A stretch of 64,000 bases of DNA from assembly GCA_003194525.1 (NCBI GenBank), contig NBIV01000075.1, forward strand, positions 238,432 through 302,431, read 5' to 3'. The first letter of the stretch is position 1, and each line of letters starts with the position of its first letter. Origin of the DNA: Gracilariopsis chorda (lineage: Eukaryota > Rhodophyta > Florideophyceae > Gracilariales > Gracilariaceae). Position numbers and translations under genes: made by a program. Under the pieces are notes generated by a model, which did not search any database, was not told the DNA's origin, and worked only from the letters and a program-made list of their open reading frames with translations. Positions 1 through 64,000 of the stretch are shown one piece after another.

Positions 1-1775
1 ACGCGTACAGTTCTCATGAAAGACTTTTCTTCTCTCTCGTAGGCGTTCTGGGTCGCGTACGGAGGCAAAATTTGCGCTTGGTGAAGCATAAACTCTCGAC
101 TACCAAACGCCTGGAAGTACGAAGCAATTATTACGAGTTTTTTGCTTTCCAGCTCATGCCCTGGAGAAAGCTGAATTTCCGCTGCTTCCAAAGGGTTTTC
201 CACAACCTCGTCTAATTCTGCACCTTCAGTTGGTCCTCTCTCGGTCGCTTCACTTCTTCCTTCAGCATATTTCCACTTCTCTTCCTGCAGCTTCAATACT
301 TCTTTGTCTCCATCAAGATAATTGACAGAGTACTTCTGTGTACGGGGGTTGTGTTTCGTTACAGTTCCTTCTTAGAACTTCTCGTCTTGGGGCCAGTACA
401 CTTCAGTGCGGTCCCTTACGCTAGGGTATTGCGGTCCGATAGATACTGATTCTGAATCCGAGTTCAGAAGTGATTTTCCACTCTCTACCAGAGAACTGTC
501 GAGCGGCTCGGTGGGTACGTCATCTGCGAAACCATTGTTGTCCGACAAGGAGTATTCCAACGTCCGATCCATGTCGTCAATAGCGTGTTGCACAGCAGTA
601 GCTAGTTCTTCGGTGTGAAGAGCGGGTCTGATATCTTCTATGGCTGTGGACACTGTTCTGCCAGATTTACCAGGGACAGTAACTGTCCTGCTTTCTATGT
701 CGAACGAAAGAACAGGTTTCGGTTGCGACCACTTTCCTCTTTTCTCATGTTGGAGTTTGATGAACACTTGCACCAAATCGCCAACTGAAATAGGAAATTC
801 TTTCAAACTCTTGGAGCGTAAAATGAGGGTGAGCTTGCGTTTTGCCATCAGAGTTTGATGAGCGTCTACGATTTCTTGCGGCAGTAGAGTCGGGCGCTGA
901 CCAGATTCAAGTGGCCTAGCGTAACCCTTTGCAAGTTAGTGGGCTAAAATCACATCGTTACCATAGAGATCGTTAGAAATGCGAATTGCCTGACTGATCA
1001 TCAGAGGAGGATTGCGCTGATAAGAAATTTTCAAATCTTCCTTCATGCGGAGAAAGACGTCACGGATAACCCTATGCTTAGACTCAAGCACGTTCTTGTT
1101 GTGCCTTCGAGGTGGCAGCGGCCTTGAATCTATCCCGGTGTGTTGCAGAAATTCCAGAAATACAGCATTGTTGAATGCTGGGTCAAACGCGACAGTTTCT
1201 GGCGTCCAGAAGGGTGTAATCCAGTGCACATCGAGGACATAAATGGCATGTTCCATCGAGGCGTTCTCAACTACTGCACCGGTTTAATACCGAGAGGTTG
1301 AGTCCATGATGTGCATGACGCAATACTGGTCAAGGTACATATGATCAACACAAACAACTTGGTTGAAACCCCGGCTCATGCTGCTGAGTGAAACTTTGTG
1401 AGAAGCCTTCGGCTTGGCGGTTGTTAGGCAAACCGTACAGTCCTCCAATGTCCTTGTAAGGTAGCCATCAATTTGATCATTCCATAGCGCGTTTCTTTTG
1501 AGAAGTGTTTTGATGTCCGTATACGTGGAGTGGCCACATACATGTTGGTGCACCTTGTCGACTACTTTCTTCAATTCTCTCCACGGCCTTACGGACAATC
1601 CTGGATCGATGCGAGCAGTCGCACATAACAGAACAGACTTGTTCTGTGACGTCAGGGGGGGGTTTGTTTTGGAACGTGAAAGCAGAGTGTGGAATGTAGG
1701 TATGCATGTGTACATCGACAAGAGAAATAGTACTGGGAGCTTGATCTTCGCTGGCTGGTGGTAGCCTGAGTATGT
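1..1775 (-). pseudogene. Copia A pol: integrase and start of the RT-proximal linker
   Basis: One minus-strand frame carries the whole segment, with TAA stops at 1284-1286, 936-938 and 372-374. The HHCC zinc-binding region (H..H then C..C, VHQHVCGHS...CTVC) is followed by the first catalytic Asp (VCVDHMY), the second Asp (FDPAFNN) and the Glu (NVLESKH) about 1.1-1.4 kb from the left edge. The C-terminal segment with VQVFIKLQHEKRGKW corresponds to the region after the integrase core. Reading past the last stop gives about 120 more codons ending near YEREEKSF, aligning with the stretch just before RT in Copia C (IEKEKKSY). Because the frame is kept, decay was mainly by nonsense substitutions. 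Confidence 0.75.
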
Positions 1776-3105
1776 TGCCATTCATGTGCAAAATGTCACA
1801 TCGACTCGTGACGTTACGACCAATGACCCACTGTGATGATCCTTCAATTACCAAATGTCTGATTTTCACGACGTCACCTTTGTCTGATTGTCCAGAGAGA
1901 ACAATCGAGCCAAGAATGGCTCTAGGCTCACTACGATGCGAACCTGAGCCATACTGCCAGTGTGTCTTATCAGCTACGGAAGGTGGGAGTGGATCGAGTG
2001 ATCCGTCCCAATCTTGGCAGACGAGATTCTTGATTAGCTTGAGCTCTGCCATTTCAATGCCGCTATAAGGAGCAGCATTGTCTAACAATGGCCCATCAGA
2101 TCCCCTTATGTGATCAGCCGCACAGCGCATTTCACTCAGGGTTGCCATATTGAATGTGAGAACATTATTGTGGCCTCTCTCCGGATGCATAGGTGCATCG
2201 AGAGCCTTAAAACCCTGTTTGAGTGACCCGTCACGGCGATGGTCATGAGCCCAATGTCCGTACTTACTGCAGCGATTACACTTGGTCTTCTGCTTGAGTT
2301 CCATAATCTGCTCAGGGGTTCTGCGTTGCTTGTGCGTAGGTCTGCGGCTTCGTGATCGCGGAGGTGTAGCAAAGGATGCATTTGAAGACAGAGTGTTTGA
2401 TTGCGAAGAGCTGGGAGAAGCTCGAACCTTTTCGCACTGACGCAGTACGGACGCAATTGATTCGTAAGATACTGCCTTCAGAAACTCATTTGTGCTAGAC
2501 GTTGATGTGAAGGAAGACCCCTTCGGTGCACAGTTTGCTAGTACAGAAACGCGCTGGTTACTGTCAACATCGGAATTGGCCAGCAGAGTAAAGGCCACCA
2601 GTGCCTCTGATAGCTTAGCTTCTGATCCGTGAACGTTAAATCTGGAAACATGCGCTTGGAAGCGCGACTCAAAGTTCTTGAAGCTCTCATTGGCATTCCT
2701 TTTCGTATTCAGAAGCGCCAAGAAATCTTGATAGACATCAGAAACTACAGCCAGTGGATCTCTTTTGTACAGTGCATCGACTATAGCTTGCGCACCGGCT
2801 TCGGATCGGATGGTGTCTGCTGGTATTGCCTTGCAGATATCACGGGCTCGGCCAAAGAGCTGGGAAAGAAGCATGATACCTTGAACACCTGGTCAGATCT
2901 TGTTATCGTTCGAGTGTGCCAAAGTCTGGTGGAAGGCTTGCCATACCGAAACGGCATTCGCGTACTGCTCTTGACTCCCTTTTCCGTCGGTCCACGGAAC
3001 ATTTCGGATGTCCCACGAAAAACGGGGACGCGTTGGTGTAACACTGAAACTGGAGAGGCGGCACGATGGAAGGTCTGGCTGGTTCTGAGGAGAGAAAGCC
3101 AGACT
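1655..3105 (-). pseudogene. Copia A gag and protease region
   Basis: The gag capsid-like part starts after a stop near 3106 (WDIRNVPWTDGKG...), is interrupted by a TGA at 2893-2895, and continues in the same frame to 1655. A zinc knuckle CNRCSKYGHWAHDH has His where the last Cys of CCHC is expected. The protease region has LLDNAAPYSGI at the place of the catalytic D-S/T-G, so the active site is altered. The integrase continues in another frame; the switch falls at a run of eight G on the plus strand (1655-1662), where a slip or base-calling error is likely. The apparent open frame continuing to 1477 beyond this run is not homologous. Confidence 0.7.
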
Positions 3106-3275
3106 TCATCTCCTTTAATAGAGTCTAATGGCTACAATCGATACATCTAGAAGATCCTGACACTACATTACGGGACACTAACGTCGGAGACAGAGCTTGT
3201 AGTCTGTCTTCGACTGAGCTCCGTGGCCCTACAGGTACGTCTGTGTTACAGTTGGCAGATCAGATGAAGAAATTT

Positions 3276-3288
3276 CTGGGCCCATAAC
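3276..3288 (-). promoter_or_regulatory. Copia A primer-binding site
   Basis: On the minus strand the sequence reads GTTATGGGCCCAG. This is the complement of the anticodon arm of eukaryotic initiator tRNA-Met (CTGGGCCCATAAC). Drosophila copia is known to prime from the same internal tRNA site. It lies directly downstream of the inferred LTR. Confidence 0.65.
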
Positions 3289-3567
3289 AAGTAAAAGTTA
3301 TGACGTGGCACGAAGTTGGGTTTATGGATCGGATAACAACGGGTTTACTACACGGCGGTAGAACTCGACGTTTTGTCTTCGTCTCTCTTCTTCCCTTGGT
3401 TCTCCTGTTATCGAAGAACTGCCACCGGTATTTATATGCTTTGCAACCAACTACTTGTGAGCGGCTCCAACTCAGATATTCTGCAGTCCATGTAACCAGC
3501 TCACCATCCAAGTGGAATCAATAAAACTCAGCAGAGAACGACATGCATATGCCCAAATTCACAACAG
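3289..3567 (-). repeat. Inferred 5' LTR of Copia A
   Basis: Only one LTR is in the window, so the borders are inferred. The right end reads TGTTGTG on the minus strand, a usual LTR start. A TATA box (CATATAAATA on the minus strand, near 3429-3438) sits inside, and the left end adjoins the primer-binding site. Confidence 0.45.
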
Positions 3568-3671
3568 ACACACACTAGTCCACACAGGTACTAACGTCAG
3601 ACCAGTTCTTACGCAAAAGAGATACATCTCTTCTAAAAGGTGAGACTCCTAAATCTCACCAAAATCTCACA

Positions 3672-4562
3672 TCCATCGGCGTGTTTACATCGTATTGACG
3701 GCTTGTGGAAGTCGTCAAGCTCGTGAAGCGATCCCTTCAATTTTGCACAGATTTTGATCCTCCTTGGCTAACCTTCATGATATTACGTATCAGTTTATCT
3801 CTAATCACTAAAGACTGGAAATGGTGGAGGATCTTTGAGTATATCGCATCCCACCGTGGGCCAAAAAAGTACATTCTGCCCACTGTCAACCATAGTTCTT
3901 CAATTTTGTTAGTGCCACTGTGAGCAGAGAACGTGTTTTGCTTATGTGTAGTTTTGTTTCTTCTATGTTCTGCATCACATCCTTTTGCTACTGGGTCACG
4001 TGGTTCATTCGTTTTCGATATTTTTCAAGCTGCGTCGAGTCCAAACCATCAGCGCTGAGCGCGCTCGATTCATTTCACTTTTCTGCCAACTTCAGATTCT
4101 TGCCAGCTAAAGACTTCATCTCAGTTTTCTGACGCCGCAGCAGCGGGTCAACGACTGCCGACGAACCGCACGTCATTATCCTGTTGCACGCAAAATAGAG
4201 TTCTTTTGTCCTTCGAAAAAATGTGAAGTGGGAATCTGAGGAGGCAGTCTAGTTCGATCAGACACCTGCCGGTGGTTCTGGTGTACTGGCTCCTGGCCGT
4301 TCTTCTAGGAGGACTCCTGTCTAGCTACCTATTTGACTGCGTGGGTTGCAGGATTCCCAAATGGGAAGCACTATAACTGGGTTCAACTTGATTCCGTTTG
4401 AATCAAGTTGTATTCGGTTTTGCTCTTTGGGCTCCTGCCCAGCATGACCAGGTTCTGCACCACACTGACCACTCCAGGCATCCAGCGCAAAACGAATTGG
4501 CATCTTGGTTCCATATAGGCTACGGTCAGATTAGAAATATCAAGATCAGCAGCACTAAGTAG
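3672..4562 (+). other. Gene-free first 890 bp of the unit
   Basis: No recognisable gene on either strand; small ORFs of 60-70 codons have no family resemblance. It contains a perfect hairpin at 4384-4410. The same stretch opens every unit, and it is all that is present in the terminal stub U7. Confidence 0.6.
4384..4410. repeat. Perfect inverted repeat, 11 bp arms, 5 bp loop
   Basis: Arms CAACTTGATTC (4384-4394) and GAATCAAGTTG (4400-4410) around CGTTT. Copies occur at 10001-10027 and 15623-15649. The copy in U7 (35198-35223) loses its last base because the array ends there. Confidence 0.9.
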
Positions 4563-5160
4563 ATTAACAAGCAAAAGGAACGAGCAGCCTTGAAGCGCAA
4601 GAGATCGGAGCACGGGAACGACATAATCGACGACCGCGCAAAGAAGATGGCCAAAACCTCTCGTCGGGAACGTAAAGGCACGGTGCAACTGAATGGAATC
4701 TTGGAACAAATTGAAATCGTTCGTAACACCGAAGGGCATATCGTTCCAAACACTTCGATCATTAGCATCGCTCGTCTTCAAGAGGCCAAATCTCTATTGG
4801 CGGGGGTTGGCTACTACAAATCTCGCTGAGCCCAAAGACACTGGATTGTATTCCACCGCTCCTGTAGACGTGAAGCTCGTCCCAATGTACACGGAAGTCG
4901 TCAAGAACAAGATGTACCTGAACTTGATACGTCAAAAATGTAAGAAGATGACCTATGAAACAGCTGAGCAGTTTGAAACTGACTTGGACTTAATAAAATC
5001 CAACGCTCGCTTATTCAACAAGAGTGTAGATGTGCGATAGATAGTGCAAAATGCGGGGTTACTACTTGAAGTTGCTCGGGAACAAGTGCAGAAGCGATCA
5101 GATGACATTGGAGCCGCTGCTGAGATGGCGAAACTGGATAAATGTGAAGCAAAAGCCTAG
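4563..5160 (+). pseudogene. TAF1-type bromodomain fragment, U1
   Basis: The reading frame opens after a stop at 4560-4562 with INKQKERAALKRKRSEH and runs to TGA 4827-4829. It continues in the next frame through a bromodomain-like segment (PVDVKLVPMYTEVVKNKMYL...LIKSNARLFN, including the Asn that binds acetyl-lysine), hits TAG at 5038-5040, and resumes in that frame as IVQNAGLLLEVAREQVQKR to TAG 5158-5160. A charged KR-rich segment, QLNGILEQI and then a bromodomain resemble the C-terminal part of TAF1, a TFIID subunit that reads acetylated histones. The frameshift and nonsense codon are shared by the other intact units, so the piece was broken before amplification. An unrecognised short intron could explain the frame change but not the TAG. 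Confidence 0.6.
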
Positions 5161-6015
5161 CAATACTAGACAGACAGACGTTTGTTTGTTGTCCAGAAAG
5201 GCACGCTTCACTCATTCCGAATCACGGATACTGGCCAAGAATTGCTCTCTCTTTCTCTTTCTCTCTTATTAGACCATTCCAGACGGCTGGAGTTGCCTCC
5301 GAGGAAACCGTTTTGTAACCCGAGAGCAAAGGTCCCGAAAGCAAACTCAGTTGCTGATTAATTCGCTCGCTTTTGCCAAAAATCCGCACTTGTCGGATGG
5401 TGGAGTAATGTATGAAGGGTACGTGCCCTTGTATCTAACTATGGTAGCGCTTTGGTTCATGACGTGACCCCACGGAATAATGAGTCGAAACAACGCGTTA
5501 CAAAGCAGGTAAACTTATAAAGTATCATATGGGGCTTCAACATCAGCAAGTCTGGATCCGACCGTTGTGGCCATTGATGTGCTTCAGCGCTTCTATTTCG
5601 TTTGTTATCATTTGCTAGCATTCACTGTTTGAAAGCATCTGCTCACGTCACGTCTGCCATTATTTGACTGAATCTGAACGTTTGAAAGCTCAGCCTGTCT
5701 GATTTTGGAATATCAGTACGTCAAACGAACAATACGTCAAACGAACAGTGAAGTTTAATTAATAAAATAATTAACAAACACGCGCGTGTTGAGACTTGTG
5801 GGACCGCCAGTCCGCCGCAGAAAATATTTGATCGCGCTTCATTATCGAACTGTAAGGGTATCATGAACCGACGGCCGTCGCTATCTCAGATCTGCAGGCC
5901 CGAGCGTGTAGTATCCTGTCGGAACTTCTCTCCATAGCTCACTCACCTCCTCCCTACTTCCTTCGATACCTGTACTAGCTCGGGCACTGAGCATAGTTCT
6001 TTCAGGATTCACCAC
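5161..6015 (+). promoter_or_regulatory. Putative regulatory spacer upstream of the F-box-like gene
   Basis: No gene seen. It contains a CT-rich tract (about 5244-5270), a tandem pair of the 15-mer TACGTCAAACGAACA (5717-5731 and 5733-5747), an AT-rich stretch (about 5751-5774) and the perfect palindrome AACACGCGCGTGTT (5777-5790). These lie 230-300 bp before the F-box ATG. Promoter function is inferred from position only. Confidence 0.35.
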
Positions 6016-7194
6016 ATGGATCTAAACATGTCCAACTTTCCGTGTGATGTGCTTCAACGCATTTTCAGTATTGGAGTTAGCATTTTCAGTATTGGAGTTA
6101 GGGAAGTGTGGCGCCCAGCTCATGGAGAATACGCGCACTTGTCTGTGTCCTCCGCGGAGGATGTTGAAGGTGGCTATCGCCTTCTTTTCAAACCAGACCG
6201 TGACGATTTTCGGGGAATCCCTGAAGTTTTCACATTGATGCAGTGCGCACAAGTGTGTAAGGTGTGGTCAGACGCCATCATTGAAAAGCGGTTTTGGGAT
6301 TCAAATGTTACCACCATGCTTGGTGAACAGTATGCGGAGCCTTGGAAACTCGGACGAAGGTGGAACGCTCTGTTTGCGCATGTACCTGTACCGATACTCG
6401 GTACAATGGATCAGTTTCTTTCAAACATAGGAAAGATTGAGACATCGATTCGTAGAGGGCGCCCGAGTTTTCACGTATACCTGCCTCTCTCTAGTGATCG
6501 AAGACGTGAAACCATCAGGGCATGGTGTAGTTTGGAACCATTTCTTCGGACGAAGGCTTTGCATCTCAAAGTTTCGAATATGACGACAGGAGATGATGAT
6601 TTATTTAGAGGCAAACGGGTTGGCTTTAAAACGTTAACGCTCAACGAGTGGCCTTTACTGCAGAGCTTGGACGTTGACCTTGCAGAAAACGGCATCCTTT
6701 CTCCCGCAATGGTGAGATCTCGAACGGAGCTCGATTCAAAACTAGAGCATGTCGTAAGAGCAAACCTGCCGTTTCCCTGTCTCAAGAAACTGTCTTTACC
6801 CACACCTCCAAATGGCCGTGGAGCACAGCTTGTGACTCTAGTCGCGCCAAAAGTTGAACACTGCTTCATTTTCAATTCTGGATACAGCAACGACCCACCG
6901 GGTGGGGATATGCACTGTAACTGCATTTGGCACTCCCAATTTCTTCAAGAGGATAAGAAATATAGAACCTTTGTCACACCGTACTTCCTGCATGCGTTTC
7001 TGTGGCTCGGGCCCAAAGCCATTGGGTACGAAAGATGGATATGGGAATGGTTCTCGAGAAAGTCACACTGTCCAGATTATGGAGTTCTTATATCTGAGCG
7101 GAGAGATGGAAAGGTCTATGAGGTTGGCTTCACTCTCAAACAGTTTTTCGAAGAGGAAGATCTTCGAGAAATCTCTATTCCTTTTCGTGCTTAA
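6016..7194 (+). CDS. F-box-like protein with split F-box, U1
   Basis: 392 aa, starting at ATG 6016. F-box proteins recruit substrates to SCF ubiquitin ligases through Skp1. Residues 7-20 (NFPCDVLQRIFSIG) and 73-98 (LMQCAQVCKVWSDAIIEKRFW) look like the two halves of one F-box, separated by about 50 residues. Part of that insert comes from a 21 bp tandem duplication (6060-6080 and 6081-6101), giving IFSIGVS then IFSIGVR. The remaining 290 residues are moderately leucine-rich with no clear LRR or kelch pattern. No signal peptide or membrane segment is evident. The MAPK-like gene follows 130 bp downstream on the same strand. The F-box assignment is by pattern; the substrate is unknown and the insert may have destroyed Skp1 binding. 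Confidence 0.6.
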   Translation: MDLNMSNFPCDVLQRIFSIGVSIFSIGVREVWRPAHGEYAHLSVSSAEDVEGGYRLLFKPDRDDFRGIPEVFTLMQCAQVCKVWSDAIIEKRFWDSNVTTMLGEQYAEPWKLGRRWNALFAHVPVPILGTMDQFLSNIGKIETSIRRGRPSFHVYLPLSSDRRRETIRAWCSLEPFLRTKALHLKVSNMTTGDDDLFRGKRVGFKTLTLNEWPLLQSLDVDLAENGILSPAMVRSRTELDSKLEHVVRANLPFPCLKKLSLPTPPNGRGAQLVTLVAPKVEHCFIFNSGYSNDPPGGDMHCNCIWHSQFLQEDKKYRTFVTPYFLHAFLWLGPKAIGYERWIWEWFSRKSHCPDYGVLISERRDGKVYEVGFTLKQFFEEEDLREISIPFRA

Positions 7195-7325
7195 GTGCAG
7201 AAGGCTTTCAGAACCTGCTTAACCATGTTGTAAATTTATTGGAGCAGCTTTGTAGCTTTTGGGCGCAGTTAGAATCAGTTAGGTGCTGGCGCTGAAAAGC
7301 TTAAGTAGGTCGCGGCGCGTACGGC

Positions 7326-8222
7326 ATGGTGTGCGCCGCTTTTGACCACGTCAACCAACAACAAGTTGCCATCAAGAGAATAAACGGCGTCACTCAAGAA
7401 GAGACAGACTGTAGGAGAACCCTGCGTGAAATGCTTTTACTTCGTCATTTCACTCATGAACATATTATCTCTTTGAAGGACGTCTACACCCCAGCCGTGA
7501 ATATGCACAACTTTCAGGAGGTCTACTTCGTCACTGACCTAATGGAGTTCGACCTTCATCAACTCATCTCAAGCAACCAGCCCATTAGTGCTGACCACAC
7601 TCGGTACCTAACCTATCAGCTTCTTAACGGTCTTAAGTACATTCATTCCGCTGGTGTACTTCACAGAGACTTGAAGCCATCTAACATTCTGCTAACGCAA
7701 GAATGTCAACTCAAAATATGCGATCTTGGGTTGGCGCGTGATGCCCCACGCACCCCGTACACGCAAAACCGCATAACTTCCTATACCGCAACTCGGTGGT
7801 ATCGCGCCCCTGAGATTATGTTTGGAGCACCTTATACTTCGGCCGTCGATGTTTGGAGTGTTGGTTGTATTGTGGCAGAGATATTACTTCGAAGACCCAT
7901 TTTTCCGGGAAGAACGTACGAGGAGCAGCTCGTCAAAGTGGCACAAACCCTTGGTCCACCACCTCCTGATCTGCTTAAATCGCTTGCACCACCGGCAGCG
8001 CGAAAGTTTGCCCAATCACGACTTAGTCACTTTCCAAAGCGTGATGTCAGGAACTTGTTTCCGTACGCACCACAAGCTTTGTGTGACCTGCTGGCCAGAA
8101 TGTTTGAGTATGATCCCAGCAAGCGTATTACCGTTGTTGACGCTTTAACTCATCCATATCTCGTGGCTGTGAGTATTGGGCCGCGAACGGGATCTGTTGG
8201 TATCGCTTCAGTGCCTCTGTAA
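7326..8222 (+). CDS. MAP-kinase-like protein kinase, U1 (TSY form)
   Basis: 298 aa. Kinase motifs are in order: VAIK (Lys17), helix-C Glu35, HRDLKPSN (113-120), DLG (133-135, replacing DFG), activation motif T-S-Y (151-153), TRWYRAPE (157-163), and the MAPK/CDK C-lobe ending FEYDPSKRITVVDALTHPYL. The T-x-Y before ATRWYRAPE marks the MAPK group. The glycine loop is cut: VGRGAYG is encoded just upstream in frame (7305-7325) but a TAA at 7302-7304 precedes it, so translation from ATG 7326 lacks the loop. GAEKL lies just upstream in another frame, consistent with a 2-nt insertion. All catalytic residues are present, yet ATP binding would probably be impaired. Its 3' end overlaps the antisense gag-protease frame. 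Confidence 0.75.
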   Translation: MVCAAFDHVNQQQVAIKRINGVTQEETDCRRTLREMLLLRHFTHEHIISLKDVYTPAVNMHNFQEVYFVTDLMEFDLHQLISSNQPISADHTRYLTYQLLNGLKYIHSAGVLHRDLKPSNILLTQECQLKICDLGLARDAPRTPYTQNRITSYTATRWYRAPEIMFGAPYTSAVDVWSVGCIVAEILLRRPIFPGRTYEEQLVKVAQTLGPPPPDLLKSLAPPAARKFAQSRLSHFPKRDVRNLFPYAPQALCDLLARMFEYDPSKRITVVDALTHPYLVAVSIGPRTGSVGIASVPL

Positions 8223-9150
8223 CCTCGGTGGATATGCTTTCTGGCGTGTATGGTTTTACCGCTGAAGCCTCTTGTTCATAGAGAAGTGGTTCAGAGGTGG
8301 GCTGATGCTCATCAGATGATATGCTCACGACCTGTAGAACACCTTCGAAAGAGAATCAAAACGGCCGAAAGTGCGGCAGGGCAATAATCATGTCGCGTTT
8401 TGGAGCCATTTGCATGAGCTTTGCCATGATAATGGCAATACGTGATCCATTTATCACGCATACCAATGCTAAACCCTCCCGTTGAGCCACAAAACTGTAT
8501 CGGCCGCCGCTGATATTGCCTGAAACTGTCGTGACGCGAATACTATGCTTCTGTAGGCACTCTTCTAAGAAGAATGATAACGAAGCGTCGGAGTCCAACA
8601 TAGCCCAGTCTTCAACATGATATATGAGGACCGGGGTATACATGAGTTTGTCCACATCGTTCGGGGCAGCTGCCAAGGAATTTAAATTCGGATCTCTACT
8701 CCCGCTGGCCGACATAATATCGGCACTCACTAATGCTTCATGATCGAATTTATCGTGCCCCATCAAGGCTCGAAGTTCAGCGTCGCTACATTCTTCGCCG
8801 TGTTGAACGTTCAACGCGGTGTCGCCTCTAATGCCCTTAATCTTTACACTGACTGTCTGTGGCTGTTTGTCGTTTTTGTCGGCGCGTTTATGTCCAGCTT
8901 CTACGGTTCTTTGCAATCAAAACACTTACCATCTTACCGCATTCGTCTTCGTGTGTCCGCGTCACAATGCTTTTCTTTGACATGCTCGTTCTCTTTGGTC
9001 TTGAAGCGGTACTTATCAGTGGAATTTCGGGTTTAGTTGCAGTGCGCGCAGCGTATTTTCTTGCTCTCGGTGGGATTTGCGTTGCCGTTTTTTGCTTTTG
9101 TTAGAGTTCTGTTCAGCCTTCTGGCTGGACTTTCGAGAGTAGTCTGCACT
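8128..9150 (-). pseudogene. Retroelement gag-protease fragment, U1
   Basis: Minus strand. The main ORF (8356-8916, 186 aa) has a retropepsin-like signature: AMLDSDASLSFF (about residues 105-116), with Asp-Ser-Asp where D-S/T-G is expected, later hydrophobic strands and KRDMIIALPHF resembling the second conserved block. Upstream, CFDCKE is coded in another frame near 8905-8930 and AGHKRAD follows in the main frame, together suggesting a frameshifted zinc knuckle preceded by a basic Ser/Thr-rich gag tail. After TGA 8356-8358 the same frame stays open for 66 more codons, overlapping the kinase 3' end. It is probably a Gypsy-like 5' half with no RT. An extra T in U1 near 9090 disrupts the gag tail relative to the other units. 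Confidence 0.6.
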
Positions 9151-10179
9151 TATGGCCTTCGAACTTTCATTGGAAATAGATACGCCTAGTGTTTTTTGCT
9201 TTGTCTGACTTCACATGTTTAACGTTGCCATGCGAGCAACTGGCATCGTTTCTTGCAAATCCGGGTCTAAACCGTCAATATAGACCTCCATCGGCGTGTT
9301 TACATCGTATTGACGGCTTGTGGAAGTCGTCAAGCTCGTGAAGCGATCCCTTCAATTTTGCACAGATTTTTGATCCTCCTTGGCTAACCTTCATGATATT
9401 ACGTATCAGTTTATCTCTAATCACTAAAGACTGGAAATGGTGGAGGATCTTTGAGTATATCGCATCCCACCGTGGGCCAAAAAAAGTACATTCTGCCCAC
9501 TGTCAACCATAGTTCTTCAATTTTGTTAGTGCCACTGTGAGCAGAGAACGTGTTTTGCTTATGTGTCGTTTTGTTTCTTCTATGTTCTGCATCACATCCT
9601 TTTGCTACTGGGTCACGTGGTTCATTCGTCTTCGATATTTTTCAAGCTGCGTCGAGTCCAAACCATCAGCGCTGAGCGCGCTCGATTCATTTCACTTTTC
9701 TGCCAACTTCAGATTCTTGCCAGCTAAAGACTTCATCTCAGTTTTCTGACGCCGCAGCAGCGGGTCAACGACTGCCGACGAACCGCACGTCATTATCCTG
9801 TTGCACGCAAAATAGAGTTCTTTTGTCCTTCGAAAAAATGTGAAGTGGGAATCTGAGGAGGCAGTCTAGTTCGATCAGACACCTGCCGGTGGTTCTGGTG
9901 TACTGGCTCCTGGCCGTTCTTCTAGGAGGACTCCTGTCTAGCTACCTATTTGACTGCGTGGGTTGCAGGATTCCCAAATTGGAAGCACTATAACTGGGTT
10001 CAACTTGATTCCGTTTGAATCAAGTTGTATTCGGTTTTGCTCTTTGGGCTCCTGCCCAGCATGACCAGGTTCTGCACCACACTGACCACTCCAGGCATCC
10101 AGCGCAAAACGAATTGGCATCTTGGTTCCATATAGGCTACGGTCAGATTAGAAATATCAAGATCAGCAGCACTAAGTAG

Positions 10180-10780
10180 ATTAACAAGCAAAAGGAACGA
10201 GCAGCCTTGAAGCGCAAGAGATCGGAGCACGGGAACGACATAATCGACGACCCGCGCAAAGAAGATGGCCAAAACCTCTCGTCGGGAACGTAAAGGCACG
10301 GTGCAAACTGAATGGAATCTTGGAACAAATTGAAATCGTTCGTAACACCGAAGGGCATATCGTTCCAAACACTTCGATCATTAGCATCGCTCGTCTTCAA
10401 GAGGCCAAATCTCTATTGGCGGGGGTTGGCTACTACAAATCTCGCTGAGCCCAAAGACACTGGATTGTATTCCACCGCTCCTGTAGACGTGAAGCTCGTC
10501 CCAATGTACACGGAAGTCGTCAAGAACAAGATGTACCTGAACTTGATACGTCAAAAATGTAAGAAGATGACCTATGAAACAGCTGAGCAGTTTGAAACTG
10601 ACTTGGACTTAATAAAATCCAACGCTCGCTTATTCAACAAGAGTGTAGATGTGCGATAGATGTGCAAAAATGCGGGGTTACTACTTGAAGTTGCTCGGGA
10701 ACAAGTGCAGAAGCGATCAGATTGACATTGGAGCCGCTGCTGAGATGGCGAAACTGGATAAATGTGAAGCAAAAGCCTAG
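10180..10780 (+). pseudogene. TAF1-type bromodomain fragment, U2
   Basis: Copy of the U1 fragment with extra indels: an added base near 10252, one near 10306 and changes around 10660-10725. The N-terminal charged part is therefore also out of frame. The bromodomain core (10312-10659) remains open as in U1. Confidence 0.6.
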
Positions 10781-11639
10781 CAATACTAGACAGACAGACG
10801 TTTGTTTGTTGTCCAGAAAGGCACGCTTCACTCATTCCGAATCACGGATACTGGCCAAGAATTGCTCTCTCTTTCTCTTTCTCTCTTATTAGACCATTCC
10901 AGACGGCTGGAGTTGCCTCCGAGGAAACCGTTTTGTAACCCGAGAGCAAAGGTCCCGAAAGCAAACTCAGTTGCTGATTAATTCGCTCGCTTTTGCCAAA
11001 AATCCGCACTTGTCGGATGGTGGAGTAATGTATGAAGGGTACGTGCCCTTGTATCTAACTATGGTAGCGCTTTGGTTTCATGACGTGACCCCACGGAATA
11101 ATGAGTCGAAACAACGCGTTACAAAGCAGGTAAACTTATAAAGTATCATATGGGGCTTCAACATCAGCAAGTCTGGATCCGACCGTTGTGGCCATTGATG
11201 TGCTTCAGCGCTTCTATTTCGTTTGTTATCATTTGCTAGCATTCACTGTTTGAAAGCATCTGCTCACGTCACGTCTGCCATGTATTTGACTGAATCTGAA
11301 CGTTTGAAAGCTCAGCCTGTCTGATTTTGGAATATCAGTACGTCAAACGAACAATACGTCAAACGAACAGTGAAGTTTAATTAATAAAATAATTAACAAA
11401 CACGCGCGTGTTGAGACTTGTGGGACCGCCAGTCCGCCGCAGAAAATATTTTTGATCGCGCTTCATTATCGAACTGTAAGGGTATCATGAACCGACGGCC
11501 GTCGCTATCTCAGATCTGCAGGCCCGAGCGTGTAGTATCCTGTCGGAACTTCTCTCCATAGCTCACTCACCTCCTCCCTACTTCCTTCGATACCTGTACT
11601 AGCTCGGGCACTGAGCATAGTTCTTTCAGGATTCACCAC

Positions 11640-12819
11640 ATGGATCTAAACATGTCCAACTTTCCGTGTGATGTGCTTCAACGCATTTTTCAGTATTGGA
11701 GTTAGCATTTTCAGTATTGGAGTTAGGGAAGTGTGGCGCCCAGCTCATGGAGAATACGCGCACTTGTCTGTGTCCTCCGCGGAGGATGTTGAAGGTGGCT
11801 ATCGCCTTCTTTTCAAACCAGACCGTGACGATTTTCGGGGAATCCCTGAAGTTTTCACATTGATGCAGTGCGCACAAGTGTGTAAGGTGTGGTCAGACGC
11901 CATCATTGAAAAGCGGTTTTGGGATTCAAATGTTACCACCATGCTTGGTGAACAGTATGCGGAGCCTTGGAAACTCGGACGAAGGTGGAACGCTCTGTTT
12001 GCGCATGTACCTGTACCGATACTCGGTACAATGGATCAGTTTCTTTCAAACATAGGAAAGATTGAGACATCGATTCGTAGAGGGCGCCCGAGTTTTCACG
12101 TATACCTGCCTCTCTCTAGTGATCGAAGACGTGAAACCATCAGGGCATGGTGTAGTTTGGAACCATTTCTTCGGACGAAGGCTTTGCATCTCAAAGTTTC
12201 GAATATGACGACAGGAGATGATGATTTATTTAGAGGCAAACGGGTTGGCTTTAAAACGTTAACGCTCAACGAGTGGCCTTTACTGCAGAGCTTGGACGTT
12301 GACCTTGCAGAAAACGGCATCCTTTCTCCCGCAATGGTGAGATCTCGAACGGAGCTCGATTCAAAACTAGAGCATGTCGTAAGAGCAAACCTGCCGTTTC
12401 CCTGTCTCAAGAAACTGTCTTTACCCACACCTCCAAATGGCCGTGGAGCACAGCTTGTGACTCTAGTCGCGCCAAAAGTTGAACACTGCTTCATTTTCAA
12501 TTCTGGATACAGCAACGACCCACCGGGTGGGGATATGCACTGTAACTGCATTTGGCACTCCCAATTTCTTCAAGAGGATAAGAAATATAGAACCTTTGTC
12601 ACACCGTACTTCCTGCATGCGTTTCTGTGGCTCGGGCCCAAAGCCATTGGGTACGAAAGATGGATATGGGAATGGTTCTCGAGAAAGTCACACTGTCCAG
12701 ATTATGGAGTTCTTATATCTGAGCGGAGAGATGGAAAGGTCTATGAGGTTGGCTTCACTCTCAAACAGTTTTTCGAAGAGGAAGATCTTCGAGAAATCTC
12801 TATTCCTTTTCGTGCTTAA
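11640..12819 (+). pseudogene. F-box-like gene, U2, frameshifted near the start
   Basis: The start ATG at 11640 is kept, but one extra T (five instead of four) near 11687 shifts the frame after DVLQRIF and leads to an early stop. The rest of the coding region (from about 11690) is intact and identical to U1. The change is a homopolymer length difference, so a sequence error is possible. Confidence 0.6.
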
Positions 12820-12949
12820 GTGCAGAAGGCTTTCAGAACCTGCTTAACCATGTTGTAAATTTATTGGAGCAGCTTTGTAGCTTTTGGGCGCAGTTAGAAT
12901 CAGTTAGGTGCTGCGCTGAAAAGCTTAAGTAGGTCGCGGCGCGTACGGC

Positions 12950-13846
12950 ATGGTGTGCGCCGCTTTTGACCACGTCAACCAACAACAAGTTGCCATCAAG
13001 AGAATAAACGGCGTCACTCAAGAAGAGACAGACTGTAGGAGAACCCTGCGTGAAATGCTTTTACTTCGTCATTTCACTCATGAACATATTATCTCTTTGA
13101 AGGACGTCTACACCCCAGCCGTGAATATGCACAACTTTCAGGAGGTCTACTTCGTCACTGACCTAATGGAGTTCGACCTTCATCAACTCATCTCAAGCAA
13201 CCAGCCCATTAGTGCTGACCACACTCGGTACCTAACCTATCAGCTTCTTAACGGTCTTAAGTACATTCATTCCGCTGGTGTACTTCACAGAGACTTGAAG
13301 CCATCTAACATTCTGCTAACGCAAGAATGTCAACTCAAAATATGCGATCTTGGGTTGGCGCGTGATGCCCCACGCACCCCGTACACGCAAAACCGCATAT
13401 CTTCTTATACCGCAACTCGGTGGTATCGCGCCCCTGAGATTATGTTTGGAGCACCTTATACTTCGGCCGTCGATGTTTGGAGTGTTGGTTGTATTGTGGC
13501 AGAGATATTACTTCGAAGACCCATTTTTCCGGGAAGAACGTACGAGGAGCAGCTCGTCAAAGTGGCACAAACCCTTGGTCCACCACCTCCTGATCTGCTT
13601 AAATCGCTTGCACCACCGGCAGCGCGAAAGTTTGCCCAATCACGACTTAGTCACTTTCCAAAGCGTGATGTCAGGAACTTGTTTCCGTACGCACCACAAG
13701 CTTTGTGTGACCTGCTGGCCAGAATGTTTGAGTATGATCCCAGCAAGCGTATTACCGTTGTTGACGCTTTAACTCATCCATATCTCGTGGCTGTGAGTAT
13801 TGGGCCGCGAACGGGATCTGTTGGTATCGCTTCAGTGCCTCTGTAA
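12950..13846 (+). CDS. MAP-kinase-like protein, U2 (SSY form)
   Basis: 298 aa, as U1 except at the activation motif. ATATCTTCTTAT encodes I-S-S-Y, so the phosphorylatable Thr of T-x-Y is Ser, with a second silent change in the next codons. The upstream spacer lacks one G near 12914. The same missing glycine-loop start applies. Confidence 0.72.
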   Translation: MVCAAFDHVNQQQVAIKRINGVTQEETDCRRTLREMLLLRHFTHEHIISLKDVYTPAVNMHNFQEVYFVTDLMEFDLHQLISSNQPISADHTRYLTYQLLNGLKYIHSAGVLHRDLKPSNILLTQECQLKICDLGLARDAPRTPYTQNRISSYTATRWYRAPEIMFGAPYTSAVDVWSVGCIVAEILLRRPIFPGRTYEEQLVKVAQTLGPPPPDLLKSLAPPAARKFAQSRLSHFPKRDVRNLFPYAPQALCDLLARMFEYDPSKRITVVDALTHPYLVAVSIGPRTGSVGIASVPL

Positions 13847-14772
13847 CCTCGGTGGATATGCTTTCTGGCGTGTATGGTTTTACCGCTGAAGCCTCTTGTT
13901 CATAGAGAAGTGGTTCAGAGGTGGGCTGATGCTCATCAGATGATATGCTCACGACCTGTAGAACACCTTCGAAAGAGAATCAAAACGGCCGAAAGTGCGG
14001 CAGGGCAATAATCATGTCGCGTTTTGGAGCCATTTGCATGAGCTTTGCCATGATAATGGCAATACGTGATCCATTTATCACGCATACCAATGCTAAACCC
14101 TCCCGTTGAGCCACAAAACTGTATCGGCCGCCGCTGATATTGCCTGAAACTGTCGTGACGCGAATACTATGCTTCTGTAGGCACTCTTCTAAGAAGAATG
14201 ATAACGAAGCGTCGGAGTCCAACATAGCCCAGTCTTCAACATGATATATGAGGACCGGGGTATACATGAGTTTGTCCACATCGTTCGGGGCAGCTGCCAA
14301 GGAATTTAAATTCGGATCTCTACTCCCGCTGGCCGACATAATATCGGCACTCACTAATGCTTCATGATCGAATTTATCGTGCCCCATCAAGGCTCGAAGT
14401 TCAGCGTCGCTACATTCTTCGCCGTGTTGAACGTTCAACGCGGTGTCGCCTCTAATGCCCTTAATCTTTACACTGACTGTCTGTGGCTGTTTGTCGTTTT
14501 TGTCGGCGCGTTTATGTCCAGCTTCTACGGTTCTTTGCAATCAAAACACTTACCATCTTACCGCATTCGTCTTCGTGTGTCCGCGTCACAATGCTTTTCT
14601 TTGACATGCTCGTTCTCTTTGGTCTTGAAGCGGTACTTATCAGTGGAATTTCGGGTTTAGTTGCAGTGCGCGCAGCGTATTTTCTTGCTCTCGGTGGGAT
14701 TTGCGTTGCCGTTTTTGCTTTTGTTAGAGTTCTGTTCAGCCTTCTGGCTGGACTTTCGAGAGTAGTCTGCAC
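13752..14772 (-). pseudogene. Retroelement gag-protease fragment, U2
   Basis: Protease ORF at 13980-14540 with the D-S-D site, preceded by an 86-codon gag tail (14512-14772) rich in Arg, Lys, Thr and Ser that ends beside the split zinc knuckle. The in-frame TGA after PHFRPF is shared with U1. Confidence 0.6.
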
Positions 14773-15652
14773 TTATGGCCTTCGAACTTTCATTGGAAAT
14801 AGATACGCCTAGTGTTTTTTGCTTTGTCTGACTTCACATGTTTAACGTTGCCATGCGAGCAACTGGCATCGTTTCTTGCAAATCCGGGTCTAAACCGTCA
14901 ATATAGACCTCCATCGGCGTGTTTACATCGTATTGACGGCTTGTGGAAGTCGTCAAGCTCGTGAAGCGATCCCTTCAATTTTGCACAGATTTTGATCCTC
15001 CTTGGCTAACCTTCATGATATTACGTATCAGTTTATCTCTAATCACTAAAGACTGGAAATGGTGGAGGATCTTTGAGTATATCGCATCCCACCGTGGGCC
15101 AAAAAAAGTACATTCTGCCCACTGTCAACCATAGTTCTTCAATTTTGTTAGTGCCACTGTGAGCAGAGAACGTGTTTTGCTTATGTGTCGTTTTGTTTCT
15201 TCTATGTTCTGCATCACATCCTTTTGCTACTGGGTCACGTGGTTCATTCGTCTTCGATATTTTTCAAGCTGCGTCGAGTCCAAACCATCAGCGCTGAGCG
15301 CGCTCGATTCATTTCACTTTTCTGCCAACTTCAGATTCTTGCCAGCTAAAGACTTCATCTCAGTTTTCTGACGCCGCAGCAGCGGGTCAACGACTGCCGA
15401 CGAACCGCACGTCATTATCCTGTTGCACGCAAAATAGAGTTCTTTTGTCCTTCGAAAAAATGTGAAGTGGGAATCTGAGGAGGCAGTCTAGTTCGATCAG
15501 ACACCTGCCGGTGGTTCTGGTGTACTGGCTCCTGGCCGTTCTTCTAGGAGGACTCCTGTCTAGCTACCTATTTGACTGCGTGGGTTGCAGGATTCCCAAA
15601 TGGGAAGCACTATAACTGGGTTCAACTTGATTCCGTTTGAATCAAGTTGTAT

Positions 15653-16490
15653 CGAATTTGCTGAAGTGCTGGTGGTATCTGAGGAAAGGCAGTCCTACGT
15701 TCAAGATCAGGCAAGCAACCTGCCGGTGGGTTCTGAATGTGTACTGGCATCCTGGCCGTTTGCTTCTAGACCGCAGAATGACTCCGTGTCTAGCGTACCT
15801 ATTTGGTAAAGCTGCGTGGGTCTGCAGGATTCCACAAATTGGAAGCACTATAACTGCAAGGTTTCATCGCACTTGATTCCAGTTTGAATCAAGTTGTATT
15901 CGGTTTTGCTCTTTGGGCTCCTGACCCCGCATAGACCAGGTTGCTGCACCACACTGACCAAGTTCTTACAGGCATCCAGCGCAAAACGCAAAATCTGGCA
16001 TCTTGGTTCCATATACGGCTACGCGCTCAGATTACCACGTCAAAAATATCAAGATCAGCAACTGCGCGACTAAGTAGAGTTAACAAGCACAAAGGAACTG
16101 AGCAGGCCTTGAAGGTCGACCTTCATCATCGCTCAAGAGAGATCGGAGCTCGGTACGACATAATCGACTTCGTTAAAGATGTAGTACATTCATTCGGGAA
16201 CGTAAAGACACGGTCTAACAATGCTCTTGAATGTCAACATCGTTCCGCGAACTTGGGTTGGCGCTTCCAAACGCACCCCGTTACACGCAAAACCGCATAT
16301 CTTCTTCTATACCGGGGGTGGTGCTACGCCCCTGAGCCCAAACGACGAGTATTTTATTTTGTAGTGTGAAGCTCAGTCCAATTACTTCGAAGACCCAGTT
16401 TTTCCAAGATGAACGATACCAGTCAAAATGTCAATGGCACAAACCCTTGGAATCCACCACCATCCTGATCTGCTTAAATCGCTTGCACTC
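15653..16490 (+). other. Blended segment of U3
   Basis: Begins as a noisy second copy of the stretch just before it (15480-15650). It then alternates between the TAF1-fragment region and the kinase region: GACCTTCATCA from the kinase is followed within a few bases by AGAGATCGGAGC and GACATAATCGAC from the TAF1 region. Such interleaving is not expected from recombination. No gene is intact here. Confidence 0.6.
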
Positions 16491-16728
16491 ACCTTGCTGA
16501 GGCGCGAAAGTTTGCCCAATCACGACTTAGTCACTTTCCAAAGCGTGATGTCAGGAACTTGTTTCCGTACGCTCACCACAAGCTTTGTGTGACCTGCTGG
16601 CCAGAATGTTTGAGTATGATCCCAGCAAGCGTATTACCGTTGTTGACGCTTTAACTCATCCATATCTCGTGGCTGTGAGTATTGGGCCGCGAACGGGATC
16701 TGTTGGTATCGCTCAGTGCCTCTAACCT
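16491..16728 (+). pseudogene. MAPK-like gene C-terminal remnant, U3
   Basis: Matches the last ~80 codons of the kinase genes (from the GCGCGAAAGTTTGCCC region to the stop), with a few indels. The N-lobe, catalytic loop and activation segment are missing. Confidence 0.7.
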
Positions 16729-17290
16729 ACAATATGAGAGACGTGTATGACAATGCGAAGCCTCTTGTTCAGAGAAGTTTCAGAGGTGGCTGATGCTCAA
16801 CGATGGCTCACGCCAGTAGAACAGTTCTTATCAGGTACGAAAGGTGATGGGCGAATGTGTTCGGTCCCAGCCATTTGATTTCTTTGATAGCTTGAGTCTC
16901 CATTTCAGTACCTAAAAGCCAATTGTCAAAAATCGGCCCGCCCAATATTTATGGATCAGCGACGCCATTGCTCAGTTCCACTTTCTAAGAAACATTATTG
17001 TCTTCTCTCCATGCATAGTTGCTCGATGATTAACCCCTATTTTGCGTCACATACATTCCCAGCTCCGTACTTACGGACGATTACCCGCTGGCTTCTTTTG
17101 AGTTCCATCACTAATGCTTCATGATCGAATTTATCGTGCTCTGCGGCTCGAAGTTCAGCGTCGCTACATTCTTCGCCGTGTTGAACGTTCAACGCGGTGT
17201 CGCCTCAAATGCCCTTAATCTTTACACTGACTGTCTGTGGCATTTGTCGTTTAGCCGGCGCTTTATGTCCAGCTTCTACGGTTCTTTGCA
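16729..17290 (-). pseudogene. Scrambled gag-protease remnant, U3
   Basis: About 16880-17105 alternates between unit sequence and sequence resembling the gag-protease junction of Copia A (2030-2310), for example GAACATTATTGT, CCGTACTTAC and GAGTTCCAT in the same order and orientation. From 17106 it returns to the normal unit sequence. No open frame survives. Confidence 0.5.
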
Positions 17291-18493
17291 ATGAAAACAC
17301 TTACCATCTTACCGCATTCGTCTTCGTGTCCGCAATCAGCATTTTCTTTTATTGTCTCTAGCAGACTTGAAAGACTATCGTGGAATTTTCGGGTTTAGTT
17401 GCAGTGCGCGCGATTTTTTTGCTCTCGGTGGGATTTGTTGCCGTTTTCTTTTTTTAGAGTTCTGTTCAGCCTCTGGCTGGACTTTCGAGAGTAGTCTACC
17501 TCTGCCTCGAACTTTCATTGGAAAGAGATACGCCAGTGTTTTGCTTTGTCTGACTTCACATGTTTAACGTTGCCATGCGAGCAACTGGATCGTTTCTTGC
17601 AAATCCGGGTCTAAACCAATATAGACCTCCATCGGCGTGTTTACATCGTATTGACGGCTTGTGGAAGTCGTCAAGCTCGTGAAGCGATCCCTTCAATTTT
17701 GCACAGATTTTGATCCTCCTTGGCTAACCTTCATATATTACGTATCAGTTTATCTCTACACAAGACTGGAAATGGAGGATCTTTGAGTATCGCATCCCAC
17801 CGTGGGCCAAAAAAAGTACATTCTGCCCACTGTCAACCATAGTTTTCAATTTTGTTAGTGCCACTGTGAGCAGAACGTGTTTTTGTTATGTGTGTTTATG
17901 TGTGCTGCATACATTTTGCTACTGGGTCACGTGGTTCATTCGTCTTCGATATTTTTCAAGCTGCGTCGAGTCCAAACCATCAGCGCTGAGCGCGCTCGAT
18001 TCATTTCACTTTTCTGCCAACTTCAGATTCTTGCCAGCTAAAGACTTCATCTCAGTTTTCTGACGCCGCAGCAGCGGGTCAACGACTGCCGACGAACCGC
18101 ACGTCATTATCCTGTTGCACGCAAAATAGAGTTCTTTTGTCCTTCGAAAAAATGTGAAGTGGGAATCTGAGGAGGCAGTCTAGTTCGATCAGACACCTGC
18201 CGGTGGTTCTGGTGTACTGGCTCCTGGCCGTTCTTCTAGGAGGACTCCTGTCTAGCTACCTATTTGACTGCGTGGGTTGCAGGATTCCCAAATTGGAAGC
18301 ACTATAACTGGGTTCAACTTGATTCCGTTTGAATCAAGTTGTATTCGGTTTTGCTCTTTGGGCTCCTGCCCAGCATGACCAGGTTCTGCACCACACTGAC
18401 CACTCCAGGCATCCAGCGCAAAACGAATTGGCATCTTGGTTCCATATAGGCTACGGTCAGATTAGAAATATCAAGATCAGCAGCACTAAGTAG

Positions 18494-19091
18494 ATTAACA
18501 AGCAAAAGGAACGAGCAGCCTTGAAGCGCAAGAGATCGGAGCACGGGAACGACATAATCGACGACCGCGCAAAGAAGATGGCCAAAACCTCTCGTCGGGA
18601 ACGTAAAGGCACGGTGCAACTGAATGGAATCTTGGAACAAATTGAAATCGTTCGTAACACCGAAGGGCATATCGTTCCAAACACTTCGATCATTAGCATC
18701 GCTCGTCTTCAAGAGGCCAAATCTCTATTGGCGGGGGTTGGCTACTACAAATCTCGCTGAGCCCAAAGACACTGGATTGTATTCCACCGCTCCTGTAGAC
18801 GTGAAGCTCGTCCCAATGTACACGGAAGTCGTCAAGAACAAGATGTACCTGAACTTGATACGTCAAAAATGTAAGAAGATGACCTATGAAACAGCTGAGC
18901 AGTTTGAAACTGACTTGGACTTAATAAAATCCAACGCTCGCTTATTCAACAAGAGTGTAGATGTGCGATAGATAGTGCAAAATGCGGGGTTACTACTTGA
19001 AGTTGCTCGGGAACAAGTGCAGAAGCGATCAGATGACATTGGAGCCGCTGCTGAGATGGCGAAACTGGATAAATGTGAAGCAAAAGCCTAG
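18494..19091 (+). pseudogene. TAF1-type bromodomain fragment, U4
   Basis: Identical layout to U1: frame change near 18755 and an in-frame TAG at 18969-18971 before the IVQNAGLLLEV tail. Confidence 0.6.
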
Positions 19092-19962
19092 CAATACTAG
19101 ACAGACAGACGTTTGTTTGTTGTCCAGAAAGGCACGCTTCACTCATTCCGAATCACGGATACTGGCCAAGAATTGCTCTCTCTTTCTCTTTCTCTCTTAT
19201 TAGACCATTCCAGACGGCTGGAGTTGCCTCCGAGGAAACCGTTTTGTAACCCGAGAGCAAAGGTCCCGAAAGCAAACTCAGTTTGCTGATTAATTCGCTC
19301 GCTTTGCCAAAAATCCGCACTTGTCGGATGGTGGAGTAATGTATGAAGGGTACGTGCCCTTGTATCTAACTATGGTAGCGCTTTGGTTCATGACGTGACC
19401 CACGGAATAAAGGTCGACAACAACGCGTTACAAAGCAGGTAAACTTATAAAGTATCATAATGGGGCTTCAGACATCAGAAGTCTGGATCCGACCGTTGTG
19501 GCCATTGATGTGCTTCAGCCAGTTCTATTTCGTTTGTTATATCATTTGCTAGCATTCACTGTTGAAAAGCATCTGCTCACGTCACGTCTGCCATTATTTG
19601 ACTGAATCTGAACGTTTGAAAGCTCAGCCTGTCTGATTTTGGAATATCAGTACGTCAAACGAAACAATACGTCAAACGAACAGTGAAGTTTAATTAATAA
19701 AATAATTAACAAAACACGCGCGTGTTGAGACTTGTGGGACCAGCCAGTCCGCCACAGAAATATTATTGATCGCGCTTCATTATCGAACTGTAAGGTATCA
19801 TGAACCGACGGCCGTCGCTATTCTCAGATCTGCAGGCCCGAGCGTGTAGTATCCCCTGTTCGGAACTTCTCTCCATAGCTCACTCACCTCCTCGCACTAC
19901 TTCCTTCGATACTGTACTAGATCGGGCACTGAGCATGAGTTCTTGTATCAGGATTCACCACA

Positions 19963-21162
19963 ATGGATCTAAACATGTCCAACTTTCCCGTGTGATGTGC
20001 TTCAACGCATTTTCAGTATTGGAGTTAGCATTTTCAGTATTGGAGTTAGGGAAGTGGTGGGCCAGCGCCAGCTCATGGAGAATACGCGCCACTTGTCTGT
20101 GGTCCTCACGCGGAAGGATGTTGAGGTGGCTATCAGCCTTCTTTTCAAACCAGAGCCGTGACGATTTTCGGGGGAATCCCTGAAGTTTTCACATTGATTG
20201 CAGTGCGCACAAGTGTGTAAGGTGTGGTCAGACGCCATCATTGAAAAGCCGGTTTTGGGATTCAAATGTTACCCACCATGCTTGGTGAACAGTATGCGGA
20301 GCCTTGGAAACTCGGACGAAGGTGGAACGCTCTGTTTGCGCAATGTACCTGTACCGATACTCGGTACAATGGATCAGTTTCTTTCAAACATAGGAAAAGA
20401 TTGAGACATCGATTCGTAGAGGGCGCCCGAGTTTTCACGTATACCTGCCTCTCTCTAGTGATCGAAGACGTGAAAACCATCAGGGCATGGTGTAGTTTGG
20501 AACCATTTCTTCGACGAAGGCTTTGCATCTCAAAGTTTCGAATATGACGACAGGAGATGATGATTTATTTAGAGGCAAAACGGGTTGGCTTTAAAAAACG
20601 TTAACGCTCAACGAGTGGCCTTTACTGCAGAGCTTGGACGTTGACCTTGCCAGAAAACGGCATCCTTTCTCCCGCAATGGTGAGATCTCGAACGGAGCTC
20701 GATTCAAAACTAGAGCATGTCGTAAGAGCAAACCTGCCGTTTCCCTGTCTCAAGAAACTGTCTTTACCCACACCTCCAAATGGCCGTGGAGCACAGCTTG
20801 TGACTCTAGTCGCGCCAAAAGTTGAACACTGCTTCATTTTCAATTCTGGATACAGCAACGACCCACCGGGTGGGGATATGCACTGTAACTGCATTTGGCA
20901 CTCCCAATTTCTTCAAGAGGATAAGAAATATAGAACCTTTGTCACACCGTACTTCCTGCATGCGTTTCTGTGGCTCGGGCCCAAAGCCATTGGGTACGAA
21001 AGATGGATATGGGAATGGTTCTCGAGAAAGTCACACTGTCCAGATTATGGAGTTCTTATATCTGAGCGGAGAGATGGAAAGGTCTATGAGGTTGGCTTCA
21101 CTCTCAAACAGTTTTTCGAAGAGGAAGATCTTCGAGAAATCTCTATTCCTTTTCGTGCTTAA
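19963..21162 (+). pseudogene. F-box-like gene, U4, many frameshifts
   Basis: The ATG is present at 19963 but at least ten small indels between 19985 and 20660 break the frame repeatedly. From 20641 the C-terminal 173 codons are open and identical to U1. The indel style (extra or missing single bases) matches the noisy zone around it. Confidence 0.65.
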
Positions 21163-21293
21163 GTGCAGAAGGCTTTCAGAACCTGCTTAACCATGTTGTA
21201 AATTTATTGGAGCAGCTTTGTAGCTTTTGGGCGCAGTTAGAATCAGTTAGGTGCTGGCGCTGAAAAGCTTAAGTAGGTCGCGGCGCGTACGGC

Positions 21294-22190
21294 ATGGTGT
21301 GCGCCGCTTTGACCACGTCAACCAACAACAAGTTGCCATCAAGAGAATAAACGGCGTCACTCAAGAAGAGACAGACTGTAGGAGAACCCTGCGTGAAATG
21401 CTTTTACTTCGTCATTTCACTCATGAACATATTATCTCTTTGAAGGACGTCTACACCCCAGCCGTGAATATGCACAACTTTCAGGAGGTCTACTTCGTCA
21501 CTGACCTAATGGAGTTCGACCTTCATCAACTCATCTCAAGCAACCAGCCCATTAGTGCTGACCACACTCGGTACCTAACCTATCAGCTTCTTAACGGTCT
21601 TAAGTACATTCATTCCGCTGGTGTACTTCACAGAGACTTGAAGCCATCTAACATTCTGCTAACGCAAGAATGTCAACTCAAAATATGCGATCTTGGGTTG
21701 GCGCGTGATGCCCCACGCACCCCGTACACGCAAAACCGCATAACTTCCTATACCGCAACTCGGTGGTATCGCGCCCCTGAGATTATGTTTGGAGCACCTT
21801 ATACTTCGGCCGTCGATGTTTTGGAGTGTTGGTTGTATTGTGGCAGAGATATTACTTCGAAGACCCATTTTTCCGGGAAGAACGTACGAGGAGCAGCTCG
21901 TCAAAGTGGCACAAACCCTTGGTCCACCACCTCCTGATCTGCTTAAATCGCTTGCACCACCGGCAGCGCGAAAGTTTGCCCAATCACGACTTAGTCACTT
22001 TCCAAAGCGTGATGTCAGGAACTTGTTTCCGTACGCACCACAAGCTTTGTGTGACCTGCTGGCCAGAATGTTTGAGTATGATCCCAGCAAGCGTATTACC
22101 GTTGTTGACGCTTTAACTCATCCATATCTCGTGGCTGTGAGTATTGGGCCGCGAACGGGATCTGTTGGTATCGCTTCAGTGCCTCTGTAA
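21294..22190 (+). pseudogene. MAP-kinase-like gene, U4 (TSY form), two frameshifts
   Basis: One T is missing near 21308 (GCTTTGACC for GCTTTTGACC) and one is added near 21822 (GATGTTTTGG for GATGTTTGG), splitting the kinase into two frames. The activation motif is ACTTCCTAT (T-S-Y) as in U1. Confidence 0.7.
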
Positions 22191-23116
22191 CCTCGGTGGA
22201 TATGCTTTCTGGCGTGTATGGTTTTACCGCTGAAGCCTCTTGTTCATAGAGAAGTGGTTCAGAGGTGGGCTGATGCTCATCAGATGATATGCTCACGACC
22301 TGTAGAACACCTTCGAAAGAGAATCAAAACGGCCGAAAGTGCGGCAGGGCAATAATCATGTCGCGTTTTGGAGCCATTTGCATGAGCTTTGCCATGATAA
22401 TGGCAATACGTGATCCATTTATCACGCATACCAATGCTAAACCCTCCCGTTGAGCCACAAAACTGTATCGGCCGCCGCTGATATTGCCTGAAACTGTCGT
22501 GACGCGAATACTATGCTTCTGTAGGCACTCTTCTAAGAAGAATGATAACGAAGCGTCGGAGTCCAACATAGCCCAGTCTTCAACATGATATATGAGGACC
22601 GGGGTATACATGAGTTTGTCCACATCGTTCGGGGCAGCTGCCAAGGAATTTAAATTCGGATCTCTACTCCCGCTGGCCGACATAATATCGGCACTCACTA
22701 ATGCTTCATGATCGAATTTATCGTGCCCCATCAAGGCTCGAAGTTCAGCGTCGCTACATTCTTCGCCGTGTTGAACGTTCAACGCGGTGTCGCCTCTAAT
22801 GCCCTTAATCTTTACACTGACTGTCTGTGGCTGTTTGTCGTTTTTGTCGGCGCGTTTATGTCCAGCTTCTACGGTTCTTTGCAATCAAAACACTTACCAT
22901 CTTACCGCATTCGTCTTCGTGTGTCCGCGTCACAATGCTTTTCTTTGACATGCTCGTTCTCTTTGGTCTTGAAGCGGTACTTATCAGTGGAATTTCGGGT
23001 TTAGTTGCAGTGCGCGCAGCGTATTTTCTTGCTCTCGGTGGGATTTGCGTTGCCGTTTTTGCTTTTGTTAGAGTTCTGTTCAGCCTTCTGGCTGGACTTT
23101 CGAGAGTAGTCTGCAC
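22096..23116 (-). pseudogene. Retroelement gag-protease fragment, U4
   Basis: Protease ORF at 22324-22884 and gag tail at 22856-23116, same sequence as U2. Confidence 0.6.
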
Positions 23117-24145
23117 TTATGGCCTTCGAACTTTCATTGGAAATAGATACGCCTAGTGTTTTTTGCTTTGTCTGACTTCACATGTTTAACGTTGCCATGC
23201 GAGCAACTGGCATCGTTTCTTGCAAATCCGGGTCTAAACCGTCAATATAGACCTCCATCGGCGTGTTTACATCGTATTGACGGCTTGTGGAAGTCGTCAA
23301 GCTCGTGAAGCGATCCCTTCAATTTTGCACAGATTTTGATCCTCCTTGGCTAACCTTCATGATATTACGTATCAGTTTATCTCTAATCACTAAAGACTGG
23401 AAATGGTGGAGGATCTTTGAGTATATCGCATCCCACCGTGGGCCAAAAAAAGTACATTCTGCCCACTGTCAACCATAGTTCTTCAATTTTGTTAGTGCCA
23501 CTGTGAGCAGAGAACGTGTTTTGCTTATGTGTCGTTTTGTTTCTTCTATGTTCTGCATCACATCCTTTTGCTACTGGGTCACGTGGTTCATTCGTCTTCG
23601 ATATTTTTCAAGCTGCGTCGAGTCCAAACCATCAGCGCTGAGCGCGCTCGATTCATTTCACTTTTCTGCCAACTTCAGATTCTTGCCAGCTAAAGACTTC
23701 ATCTCAGTTTTCTGACGCCGCAGCAGCGGGTCAACGACTGCCGACGAACCGCACGTCATTATCCTGTTGCACGCAAAATAGAGTTCTTTTGTCCTTCGAA
23801 AAAATGTGAAGTGGGAATCTGAGGAGGCAGTCTAGTTCGATCAGACACCTGCCGGTGGTTCTGGTGTACTGGCTCCTGGCCGTTCTTCTAGGAGGACTCC
23901 TGTCTAGCTACCTATTTGACTGCGTGGGTTGCAGGATTCCCAAATTGGAAGCACTATAACTGGGTTCAACTTGATTCCGTTTGAATCAAGTTGTATTCGG
24001 TTTTGCTCTTTGGGCTCCTGCCCAGCATGACCAGGTTCTGCACCACACTGACCACTCCAGGCATCCAGCGCAAAACGAATTGGCATCTTGGTTCCATATA
24101 GGCTACGGTCAGATTAGAAATATCAAGATCAGCAGCACTAAGTAG

Positions 24146-24743
24146 ATTAACAAGCAAAAGGAACGAGCAGCCTTGAAGCGCAAGAGATCGGAGCACGGGA
24201 ACGACATAATCGACGACCGCGCAAAGAAGATGGCCAAAACCTCTCGTCGGGAACGTAAAGGCACGGTGCAACTGAATGGAATCTTGGAACAAATTGAAAT
24301 CGTTCGTAACACCGAAGGGCATATCGTTCCAAACACTTCGATCATTAGCATCGCTCGTCTTCAAGAGGCCAAATCTCTATTGGCGGGGGTTGGCTACTAC
24401 AAATCTCGCTGAGCCCAAAGACACTGGATTGTATTCCACCGCTCCTGTAGACGTGAAGCTCGTCCCAATGTACACGGAAGTCGTCAAGAACAAGATGTAC
24501 CTGAACTTGATACGTCAAAAATGTAAGAAGATGACCTATGAAACAGCTGAGCAGTTTGAAACTGACTTGGACTTAATAAAATCCAACGCTCGCTTATTCA
24601 ACAAGAGTGTAGATGTGCGATAGATAGTGCAAAATGCGGGGTTACTACTTGAAGTTGCTCGGGAACAAGTGCAGAAGCGATCAGATGACATTGGAGCCGC
24701 TGCTGAGATGGCGAAACTGGATAAATGTGAAGCAAAAGCCTAG
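24146..24743 (+). pseudogene. TAF1-type bromodomain fragment, U5
   Basis: Same as U1, with the shared frame change and the in-frame TAG at 24621-24623. Confidence 0.6.
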
Positions 24744-25598
24744 CAATACTAGACAGACAGACGTTTGTTTGTTGTCCAGAAAGGCACGCTTCACTCATTC
24801 CGAATCACGGATACTGGCCAAGAATTGCTCTCTCTTTCTCTTTCTCTCTTATTAGACCATTCCAGACGGCTGGAGTTGCCTCCGAGGAAACCGTTTTGTA
24901 ACCCGAGAGCAAAGGTCCCGAAAGCAAACTCAGTTGCTGATTAATTCGCTCGCTTTTGCCAAAAATCCGCACTTGTCGGATGGTGGAGTAATGTATGAAG
25001 GGTACGTGCCCTTGTATCTAACTATGGTAGCGCTTTGGTTCATGACGTGACCCCACGGAATAATGAGTCGAAACAACGCGTTACAAAGCAGGTAAACTTA
25101 TAAAGTATCATATGGGGCTTCAACATCAGCAAGTCTGGATCCGACCGTTGTGGCCATTGATGTGCTTCAGCGCTTCTATTTCGTTTGTTATCATTTGCTA
25201 GCATTCACTGTTTGAAAGCATCTGCTCACGTCACGTCTGCCATTATTTGACTGAATCTGAACGTTTGAAAGCTCAGCCTGTCTGATTTTGGAATATCAGT
25301 ACGTCAAACGAACAATACGTCAAACGAACAGTGAAGTTTAATTAATAAAATAATTAACAAACACGCGCGTGTTGAGACTTGTGGGACCGCCAGTCCGCCG
25401 CAGAAAATATTTGATCGCGCTTCATTATCGAACTGTAAGGGTATCATGAACCGACGGCCGTCGCTATCTCAGATCTGCAGGCCCGAGCGTGTAGTATCCT
25501 GTCGGAACTTCTCTCCATAGCTCACTCACCTCCTCCCTACTTCCTTCGATACCTGTACTAGCTCGGGCACTGAGCATAGTTCTTTCAGGATTCACCAC

Positions 25599-26879
25599 AT
25601 GGATCTAAACATGTCCAACTTTCCGTGTGATGTGCTTCAACGCATTTTCAGTATTGGAGTTAGCATTTTCAGTATTGGAGTTAGGGAAGTGTGGCGCCCA
25701 GCTCATGGAGAATACGCGCACTTGTCTGTGTCCTCCGCGGAGGATGTTGAAGGTGGCTATCGCCTTCTTTTCAAACCAGACCGTGACGATTTTCGGGGAA
25801 TCCCTGAAGTTTTCACATTGATGCAGTGCGCACAAGTGTGTAAGGTGTGGTCAGACGCCATCATTGAAAAGCGGTTTTGGGATTCAAATGTTACCACCAT
25901 GCTTGGTGAACAGTATGCGGAGCCTTGGAAACTCGGACGAAGGTGGAACGCTCTGTTTGCGCATGTACCTGTACCGATACTCGGTACAATGGATCAGTTT
26001 CTTTCAAACATAGGAAAGATTGAGACATCGATTCGTAGAGGGCGCCCGAGTTTTCACGTATACCTGCCTCTCTCTAGTGATCGAAGACGTGAAACCATCA
26101 GGGCATGGTGTAGTTTGGAACCATTTCTTCGGACGAAGGCTTTGCATCTCAAAGTTTCGAATATGACGACAGGAGATGATGATTTATTTAGAGGCAAACG
26201 GGTTGGCTTTAAAACGTTAACGCTCAACGAGTGGCCTTTACTGCAGAGCTTGGACGTTGACCTTGCAGAAAACGGCATCCTTTCTCCCGCAATGGTGAGA
26301 TCTCGAACGGAGCTCGATTCAAAACTAGAGCATGTCGTAAGAGCAAACCTGCCGTTTCCCTGTCTCAAGAAACTGTCTTTACCCACACCTCCAAATGGCC
26401 GTGGAGCACAGCTTGTGACTCTAGTCGCGCCAAAAGTTGAACACTGCTTCATTTTCAATTCTGGATACAGCAACGACCCACCGGGTGGGGATATGCACTG
26501 TAACTGCATTTGGCACTCCCAATTTCTTCAAGAGGATAAGAAATATAGAACCTTTGTCACACCGTACTTCCTGCATGCGTTTCTGTGGCTCGGGCCCAAA
26601 GCCATTGGGTACGAAAGATGGATATGGGAATGGTTCTCGAGAAAGTCACACTGTCCAGATTATGGAGTTCTTATATCTGAGCGGAGAGATGGAAAGGTCT
26701 ATGAGGTTGGCTTCACTCTCAAACAGTTTTTTCGAAGAGGAAGATCTTCGAGAAATCTCTATTCCTTTTCGTGCTTAAGTGCAGAAGGCTTTCAGAACCT
26801 GCTTAACCATGTTGTAAATTTATTGGAGCAGCTTTGTAGCTTTTGGGCGCAGTTAGAATCAGTTAGGTGCTGGCGCTGA
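25599..26879 (+). CDS. F-box-like protein, U5, altered C-terminus
   Basis: As U1 up to LKQFF. One extra T near 26732 (six instead of five) then shifts the frame. The usual ending EEEDLREISIPFRA is replaced by a longer tail, giving 426 residues and running into the spacer before the kinase. The split F-box and the 21 bp duplication are unchanged. A homopolymer sequencing error is possible. Confidence 0.55.
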   Translation: MDLNMSNFPCDVLQRIFSIGVSIFSIGVREVWRPAHGEYAHLSVSSAEDVEGGYRLLFKPDRDDFRGIPEVFTLMQCAQVCKVWSDAIIEKRFWDSNVTTMLGEQYAEPWKLGRRWNALFAHVPVPILGTMDQFLSNIGKIETSIRRGRPSFHVYLPLSSDRRRETIRAWCSLEPFLRTKALHLKVSNMTTGDDDLFRGKRVGFKTLTLNEWPLLQSLDVDLAENGILSPAMVRSRTELDSKLEHVVRANLPFPCLKKLSLPTPPNGRGAQLVTLVAPKVEHCFIFNSGYSNDPPGGDMHCNCIWHSQFLQEDKKYRTFVTPYFLHAFLWLGPKAIGYERWIWEWFSRKSHCPDYGVLISERRDGKVYEVGFTLKQFFRRGRSSRNLYSFSCLSAEGFQNLLNHVVNLLEQLCSFWAQLESVRCWR

Positions 26880-26909
26880 AAAGCTTAAGTAGGTCGCGGC
26901 GCGTACGGC

Positions 26910-27806
26910 ATGGTGTGCGCCGCTTTTGACCACGTCAACCAACAACAAGTTGCCATCAAGAGAATAAACGGCGTCACTCAAGAAGAGACAGACTGTAGGA
27001 GAACCCTGCGTGAAATGCTTTTACTTCGTCATTTCACTCATGAACATATTATCTCTTTGAAGGACGTCTACACCCCAGCCGTGAATATGCACAACTTTCA
27101 GGAGGTCTACTTCGTCACTGACCTAATGGAGTTCGACCTTCATCAACTCATCTCAAGCAACCAGCCCATTAGTGCTGACCACACTCGGTACCTAACCTAT
27201 CAGCTTCTTAACGGTCTTAAGTACATTCATTCCGCTGGTGTACTTCACAGAGACTTGAAGCCATCTAACATTCTGCTAACGCAAGAATGTCAACTCAAAA
27301 TATGCGATCTTGGGTTGGCGCGTGATGCCCCACGCACCCCGTACACGCAAAACCGCATATCTTCCTATACCGCAACTCGGTGGTATCGCGCCCCTGAGAT
27401 TATGTTTGGAGCACCTTATACTTCGGCCGTCGATGTTTGGAGTGTTGGTTGTATTGTGGCAGAGATATTACTTCGAAGACCCATTTTTCCGGGAAGAACG
27501 TACGAGGAGCAGCTCGTCAAAGTGGCACAAACCCTTGGTCCACCACCTCCTGATCTGCTTAAATCGCTTGCACCACCGGCAGCGCGAAAGTTTGCCCAAT
27601 CACGACTTAGTCACTTTCCAAAGCGTGATGTCAGGAACTTGTTTCCGTACGCACCACAAGCTTTGTGTGACCTGCTGGCCAGAATGTTTGAGTATGATCC
27701 CAGCAAGCGTATTACCGTTGTTGACGCTTTAACTCATCCATATCTCGTGGCTGTGAGTATTGGGCCGCGAACGGGATCTGTTGGTATCGCTTCAGTGCCT
27801 CTGTAA
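26910..27806 (+). CDS. MAP-kinase-like protein, U5 (SSY form)
   Basis: 298 aa. The activation motif codons are TCT TCC TAT (S-S-Y). It carries the Ser change of U2 and U6 but keeps the TCC codon of U1 and U4, so it is intermediate between the two groups. Confidence 0.72.
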   Translation: MVCAAFDHVNQQQVAIKRINGVTQEETDCRRTLREMLLLRHFTHEHIISLKDVYTPAVNMHNFQEVYFVTDLMEFDLHQLISSNQPISADHTRYLTYQLLNGLKYIHSAGVLHRDLKPSNILLTQECQLKICDLGLARDAPRTPYTQNRISSYTATRWYRAPEIMFGAPYTSAVDVWSVGCIVAEILLRRPIFPGRTYEEQLVKVAQTLGPPPPDLLKSLAPPAARKFAQSRLSHFPKRDVRNLFPYAPQALCDLLARMFEYDPSKRITVVDALTHPYLVAVSIGPRTGSVGIASVPL

Positions 27807-28732
27807 CCTCGGTGGATATGCTTTCTGGCGTGTATGGTTTTACCGCTGAAGCCTCTTGTTCATAGAGAAGTGGTTCAGAGGTGGGCTGATGCTCATCAGA
27901 TGATATGCTCACGACCTGTAGAACACCTTCGAAAGAGAATCAAAACGGCCGAAAGTGCGGCAGGGCAATAATCATGTCGCGTTTTGGAGCCATTTGCATG
28001 AGCTTTGCCATGATAATGGCAATACGTGATCCATTTATCACGCATACCAATGCTAAACCCTCCCGTTGAGCCACAAAACTGTATCGGCCGCCGCTGATAT
28101 TGCCTGAAACTGTCGTGACGCGAATACTATGCTTCTGTAGGCACTCTTCTAAGAAGAATGATAACGAAGCGTCGGAGTCCAACATAGCCCAGTCTTCAAC
28201 ATGATATATGAGGACCGGGGTATACATGAGTTTGTCCACATCGTTCGGGGCAGCTGCCAAGGAATTTAAATTCGGATCTCTACTCCCGCTGGCCGACATA
28301 ATATCGGCACTCACTAATGCTTCATGATCGAATTTATCGTGCCCCATCAAGGCTCGAAGTTCAGCGTCGCTACATTCTTCGCCGTGTTGAACGTTCAACG
28401 CGGTGTCGCCTCTAATGCCCTTAATCTTTACACTGACTGTCTGTGGCTGTTTGTCGTTTTTGTCGGCGCGTTTATGTCCAGCTTCTACGGTTCTTTGCAA
28501 TCAAAACACTTACCATCTTACCGCATTCGTCTTCGTGTGTCCGCGTCACAATGCTTTTCTTTGACATGCTCGTTCTCTTTGGTCTTGAAGCGGTACTTAT
28601 CAGTGGAATTTCGGGTTTAGTTGCAGTGCGCGCAGCGTATTTTCTTGCTCTCGGTGGGATTTGCGTTGCCGTTTTTGCTTTTGTTAGAGTTCTGTTCAGC
28701 CTTCTGGCTGGACTTTCGAGAGTAGTCTGCAC
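27712..28732 (-). pseudogene. Retroelement gag-protease fragment, U5
   Basis: Protease ORF at 27940-28500 and gag tail at 28472-28732, same as U2. Confidence 0.6.
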
Positions 28733-29761
28733 TTATGGCCTTCGAACTTTCATTGGAAATAGATACGCCTAGTGTTTTTTGCTTTGTCTGACTTCACATG
28801 TTTAACGTTGCCATGCGAGCAACTGGCATCGTTTCTTGCAAATCCGGGTCTAAACCGTCAATATAGACCTCCATCGGCGTGTTTACATCGTATTGACGGC
28901 TTGTGGAAGTCGTCAAGCTCGTGAAGCGATCCCTTCAATTTTGCACAGATTTTGATCCTCCTTGGCTAACCTTCATGATATTACGTATCAGTTTATCTCT
29001 AATCACTAAAGACTGGAAATGGTGGAGGATCTTTGAGTATATCGCATCCCACCGTGGGCCAAAAAAAGTACATTCTGCCCACTGTCAACCATAGTTCTTC
29101 AATTTTGTTAGTGCCACTGTGAGCAGAGAACGTGTTTTGCTTATGTGTCGTTTTGTTTCTTCTATGTTCTGCATCACATCCTTTTGCTACTGGGTCACGT
29201 GGTTCATTCGTCTTCGATATTTTTCAAGCTGCGTCGAGTCCAAACCATCAGCGCTGAGCGCGCTCGATTCATTTCACTTTTCTGCCAACTTCAGATTCTT
29301 GCCAGCTAAAGACTTCATCTCAGTTTTCTGACGCCGCAGCAGCGGGTCAACGACTGCCGACGAACCGCACGTCATTATCCTGTTGCACGCAAAATAGAGT
29401 TCTTTTGTCCTTCGAAAAAATGTGAAGTGGGAATCTGAGGAGGCAGTCTAGTTCGATCAGACACCTGCCGGTGGTTCTGGTGTACTGGCTCCTGGCCGTT
29501 CTTCTAGGAGGACTCCTGTCTAGCTACCTATTTGACTGCGTGGGTTGCAGGATTCCCAAATTGGAAGCACTATAACTGGGTTCAACTTGATTCCGTTTGA
29601 ATCAAGTTGTATTCGGTTTTGCTCTTTGGGCTCCTGCCCAGCATGACCAGGTTCTGCACCACACTGACCACTCCAGGCATCCAGCGCAAAACGAATTGGC
29701 ATCTTGGTTCCATATAGGCTACGGTCAGATTAGAAATATCAAGATCAGCAGCACTAAGTAG

Positions 29762-30359
29762 ATTAACAAGCAAAAGGAACGAGCAGCCTTGAAGCGCAAG
29801 AGATCGGAGCACGGGAACGACATAATCGACGACCGCGCAAAGAAGATGGCCAAAACCTCTCGTCGGGAACGTAAAGGCACGGTGCAACTGAATGGAATCT
29901 TGGAACAAATTGAAATCGTTCGTAACACCGAAGGGCATATCGTTCCAAACACTTCGATCATTAGCATCGCTCGTCTTCAAGAGGCCAAATCTCTATTGGC
30001 GGGGGTTGGCTACTACAAATCTCGCTGAGCCCAAAGACACTGGATTGTATTCCACCGCTCCTGTAGACGTGAAGCTCGTCCCAATGTACACGGAAGTCGT
30101 CAAGAACAAGATGTACCTGAACTTGATACGTCAAAAATGTAAGAAGATGACCTATGAAACAGCTGAGCAGTTTGAAACTGACTTGGACTTAATAAAATCC
30201 AACGCTCGCTTATTCAACAAGAGTGTAGATGTGCGATAGATAGTGCAAAATGCGGGGTTACTACTTGAAGTTGCTCGGGAACAAGTGCAGAAGCGATCAG
30301 ATGACATTGGAGCCGCTGCTGAGATGGCGAAACTGGATAAATGTGAAGCAAAAGCCTAG
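29762..30359 (+). pseudogene. TAF1-type bromodomain fragment, U6
   Basis: Same as U1, with the shared frame change and in-frame TAG at 30237-30239. Confidence 0.6.
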
Positions 30360-31214
30360 CAATACTAGACAGACAGACGTTTGTTTGTTGTCCAGAAAGG
30401 CACGCTTCACTCATTCCGAATCACGGATACTGGCCAAGAATTGCTCTCTCTTTCTCTTTCTCTCTTATTAGACCATTCCAGACGGCTGGAGTTGCCTCCG
30501 AGGAAACCGTTTTGTAACCCGAGAGCAAAGGTCCCGAAAGCAAACTCAGTTGCTGATTAATTCGCTCGCTTTTGCCAAAAATCCGCACTTGTCGGATGGT
30601 GGAGTAATGTATGAAGGGTACGTGCCCTTGTATCTAACTATGGTAGCGCTTTGGTTCATGACGTGACCCCACGGAATAATGAGTCGAAACAACGCGTTAC
30701 AAAGCAGGTAAACTTATAAAGTATCATATGGGGCTTCAACATCAGCAAGTCTGGATCCGACCGTTGTGGCCATTGATGTGCTTCAGCGCTTCTATTTCGT
30801 TTGTTATCATTTGCTAGCATTCACTGTTTGAAAGCATCTGCTCACGTCACGTCTGCCATTATTTGACTGAATCTGAACGTTTGAAAGCTCAGCCTGTCTG
30901 ATTTTGGAATATCAGTACGTCAAACGAACAATACGTCAAACGAACAGTGAAGTTTAATTAATAAAATAATTAACAAACACGCGCGTGTTGAGACTTGTGG
31001 GACCGCCAGTCCGCCGCAGAAAATATTTGATCGCGCTTCATTATCGAACTGTAAGGGTATCATGAACCGACGGCCGTCGCTATCTCAGATCTGCAGGCCC
31101 GAGCGTGTAGTATCCTGTCGGAACTTCTCTCCATAGCTCACTCACCTCCTCCCTACTTCCTTCGATACCTGTACTAGCTCGGGCACTGAGCATAGTTCTT
31201 TCAGGATTCACCAC

Positions 31215-32393
31215 ATGGATCTAAACATGTCCAACTTTCCGTGTGATGTGCTTCAACGCATTTTCAGTATTGGAGTTAGCATTTTCAGTATTGGAGTTAG
31301 GGAAGTGTGGCGCCCAGCTCATGGAGAATACGCGCACTTGTCTGTGTCCTCCGCGGAGGATGTTGAAGGTGGCTATCGCCTTCTTTTCAAACCAGACCGT
31401 GACGATTTTCGGGGAATCCCTGAAGTTTTCACATTGATGCAGTGCGCACAAGTGTGTAAGGTGTGGTCAGACGCCATCATTGAAAAGCGGTTTTGGGATT
31501 CAAATGTTACCACCATGCTTGGTGAACAGTATGCGGAGCCTTGGAAACTCGGACGAAGGTGGAACGCTCTGTTTGCGCATGTACCTGTACCGATACTCGG
31601 TACAATGGATCAGTTTCTTTCAAACATAGGAAAGATTGAGACATCGATTCGTAGAGGGCGCCCGAGTTTTCACGTATACCTGCCTCTCTCTAGTGATCGA
31701 AGACGTGAAACCATCAGGGCATGGTGTAGTTTGGAACCATTTCTTCGGACGAAGGCTTTGCATCTCAAAGTTTCGAATATGACGACAGGAGATGATGATT
31801 TATTTAGAGGCAAACGGGTTGGCTTTAAAACGTTAACGCTCAACGAGTGGCCTTTACTGCAGAGCTTGGACGTTGACCTTGCAGAAAACGGCATCCTTTC
31901 TCCCGCAATGGTGAGATCTCGAACGGAGCTCGATTCAAAACTAGAGCATGTCGTAAGAGCAAACCTGCCGTTTCCCTGTCTCAAGAAACTGTCTTTACCC
32001 ACACCTCCAAATGGCCGTGGAGCACAGCTTGTGACTCTAGTCGCGCCAAAAGTTGAACACTGCTTCATTTTCAATTCTGGATACAGCAACGACCCACCGG
32101 GTGGGGATATGCACTGTAACTGCATTTGGCACTCCCAATTTCTTCAAGAGGATAAGAAATATAGAACCTTTGTCACACCGTACTTCCTGCATGCGTTTCT
32201 GTGGCTCGGGCCCAAAGCCATTGGGTACGAAAGATGGATATGGGAATGGTTCTCGAGAAAGTCACACTGTCCAGATTATGGAGTTCTTATATCTGAGCGG
32301 AGAGATGGAAAGGTCTATGAGGTTGGCTTCACTCTCAAACAGTTTTTCGAAGAGGAAGATCTTCGAGAAATCTCTATTCCTTTTCGTGCTTAA
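31215..32393 (+). CDS. F-box-like protein, U6
   Basis: Identical 392-residue product to U1, including the split F-box and the 7-residue duplication. U1 and U6 are the only units with this ORF intact from start to the normal stop. Confidence 0.6.
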   Translation: MDLNMSNFPCDVLQRIFSIGVSIFSIGVREVWRPAHGEYAHLSVSSAEDVEGGYRLLFKPDRDDFRGIPEVFTLMQCAQVCKVWSDAIIEKRFWDSNVTTMLGEQYAEPWKLGRRWNALFAHVPVPILGTMDQFLSNIGKIETSIRRGRPSFHVYLPLSSDRRRETIRAWCSLEPFLRTKALHLKVSNMTTGDDDLFRGKRVGFKTLTLNEWPLLQSLDVDLAENGILSPAMVRSRTELDSKLEHVVRANLPFPCLKKLSLPTPPNGRGAQLVTLVAPKVEHCFIFNSGYSNDPPGGDMHCNCIWHSQFLQEDKKYRTFVTPYFLHAFLWLGPKAIGYERWIWEWFSRKSHCPDYGVLISERRDGKVYEVGFTLKQFFEEEDLREISIPFRA

Positions 32394-32524
32394 GTGCAGA
32401 AGGCTTTCAGAACCTGCTTAACCATGTTGTAAATTTATTGGAGCAGCTTTGTAGCTTTTGGGCGCAGTTAGAATCAGTTAGGTGCTGGCGCTGAAAAGCT
32501 TAAGTAGGTCGCGGCGCGTACGGC

Positions 32525-33421
32525 ATGGTGTGCGCCGCTTTTGACCACGTCAACCAACAACAAGTTGCCATCAAGAGAATAAACGGCGTCACTCAAGAAG
32601 AGACAGACTGTAGGAGAACCCTGCGTGAAATGCTTTTACTTCGTCATTTCACTCATGAACATATTATCTCTTTGAAGGACGTCTACACCCCAGCCGTGAA
32701 TATGCACAACTTTCAGGAGGTCTACTTCGTCACTGACCTAATGGAGTTCGACCTTCATCAACTCATCTCAAGCAACCAGCCCATTAGTGCTGACCACACT
32801 CGGTACCTAACCTATCAGCTTCTTAACGGTCTTAAGTACATTCATTCCGCTGGTGTACTTCACAGAGACTTGAAGCCATCTAACATTCTGCTAACGCAAG
32901 AATGTCAACTCAAAATATGCGATCTTGGGTTGGCGCGTGATGCCCCACGCACCCCGTACACGCAAAACCGCATATCTTCTTATACCGCAACTCGGTGGTA
33001 TCGCGCCCCTGAGATTATGTTTGGAGCACCTTATACTTCGGCCGTCGATGTTTGGAGTGTTGGTTGTATTGTGGCAGAGATATTACTTCGAAGACCCATT
33101 TTTCCGGGAAGAACGTACGAGGAGCAGCTCGTCAAAGTGGCACAAACCCTTGGTCCACCACCTCCTGATCTGCTTAAATCGCTTGCACCACCGGCAGCGC
33201 GAAAGTTTGCCCAATCACGACTTAGTCACTTTCCAAAGCGTGATGTCAGGAACTTGTTTCCGTACGCACCACAAGCTTTGTGTGACCTGCTGGCCAGAAT
33301 GTTTGAGTATGATCCCAGCAAGCGTATTACCGTTGTTGACGCTTTAACTCATCCATATCTCGTGGCTGTGAGTATTGGGCCGCGAACGGGATCTGTTGGT
33401 ATCGCTTCAGTGCCTCTGTAA
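32525..33421 (+). CDS. MAP-kinase-like protein, U6 (SSY form)
   Basis: 298 aa with TCT TCT TAT (S-S-Y) as in U2. Catalytic Lys17, HRD and DLG are intact; the glycine loop is again excluded by the upstream TAA. Confidence 0.72.
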   Translation: MVCAAFDHVNQQQVAIKRINGVTQEETDCRRTLREMLLLRHFTHEHIISLKDVYTPAVNMHNFQEVYFVTDLMEFDLHQLISSNQPISADHTRYLTYQLLNGLKYIHSAGVLHRDLKPSNILLTQECQLKICDLGLARDAPRTPYTQNRISSYTATRWYRAPEIMFGAPYTSAVDVWSVGCIVAEILLRRPIFPGRTYEEQLVKVAQTLGPPPPDLLKSLAPPAARKFAQSRLSHFPKRDVRNLFPYAPQALCDLLARMFEYDPSKRITVVDALTHPYLVAVSIGPRTGSVGIASVPL

Positions 33422-34340
33422 CCTCGGTGGATATGCTTTCTGGCGTGTATGGTTTTACCGCTGAAGCCTCTTGTTCATAGAGAAGTGGTTCAGAGGTGGG
33501 CTGATGCTCATCAGATGATATGCTCACGACCTGTAGAACACCTTCGAAAGAGAATCAAAACGGCCGAAAGTGCGGCAGGGCAATAATCATGTCGCGTTTT
33601 GGAGCCATTTGCATGAGCTTTGCCATGATAATGGCAATACGTGATCCATTTATCACGCATACCAATGCTAAACCCTCCCGTTGAGCCACAAAACTGTATC
33701 GGCCGCCGCTGATATTGCCTGAAACTGTCGTGACGCGAATACTATGCTTCTGTAGGCACTCTTCTAAGAAGAATGATAACGAAGCGTCGGAGTCCAACAT
33801 AGCCCAGTCTTCAACATGATATATGAGGACCGGGGTATACATGAGTTTGTCCACATCGTTCGGGGCAGCTGCCAAGGAATTTAAATTCGGATCTCTACTC
33901 CCGCTGGCCGACATAATATCGGCACTCACTAATGCTTCATGATCGAATTTATCGTGCCCCATCAAGGCTCGAAGTTCAGCGTCGCTACATTCTTCGCCGT
34001 GTTGAACGTTCAACGCGGTGTCGCCTCTAATGCCCTTAATCTTTAAACTGACTGTCTGTGGCTGTTTGTCGTTTTTGTCGGCGCGTTTATGTCCAGCTTC
34101 TACGGTTCTTTGCAATCAAAACACTTACCATCTTACCGCATTCGTCTTCGTGTGTCCGCGTCACAATGCTTTTCTTTGACATGCTCGTTCTCTTTGGTCT
34201 TGAAGCGGTACTTATCAGTGGAATTTCGGGTTTAGTTGCAGTGCGCGCAGCGTATTTTCTTGCTCTCGGTGGGATTTGCGTTGCCGTTTTTGCTTTTGTT
34301 AGAGTTCTGTTCAGCCTTCTGGCTGGACTTTCGAGAGTAG
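33327..34340 (-). pseudogene. Retroelement gag-protease fragment, U6
   Basis: Protease ORF at 33555-34115 with one Val-to-Leu change (VSLKIK). A G-to-A change near 34345 alters the start of the gag tail frame. Confidence 0.6.
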
Positions 34341-34484
34341 TCTACACTTATGGCCTTCGAACTTTCATTGGAAATAGATACGCCTAGTGTTTTTTGCTTT
34401 GTCTGACTTCACATGTTTAACGTTGCCATGCGAGCAACTGGCATCGTTTCTTGCAAATCCGGGTCTAAACCGTCAATATAGACC

Positions 34485-35223
34485 TCCATCGGCGTGTTTA
34501 CAGCGTATTGACGGCTTGTGGAAGTCGTCAAGCTCGTGAAGCGATCCCTTCAATTTTGCACAGATTTTGATCCTCCTTGGCTAACCTTCATGATATTACG
34601 TATCAGTTTATCTCTAATCACTAAAGACTGGAAATGGTGGAGGATCTTTGAGTATATCGCATCCCACCGTGGGCCAAAAAAAGTACATTCTGCCCACTGT
34701 CAACCATAGTTCTTCAATTTTGTTAGTGCCACTGTGAGCAGAGAACGTGTTTTGCTTATGTGTCGTTTTGTTTCTTCTATGTTCTGCATCACATCCTTTT
34801 GCTACTGGGTCACGTGGTTCATTCGTCTTCGATATTTTTCAAGCTGCGTCGAGTCCAAACCATCAGCGCTGAGCGCGCTCGATTCATTTCACTTTTCTGC
34901 CAACTTCAGATTCTTGCCAGCTAAAGACTTCATCTCAGTTTTCTGACGCCGCAGCAGCGGGTCAACGACTGCCGACGAACCGCACGTCATTATCCTGTTG
35001 CACGCAAAATAGAGTTCTTTTGTCCTTCGAAAAAATGTGAAGTGGGAATCTGAGGAGGCAGTCTAGTTCGATCAGACACCTGCCGGTGGTTCTGGTGTAC
35101 TGGCTCCTGGCCGTTCTTCTAGGAGGACTCCTGTCTAGATACCTATTTGACTGCGTGGGTTGCAGGATTCCCAAATGGGAAGCACTATATCTGGGTTCAA
35201 CTTGATTCCGTTTGAATCAAGTT
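34485..35223 (+). repeat. Tandem unit U7, terminal stub (739 bp)
   Basis: Matches the first 739 bp of the unit with three or four substitutions and stops inside the right arm of the hairpin. It contains no gene. Confidence 0.92.
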
Positions 35224-36439
35224 TCAGGCCGACGAGAACTATATCCAAGCGACTGCATGCACACGGAAGAAAGAATAGAAAGAATTGAGTATAGTCTCAA
35301 AAATGCTGATGTGATATCAAAGTTGGGGTAGCTCAACTTATGAAAGTACATCAACGATAACCTTTCTACGAGGCACTGGTCCTTACGCTAGACATCAAGA
35401 CGATCTGCGCATTTTAATCATTTTTCATGGCAAGCAACCTCATGCTACAAAGGAAACCAGCAGTTCTGATCACGGTAAAACGGCTCCGTACGAATGCATT
35501 AGAAATCGGTGAAATGGATCAGTTCTTGATTGCATAATGCCCAATGATTGCATGTACACGCCTTGGCCACTTTGAAGTTTGACTCTTACGAAACGCAGAA
35601 TGCGTTCTTTGGCACAGCCAGGTTACGATTAAAGACCGTACAGTATACGCTAGTGCGTGACCGAAGAATGATAAGCGCGTTGGTAAAGCAGAGTATGAGA
35701 CTTCACATTGACCGTTCATATGAGCCATATGTCTCAGTGGGTGTCTTCCCAATGCTGAGGAAGGTGCTGTTAGAAGTACTTGGGACACACAAAAAGTCCC
35801 GGAAGAACACCCCGGGCAGTAGCACTCATCTGAGAGCGCGCGATATACGGGTAGCGGCTCTCTCGAGGTCCGCTTTCCCTGTGCAGGGCGAGGGCGCCAC
35901 TTCTCTTCACCGCAAGAAGCGCCGTGAAACTTCCTGATCGCAGTGCGTTTAAAAAGCAGCGACAAGAATCCAGAGGACAAGGGTCTTTATATCAGACTTT
36001 TGCCCCCGAGCACCGGAACACAAAACAAAGTCGTCGGTTCAAAGCGTCATGCGAGTCTTGGACAACCTTAACAACTCTGGTAACCAGACTCATTAGGTTT
36101 GTTTCAGAACACTTACCGTATCACTTCTGGAACGTAAGCCGCACAGTGTGAACCTTCCACTACCAGACGACAGCCGGAAGACTTTATAGAAGAGCGCTTA
36201 CCTTTACATGCCTCTCATCACCGTCTAGCAAGTATCCATTCAGTCCCGTTCTCTTCATCACCGCAGCGGCTAGCGCTGCCTTCGCTGGCTGTATTGGGTT
36301 CAAAACTGCCCCCGAACGCTGCTACACACACCAGAAAAAATGCACAGCAGCGTTCTCGTCCGGAGGCTCCCACGAAGCGAAAGTCACAACAACATTGCAC
36401 CAGCTGTATCGCCGAGTCATACGAACTCCACACATTCCA
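35224..36439. other. Unassigned single-copy stretch
   Basis: Two overlapping opposite ORFs (35548-35937 plus, 35519-35980 minus) have no recognisable domain, and neither has coding features that favour it. No LTR, hairpin or tandem repeat was seen. Confidence 0.4.
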
Positions 36440-36850
36440 CTCTCACGCATCCTTCAAAAAGACAAAACGGCGGTGCAACTGGTCGCAGCAGCGAATAGAG
36501 CCCTGTGCCCACTGATAAGAATGAGATGCAGAGCGGCTACCCTTCCATACTGCGCTGCATATGTTGGTGCATCGTATCCATTGGCATCACGAAATGAAGG
36601 CTCTGCCCCGGCATCGAGCAAAGCGCTGACATTCTGCAAAGGCGCTGACTCGTACGACTAGTGCAGGGAGGTATACTGCGAGTGTGGGGGGTTGGAAGAC
36701 AGGCAACCAAGCCTCGTAGCAAGGGGTAGAGGAGTGGCAAGAACTGGAGCTGAGGCCAATGCCGCCCAATGCAGCGAGGTGTGACCTTCATCATCGGACT
36801 GCAAGAGCTGCTGGGGGAGAGCAGGATCGATGAGCCGCGGAAGCAACGAG
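36440..36850 (-). pseudogene. Ankyrin-repeat gene relic
   Basis: On the minus strand, two ankyrin-like blocks appear in different frames: LLQSDDEGHTSLHWAAL (near 36800-36750) and ALLDAGAEPSFRDANGYDAPTYAAQYGRVAAL (near 36625-36530). The pattern D.xG.T.LHWAA and the phrase GY.A...AAQYG resemble the ankyrin domain of DHHC palmitoyltransferases of the Akr1/HIP14 type, but no DHHC domain is present. Frameshifts between blocks indicate a pseudogene or an undetected intron. Parent family is uncertain. Confidence 0.4.
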
Positions 36851-36873
36851 GGTCGGTCGCCTGCGCGGATTAA

Positions 36874-37191
36874 GGCGGTCAGAGAGGGGAGCTGTTCCGT
36901 GGCGCCCGTGGCGGTGCGCGAAGAGGACGCGGACCCGGACGCGGTCGCGGTCGCGAAGAGCTGCGCGCTGTGGCAGAGAACGAGCGTGGAGCAACGCTAA
37001 CGTTGCCAACGCTGCAGCGTACTGTACCTAATACACCTTGTATGACGTCGCGTCGCGGGACTGACGAGCATCGCCGGGGGCGCTGCAGAAGGAGTCGCTT
37101 TAAGCGGCCCCGTCCTGTGCCACGTGTTGCGTTCTTTTCAGCCACATCATACTTGCGTTTGCTTTTGATCCGAGCATCAATTTGCGTTTGA
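36874..37191 (+). other. Open frame encoding an Arg-Gly-rich stretch
   Basis: An open plus frame of about 105 codons begins GGQRGELFRGARGG and has a hexamer-like GC-rich run at 36920-36958 encoding RGRGPGRGRGR. The neighbouring ATPase pseudogene also begins with an RGRGRG segment, so this may be a duplicated or displaced 5' part of that gene. It could equally be low-complexity non-coding DNA. Confidence 0.3.
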
Positions 37192-37255
37192 AGTGGCATT
37201 GCCATCACCCATTGGCCCAGCGCGGTCCTCCGCTCCAAGTGCTCGCTTGCTGTTC

Positions 37256-37301
37256 GGTACCGTTGGTACACTCGTAGTACCGAATCGGTACCAACGGTAC
37301 C
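37256..37301. repeat. Perfect inverted repeat, 14 bp arms
   Basis: Arms GGTACCGTTGGTAC (37256-37269) and GTACCAACGGTACC (37288-37301) with an 18 bp loop, ending 95 bp before the ATG of the ATPase pseudogene. Confidence 0.9.
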
Positions 37302-37396
37302 AACAGTGGCGGCTTTCCGAGCCCCGCCTGTTCGAAGGCAGCGAGCCGGCTTGAACCCAGTATGCACTGTGCCACACGTGAACTATATCAGAAGAA

Positions 37397-38640
37397 ATGG
37401 CACTCCGCGGCCGTCGAGGCCGTGGTCGCGGCCACTGCCGTGGTTGCAGCGACGGCCAAGACGAGTTTAACAACCCCGTTTCTATGCAAGCTCCAGCAAG
37501 TGAATTCTCCGGTGATGCTTCCGCTTTGCAAGCACATATGAACTCAATCAAGTGAATGCCCTGCCCAGCTTACAAGCAACTGCTGGGAATGTGGCAGCTA
37601 CTTTTGAATATTGCTCTGCACATGGACCGTATACAGGCAGATCCATATGCCCCACCCAGACGTGCTCGCGCTGCAGTTCCCCTTGCGACCACCAACTTTT
37701 CCACAACGTGCCATAGAAACCAAATTCGCATCCCTACTTTCTGTGATTCTTTTGTGCGCAAGTTCGTACTTCAACTATCATATGTACAGACTACTTCCGG
37801 AAAGGGCGGTTGGACATCCCTGAAAGGTGGTGACATAACAATAGATCGTCCTTTTCAACACATGCTCCAACGCTCCAATTGTGTCAATCGCGATAATCAC
37901 CTTGAAATTCGCTTCTGCATCGGTTTGCCGGCCCGCTGCCGCTCCATAGACATTACCACCGCCGCCAATCTCTTGTTTGAACTGCTACCTGGCGTACCAA
38001 TGCCTGTTTTCTTCGCTGGTAATTCCGATCAGCAAGGTCTGGAACATCATGTCAAGTCAGTTGAGCAGCAGAATGCGCTTTGAGAGTTGCCCTCAGAAAA
38101 CGATCTCATAGCCTTTATCGCGAAAGGCATTATTTTGCCACTGCTCTTCGGAGTTTCGGACGAGGATTCAACAAAACACGGCGTTATCAAGCTCATGTGC
38201 TCTTTTCTTTGGAGATTTTTCATATGTTGCGTGACGGATCTGTTCTCACCAGGATGGGCTTAAAGCCTGGAGTCTCTCTTATTGTTGGAAGTGGTATCTA
38301 TGGAAAGAGTTCGCCCTCATCTGCTTCAAAAGATGGTCTACATGAACATGTTTTTGGGTATGGTCGTGAGTTCGTTGTAATGAATGACAGCGCTATGTAA
38401 ATTCGAGCAGAAGATGGCCATGGTATTACGGAAGTTGATATCACTCCTTTCATCAACAAAGTTTCATTTGGAAAGGGTACCAATCAGTCTTTTGCAGTCT
38501 ATCTGGTTGGGCTGCAAACATCGTCGAAGATTTGGATGCGGGCGCTAGAGTTCTCTTCATTGAAGATGACCTTGCTGCTATAGGCATCGTTCAAGGCGAC
38601 GGCAATCTATTCATTAGAGCGCACGTTTGCTTAAGAGCAC
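37397..38640 (+). pseudogene. Predicted ABC-class ATPase, pseudogene
   Basis: ATG at 37397 opens MALRGRRGRGRG, then TGA at 37553-37555. The same frame continues with MPCPAYKQLLGMW, RIQADPYAPP, and IRFCIGLPARCRSI before a frame change near 38080. The next frame has the Walker A region LKPGVSLIVGSGIYGKSS and GYGREFVVMNDSAM. It stops at TAA 38398-38400, then continues IRAEDGHGITEVDITPFINK. After another shift comes AANIVEDLDAGARVLFIEDD (Walker B region). These blocks in this order match the predicted ATPases of the ABC class (Pfam ABC_ATPase family). The cellular role is poorly known. Two nonsense codons and at least two frameshifts show decay. Confidence 0.7.
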
Positions 38641-38872
38641 AAAAACTATAACGAAGAGCAAAACGACTGCATCATGGTAGAAGAAAACTGATTCGGGCGG
38701 AGAAGTTCCAACATGTCTGCTGGAAGTTCCAGTTCTTTTGGAGGCTTCAGGTATAATTTGAACATGTAGTTCTGCGTGGATTGCAAGTATTATTGACGAA
38801 CATCTATGTTTCATACTCTATATCCAAGAATAGCAGCAACAGTAACGAGAACTCACGTTGAATGTTGTCTTA

Positions 38873-38877
38873 GATTG
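38873..38877. repeat. Target-site duplication of Copia B, left copy
   Basis: GATTG; the right copy is at 43484-43488, directly after the LTR. Confidence 0.75.
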
Positions 38878-39106
38878 TTTAGCTTGATCACGACTTAGAT
38901 ACCTCTCTTTACTTCGTCAGGCACTCTTATCTTCTTAAGAAGTCATTCTGGAGCTTAGTTCTTGCCCAAATCGTGCATACAATTCAGTCTATTGTCAAAT
39001 ATCTATCTATCGTAAAGAAAGATATTATCGCGTAAGTCACAATTCATTCTATAATATCAGAACGCATGCAAATTTTCAACAGACTAACGTTAGCATCCAT
39101 TCAACA
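38878..39106 (-). repeat. 3' LTR of Copia B
   Basis: On the minus strand it begins TGTTGA and ends GCTAA. A purine-rich tract (GAACGAGAGGGTG on the minus strand, 39107-39119) precedes it. Confidence 0.85.
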
Positions 39107-39118
39107 CACCCTCTCGTT

Positions 39119-41926
39119 CTATACCATACAAGTAATTGAGAGACCCAGAGCTTGACAATGACGATTGTGAACTTCTGTCAGCAGTCCTTTGGTCATAATG
39201 TCTGCCAACAACAACGAACTGGGAAGATAGCTCAGTTGAACAGATTTCTTCTCAACATGGTCACGAACCAGGTGATACCGAACGTCACTGTGTTTCGGTC
39301 TCTCACTGCATAAGTTTTCATTCGATAGGGCCAACATGCCCTGATTGTCTCCATGAATAACAGTACCCTCAGGATTGCCAATTCGTAGATCTTTCATTAG
39401 TTGCCGAAGCCAAATACATTCACGGATGGCAAAAGCCATCGCCAAATACTCAGATTCCACTGTTGATTGTGCAACAATCGATTGCTTCTTAGATCTCCAT
39501 GAAATTGTTGCTCCAGAAAGGATAAATCCAAATCCACTTGTCAATTTGCGATCACATACATCACCAGAAAAATCCGCGTCACTATAGCCTACCAAAAGGC
39601 CATCTGTCTTCTTTTACAGGAGTTCCATATACTTCGTACCCTTGAGATAACGAAGTACTCTCTTTGCGGCCTTCCAGTGGTCACTTCCGTACTTGTGCAA
39701 AAAACGAGATAAATAACCAATAACAATCCAATAAGTTCACGATAAGGGACATCAGTGCGTCGCTCATCAACTTCTGTAGCCAGAAGCTTTGTGCCGGGAA
39801 CCGTGGGAGTAGCAACAGATGAGCAATTCGCCATTCCAAAACTTTCAAGAGCATCCTCGATCAATGGAGCATTATGAATCTTAATTGATCCGATAGCAGA
39901 CTTTTCAATGACTAGTCGCAAGAATTTGCTATCATCCGTTTCAATTCGAATCTCGACATGCTTTGATAACTCTTTGACAAAGTGTTGGACGTCCTTCTTG
40001 TTTTTTCCAGCGATTAGAACATCATCGACGTACAGTACAAGCACAATCACCGTCTTGCTCTCATCATGAAGTAGATACAGAGAACCATCAGCAGAAGAGG
40101 CAACGGCACCAAGACTGAGCAGGATAGAGTGCAAGAATTTTTGGAACGCTCTAGATGCCTGCTTCAAGCCATAAATAGCTTTCTTCAGCCGATACACCAG
40201 ATTTGTCTTGCCGCGCACTTCAAAACCAAGGGGTTGCTCCATGTACACTTCTTCTTCAAGTGTGCCATAGAGAAAAGCCGCCTTGATGTCCAGTCTCATG
40301 TAGCACATAGACTGATCGACTATCATAGCCAATAACATCCGAACAGTGGTATACTTGGCTACAGGTGCAAAGACTTGAGAGTAATCTACACCACACTGCT
40401 GCATAAACCCTTTTGCAACTATGCGAGCCCTGTGTCGCGTCACCTGACCAGAGTTGTTACGCTTGCGGTCAAAGACCCATCTGCATGGTATAGGTCGCGA
40501 CCGATTCGGCAGGTTTGTAAGCTCAATCACTCCTCTTTGTCGCAGGTTCTTCATTTCAGCACGCATTGCACTATGCCACTGTTCACGTTCACTACTTCCC
40601 ATAGCCTCATCGTAAATACAAGGCAAATCCAGACTGCAGGCTCCCATCACACAACGTAGTTGCAAGGCCAACATAGCGTCTGGTGTGTACCTACTTGGGG
40701 CTTTACGTATTCTGCTTGACCGTCGTGGCTCTTGTGGATAATGAGTGACAAGTTCCGGGTGCACATTTCCAAACTCATCCAGAAACTCCAACTCCATCAA
40801 GTCTTCATTGTCCTTGGCATTATTCCCTTCCGTAGCAGTCGCAAAATCTTCATTATCCACTTCATTTCCACTTATCTCCATATCTTCGCTTCCTTCATCA
40901 TCACTGCCAAATAAATCGGATAGACTGGTACCATCTTCTCCGCGATTCTCTGTTGGCCAGCCAAGAATCGACTCATCGAACTGGACATCTCTTGAGACAG
41001 AGAAAGTACCACTATCTGGATAGTAAATTCTGTAAGAATTTCCTCTTTCAAATCCGACGAGTATGCCCTTTCGAGCCCTCGGACCAAACTTTCCATCTCT
41101 CTTCTCCTTCGGAATGTGCACGTAGGCTAAGGAACCAAAAGCTCTGATGTAGGATAAGTTGGGACGTGTTCCGAACACTTTCTGAAAGGGCGTACTGCCT
41201 CCATCAGAAGCGGAGGTGTATATAGCATTCCGAATATGGTTTGCAATATTGATAGCCTCAGCCCAAAGCCTACTCTGTCCAGGAAATGAGGATAAAGATG
41301 ATAACATCGTCCTCGCAGCATCATTCAAGGTCCGATTCAGTCGTTCCGCTTTTTCCATTCGATTGAGGGCTGTATGGTGCTGTCGGCTGCTTCTTGACGC
41401 CTCGTTCAGAGAGCCAGTTCTGCAAAGTTTTGGAGAGGTACTCTTTGGCATTGTCGAACCTGATACTCTTCACATGCTTATCCAAAGTGGTTTATAGCTC
41501 AACAATCATTTCTCTGACAGCAGCCGGAACTTCAGAACGTTTCTGCAGGAACCTGACCATCAAATAAGCACTCTTGTCATCATATAATGTCACATAGTAC
41601 TTGGCACAACCAATCGATGCGATGCGTATTGGTCCAACAACATCAGTGTGTACTAGGTCACCTGGTTCTTTCGAATGATGATTCACATGGAGTGCGGGCC
41701 CAGTATCTCGTACAGACTTCGATACCTTGCCGTCATCGCATATACCCCACTCAGAAACATTCTGCAACGGAACACCATTCACAAGCGGGAAAGTCTTACG
41801 AAGATGGTCTCTGCACGTGTGCTTCAGTCGACGGTGCCTTAGGAATGATTCTTTCACCTTCGTCTTGGAAACTAAGGCCGCACTACCTGCACTGGCAACG
41901 GACGGTTTCAGTAATGCCGTGTACAA
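39119..41926 (-). pseudogene. Copia B pol: integrase, RT, RNase H
   Basis: Spread over four frames. 41492-41926 holds the integrase N-terminus and first Asp (LVHTDVVGP). After a TAA at 41492-41494 come RFDNAKEY (second Asp) and SPQSNGK with the Glu, and a frame shift near 41350. ORF 39589-41451 continues with LWAEAI, the GILVGFE block, and a full RVT_2-type RT with LDIKAAFLYG and the active site YVDDVLIAG. ORF 39119-39595 is RNase H (YSDADFSGD, SWRSKKQ, STVESEY, HGDNQG). All are typical Ty1/Copia blocks; the frame breaks near 39590 and 41350 and the stop make it non-coding as read. Confidence 0.85.
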
Positions 41927-41935
41927 TCCAGTCCG

Positions 41936-43132
41936 TTATGACGCAAATCCCAGGAGACACATCTTGTTCGTCTTTGGGTCAGTTACAGTACAAGTACCAT
42001 ATCCCTCTCGTTCATCACTTCGGAACGTTATGACTAGACCTTTCTTGCACATACACCCAACAGAGAGAAGATTGAACTTCAAATCGGGAACATACAGCAC
42101 ATCAGTGAGTGTAACAAGGTTGGTACTACCATAAGCAACAGTACTTGCATGTATGTTGCCTTTCCCATGCACAAGAATATGAGTTCCATCTCCGAACTCA
42201 AAACTCTCACGCGTTGATCTTTCCAACGTCTCAAACAGGGAACGATCATTACACATGAGGGCTGTTGCCCCAGAATTGATGAACCATTTCGGGCGGGATT
42301 CATGGCTGTCACATCCCAAGATGAGCGCTCTGGCAACATTTGAAGCCTTACCTGTGTCCAACACCAGACTTTCCGTCTTCTGCTGCGGTGGATGGTACTT
42401 CTTGCTCTCAGGGTTCGCATAACAGTTGACCTTCTTGTGTCCAGACTTACCACAGTAATAGAATTTGATCTTCGACTTCATCTTAGGCTTCTGACGAGTA
42501 CGTAATGCCCTTGTAACTTTGCTGGAAAGTTCAAGACTGGAAAGGTAGGTTGCTTCTTTAGAAATGAGCAGCGCAAGAGATTTCGATAGTGACTTGTCCA
42601 TTCCCCGAATGACTTCTGCAGTGACCCCAAATTCCTCACACAGGCCACGTAGCAAAGCGCGTACCTGTTCTGCTTCGGAAGAGTTGTAGCCAATCCGTCC
42701 ACGTTGGGACTCCAGTTCAGAGAGACGAGCGCGAAATTCAAGTACAGTTTCACTTGGTTTCATCTTCATTGCCTGATAACGGTCCAAAAGACCATCCCTA
42801 CTAGCTTGCGATACAGCCTGGTTCTGTTCCTTGAGAGTGTTCCATACAAGAGATGGATCTCGCATATCCATGACAGGGGCAACACAGGAGTCACGCACTA
42901 AAAGCAAGATGGTAGACAATGCTAGTTCCTTACGGCGATCGAATTTCCGAACATTTTCGTCATCTTCTCCTGGCGGAGATTCGGAGCCTTCGACGATGCT
43001 CCACAGTCCCTTGCTACGTAAAACCAGTTCAACCTTCCGGTACCGGTGAAAGTAATTTGTTGACATAAGCAGCGGTAGACGAATTTTATTCACGTCAACA
43101 ACAGAAGTACGTTCATCCCAATCTTCGTTCAT
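41936..43132 (-). CDS. Copia B gag-protease
   Basis: 398 aa open from ATG. Gag capsid-like N-terminus (UBN2-type), then FYYCGKSGHKKVNC, a zinc knuckle whose first Cys is missing. The protease motif WFINSGATALMC has Asn in place of the catalytic Asp of D-S-G-A, predicting loss of peptidase activity. The block LTDVLYVPDLKFNLLSV, usual between Copia protease and integrase, is intact. The pol frame follows after a stop at 41936-41938. Confidence 0.8.
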   Translation of the reverse strand: MNEDWDERTSVVDVNKIRLPLLMSTNYFHRYRKVELVLRSKGLWSIVEGSESPPGEDDENVRKFDRRKELALSTILLLVRDSCVAPVMDMRDPSLVWNTLKEQNQAVSQASRDGLLDRYQAMKMKPSETVLEFRARLSELESQRGRIGYNSSEAEQVRALLRGLCEEFGVTAEVIRGMDKSLSKSLALLISKEATYLSSLELSSKVTRALRTRQKPKMKSKIKFYYCGKSGHKKVNCYANPESKKYHPPQQKTESLVLDTGKASNVARALILGCDSHESRPKWFINSGATALMCNDRSLFETLERSTRESFEFGDGTHILVHGKGNIHASTVAYGSTNLVTLTDVLYVPDLKFNLLSVGCMCKKGLVITFRSDEREGYGTCTVTDPKTNKMCLLGFAS

Positions 43133-43237
43133 CTTTGAAGTACGTCAAGTATGGAGGACAATCGGTAGAACCAGAGAAAATTATCGTATAGACTCACAAA
43201 CGACAGGTGGTTGGGATCGACAAGAGGCAGGAGGAAG

Positions 43238-43255
43238 GGCCTGGGCCAATAACCC
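43238..43255 (-). promoter_or_regulatory. Copia B primer-binding site
   Basis: Minus strand GGGTTATTGGCCCAG, matching the complement of the initiator tRNA-Met anticodon arm with one mismatch (T for G at the eighth base). Confidence 0.6.
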
Positions 43256-43483
43256 TTAGCTTGATCGCGACTTAGATACCTCTCTTTACTTCGTCAGGCA
43301 CTCTTATCTTCTTAAGTAGTCATTCTGGAGCTTAGTTCTTGCCCAAATCGTGCATACAATTCAGTCTATTGTCAAATATCTATCTATCGTAAAGAAAGAT
43401 ATTATCGCGTAAGTCACAATTCATTCTATAATATCAGAACGCATGCAAATTTTCAACAGACTAACGTTAGCATCCAGTCAACA
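43256..43483 (-). repeat. 5' LTR of Copia B
   Basis: Pairs with 38878-39106 base for base except for changes near 43268, 43317 and 43477. It is followed on the right by the GATTG target duplication. Confidence 0.85.
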
Positions 43484-43749
43484 GATTGGGCCGATTGTGT
43501 ACTAGAAAAACCTGTTCTGGATATTTGTGCCCCTGGACTATAAATCTGGCTTTGAAACTCTTTTCATCAGTTTCTAGATTTTTGATGGCGAGCACATAGT
43601 GGCCAGTGAGAACATTGGCGTCTTCGGACACTTAAACTTATCTAGTGACTTTGCACGTTCCACGGGATACTAATCCTATCAGCTGTTTTCGTTTGACTTT
43701 ACTGAATGCTGTTATGTTCCGGCTTTGATCGGAGGGTCCTGATACTCAG

Positions 43750-44160
43750 TGATTTGAACATTGTAGAGTTCAAAATCATTACAAAATATTGGTTGGAGTC
43801 AAGGATGAAAAGTGTTCATTAACTCGTCATGATGGAACGTTTTGAGTTGTGCAAGAGAAAGTTGGACTGTCTCGTCATTAGGATTGATTAAAACTTGTTT
43901 GTTATCAATTTTTACACTTTTGTAGGATGTTTTTTATTTTAGTGGCTTCAACTCTTCTCGATATATTAGAACTTTTTGTGCAAATTTTAAGTATTTCGAT
44001 GCAGCAGATGCAATACGAGGGACGATTTAACGGCGCAAACGAACTGCCGAAGTGATTTTTTCCATCTTTATGTGCGCAATTTGAATAACGTTCATTTGTT
44101 CTTCTTGATTGGAAGTTCTGTGTGTAAGAGACGGTACAAAGCGAGGAAGAACTCCAAATA
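43750..44160 (-). pseudogene. LTR-retroelement integrase C-terminal relic
   Basis: Minus-strand frames give FGVLPRFVPSLTHRTSNQEEQMNVIQIA, then KVLIYREELKPLK and YKSVKIDNKQVLINPNDETVQLSLAQLK. The pattern (FGVLPRFP, VLVYRE, then a small beta-rich domain) is that of the region after an integrase catalytic core. At least two stops are present; the flanking ~250 bp on each side hold nothing recognisable. Confidence 0.45.
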
Positions 44161-44479
44161 CGATTAGTGAAGGTACAAGTTTTTCCGGATTCATATTTTT
44201 ACGGACGTTAAGCTAAACACAGGCTGTAACACAATGAGGTAAACATCTTCACGTAGCACTGAAACGTAGTCTACCTGTACTACCCATACGGTAGGAACCC
44301 AGGAATATCAAGACCTACTGCGAGCAAGCAAATGCACTGGGCTATCAAACTCAGTGCGTTTCACTACGTCATCGAACATTTATCAGGAGATCGCACCCTT
44401 TTGCAGAAATGCTGACGTGTTGGGCTGTCAGCCCAAAGCCGAAAGTCTGTGGCGCCAAATTGCTACGAGTCAAATCACT

Positions 44480-46228
44480 CGTCGTCGCTCGAATCAATCC
44501 GGGTCTGGATTCATACCTAGACTGGCCCAATCTTGAGGATATTAAGAAGTCACAACTGTGATCGAAGGAATAACTTCCAAAGGTATGCAAGAAGTCTCCA
44601 GACAGCTACAGGACCAAAAGGATATTCTTATGGATTCCTTCAGACGACGAGATCCTCAAGGTGCGAATTATTATTGCAGCGCACGCTGACCATGGGAGAC
44701 ATCGAAGTTCCAAATTAATCTTGGTTGCTATTAAAGCACATTTCTTCTGGAAGGAGGTAGATGAAACTTTTAAGGATTTCGTGAACACATGCCTCCATTG
44801 TCTTCGAATCGCATCCGGAAAGACTGTACCCCATCCACTAGGACATCATCTTCATTCCAACATGCTCAACGAGTTGATCCATTCCGATTTTTGCTATATG
44901 CCACCCGGAGAAGACGAATTTCTGTATACATTAATCGTCAAAGATGACCACAGTGGATACATCTGGCTAACGCCTACAGCAGAGACAACCACTGAGGTTG
45001 CAGCAACTACTTTGATAATTGGTTCGCTGCATTCGGTGTAGCAAACCAATGCATCTCAGACCGTGGCTCACAATTCAAAACCGAAGTCGTTCGTGCTATG
45101 AAGGAAAGAACGAAGTCTTCTCATCATTTCACTTTGGCGTATTATCCTTGGTCCAATGGAACCGTTGAATTAGTGTGCAGGGAACTACTTCGTGTCTGTC
45201 GCACTCTTCTGTCTGAATACCAACTTCCACACATTTGTTTGCCTAGTGTTGCCAGTTGTTCAATCTGCTCTGAACAATACGATTTTGGAACGAATCGGTA
45301 GCCATTTTCCTCTAACTGTTTTCACTGGCCATGCACAAGATTTTCCTCTCATGGCAATCACTAGGAAAGTTGGGAGCAAAACTCAGATATTGAAGTTCAG
45401 CGATTTTCATAGACCTCAGTCAAATCGGGTCAAAAAACTTGAATAGGCCCTCGAAGAAATGCACAAGGATGTGGCTGATTTCTCGAAAAACAAGCGACAA
45501 AAAGCTGCTGAAAGTCACAATCGAAAAACCAATCTGCGTCCCATCAACTTTATTGAAGGCGATTTCGTTCTCCGAGGTATGCTACAGCGTGAAAATTCTC
45601 AGAGTCCATCACTGAAATGGCTTGGGACCTATCGAGTTGTGGAATATCGATTGGAAAGTATCTTTCTCGTTGAACCGCTTCTACACGGCCTGATGTAAGA
45701 GAGATCTGTTTGCCATGAGACACGTCAATACCTCGCGTGAGAGGTGAGACGTGAGTAAGAGAGATGAACACAGTAGTGTCATCCGTTCTCACGAAAGGAG
45801 ATTGACACCACCATCTTGATGTGATATCCGTATTGAGTGGTCCCCTGCACTGTGACCACTGAAGTATCTAGCACCTTAGATTTAAGCAGGATTTTGCATA
45901 GGTGCAGATAAAGAACTGAGAATACTCGCTCTCTCTGGAGCCGAGGGAAGCAGCCACTCAACACGGCCAAAAAAAAGTACACGGACGAAGATTGAAGTTT
46001 TTCCGAACGAAAAGCTTTGAAGTCACTGAAGAGCTTCTCGACTGTCTTGTTCATCAACAAAACGAACTCCTGGTTATTGATAGTTTCCTGGATATCAAGC
46101 GCAGACAGGATAAAGTTGAAATACTTGTTGAATGGCGTTAATTTTTGGATGAAGAGACTGACTGGGTGACTTTGGCTTCACTTCGTGAAGAGGTTCCAAT
46201 GCTTTTTCGAGAATATCTAAACTATTGA
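44480..46228 (+). pseudogene. Gypsy integrase with chromodomain, relic
   Basis: Blocks in order over several frames: LDWPNLEDIKKSQL; PSDDEILKVRIIIAAHADHGRHRSSK with the HHCC zinc region (...CLHC); core with IHSDFCYM, SDRGSQF and NGTVELVCREL (DDE); INFIEGDFVLRG; then, after about 290 bp of unrelated sequence (about 45697-45985), KSFEVTEELLDCLVHQQNELLVID and a chromodomain-like DIKRRQDKVEILVEW...FLDEETDWVTLASLREEV. Frameshifts near 45035 and 45290 and a TAA inside the chromodomain show it is dead. Copia C is inserted just after it. Confidence 0.75.
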
Positions 46229-46279
46229 AAAGCTCAGGAACGCAACGTCAGCAGACAATCGTTTCGTCTACTTTGAAAT

Positions 46280-46284
46280 AACTT
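46280..46284. repeat. Target-site duplication of Copia C, left copy
   Basis: AACTT; the right copy is at 53307-53311, immediately after the second LTR. Confidence 0.8.
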
Positions 46285-46550
46285 TGTAACAGCCTGTCCT
46301 ACTAGACAGTCCTATCACTAAGATCACTATCACTACCCAGATGTAGTTCAGTGAGCTCGGGCGCTGCTCGCGCTGCTGAGGAGGATACTCGGAGCATTTT
46401 TGGCTTGGACTACTCAATAAATTGGGCCGGACCAACCGGCCCGGGGAAGCGAAGGCAAGAAGCCCAAGAAGAGATTCAATCGCTCCTCGTTCCCCTTTCT
46501 GTGGGCTGACGAAGAAGTCCTCGAGCGCGACCATGTCCAACTCTACCCCA
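46285..46550 (+). repeat. 5' LTR of Copia C
   Basis: Bounds are fixed by the second copy at 53041-53306 and the target duplication. Holds an AATAAA signal (46416-46421) and a perfect GC-rich hairpin (GGGCCGG 46424-46430, CCGGCCC 46436-46442). No canonical TATA box seen. The gag ATG lies inside, at 46533. Confidence 0.92.
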
Positions 46551-47858
46551 GTTATGGGCCCAGCTCCAACACTCCCAAAGTCGCTCGCTCCCAGCGACCC
46601 GCCAATGTTTGACCCGCAAGGCGACTTCCAAGAGTACAGGAAGGATGTTACGCGATGGGTCGAAACTATTCAGGCAGCTGCAAACCTTGGAGAGGACAAA
46701 ATGTACAAAACCGTGTACGCTACAATTGGTCGCCAACTATACGACCGCGGTTTGTTCAGAGAGCAGAAACGTGTTGTTGACGAAGCACAAAGAAGTAAGC
46801 TCATCGATTACAAACAAGATGATCAACTTCAGGCTGTCAAGGAAATCGTTCAGCTGATTGCTGTCGACCCTCCTATTGCAGTAGTCACTCGCCTCATCAC
46901 CTCTTTTACACAGGTCATGCAGTGCAAGCGTCGCCGTAGTGAAGATTTGAAGGCTTTCGTCGCTCGTTTCCGAAGTCTTGCTGCCGATCATTTGATGCAT
47001 GTGGGTGTCTCGACTTCGTCACAGGTTAGCGAAGTATTGGCCATTACACTCCTCAATAATGCCATGCTGAGTGAAGAAACATTGACGAATGCGATTCTTC
47101 AGTTGGTTGCTTTAGCTGAATCTCGCAAAAAGGTGGACGCTGATCTTAAAATGTCGATCAACTCCTCAACGCATCAGGCTCTGCTCCAAATGTTCGATAG
47201 GTTATCCGATCTTGTGGAAAATGACGAAACAGTACCACAGCCTACCGACAACGCTAATACCGTTCGTCGCAAAGCTACTGACATGGTACAAGGTGTTAGT
47301 CAACTCCTGGACTCGAACAGGGAGCAGATCGATCATCTTAAAACTGGAAGCAACGAAACGCATACTAACGACGATATGTTCTCGACAACTCCTCGACGTC
47401 GCTTGAATCTCGATGACGCAGTCACGGTGATACGAAACCTTGCTTTCACTTCGAAGAAGATGGAAAAGCAGTACACCAAGAACGACATCGAGAACATTGC
47501 TACTCAGCGCGTCGACAACCTGGTTGAGAACCGTATCCAAAGAGCTCTCGCTGCCTTCCAAAAGCATTCCGATAACCCTGGTTCAGCCTCGTCTCGCAGA
47601 CCATCCGATCTCAGTTCTCGTAATCGCTTGTCGAAAGGTAAACAAGGTTCGAACAAGAAGCGCAGAACGGACATCAAGGATACGTACTGCTACGATTGTG
47701 GGAAGAGGGACCACATCAGAGGCGACTCGCAATGCAAAGAACCGAGTTTCCAGACCAAACGTCTTCGAAAGGAAAAATACGCTCATCAAAAGCCACCTGA
47801 CACCAACGACAAGTCTTTTCGTCAGGGCTCCAACCCCTCTCAACGCAGTCATCTTTAA
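46533..47858 (+). CDS. Copia C gag
   Basis: 441 aa from ATG 46533, which lies 18 bp before the LTR end; the frame reads through the LTR border and primer-binding site as MSNSTPVMGPAP. A second ATG (46553, inside the primer site) would remove seven residues. The middle is a helical capsid-like domain (GDFQEYRKDVTRWVETIQAA ... LLNNAMLSEETL). Near the C-terminus, CYDCGKRDHIRGDSQC is a zinc-knuckle variant with a longer last spacing. The tail is rich in Lys, Arg and Ser, suited to nucleic-acid binding. It packages element RNA into virus-like particles. The last 58 bases overlap the pol frame. Confidence 0.85.
   Translation: MSNSTPVMGPAPTLPKSLAPSDPPMFDPQGDFQEYRKDVTRWVETIQAAANLGEDKMYKTVYATIGRQLYDRGLFREQKRVVDEAQRSKLIDYKQDDQLQAVKEIVQLIAVDPPIAVVTRLITSFTQVMQCKRRRSEDLKAFVARFRSLAADHLMHVGVSTSSQVSEVLAITLLNNAMLSEETLTNAILQLVALAESRKKVDADLKMSINSSTHQALLQMFDRLSDLVENDETVPQPTDNANTVRRKATDMVQGVSQLLDSNREQIDHLKTGSNETHTNDDMFSTTPRRRLNLDDAVTVIRNLAFTSKKMEKQYTKNDIENIATQRVDNLVENRIQRALAAFQKHSDNPGSASSRRPSDLSSRNRLSKGKQGSNKKRRTDIKDTYCYDCGKRDHIRGDSQCKEPSFQTKRLRKEKYAHQKPPDTNDKSFRQGSNPSQRSHL
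46551..46565 (+). promoter_or_regulatory. Copia C primer-binding site
   Basis: GTTATGGGCCCAGCT directly after the LTR, complementary to the initiator tRNA-Met anticodon arm (AGCTGGGCCCATAAC in eukaryotic initiator tRNAs). Confidence 0.75.
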
Positions 47859-50800
47859 CTGCGGGGGAAGGAGCCAATTCGGACATCATAAGCTTTTCAA
47901 CTGATCCGAACCCCATTATCGACCCTGGTTGTCCAAAAAGGGTTGGTGGACTCGACTCTATTGCCCAACTTTGCACGTCAATGGGGATAGAAATAGTTCT
48001 GGAAGATCTTGACTGCTCGCCTTTCCTCCATGGTTTTGGCAAAGACTGTGTAAATGCCAAACCAACGTTCGCCAAATGGACTCTCCACAGCAGTGATGAG
48101 AGAGAAAATTCGTTTTCCATCCATTTCTACGTCGTTGAAGGAACCTGCCCTTTGCTCATTGGACTTGACGTTCTTTCACAATGCGACATTCTCGGCGAAC
48201 AAAGCCAGATCAAAGCCCCAACAGGAACTGTCTCGAACTCTGTCCCGGTTGTTATACCAACTTACCACACAGGAAGTGACTTGAATAAAAGAATTCATAT
48301 CCTGCTCGTTCCTTCATGCACAACTTCCGTAAGATCGATGTTGGCTCAACCCAGGAAAGGACGCTCTGCCAAGAAACTAATCGAAAATGAGGAACGATTC
48401 GCGAAGCGTTTCCACCTCTACACACACTTCAATCCAAGGGACATGAAAAGGATTTGTAGCCGTGCAGGAGTACTAACCAGAACCTTGGAGTCACTGCTAA
48501 GTGAGGCGTACTCATCTTGCAAGACCTGTGCCTCAACAGGAAGGCCACTTGCATCTCGCAAGGTTTCGTTTTCTCGGTTGTTGAAAGAGTTCAACGAACA
48601 TGTGCAGTTGGATTTCATGTTCATCGCGGAACTTGGAAACCTTCCAATTTTACACATGAAGGACGCTGCAACGGGTTTTTCTGCAGCGGCCCTGTGTTTC
48701 TCACGCACAATGAAAGAAGCGTCGAAGTGTCTCAATACCCACTGGATTAGCATCAACGGACCACCCGTTGAACTATCAGCGGACCCTGAGTTCTTCAAGG
48801 GCGACTTCTTAACCATGTGCGCCTCACACAACATCCAATACAAACCTCGGCCTGCACGACGCCACAACAAGTTAGGCATTGCAGAATCATCTCATGAAGC
48901 TATTCGATATTTTGCCCAAAAGCTCATTAAGGAAAGAGGCTTCGCTGCCGCTAACGGACTTCCAGTTCACTCTGATCAAGAGATTGTCGCTCGAGCGGTC
49001 TTTCTTAAGAACAGTCTCACAGGCTCAAGATTCATGTCAAGTTTTGAACTTGCGCGTGGATACCGTCCCGCATTGTCAGGACTCGATCAGACCCCCGTCA
49101 GCAAGCAGCTTCTCTCCGCATATTACGAGAAAACTGCTCGCCATGCTCTCCATCGCTTCATTCGTTCGAGGAATGTGAACTGCCTCCACCGAACTCTCCT
49201 TAAACCTAGCACCCCTGTGTACTTCTTCAAAAAGGGAACCAAACGAGGAAAATGGTATTCCGGATTCGTCAAGGAAGCGAGTGAACACTATGTAATCGTA
49301 TCCTCGACAAAGAATCTCAAAGGATACAGCCATACGGTAGCGTATGAAGACTTACGCCTCCAACCCAAGTCTAACCTACTTCGCGAAGTGGAAGAAATAG
49401 AACTTGGATGGAATGAACTTGTCCTTGACCGGGCCACAAATCCAACCTCGGAAAGTCCAATTTCACCACCCGTTGACAACACACAAAACAACGAGTTAGT
49501 GACAGTGTCAGATGACCTACCAACTCTTTTTCCATTCGACACTGACTTCAACCAATCCGACTATGCCGATTGGAATGATCATCCCTCTAGCGTTGCTTAC
49601 CTTGCTCAAAGCGCACTGGTCACACCAGTCAACCACCCGTCAAAGGATATTGGTCAGTACGCCTCAGTCAAGAGCACCGTGCCTAAATCCACGACCTTGA
49701 CCTCCGCGAAGCAGACAATACTCCGAAACCTCTATCAATGTCTCGGCAACGAACCTTTGTCGGAGCATAAACTTCAATGTGCCCCACGTTGGTTGCTAGA
49801 TGAGGCTATTGAAAAGGAAAAGAAGTCATATGCCGAACGGAAGGCCTATGTACCTGTTTCCATACGCTCTCTTCCTCGTAATGCCAACTTGATTTCGTCA
49901 CATCACTTCTTCGTAATCAAGCACGATGGGGAAAGCAACCAGTTGAAACTGAAGTGTCGTCTTGTTCCTCATGGTAACAAAGACAAGCAGAAGCACGATT
50001 TGCGCTCTGATTCCTCAACGGCCCAGTTTCCTACTCTTAGATTGCTTCTATCTCTTGCGACAGTGTTTCATTTCACTCTCGCCTCCCTTGATGTAAAATC
50101 CGCATATCTTCAAGCTGGAAAACTGAATAGGGACATTTACATGAAACCTCCACGAGGATGGACGAAATTTGTCGATGAGGTATGGAAACTCCTAGCCCCA
50201 GCCTACGGCCTCGTAGAGTCAGGCCGGCTTTGGAAACTCTGTGTTGAGAACTGGCTCTTTGAGCAGGGATTCGTCGATCTTCCTGGTGTTCCTCAGTTCT
50301 TTCTTCTGTGGAAGAGAAGTAAGCTCACGCTTATCCTTGCCAAAGTTGTCGACGACATGATCTTCGCTGGAAAGCCTGAAGCTATCCAACAATTCCAGAA
50401 GTCCATATCTGCGAAGTTTGATGTTGGAAGATTCAGCTCTGAGTCAGACATCGTGTCCAATCGTCTTTTCATTCGACAACACCCAGACTTCTCCGTATCC
50501 ATCAACATGGATGAATTCCTGAGCTCAATTACCCGTATTGATCTCACCCCTTCGCGCAAGAAACAAAACGATGAACCTTGCACGCTACAGGAAATCGGGG
50601 AATATCAGAGACTAACTGGCAAACTGAATTTCCTGGGACATGGCATACTCCCGCAAGCTTCTCTTGTCGCTAGCAAGATGCAGCAATATGTGTCGAAACT
50701 CAAAGTGTCAAACATTCGTCAACTTAACGCTGCCCTGACACACATTCGTTCCCTGAAACCTCACCTTTACTTCAAATCTCCGCAAGAACCACTTCAAAGC

Positions 50801-51343
50801 AAACCTGAGCTTCTCCAAGTACTCAGCCTGAGTGATGCAGCCTCTGGAACGTCATCGTATGGACAAACCGGCTCGCTAACTGGCGTAATATTCGACTCGA
50901 AGAATGGCATTGTGCACCACCACATCGATTGGCATAGCTCAAAGCAAAACCGTGTTTCATTCTCATCGGCTGGCGCAGAAATCCTGGCAGCTGCGTACAC
51001 AGCTGATCGAGCAATCCACATGTCTGAAACCCTTGCCTACATTATGTCAATGAATGGGAATCGACCACGCCCTCGTCTGACACTCCTGGTCGACTCAAAT
51101 GGTCTTTTCACCACCATTTCGACTCTCCACGAGCAAAAGGACTTTCGATTGAGACCCACGGTCGCTCGACTACGTGATTCTTTTGAATCGAACGAGATCA
51201 ACAAGTTGATTTGGATACCGGGACCCTTGAACCTAGCTGACGCATTGACAAAGATCAACCCTCACGCCTTCAAGTACTTGAACCAATCGATGACGGAGGG
51301 ACTCATTCCGGAATCATTGCAAAAGTTTCTCAACGCTTCCTAG
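47801..51343 (+). CDS. Copia C pol: protease, integrase, RT, RNase H
   Basis: The frame opens after TGA 47798-47800 and lies in the -1 frame relative to gag; the first ATG is at 47981. Protease: IIDPGCPKRVGGLDS (upstream of that ATG) with D-P-G for D-S/T-G, then PLLIGLDVLSQCDI. Integrase: C..C zinc region, VQLDFMF (Asp), LSADPEFFKG (Asp), GIAESSH (Glu). RT: LASLDVKSAYLQAGKLNRDIYMKPP and the catalytic VVDDMIFAG. RNase H: LSDAASG, SSAGAEILAA, LVDSNGL, NLADALTK. Since the protease precedes ATG 47981, expression should need -1 frameshifting or another start. It copies RNA into DNA and inserts it into the genome. Confidence 0.9.
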   Translation, partial: HQRQVFSSGLQPLSTQSSLTAGEGANSDIISFSTDPNPIIDPGCPKRVGGLDSIAQLCTSMGIEIVLEDLDCSPFLHGFGKDCVNAKPTFAKWTLHSSDERENSFSIHFYVVEGTCPLLIGLDVLSQCDILGEQSQIKAPTGTVSNSVPVVIPTYHTGSDLNKRIHILLVPSCTTSVRSMLAQPRKGRSAKKLIENEERFAKRFHLYTHFNPRDMKRICSRAGVLTRTLESLLSEAYSSCKTCASTGRPLASRKVSFSRLLKEFNEHVQLDFMFIAELGNLPILHMKDAATGFSAAALCFSRTMKEASKCLNTHWISINGPPVELSADPEFFKGDFLTMCASHNIQYKPRPARRHNKLGIAESSHEAIRYFAQKLIKERGFAAANGLPVHSDQEIVARAVFLKNSLTGSRFMSSFELARGYRPALSGLDQTPVSKQLLSAYYEKTARHALHRFIRSRNVNCLHRTLLKPSTPVYFFKKGTKRGKWYSGFVKEASEHYVIVSSTKNLKGYSHTVAYEDLRLQPKSNLLREVEEIELGWNELVLDRATNPTSESPISPPVDNTQNNELVTVSDDLPTLFPFDTDFNQSDYADWNDHPSSVAYLAQSALVTPVNHPSKDIGQYASVKSTVPKSTTLTSAKQTILRNLYQCLGNEPLSEHKLQCAPRWLLDEAIEKEKKSYAERKAYVPVSIRSLPRNANLISSHHFFVIKHDGESNQLKLKCRLVPHGNKDKQKHDLRSDSSTAQFPTLRLLLSLATVFHFTLASLDVKSAYLQAGKLNRDIYMKPPRGWTKFVDEVWKLLAPAYGLVESGRLWKLCVENWLFEQGFVDLPGVPQFFLLWKRSKLTLILAKVVDDMIFAGKPEAIQQFQKSISAKFDVGRFSSESDIVSNRLFIRQHPDFSVSINMDEFLSSITRIDLTPSRKKQNDEPCTLQEIGEYQRLTGKLNFLGHGILPQASLVASKMQQYVSKLKVSNIRQLNAALTHIRSLKPHLYFKSPQEPLQSKPELLQVLSLSDAASGTSSYGQTGSLTGVIFDSKNGIVHHHIDWHSSKQNRVSFSSAGAEILAAAYTADRAIHMSETLAYIMSMNGNRPRPRLTLLVDSNGLFTTISTLHEQKDFRLRPTVARLRDSFESNEINKLIWIPGPLNLADALTKINPHAFKYLNQSMTEGLIPESLQKFLNAS

Positions 51344-51368
51344 GTTGTCTTTCTTCTACGTTCTATCG

Positions 51369-52769
51369 CTAGCTCCTAGCTCTCTTTCGCATTCGCTTCG
51401 ACGAACCATTTCTACTCTTCCGGTGCGAGACCATTCGCTCCACTATCATGCGTATCTCGAGTACTTTCTCGAAATTATTGGTATCTCCCAAACAACACCT
51501 CAACGATTCTTCGCTCAGCTGAAGCGGATATTGTTCGACAGCATCCAAGATCTGTCTCAACTTCGCGTCAACACAGACAACGTGATCCACATTCCTTCCT
51601 CGCAGTCGAACAAGGAAGACCCCGTCGGTTTGTCCTAACAACCAACCAATTCTGTCTACCGACCGCTCCTTGCTGATGCATACCCTGTTCAGCGCCACCC
51701 TTTTCGCGTTGTTGTTGATCCATTTACTTGCACTGGTAAATGAGATCATGACCGGGATCGTTCCGTTGAGCATCACTTCCCGAGCGTATTCGTGACCGAT
51801 TGCCCTCGCAATTCCATTAACCAATGATGCCTGCAAGCATAGTTCCCTTGTTCGGCAAATCTCCATACGCTCCTCCTTAAGTGCGAACCTTTTTGATTCT
51901 TCAGTCACAGGTCGCGCTCCGCAACTAGAGACCCGAATCGGCACAAACGGATTACGGACGCAGTAGTAGTCAAGGCATTCAACTGCATCCACACAATTGG
52001 TGGGATGTATTGTGGTGGAGTCCGTCAAGTAATCGTGCTCAGTACTGAAGGGTATGCCCCCATTCCAAATACCCTGATGTGCCAATACATTCACCAGTCC
52101 AACTCCACTAAGGGTATACAAGTTCACTTCATGCCAACCATAACGCGGTTCATCATGATTTCTACCATAGTACCGGGGACCAACTACTCGCTGTACACCT
52201 ACTGAAGTTCGCAGCACCGTACTGTGCGGGATGAACATAACCGTGTCCACACCCCACTCTTCTGCACTCTTCTCCTGTTCATACAACCCCATGCGGAATG
52301 CAAGATCATGGTGCAAGTATTTTCCTGGCCGCTCGAAGCACCACTGGGTTATGGCACTCCCTGCAATTTTCTTCATTTCTTCTCTTCTGACCAGACGATG
52401 GTCGCCACACAAATGCTCCAGCATGTACCGCTCACGTCCATTGCAGTCCCGTCTCGCAATCCTAATTACTTCTTCCATGACCCATTTCACATCCGACGAT
52501 CGTGTACACGTAAGCCTCGACTGGCTATTGTCACCATGCTCATATAGCACCACCCCGCTGTGGTCTCCTGCAGCTTTGGCCATGAACGTTCGAACACTTC
52601 GTGATTCTCCAAGCGCGCCGAGTCGCGCATCGTGCCATGCTCCCCGTTTCTTTATCATGCGTTTCATTCTGGCTCTGCCTACTTCTGTTGTTCGGTTATC
52701 GCACTGCTTCGCTACGCCGCCCTTGTTTCGCTTTGGTATCCACAAAGAGATGCACGGCAATGCCTCCAA
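51369..52769 (-). CDS. Antisense ORF of Copia C: possible papain-fold cysteine protease
   Basis: 466 uninterrupted codons on the strand opposite to gag-pol, filling the space between pol (stop at 51343, 25 bp away, tail to tail) and the 3' LTR. The C-terminal third has a pattern like papain-fold enzymes: ELCLQASLVNGIARAIG with Cys311 before a helix, GVFLVRLRGRNVDHVVCVD with His396, and QILDAVEQYPLQL with Asp409, a plausible Cys-His-Asp triad, then LRCCLGDTNNFEKV. The first 300 residues are not recognised. The C-terminus is strongly basic (HRKSRNGSSKRMRKRARS), a possible nuclear signal. A TATATAA element lies about 90 bp upstream. Family assignment is tentative; length and intactness make it a real gene candidate. 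Confidence 0.7.
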   Translation of the reverse strand: MEALPCISLWIPKRNKGGVAKQCDNRTTEVGRARMKRMIKKRGAWHDARLGALGESRSVRTFMAKAAGDHSGVVLYEHGDNSQSRLTCTRSSDVKWVMEEVIRIARRDCNGRERYMLEHLCGDHRLVRREEMKKIAGSAITQWCFERPGKYLHHDLAFRMGLYEQEKSAEEWGVDTVMFIPHSTVLRTSVGVQRVVGPRYYGRNHDEPRYGWHEVNLYTLSGVGLVNVLAHQGIWNGGIPFSTEHDYLTDSTTIHPTNCVDAVECLDYYCVRNPFVPIRVSSCGARPVTEESKRFALKEERMEICRTRELCLQASLVNGIARAIGHEYAREVMLNGTIPVMISFTSASKWINNNAKRVALNRVCISKERSVDRIGWLLGQTDGVFLVRLRGRNVDHVVCVDAKLRQILDAVEQYPLQLSEESLRCCLGDTNNFEKVLEIRMIVERMVSHRKSRNGSSKRMRKRARS

Positions 52770-52857
52770 GCCCCTCCTAGTTACTCAACTAGTGGGCTAT
52801 TCACTGGCGTTGCTACCGAGACAAGCACACGACTCGACGGCGGCGGCGGTGGCTTCT

Positions 52858-52864
52858 TATATAT
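52858..52864 (-). promoter_or_regulatory. Candidate TATA box of the antisense ORF
   Basis: TATATAA on the minus strand, 89-95 bp upstream of the ATG at 52769, between the ORF and the LTR. The spacing allows a short 5' leader. Confidence 0.4.
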
Positions 52865-53029
52865 TGTCCACACTACCGCGCCGTGTCGGTCAAAGCCGAC
52901 CGCTGTTCAAATTTTCCTGTCGGTTCTACTGTTTCAAATCGCTTTGTTCTACTAAGAAGTTTTTTTTTGTGTGCGAACTGCATATCGTTCCGTCCGTTAT
53001 TGTCCGCAAAGTTCTGCCCCGTTCCGCAC

Positions 53030-53040
53030 AAAGGAGGGGG
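53030..53040 (+). promoter_or_regulatory. Polypurine tract of Copia C
   Basis: AAAGGAGGGGG directly before the 3' LTR; such tracts prime plus-strand DNA synthesis. Confidence 0.8.
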
Positions 53041-53306
53041 TGTAACAGCCTGTCCTACTAGACAGTCCTATCACTAAGATCACTATCACTACCCAGATGT
53101 AGTTCAGTGAGCTCGGGCGCTGCTCGCGCTGCTGAGGAGGATACTCGGAGCATTTTTGGCTTGGACTACTCAATAAATTGGGCCGGACCAACCGGCCCGG
53201 GGAAGCGAAGGCAAGAAGCCCAAGAAGAGATTCAATCGCTCCTCGTTCCCCTTTCTGTGCGCTGACGAAGAAGTCCTCGAGCGCGACCATGTCCAACTCT
53301 ACCCCA
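53041..53306 (+). repeat. 3' LTR of Copia C
   Basis: One base different from the 5' LTR over 266 bp. It includes the gag start codon as a passive copy at 53289. Confidence 0.92.
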
Positions 53307-53311
53307 AACTT

Positions 53312-53804
53312 CCTAACACTTCCGCATCGGAATTCATGGGCGCTGCTGTTTACTTTTACTGACATTCGTCGCGCCTTCGTGGACTGCCTATAGATTCAGA
53401 ATCGTTGCAGTAAGTCATGCCGCTTTGTCACGCATATGCGATACAGAAAGATGACGATATAGTACTATTTCGAGACCTCAGGTCGAACTGTGTTTCTGCT
53501 TTGCCGTGAAAATCCCGATCGTTCGCATATGCGAATGTACTGCATGTCTCTCGTTCATCCCTGCTACTGCCACGGTTTCTCATTTTATCGGTGACTGGTA
53601 TCAGTCAGATGCAGATCTTGTTATGTCGGGATAACGGCTATGAACGTAGTACCACTACGTTCTCCGCAAACTCCACCTGCAGCCTGGGGTCAGCGCGCTT
53701 TACCAAGGCGTAGATGTCTTCCATCTCTTCTTTTGCTGCAATGCAGCAAAAGGCTCTTCACGGGTCGCAACACCGTGCTCCTGTGTGTGCATTACCGTAA
53801 AATG
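53312..53804. other. Gene-free stretch with several palindromes
   Basis: Right flank of Copia C. Contains TTCGCATATGCGAA (53522-53535, palindrome), GAACGTAG/CTACGTTC (53642-53662) and CTTTTGCTGCA/TGCAGCAAAAG (53730-53752). No gene seen. It may hold the end of the older Gypsy relic and the terminus of the recombinase element. Confidence 0.5.
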
Positions 53805-54290
53805 TCATATGGCAAATTCAGCGACGGTTCTATTTGACCGTACATACAGCAAAACAAGTTGAGTATTGTAAGCGATGCATAACGCAGCTAGCTTGCGACA
53901 GAGTAAAAGAATTGGAACTGAAGATGAATGAACCTTGCGTAGCGCATACAAAACAACAGAGTAGTCAGTGAAGAGGAACGGTTTCTGGTTGAAAACTCCA
54001 TTTGTACCGCTCATTGTACTGCTAAAAGTGCCGCTGCTGCTTCAAGGGCATCAATGTGCTCTTTGCGTTTCCAAATATATGGGCCAACAGAATTCCATTG
54101 TGCTGCTTCATATATAGAGAGAATAGTTTCGTTGGACACAGATGCGGAGGGATGTGTATTGTGTACAGACAAGCTCCCAAACGCCTGTTCCCACAGGAGC
54201 TGTAGTTTGTCCTCACTTAGAGAAGTATATGAAACAGCTCCAGCCTGGAAGGATGCGTCACAAGAGATTACTGTGTTCGAAAAGGGAAGT
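53805..54290 (-). pseudogene. RNase H region of the recombinase element
   Basis: In shifted frames: RLGACLYTIHIPP, then KRKEHIDALEAAAALLAV (Glu-containing helix), then FLFTDYSVVLYALRKVHSSS...RTVAE, resembling the Asp-containing strand and final block of RNase H. At least two frame breaks. Confidence 0.45.
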
Positions 54291-54549
54291 GCCAGAGAGA
54301 GGAGAACTAATGGGAGAAGGGATACGGTTAGCGAGATTTCTTATGACATTTGGTCGTTCATAATAACTTCATGAGCTTCGGTCCTGTGGTGCAGAGGCTG
54401 AAAACATGCGTTCAGACACGAGAGTAGTGGGCGTTTCAAAATTAGAAACCAAACTAGCTTGCCCAAGGTAGATCTCTATTTTTCATGTGATACGGAATGA
54501 GAGGCAAGGAGGTCTTGTATTTGTTGGTAGGCTTTCAGTATTCTGTTGG

Positions 54550-55910
54550 ACTTTAGTTGGATTGTGCGGGATAATAGGTTGATTTGCACCCAAAAAATGT
54601 TACAGAGGACTCGATAACGGGGGAGAAAGTGCAAGACTTAGATACCTTGATGGGGAGGTTGTTGGACTGCAGGATTGTTCGCATTATCTTGTACAAGCAC
54701 AATAAGGCTTCGGCGTTCCAGTCGCTAACCAACACAGTTACATCCTCGATAATATGAACCAGCAACCGGTGTTCATAGTCGAGATTGAAAGGGGCAAATT
54801 GCCGTAAAATGGGTGTCAGAAAGGATGCGCAGCTCGACGATAAGCGTTATTGGCGGGAGATGTTGTATTATTGCTTGAGGAGATTGCTTGTGAAGCAGTG
54901 GGAAATAAATACACTCCATTTGAAACCCATCGGTATGGTTCTCTGACAGGGGCGTAGGCGTATGTCAGCAAGGGAAAGGTTTGGAAGTTGCTGACAAAGA
55001 TTAATCTTGAGGAATTTAGGGAGCTATGACAGAGAAACTGGGGGCAAGGGGAACAGTCTTGAGAGCCATGGCGGCAAGGAGATGTTGTGGAACACATTGG
55101 CTAGATCAAAGTAGATGGCTGTGACATGTCCGTCTGATAATGTTATTTTGTCGAAGAGGCTTGGAAGGGGAAGTGATATGTGCGAGGAATCTGGAAGTAG
55201 GTCATTCTGCACGCGAAGCCATGAAATGAGCCTGTCCTCATGGGGAGATTTCGATACTGCAAACAGCTTCATCGTCAATTTTGGGGCGGCTTGATGATAT
55301 GTGGAGTGTTCTGATTCAATAATTGTCCAATGGAGCATTCCAGCGTCGTGTGCAAGAGACAGGAGTTTAACATATACGGTCTGGGAGGCATGTAGCTTTT
55401 GACGGGGGGAGTATAGTCGTTGGGATTGCCAAGTGTCTTAATCAGGTCATGGCGCAGGCAGGTTGGGAATGATATGGAGCATATACTTTGAAGAAATGGC
55501 GGGAGGAAACTTATCCAAAGATGGCTGCGGTCACCATTTTCTCGACGTTCTGGCTGTGGTAGCGGGATCTTTGAGGCCTTTGTGCTTTTGAAGACGCCTC
55601 TAGTGAAAGCTCGTCCTGCATTTGAAATCTCAGTGTTAAGAGCGGATGTCAGATTAAAAGATTTGTTGGCCATAAGAAAAGGGGCTGGAGGGCATGGAGA
55701 AAGTGGGGCACTATCATGCAAGATTTGGCACAGGTTAGACTGCTGTGGCCGGGTAAGAATAGAAATATGGCTGGAAGCATGAAGCCGCTTGGTGTGATTG
55801 GTTTGTTTGCCTTGGTGCGGAGAAAACGAAGGACCGCAGTACAGGCGGTCGATGGAAAAGATTATGTTGTTTGCTTGATGGGAGGGGTGATGTTTTGAGG
55901 GGAACAATGG
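54550..55910 (-). pseudogene. Reverse transcriptase of the recombinase element
   Basis: Split over ORFs 55275-55907, 55024-55338, 54816-55097 and 54553-54765. The clearest RT signs are ITLSDGHVTAIYFDLANVFHNISL (motif A) and HIIEDVTVLVSDWN, which sits where the Y-x-D-D box should be but has Glu for the first Asp. VSKSCTFSPVIESSVTFFGCK follows as the usual post-catalytic strand. Non-functional as read. Confidence 0.55.
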
Positions 55911-55951
55911 GAGGGAGAATGGCTTTGTTTGAAGCTCATTGATTTGGGATG

Positions 55952-57315
55952 TTAGTTTCTGGTGGGGGCTGCGATTTGGTTTTGTTGGCGAGTCTGTGGG
56001 GCCGGTGACGGTCGGGGTGTCCGTTTTGAACGGTTCTCTTGCATAGACTTGATAGCTGTCATGCGTTTGCGTTGTAATGACATTCTTCTGGTCATTTCTT
56101 CAAGAATTTCATGAGATCGCATGGTTCCTTGGAGAGAGATCTCGAGAATTTGGCTCGCTATGGCCCACGCTTCTCGGCAATCGGTGTGCTCCCCGATGAA
56201 GACGGCTTCTTCCACGTACAGGATGTCGCAGAGATGGCGAAGGGCAATCTCGATAGAGGGGCACTGCTCCAATGCGTCTTCGGTTGAAGGGTGGAGGAGC
56301 ATTTTGATGTGTATCATACGCCCCAGTGTCTCGGCCTCGATCACGGTTGGCCAGATGGCATGCCACGTCATTGACGAAAGGACTGGGAGAGAAGGGTTGG
56401 GATGTCGGTTCTCGCTGCGATTAGAGAGAGGGGGATTTATGGGCCCACGAGTGCGTCCACCATGAGGCTGGTGGACGAAACTCCTTTTCCCGAGTAGTTC
56501 GCCAGGCCCTGCATTTGGGCAGAGAGCAGACCGACGGAGAACCTTTTGGGTTTTATGAGATGTTTGAATTTCTTGCGAAGAGGCTCATCTTCCTCGTCGG
56601 AGGTATGCGCAGCCTGATCACTTTGGTGCGGTGGAGCAGGGGAAGCGGAAGCCAGAAGTTGGGATAGGGTTTGATTGACTGGTGGCTGTGGTTGCTGCTG
56701 TTGAGCAGCTGGCATTTGAGGAGAAGATGGAGGCCTTGATTTGCGGAAGGCAGAGAACTGCCAGGTTGTGGCAACTGCAGTGGCTTCAGAAAGGTTTTCT
56801 GGGACTGATGCAGGAAGAAGAGTAGGGTCGGCGATGAGAGCGGATTGCATGAGTGTCTTAAGGCTATGAGGTTTTTCTTTGAACATTTTGAGAATGTCAG
56901 GGGGGCTTGTGTTAAGGAGCGTATCCAATTGTTTTGCATGGTCTGTGTGTCCCCCAAGGGTTGCAGTAAGTTCGAGGTCGCGTAAATGAAGGACTTCACC
57001 TACAAGATCGTCTTTGGTTGCAGTGCTGGGGAGGTCTTTGCGCATGGTCTGGGGAGCAGTAAAAATGATGGCATGCAGCTGGGGGATGGAGCGCTTTCTG
57101 GGGAAGAAAAGTGGGTCCTTAGGTCGTAGTGATCCATAGACAACTGTAAGGGGGGGTGGATGGCTTGGCCCGGCTTGGAAGTTGGTGACTGGCATGAAGT
57201 GAAAGAGTTGAGAGGTAAACAGAACGGTTGGAGAGAACCAAAGAAGGGGGGTGTTGTGAAAGTTTGTAAAGTGACGGATTTGGGGATTAAAGTGGATGGA
57301 GAACGTTGAGAGCAA
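55952..57315 (-). pseudogene. Gag-like ORFs of the recombinase element
   Basis: 56437-57315 (292 aa) and 55952-56371 (139 aa) lie between recombinase and RT. The first has a Gln/Pro/Ser-rich middle (QQQQPQPP) and an acidic then basic segment (SDEEDEPLRKKFKHLIKPKR). The second is helical with a basic tail. No zinc knuckle. The gag role is inferred from position and composition. Confidence 0.4.
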
Positions 57316-57364
57316 ATGAGGGACACATGTTTGTGGTGCGGAAGAGGGCTAGAGAAAATTCGCA

Positions 57365-58732
57365 TCAAAGAGAAAAGCTCCGGTGTACCATGAACCAAAA
57401 ATGCGAGGTGGTGATTGGGTGTGAAGCGGAAAAGAATAACATGCTGATTTTTGGGGTGTTGTACAGATATGCGCTTTTCATATGGGCTTTAACTGCGGGA
57501 GTGAGGAGAGAAGAGAATGAAGCAGCATCCTGTTGGAGTTGGATTTGATGTCGTGGTGATATTTGAATATTGAGAAGCCAACTTATGCCATTATCAACGT
57601 AGTATCTTAGGGAGTTTATAGATTTCGAGTGGCCATGTATAGCGATCTGTTCGACTGATTTCCCAAAAACGAATTGTTTGGTGGCTTTACCGATACGCGA
57701 AGAAGGCGGCGTGAAATTGGTGTATTCAAGGTGGTAAAGCATAGCTACGTTTTTAAATTCTGAAGATGGGATACATAAGAGAGGTTAGAGACAAAAGATG
57801 ATGCTGTACGACAGAAACGGCTGTTGATTGATAGGAACTGAATGACTTCTATGTCAAAGATGGGAACAAATTGTACTCCACCGGTGCTACGTGACGTCTT
57901 GGCGTATAGAATATTGACACTTTCTGCATTCGCGCCGTATGCGGCAATTCGTACATCCCCGGGAAACGCAAACTGATTCCAGCGAAGACGAAGCGCTTCT
58001 GAAACACGTAAAAAGCCTGAAAAGAAGACCAGTAGAACAGCAGCAGATTCTGAGTCACCCAAGCGCAGAAATGACCATACAAAGGCCAAAAACATTTCCT
58101 TTGTAAATAGGGCTGAAATTTGAGAAGAAACAAGTCCTTTCCAGCCTTGGATGTATTTCCGTGTCAGTTCGAGTTTGAATTTGAGACATGGAAACATTAG
58201 TAAAAGCATGCAAAGAAGGTTGCTCATTTCCGGGCGTACAACGGGTATAGGATTTTGAGCATGTTTTTGCTGGATGTACTGACCAATATGCTGTTCGATG
58301 GTTAGTTCAAGCTGTTCAAGGTTATTGATAAAGGAGATGAAGCTGTACTGGCCGTGATGTACTTTTGTTGGTTGGAAAAGGATTTGGAAGAGGCTATAAG
58401 GTGGTTTTCTTTAAAGAATACTTCTGGAGATGTAAGGAATAAAGAGTGTTGGACCGTTAGACAATCAAATGGGGCTGATGCTAGCTCGGAAAATGAACTG
58501 AAGTTAGATGGAGGGCTTAAAGAAGTTGAAAGCATTTTTTGAATGGTTAACTGGGAAATGATCAAGACCGGAGCAAACATGGTCGAATTCGGCAACGTTT
58601 TGACTGTTGGGGCCTGTGTTTGGAACTAGCGGGGTGGCGTCATAGTACGACAGTTTGTGTGCTCTGATGCGCTCAAGCATGAGATGAATGGCAAGAGATG
58701 TCTGGGGAGAGATGGTCTCCATAAAGTAGCTG
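57365..58732 (-). pseudogene. Tyrosine recombinase of the recombinase element
   Basis: ORF 57745-58227 carries LLVFFSGFLRVSEALRLRW (first catalytic Arg) and AKTSRSTGGVQFVPI (beta-hairpin with Lys). ORF 57365-57742, in another frame, carries FTPPSSRIGKATKQFVFG (second Arg; the usual His before it is Pro), IAIHGHSKSINSLRYYVDNG (His and the nucleophile Tyr). Upstream fragments (58302-58732) likely encode the N-terminal DNA-binding part. Such enzymes insert circular cDNA by strand exchange. A frameshift near 57743 and the upstream breaks disable it. Confidence 0.65.
58728..58732. repeat. Presumed left target-site duplication of the Gypsy element
   Basis: AGCTG directly before the LTR start TGTAACAC; the right copy would lie beyond the window. 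Confidence 0.4.
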
Positions 58733-59002
58733 TGTAACACAGAAGACAGCCTACAAGCCAAGTCACGCCTGAACACCGTGATCGGCTTGTAGCTGTCATG
58801 TTCACAGACAGTACCTAGATTGTAGCTGTCATGTTCACAGACAGTAGCTAGCTTGTAGCTGTCATGGTTACGGACAGTATCTAGTTTGTAGCGTAGTCAT
58901 AGAAGTCTCCAGACTGCTACAAGACCTGTATAAAATGAGCGTCAACTGACCTTCCCCTTCATTGGGAGAAGGCCAGACCTTATTCACCATCACTTTATTA
59001 CA
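58733..59002 (+). repeat. 5' LTR of the Gypsy element
   Basis: Begins TGTAACAC, ends ATTACA. Holds three 33 bp repeats plus a partial fourth (starting 58786, 58819, 58852, 58885) and a TATA box TATAAAA (58929-58935), putting transcription start near 58960. Confidence 0.75.
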
Positions 59003-59004
59003 TT

Positions 59005-59017
59005 TGGTAGCATCTGC
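59005..59017 (+). promoter_or_regulatory. Primer-binding site of the Gypsy element
   Basis: TGGTAGCATCTGC two bases after the LTR. TGG pairs with the CCA end of a tRNA; the first eight bases match the 3' end of initiator tRNA-Met (TGCTACCA), the rest do not. The exact tRNA is unresolved. Confidence 0.6.
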
Positions 59018-59064
59018 ATTTCGATCCCCTCTCGTGCGCATTTTACAGTCCTACTACGACCACG

Positions 59065-60273
59065 ATGCCCCCGCAAGCGAGACCCGGTCCAGAGCACGCC
59101 TCAGAGCACAGACAGCCAGCTCAACTTCCCGTACAGCAAATCCGTCGGCTCAAAACGGTGCAACCGGACATCAGCCACCTGCCGCTCTGTCCCCACTACA
59201 CCAGCCGACCGCCGAATTGCCGCATACGGATGACGCAGCTACCTCCCGTTCATCATCTCCGAGACCACAAGGAATACTTCCAACATCCCTTCTCGAAATG
59301 ATCCAGCAGCAGCAAGCTTCATTGGATGCGTTAGCCGCCCAAGTGAGCTCCCTGACCGAGACGGTCGCAGCTGTTTCTCCCGCATCCGGGACTACAGTTC
59401 TTGCCACACCCACCCGCCCTTTGGACACTACTCCGGTGGACCCACCATCCCAGCACCAACCCAGAAGACCACCCCTTCTTTTGAACGTGTTGAAATCGTC
59501 AAACTTTGCCACTTATCATGGGAAGGAATCTGAACGGACTTCGGTCAAAGTTCGTTCCTTTATCTCAGGTATCAGAAAAGTGACAAACGTTGTGCTCTAG
59601 CATTTCTGACGCTCAAGAAGTTGACATTGCCGTCTGTTTATTACGTGACCACGCAGATATGTGGTACGCTCGCGCAACTCGCGATGGCATTTCGTTCCCG
59701 AACCTCTCAGTTCTGCAAGAGGCTATGCTAGCCGAGTTTGTGCCTGCAAACGAACGTGCAATGGCTCGTGTTGCTTTGATCCAACTGCGACTCAATGGTT
59801 CCATAGAGAGACATATCGCGAGCTTTAGAGAACTGGTCGACATCTGTCACACCCCTGTGTCTGAGGCTTTTACGTTTATGCAGCTCTCGCTACCTCTGCT
59901 TTTCCGTAAGACGTTATCCGAACGCTTTCCAGACGGTAATCCTATATCGATGTCTGAGGTTTACAACTATGTCCCGACGATCTATATCTCGGAGAAGTGG
60001 AACAATGCGAGCTCTTTCCAACCCATTCTATCCAAACGTTCTCACAAGAACAAAGAACCGTGGCAGAAAAACGCAAGTTCAAAGCATCCAGATCCGAGTC
60101 TGATCCGTAAGGATCCCGATGCTGTTTTTTGGGGACCCGCCGACGTACGAAACGCTGTCGAGAATGGTGTGTATCGCGCCAACGATCGCTGCATGAAATG
60201 TGGCAAGAAGCCTTGGAGCGACCCTCGTCACCCTTGCCGCAACATTGCCGCTGATTCCGCAGCCCAGCGCTGA
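59065..60273 (+). pseudogene. Gypsy gag, frame broken
   Basis: ATG 59065 (MPPQARPG) opens frame 1, but the convincing sequence from about 59100 to 59590 is in frame 0: Ser/Ala/Pro-rich, then a coiled-coil-like LLEMIQQQQASLDALAAQVSSLTETV, then SNFATYHGKESERTSVKVRSFISG. From 59590 the capsid continues in frame 1 (DAQEVDIAVCLLRDHADMWY, LIQLRLNGSIERHIASFRELV). The knuckle RCMKCGKKPWSDPRHPC is unusually spaced. So two frame changes are needed, at about 59070-59100 and 59580-59600. Either this copy is mutated or the sequence has errors. TGA at 60271-60273. Confidence 0.65.
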
Positions 60274-63200
60274 CCGAATCACATGGCAAAAAACTAGGAA
60301 CTTCGAACACAAGTGCGAATCCAAGCAGTTCGACGGCTCCACCGAAGCTCTCAGCCATCGACACTGCTCCGAAGGGCGAAATGATCTACGAAGGTGCCTT
60401 AAATGGCCATAAGGTTGCCTTCCACCTCGATCCTGGAGCCTCCCACGCTTTCATGTCACTGAACTCGGCTTGTCTCTGCCAGCTTTCTCTCCGCGCTTCC
60501 GCATTCCCCTTTACTGAACTTGGCAACAATTCAACAGTTCCTATCTTCTTCGAGACACAAACGCACATCTCCCTCGGCAACTTGTCTATTCCAGTCTCGG
60601 TTTACGTTATCGAGATGAATGACAAGGATAACGGTCTACCATTGGTAACTGTAGGTCGAGAATGGCTTCGTTCTGCTCGCCCGCACGTCGACTGGAAGAC
60701 CTACAACCTTACCGTACAGCGCACAAACGGTTCAAGGTTCAATGTTCTTCCTCGGCAACTGACGCCCTCCCAGGCCCGCGTGAAGAAGCCCACTATCCCA
60801 ACTGTGTCCTACAAACGCCTTCGTCGAATTGCAAAGAAGAAGGGATGCGAACTGTATGCTTTGCGCTTACGCCCGTCTTCTTCCGTCGACTGCCACCCTG
60901 AATTGGCCTCCATAGTCAACGAGCTCCGAGACGTCTTTAAAGAGGAACTACCGTATGATCTCCCTCCTCAGCAGGAACAGGACTTCGAGATCAACCTGAA
61001 ACACGACCAGCCACCTCCCGTACGGCCGGTCATTCAGCTCTCAAACGAAGAGCTCAATCTTCTCCGCAGCAAATTGGAAGAGCTCCTCACCAAAGGACTC
61101 ATCCGCCAATCTTCTTCTCCATTTGGAGCACCAGTTTTCTTCGTGAAGAAGAAGTCGGGACAGCTACGCATGGTCTGTGACTATAGAGGTCTCAACCGAA
61201 TCACCATTCCGGACGCCACGCCTCTCCCTCTCATTGAAGAAGCACTAGAACAGGTTGCCGGAGCGAAGATATTTACCCAGATAGACCTCGTGGGGGCCTA
61301 TCATCAGATGCGAATTAAGGAAGAGGACTGCCACCAAACTGCCATTCGCACTCGCTTCGGCTCTTTTGAATGGCGAGTGCTCTGCTTTGGGCTTTGCAAC
61401 GCCCCGGCCGCCTTCTCTTGCCTAATCGCCTCCGTTCTGAAACACCTCAATGGTCGCTGCCTCGTCCTGTATCTCGACGATATTTTGGTGTACAGCAGAA
61501 CAATAGAGGAGCACAAAGATCACCTCCGAGAGGTTTTTGCCGCTCTAAAGAAACACCAACTATACGCTAAGCTCAGCAAGTGTGCGTTTGGTGTAACAGA
61601 AGTGGATTTCTTGGGCTTTCATGTTTCGGACAAGGGTGTTTCTACTCAGGAACGTCTAATTACATCTATCCGAGAATGGCCTACACCTACCACACTTCGC
61701 CATGTTCAGCAGTTTGTTGGCCTCGCTAACTTCTATCGTCGTTTCGTCAAAGGCTATGCTTCTAAACTACAGCCTATCACCGATGTCATCCGCAAACACG
61801 CGTTCGAGTGGTCTACAGAGCAAGACCGAGCTTTCGCCGAGATCAAAACTGCGTTGACCACTGCACCCGTTTTGGCTCACGCCGATCCGGATAGGCGCTT
61901 TGTTCTCGCCACGGATGCATCGAAGTTCGCTGTTGGAGCAACGCTTTCTCAAGACGGACACCCAATCGCATTCATGTCGCACCGCTTGTCGGCAACAGAA
62001 TCGAACTGGGATACCGGCGATCAGGAATTGCTGGCTGTGATGATTGCTTTACGAACTTGGGGCCCCTATCTTCGTGGAAGATATTTTACTCTTCTCACTG
62101 ATCACGACCCAATCAGGTTCCTTCAGTCAAAGAGTAAGCTGACCGGGAGGCAGTGTCGTTGGCTCGACGAAATCCAAGAATACAGCTTCGAAGTCAGGCA
62201 TATTGCCGGAAAGAAGAACGTTGTACCTGACGCACTCAGCCGCAGACCCGACCACACTCCCCCGCAGCTCCACTCGCTTTCCGCGTGCATGCCGGGGTTG
62301 CACGATCGCATTCGTGCGACCTACGCCGCGGATACCTTGGCCACTGAATTGCTTTCGCATCTCAGAGACAGTTCGCAGTCCACTCCCGCCTGTCTACTCC
62401 GCTCAATAACCAACTTCAAGCTCATCGATGATCTCTTGTACCGGAAGGGGACCTCCTCTTTGAGGTTGTACATCGCTACACCAAACTTGCGATCTGAGTT
62501 AATGGATTACTTTCACGGAGTGGGACACCTGGGTGCTGATAAGACCTACTGCTCGGCTGTGCGAAGCGTCTACTGGCCGCAGATGTATGGAGATATACTT
62601 CGCTTTGTGCGCAATTGTCGCCATTGTCAGTCTAACAAGTCGTCCATGACTTGCCCGAAGGGCTTACTGATGCCCCTACCGATCCCGAATCGTTGTTGGG
62701 AGATAGTCACATTCGACTTTCTGACTGAACTTCCCCGTTCGGACTCCGGACACGATGCCATCCTCGTCTTCGTCAAGAAGCTTTCTAAGTATACTATTTT
62801 CGTTCCAACCACGAAGGATGCAACGGCGAGGGACACTATGGCTTTGTTCGACGCACATCTTTTTTCGAAGTACGGTGTACCTCACACTCTCGTTTCTGAT
62901 CGCGATCCCAAGGTCAGGTCTCGATTTTGGCGATCTCTTATGCAACTTCTCAATGTGAGGTGCAATATTTCTTCTGCTGACCACCCGCAGACGGACGGAC
63001 AATCGGAGAACATGATTCGTACCCTCTCTTCCATGCTCCGTACCTCCATTCAATCTTCGCCGTCCGACTGGAACCGCCTTTTGCCTACTCTCGAATTCGA
63101 ATACAACGCTTCCCGCCATGGCAGCACACGACGAGCGCCATTCGAAGTCATTCTAGGGTACGTCCCCCATACGTCGGTCACAAGGTCTCTTCAGCACTGC

Positions 63201-63785
63201 ACGGAACTCTCCGAAGAAGCTCTCAACTACATTGATCGTCGCAAGGCATTTGTTGCAATGGCCAGAGATAATTTGGCTACCGCAGTGTCGAAGCAAAAGT
63301 TTTACGCTGACAGGACTCGTGCAGACGTCTCGTTTGTAGTAAGAAGCTTGGTTCTCCTCCGTGCAGACAATCTTTCTCTTACACGACGCTCAAGTCTCCC
63401 AAAGAAGTGGCAACCACGTTTCATTGGCCCATTCCGCATTCGCGAAGTCTTGTCGCCAGTTACCTACCGCATTGAACTACCTGCCACCATGCGCCGAGCT
63501 CATGATGTTTTTCATGTTTTGAGACTGAAGCTATTTCACACTAACCAGCAGGGCCCGCTGGATATTGTCATTAGCAACGATGGAACGGTTGAACAAGAAG
63601 CTTGCGCCATATTGGATAAGAAAAAGTTCAATCGCAAAGTTTTTTACCTGGTCCACTTTGTTGGAGAAGCTCGTGAAGACGCGGTTTGGCTTCCTCGAAC
63701 TTCGCTTTCGAATTGCGAGGAACTGTTGGCATCTTTTCAAAACTCTAAGACTTCGCTGGGACAGCTTCAGCCCAAAACGGGGTGA
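60255..63785 (+). CDS. Gypsy pol: protease, RT, RNase H, integrase, chromodomain
   Basis: Open from the TGA at 60252-60254 to TGA 63783-63785; the first ATG, at 60381, gives 1,134 aa. Protease AFHLDPGASHAF (about residues 13-24); RT with VCDYRGLNRITIPD and YLDDILVYSR (about 364); RNase H LATDASKFAVGATLSQ and LLTDHDPI; integrase zinc region HGVGHLGADK...CRHCQ, catalytic VTFDFLTELP, VSDRDPKVRSRFW and TDGQSEN; GPFRI.EV, LPATMRRAHDVFHVLRLK; and a C-terminal chromodomain-like segment (EQEACAILDKKKFNRKVFYLVHFVG...VWLPRTSL). A chromodomain directs insertion to modified chromatin. The frame is -1 to gag. Confidence 0.93.
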   Translation, partial: FRSPALTESHGKKLGTSNTSANPSSSTAPPKLSAIDTAPKGEMIYEGALNGHKVAFHLDPGASHAFMSLNSACLCQLSLRASAFPFTELGNNSTVPIFFETQTHISLGNLSIPVSVYVIEMNDKDNGLPLVTVGREWLRSARPHVDWKTYNLTVQRTNGSRFNVLPRQLTPSQARVKKPTIPTVSYKRLRRIAKKKGCELYALRLRPSSSVDCHPELASIVNELRDVFKEELPYDLPPQQEQDFEINLKHDQPPPVRPVIQLSNEELNLLRSKLEELLTKGLIRQSSSPFGAPVFFVKKKSGQLRMVCDYRGLNRITIPDATPLPLIEEALEQVAGAKIFTQIDLVGAYHQMRIKEEDCHQTAIRTRFGSFEWRVLCFGLCNAPAAFSCLIASVLKHLNGRCLVLYLDDILVYSRTIEEHKDHLREVFAALKKHQLYAKLSKCAFGVTEVDFLGFHVSDKGVSTQERLITSIREWPTPTTLRHVQQFVGLANFYRRFVKGYASKLQPITDVIRKHAFEWSTEQDRAFAEIKTALTTAPVLAHADPDRRFVLATDASKFAVGATLSQDGHPIAFMSHRLSATESNWDTGDQELLAVMIALRTWGPYLRGRYFTLLTDHDPIRFLQSKSKLTGRQCRWLDEIQEYSFEVRHIAGKKNVVPDALSRRPDHTPPQLHSLSACMPGLHDRIRATYAADTLATELLSHLRDSSQSTPACLLRSITNFKLIDDLLYRKGTSSLRLYIATPNLRSELMDYFHGVGHLGADKTYCSAVRSVYWPQMYGDILRFVRNCRHCQSNKSSMTCPKGLLMPLPIPNRCWEIVTFDFLTELPRSDSGHDAILVFVKKLSKYTIFVPTTKDATARDTMALFDAHLFSKYGVPHTLVSDRDPKVRSRFWRSLMQLLNVRCNISSADHPQTDGQSENMIRTLSSMLRTSIQSSPSDWNRLLPTLEFEYNASRHGSTRRAPFEVILGYVPHTSVTRSLQHCTELSEEALNYIDRRKAFVAMARDNLATAVSKQKFYADRTRADVSFVVRSLVLLRADNLSLTRRSSLPKKWQPRFIGPFRIREVLSPVTYRIELPATMRRAHDVFHVLRLKLFHTNQQGPLDIVISNDGTVEQEACAILDKKKFNRKVFYLVHFVGEAREDAVWLPRTSLSNCEELLASFQNSKTSLGQLQPKTG
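60288..60294 (+). promoter_or_regulatory. Candidate -1 frameshift heptamer before Gypsy pol
   Basis: A AAA AAC, phased with the gag frame and followed at once by TAG (60295-60297). Slipping back one base here enters the pol frame. In this copy a TGA lies seven codons earlier (60271-60273). Confidence 0.5.
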
Positions 63786-63786
63786 G

Positions 63787-64000
63787 TGTAACACAGAAGA
63801 CAGCCTACAAGCCAAGTCACGCCTGAACACCGTGATCGGCTTGTAGCTGTCATGTTCACAGACAGTAGCTAGCTTGTAGCTGTCATGTTCACAGACAGTA
63901 GCTAGCTTGTAGCTGTCATGTTCACAGACAGTAGCTAGCTTGTAGCTGTCATGTTCACAGACAGTAGCTAGCTCGTAGCTGTCATGTTCACAGACAGTAG
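63787..64000 (+). repeat. 3' LTR of the Gypsy element, partial
   Basis: Starts one base after the pol stop. The first ~85 bases match the 5' LTR, then the 33 bp repeat occurs at 63840, 63873, 63906, 63939 and 63972, running off the window. Confidence 0.88.

Follow-up and report, generated by a model that had tools for sequence, protein, structure and literature searches.

Antisense open reading frames lying between pol and the 3′ LTR, called aORF-3R, have been described in the plant LTR retrotransposons Grande, RIRE2, Retand and PvRetro13, and also in Boty of Botrytis (PMC7264820). According to the available part of that paper their function is not known, some of their proteins are nuclear, and no clear similarity has been described for them, although PvRetro13 is credited with an SMC domain and Retand with a transposase_28 domain (PMC7264820). 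Helentrons carry ORFs for OTU-like cysteine proteases, which are accessory across families and are proposed, in the available part of the source, to help transposition (PMC4067079). The LTR retrotransposons of bdelloid rotifers have enzymatic ORF3s that encode a GDSL esterase and a DEDDy exonuclease (PMC5408684, available part).

The antisense accessory ORF described here (aORF) shares with aORF-3R its position, its orientation, its presence across copies and a conservation like that of other element proteins. It differs in belonging to a Copia element and in the papain-like fold predicted for its product; none of the aORF-3R proteins is called a cysteine protease in the available part of PMC7264820. 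With Helentrons it has in common an accessory cysteine protease (here a predicted one) in a transposable element, but Helentrons are rolling-circle DNA elements and their proteases are of the OTU family (PMC4067079, available part), whereas the aORF has no Pfam OTU match and places its acid residue after the His. The bdelloid ORF3s are likewise extra enzyme ORFs acquired by retroelement lineages; they encode other enzymes, and an antisense position is not mentioned in the available part of PMC5408684. None of the titles and abstract openings listed in a search of the open-licence literature described an LTR element with a protease-like antisense ORF. The position of the aORF is already known; a papain-fold product of such an ORF was not found in the open-licence literature searched. 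By analogy, and from the available parts of the sources, the nearest precedents would be Grande, with its nuclear antisense protein, and the Helentrons, with their OTU-like proteases (PMC7264820, PMC4067079).

The window, a stretch of 64,000 nucleotides from a 91.3-Mb assembly of Gracilariopsis chorda in 1081 contigs, contains a complete Copia element at 46285-53306. Its features are as follows.

46280..46284, target-site duplication AACTT, left
46285..46550, plus strand, 5′ LTR, 266 bp, TGTAACA...CTACCCCA, one difference from the 3′ LTR
46533..47858, plus strand, gag ORF, its ATG within the 5′ LTR; gag matches in L031-L036
47981..51343, plus strand, pol ORF, 1120 aa, Copia-type reverse transcriptase
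51369..52769, minus strand, aORF, a frame of 466 codons that gives 432 aa when read from its first ATG (52667)
51372..51431, minus strand, basic C-terminal tail of the aORF, present in several subfamilies, possible nuclear localisation signal
51435..51848, minus strand, aORF residues 308-445, predicted papain-like core (structure models and residue conservation)
51837-51839, 51582-51584 and 51543-51545, minus strand, Cys311, His396 and Asp409
52290..52469, minus strand, small domain of beta strands and helices predicted for aORF residues 101-160, with a weak hint of a chromo-like character
52857..52863, minus strand, TATATAA, 190 nt before the ATG at 52667, candidate promoter element for antisense transcription
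53041..53306, plus strand, 3′ LTR, with the polypurine tract AAAGGAGGGGG directly before it
53307..53311, target-site duplication AACTT, right

The element is young: its 266-bp LTRs differ at a single base (position 220, G/C) and are flanked by the AACTT duplication, and the one-base difference named in the original prediction is thereby confirmed. Pol contains a Copia-type (Ty1-type) reverse transcriptase, found by Pfam search as RVT_2 (PF07727, E 4.7e-23) at residues 629-826 of 1120; no Pfam integrase match was found in pol. A GTTATGGGCCCAGC stretch 3′ of the 5′ LTR resembles, we assume, a half-tRNA primer site. At 46533-46575 the gag frame opens with a start codon in the 5′ LTR, and its coding sequence takes in the apparent primer site.

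The aORF reads from 52769 to 51369 without interruption, convergent to pol, with 25 bp between its stop and the pol stop (51343). Its first in-frame ATG is codon 35 (52667), the TTG start of the 466-codon frame being an ORF-tool convention only. The original prediction was right about the uninterrupted minus-strand frame and its place in the gap between pol and the LTR, but not in saying that the frame exactly fills this gap, since about 270 bp are left between its start and the 3′ LTR. The translation has Cys at residue 311 (context CLQASLVNGI), His at 396 (HVVCVD) and Asp at 409 (ILDAV); the three residues and the first two contexts had been named beforehand. A sense ORF (52231-53061, 276 aa) overlaps the aORF.

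A protein search of the same genome returned at least 100 stretches matching the aORF, down to 32% identity, a lower bound because 91 of 210 candidates were scored. These merge into 69 places, and a convergent pol lies within 1.5 kb in at least 53 of them. Some of the other 16 may truly lack pol; at least one, C116 (locus L020), does have pol by tblastn and was missed because only 127 of 704 candidates were scored in the pol search. At least nine copies span residues 1-466 at 99-100% identity; six of them are stop-free and three have one stop. Stop-free copies are also found among the diverged relatives (C369, C283 and C227 at 49-51% identity, C99 at 38%); most other long diverged copies have at least one stop. 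Like aORF-3R frames, the aORF runs against the element in the interval from pol to the 3′ LTR. It recurs across copies of the lineage with a conservation like that of pol, but it was not found in other pol clades and is less constrained than pol in young pairs. The aORF at L036 (G000:C23:60800-68000) comes straight after a gag match, and no pol match separates the two; this copy may have lost its interior by deletion or may represent a non-autonomous derivative.

In an unrooted pol tree, built on a 239-residue fragment from the window and 30 loci, the aORF-bearing elements occupy two clades: one with the window, L016, L024, L027, L029-L032 and L078, with supports of 0.31 and 0.87 at its base, and one with L033-L035 and L073-L077. 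A profile search found no aORF downstream of pol (best E 0.73) in the 14 places that make up three further groups of the tree, L059-L064 with L066-L068, L065 with L069, and L070-L072, searched as loci L049-L054 and L059-L066. Some of the Copia pol clades without an aORF (L049-L054, L059-L072) have long open pol frames. With no root and with low support at some nodes, the tree is compatible both with one old gain followed by losses and with several transfers.

Purifying selection on the aORF is evident across subfamilies. Its dN/dS is 0.25-0.43 when the window copy is compared with five decayed relatives; the L034/L036 subfamily against L040/L041/L046 gives 0.18-0.24. Values for decayed or young copies paired within a group are higher, as would be expected were change nearly free once a copy has inserted. 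The decayed relatives of the window copy give 0.49-0.79 when compared with each other, the L023 group 0.27-1.26, L033/L035/L047 0.72-0.90, L034/L036 0.64 and L040/L041/L046 0.72-1.35. When all six frames were compared in five pairs as a control, that of the aORF was the lowest in 5/5 (0.18-0.37) and showed an excess of third-position change across old splits. The only other low frame (0.27-0.42) is the sense frame that shares the wobble positions of the aORF, and it has 10-18 stop-bearing codon pairs per comparison; in the aligned region all three sense-strand frames have 9-24 each in the five pairs. The conserved antisense gene with dN/dS below 1 that had been anticipated is thus present across subfamilies (0.18-0.43, frame-specific), with values near 1 in very young pairs.

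Pol and the aORF have similar values between the window and L016 (0.28 and 0.25). In three very young intact pairs (L023, L024, L026) the aORF gives 0.92-1.26, on small counts of 6.5-8.5 synonymous changes; pol gives 0.58 for L023/L024, 0.53 for L023/L026, and 0.61 on a longer L031/L032 stretch from the same two places as L023/L026. The simplest reading of these comparisons would be long-term selection in active lineages combined with relaxed change after insertion, and recent constraint on the aORF is possibly weaker than on pol. The near-neutral young pairs also speak for a spurious ORF that arose from composition and has no function, but this is scarcely credible and is ruled out for the lineage as a whole by the stop-free copies at 38-51% identity, the convergent pol in at least 53 of 69 places and the frame-specific selection. 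It is also very unlikely that the RNA matters in place of the protein, an antisense transcript regulating the sense RNA with the open frame as its by-product: such a transcript would be complementary to the genomic RNA, and the available part of PMC7264820 discusses regulation of this kind for some retroelements, but the third-position excess and the dN/dS of 0.18-0.37 are found in the protein frame across old splits.

The papain-like fold of the product is predicted by structure models. The AlphaFold model of the window aORF protein, made with 31 alignment rows, has a mean pLDDT of 66.8 and a pTM of 0.46; by ten-residue blocks, pLDDT is 68-95 over residues 311-450 and 86-90 over residues 101-160, and it falls below 50 in residues 282-307, directly before Cys311. 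The modelled Cys311 lies in the first helix of the core (307-323), His396 in the strand 394-401 and Asp409 at the end of the strand 406-409. Foldseek against the PDB placed Josephin-2 with ubiquitin at rank 1 (E 0.0047, probability 0.99), followed by PCAT1 (ranks 2, 3 and 5), AvrPphB and streptopain. We take ranks 1-6 to be all papain-fold hydrolases; below rank 6, papain-fold enzymes are mixed with unrelated folds. A second model took as its query the ORF of L023, whose subfamily is about 50% identical. It is poor (mean pLDDT 48.7), but Josephin-2 again heads its matches (E 0.0034, probability 1.00), and USP18, USP25, an ataxin-3-like Josephin and unrelated folds also stand in the first seven rows. 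The two models are not fully independent, since sequences are shared between them. In the viral library the first match was a phage C39 peptidase (E 0.012).

The putative triad is well kept in 28 diverged copies (Cys311 in 26/28, His396 in 24/27, Asp409 in 25/27) and in 17 near-identical loci counted apart (17/17, 15/16 and 15/16), three duplicates having been dropped. Among 365 positions with a median identity of 0.5, Cys311 ranks 10th, Asp409 14th and His396 28th in conservation. The sequences show the arrangement of clan CA, a conserved Cys, His and Asp/Asn in that order, and the product likely works like a papain-fold hydrolase. Two models, of which the second is weak, and the conservation of the triad favour the papain-like core of the original prediction, but none of the three Foldseek searches (two PDB, one viral library) gave a match at E ≤ 0.001.

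Sequence searches of Pfam, the PDB, viral contigs and prokaryote genomes gave no relatives. No Pfam family scored above cut-off for the window protein or the 31-row alignment, matches being isolated and weak, and neither OTU (PF02338) nor Josephin (PF02099) profiles matched; PDB sequence searches gave no relevant match, and pattern-based scans of the viral contigs and prokaryote genomes searched found no relative. The suggestion of a captured host or viral protease found no backing in these searches; the host genome has four recognisable Josephin matches, located elsewhere than the aORF, and these do not match it by profile. Sequence homology between the aORF and Josephin is unsupported, with an hhalign probability of 0.07% against a Josephin profile (host L055 and a 6pgv_A segment).

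Josephin deubiquitinases (Josephin-2, ataxin-3; PF02099) are nonetheless the best fold match of both models and have the same order of Cys, His and acid, with a His-to-acid spacing of 13 in the aORF and 15 in Josephin-2, given the active-site residues we assume for the latter; they differ in having no detectable sequence relation to the aORF. The product appears from its models to be shaped like Josephin-2, and to say that it is a Josephin would go beyond the evidence. The residue five before Cys311 varies among Arg, Asn and Lys; known deubiquitinases have Asn or Gln five residues before the catalytic Cys.

The same fold would also suit a processing peptidase, C39-like or of another papain-fold kind, with the element's own Gag-Pol or a host protein as its substrate and no role as a deubiquitinase. 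PCAT1, which presumably carries a C39 peptidase domain, takes ranks 2, 3 and 5 of the first model, and a phage C39 protein leads the viral library, but Josephin-2 comes first for both query proteins. Moreover, since lineages without an aORF include long open pol frames, the aORF is not essential for processing in all lineages; we regard such a peptidase as unlikely, if worth keeping in mind. Somewhat doubtful too is a conserved accessory protein, catalytically dead or of a non-protease fold and with a purely structural Cys-His-Asp, that would regulate the element through binding to nucleic acid or chromatin. The missing family match, Foldseek E values all above 0.001, the basic tail and the nuclear antisense protein of maize Grande (PMC7264820, available part) are in keeping with it, but all triad residues are within the 28 most conserved of 365 positions and the first six matches of the first model are, by the classification assumed above, papain-fold.

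We favour, with a probability of about 0.62, an accessory gene of an old Copia lineage encoding a papain-like cysteine hydrolase of about 430 aa that would have its own promoter, act in the nucleus and promote transposition or counter silencing. Points that speak against this reading are the Foldseek E values above 0.001, the low pLDDT just before Cys311, the poor second model, the missing Pfam and PDB sequence matches, the failed Josephin profile comparison, the variable residue five before Cys311, the dN/dS near 1 in very young pairs, the stops in three of the nine near-identical copies, the scarcity of the TATA motif and the related pol clades without an aORF. The aORF would be transcribed from a promoter between the ORF and the 3′ LTR; in the convergent arrangement, a promoter near the 3′ LTR could yield an mRNA independent of Gag-Pol. 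The product would consist of a small N-terminal domain, a C-terminal core with Cys311, His396 and Asp409, and a basic tail by which it may enter the nucleus. To judge from the models, the most likely mechanism is that of a cysteine hydrolase acting, perhaps in the nucleus, on host or element proteins: it would cleave a protein or isopeptide bond (to ubiquitin or a ubiquitin-like modifier), and transposition would thereby be favoured or silencing lessened. Removal of ubiquitin is the leading guess at a substrate because of the Josephin match only. If the favoured reading holds, a papain-fold accessory enzyme, of a kind known from Helentrons, is placed in Copia elements. The aORF family, with an intact recent copy, many diverged relatives and protein-level selection, offers a testable function for the aORF-3R class, since its predicted active-site cysteine can be assayed.

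A more specific version, a nuclear chromatin deubiquitinase encoded antisense, with a chromo-like reader, a divergent Josephin-like core and a basic tail, seems improbable on present models. It would free chromatin or silencing proteins of ubiquitin or of a related modifier and let the element escape silencing, making this a retrotransposon with an antisense-encoded counter-silencing enzyme. In the first model, residues 101-160 are confidently predicted as a small domain that contains both strands and helices. A chromoshadow domain (6fto) appears with the second model only, at rank 10 (E 0.61, probability 0.66), and is absent from the best 50 Foldseek rows of the first; the Pfam chromo family gave no match to residues of about 93-165, and the hhalign score of this domain against the tail of a Gypsy element in the window was reached by 1/100 shuffles. 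The chromo-like character of the N-terminal domain is a hint, no more. The C-terminus of the aORF is basic in several subfamilies, a feature of many nuclear proteins.

A TATA motif stands at a similar place near the aORF start in 4/22 copies (window, L016, L021 and, as TATAAAA, L045), so a conserved TATA promoter for the aORF was rejected. Upstream of the aORF in L026, TGCTAACCTCCTTTTTGCGCCAG resembles an intron 3′ end before the ATG, with similar sequence in L023/L031, and the antisense mRNA may be spliced.

Elsewhere in the window, the Gypsy-like element with the chromodomain-like tail lies at 59590-63785, and another Copia-like element at 39589-43132 on the minus strand, both recognised by eye. 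Between 6016 and 33421, near-identical ORFs are repeated about 5.6 kb apart (6016/11668 and 25599/31215; 7326/12950 and 26910/32525); we take them to be F-box-like and CDK-like kinase ORFs, and the repeats are a recent tandem duplication.
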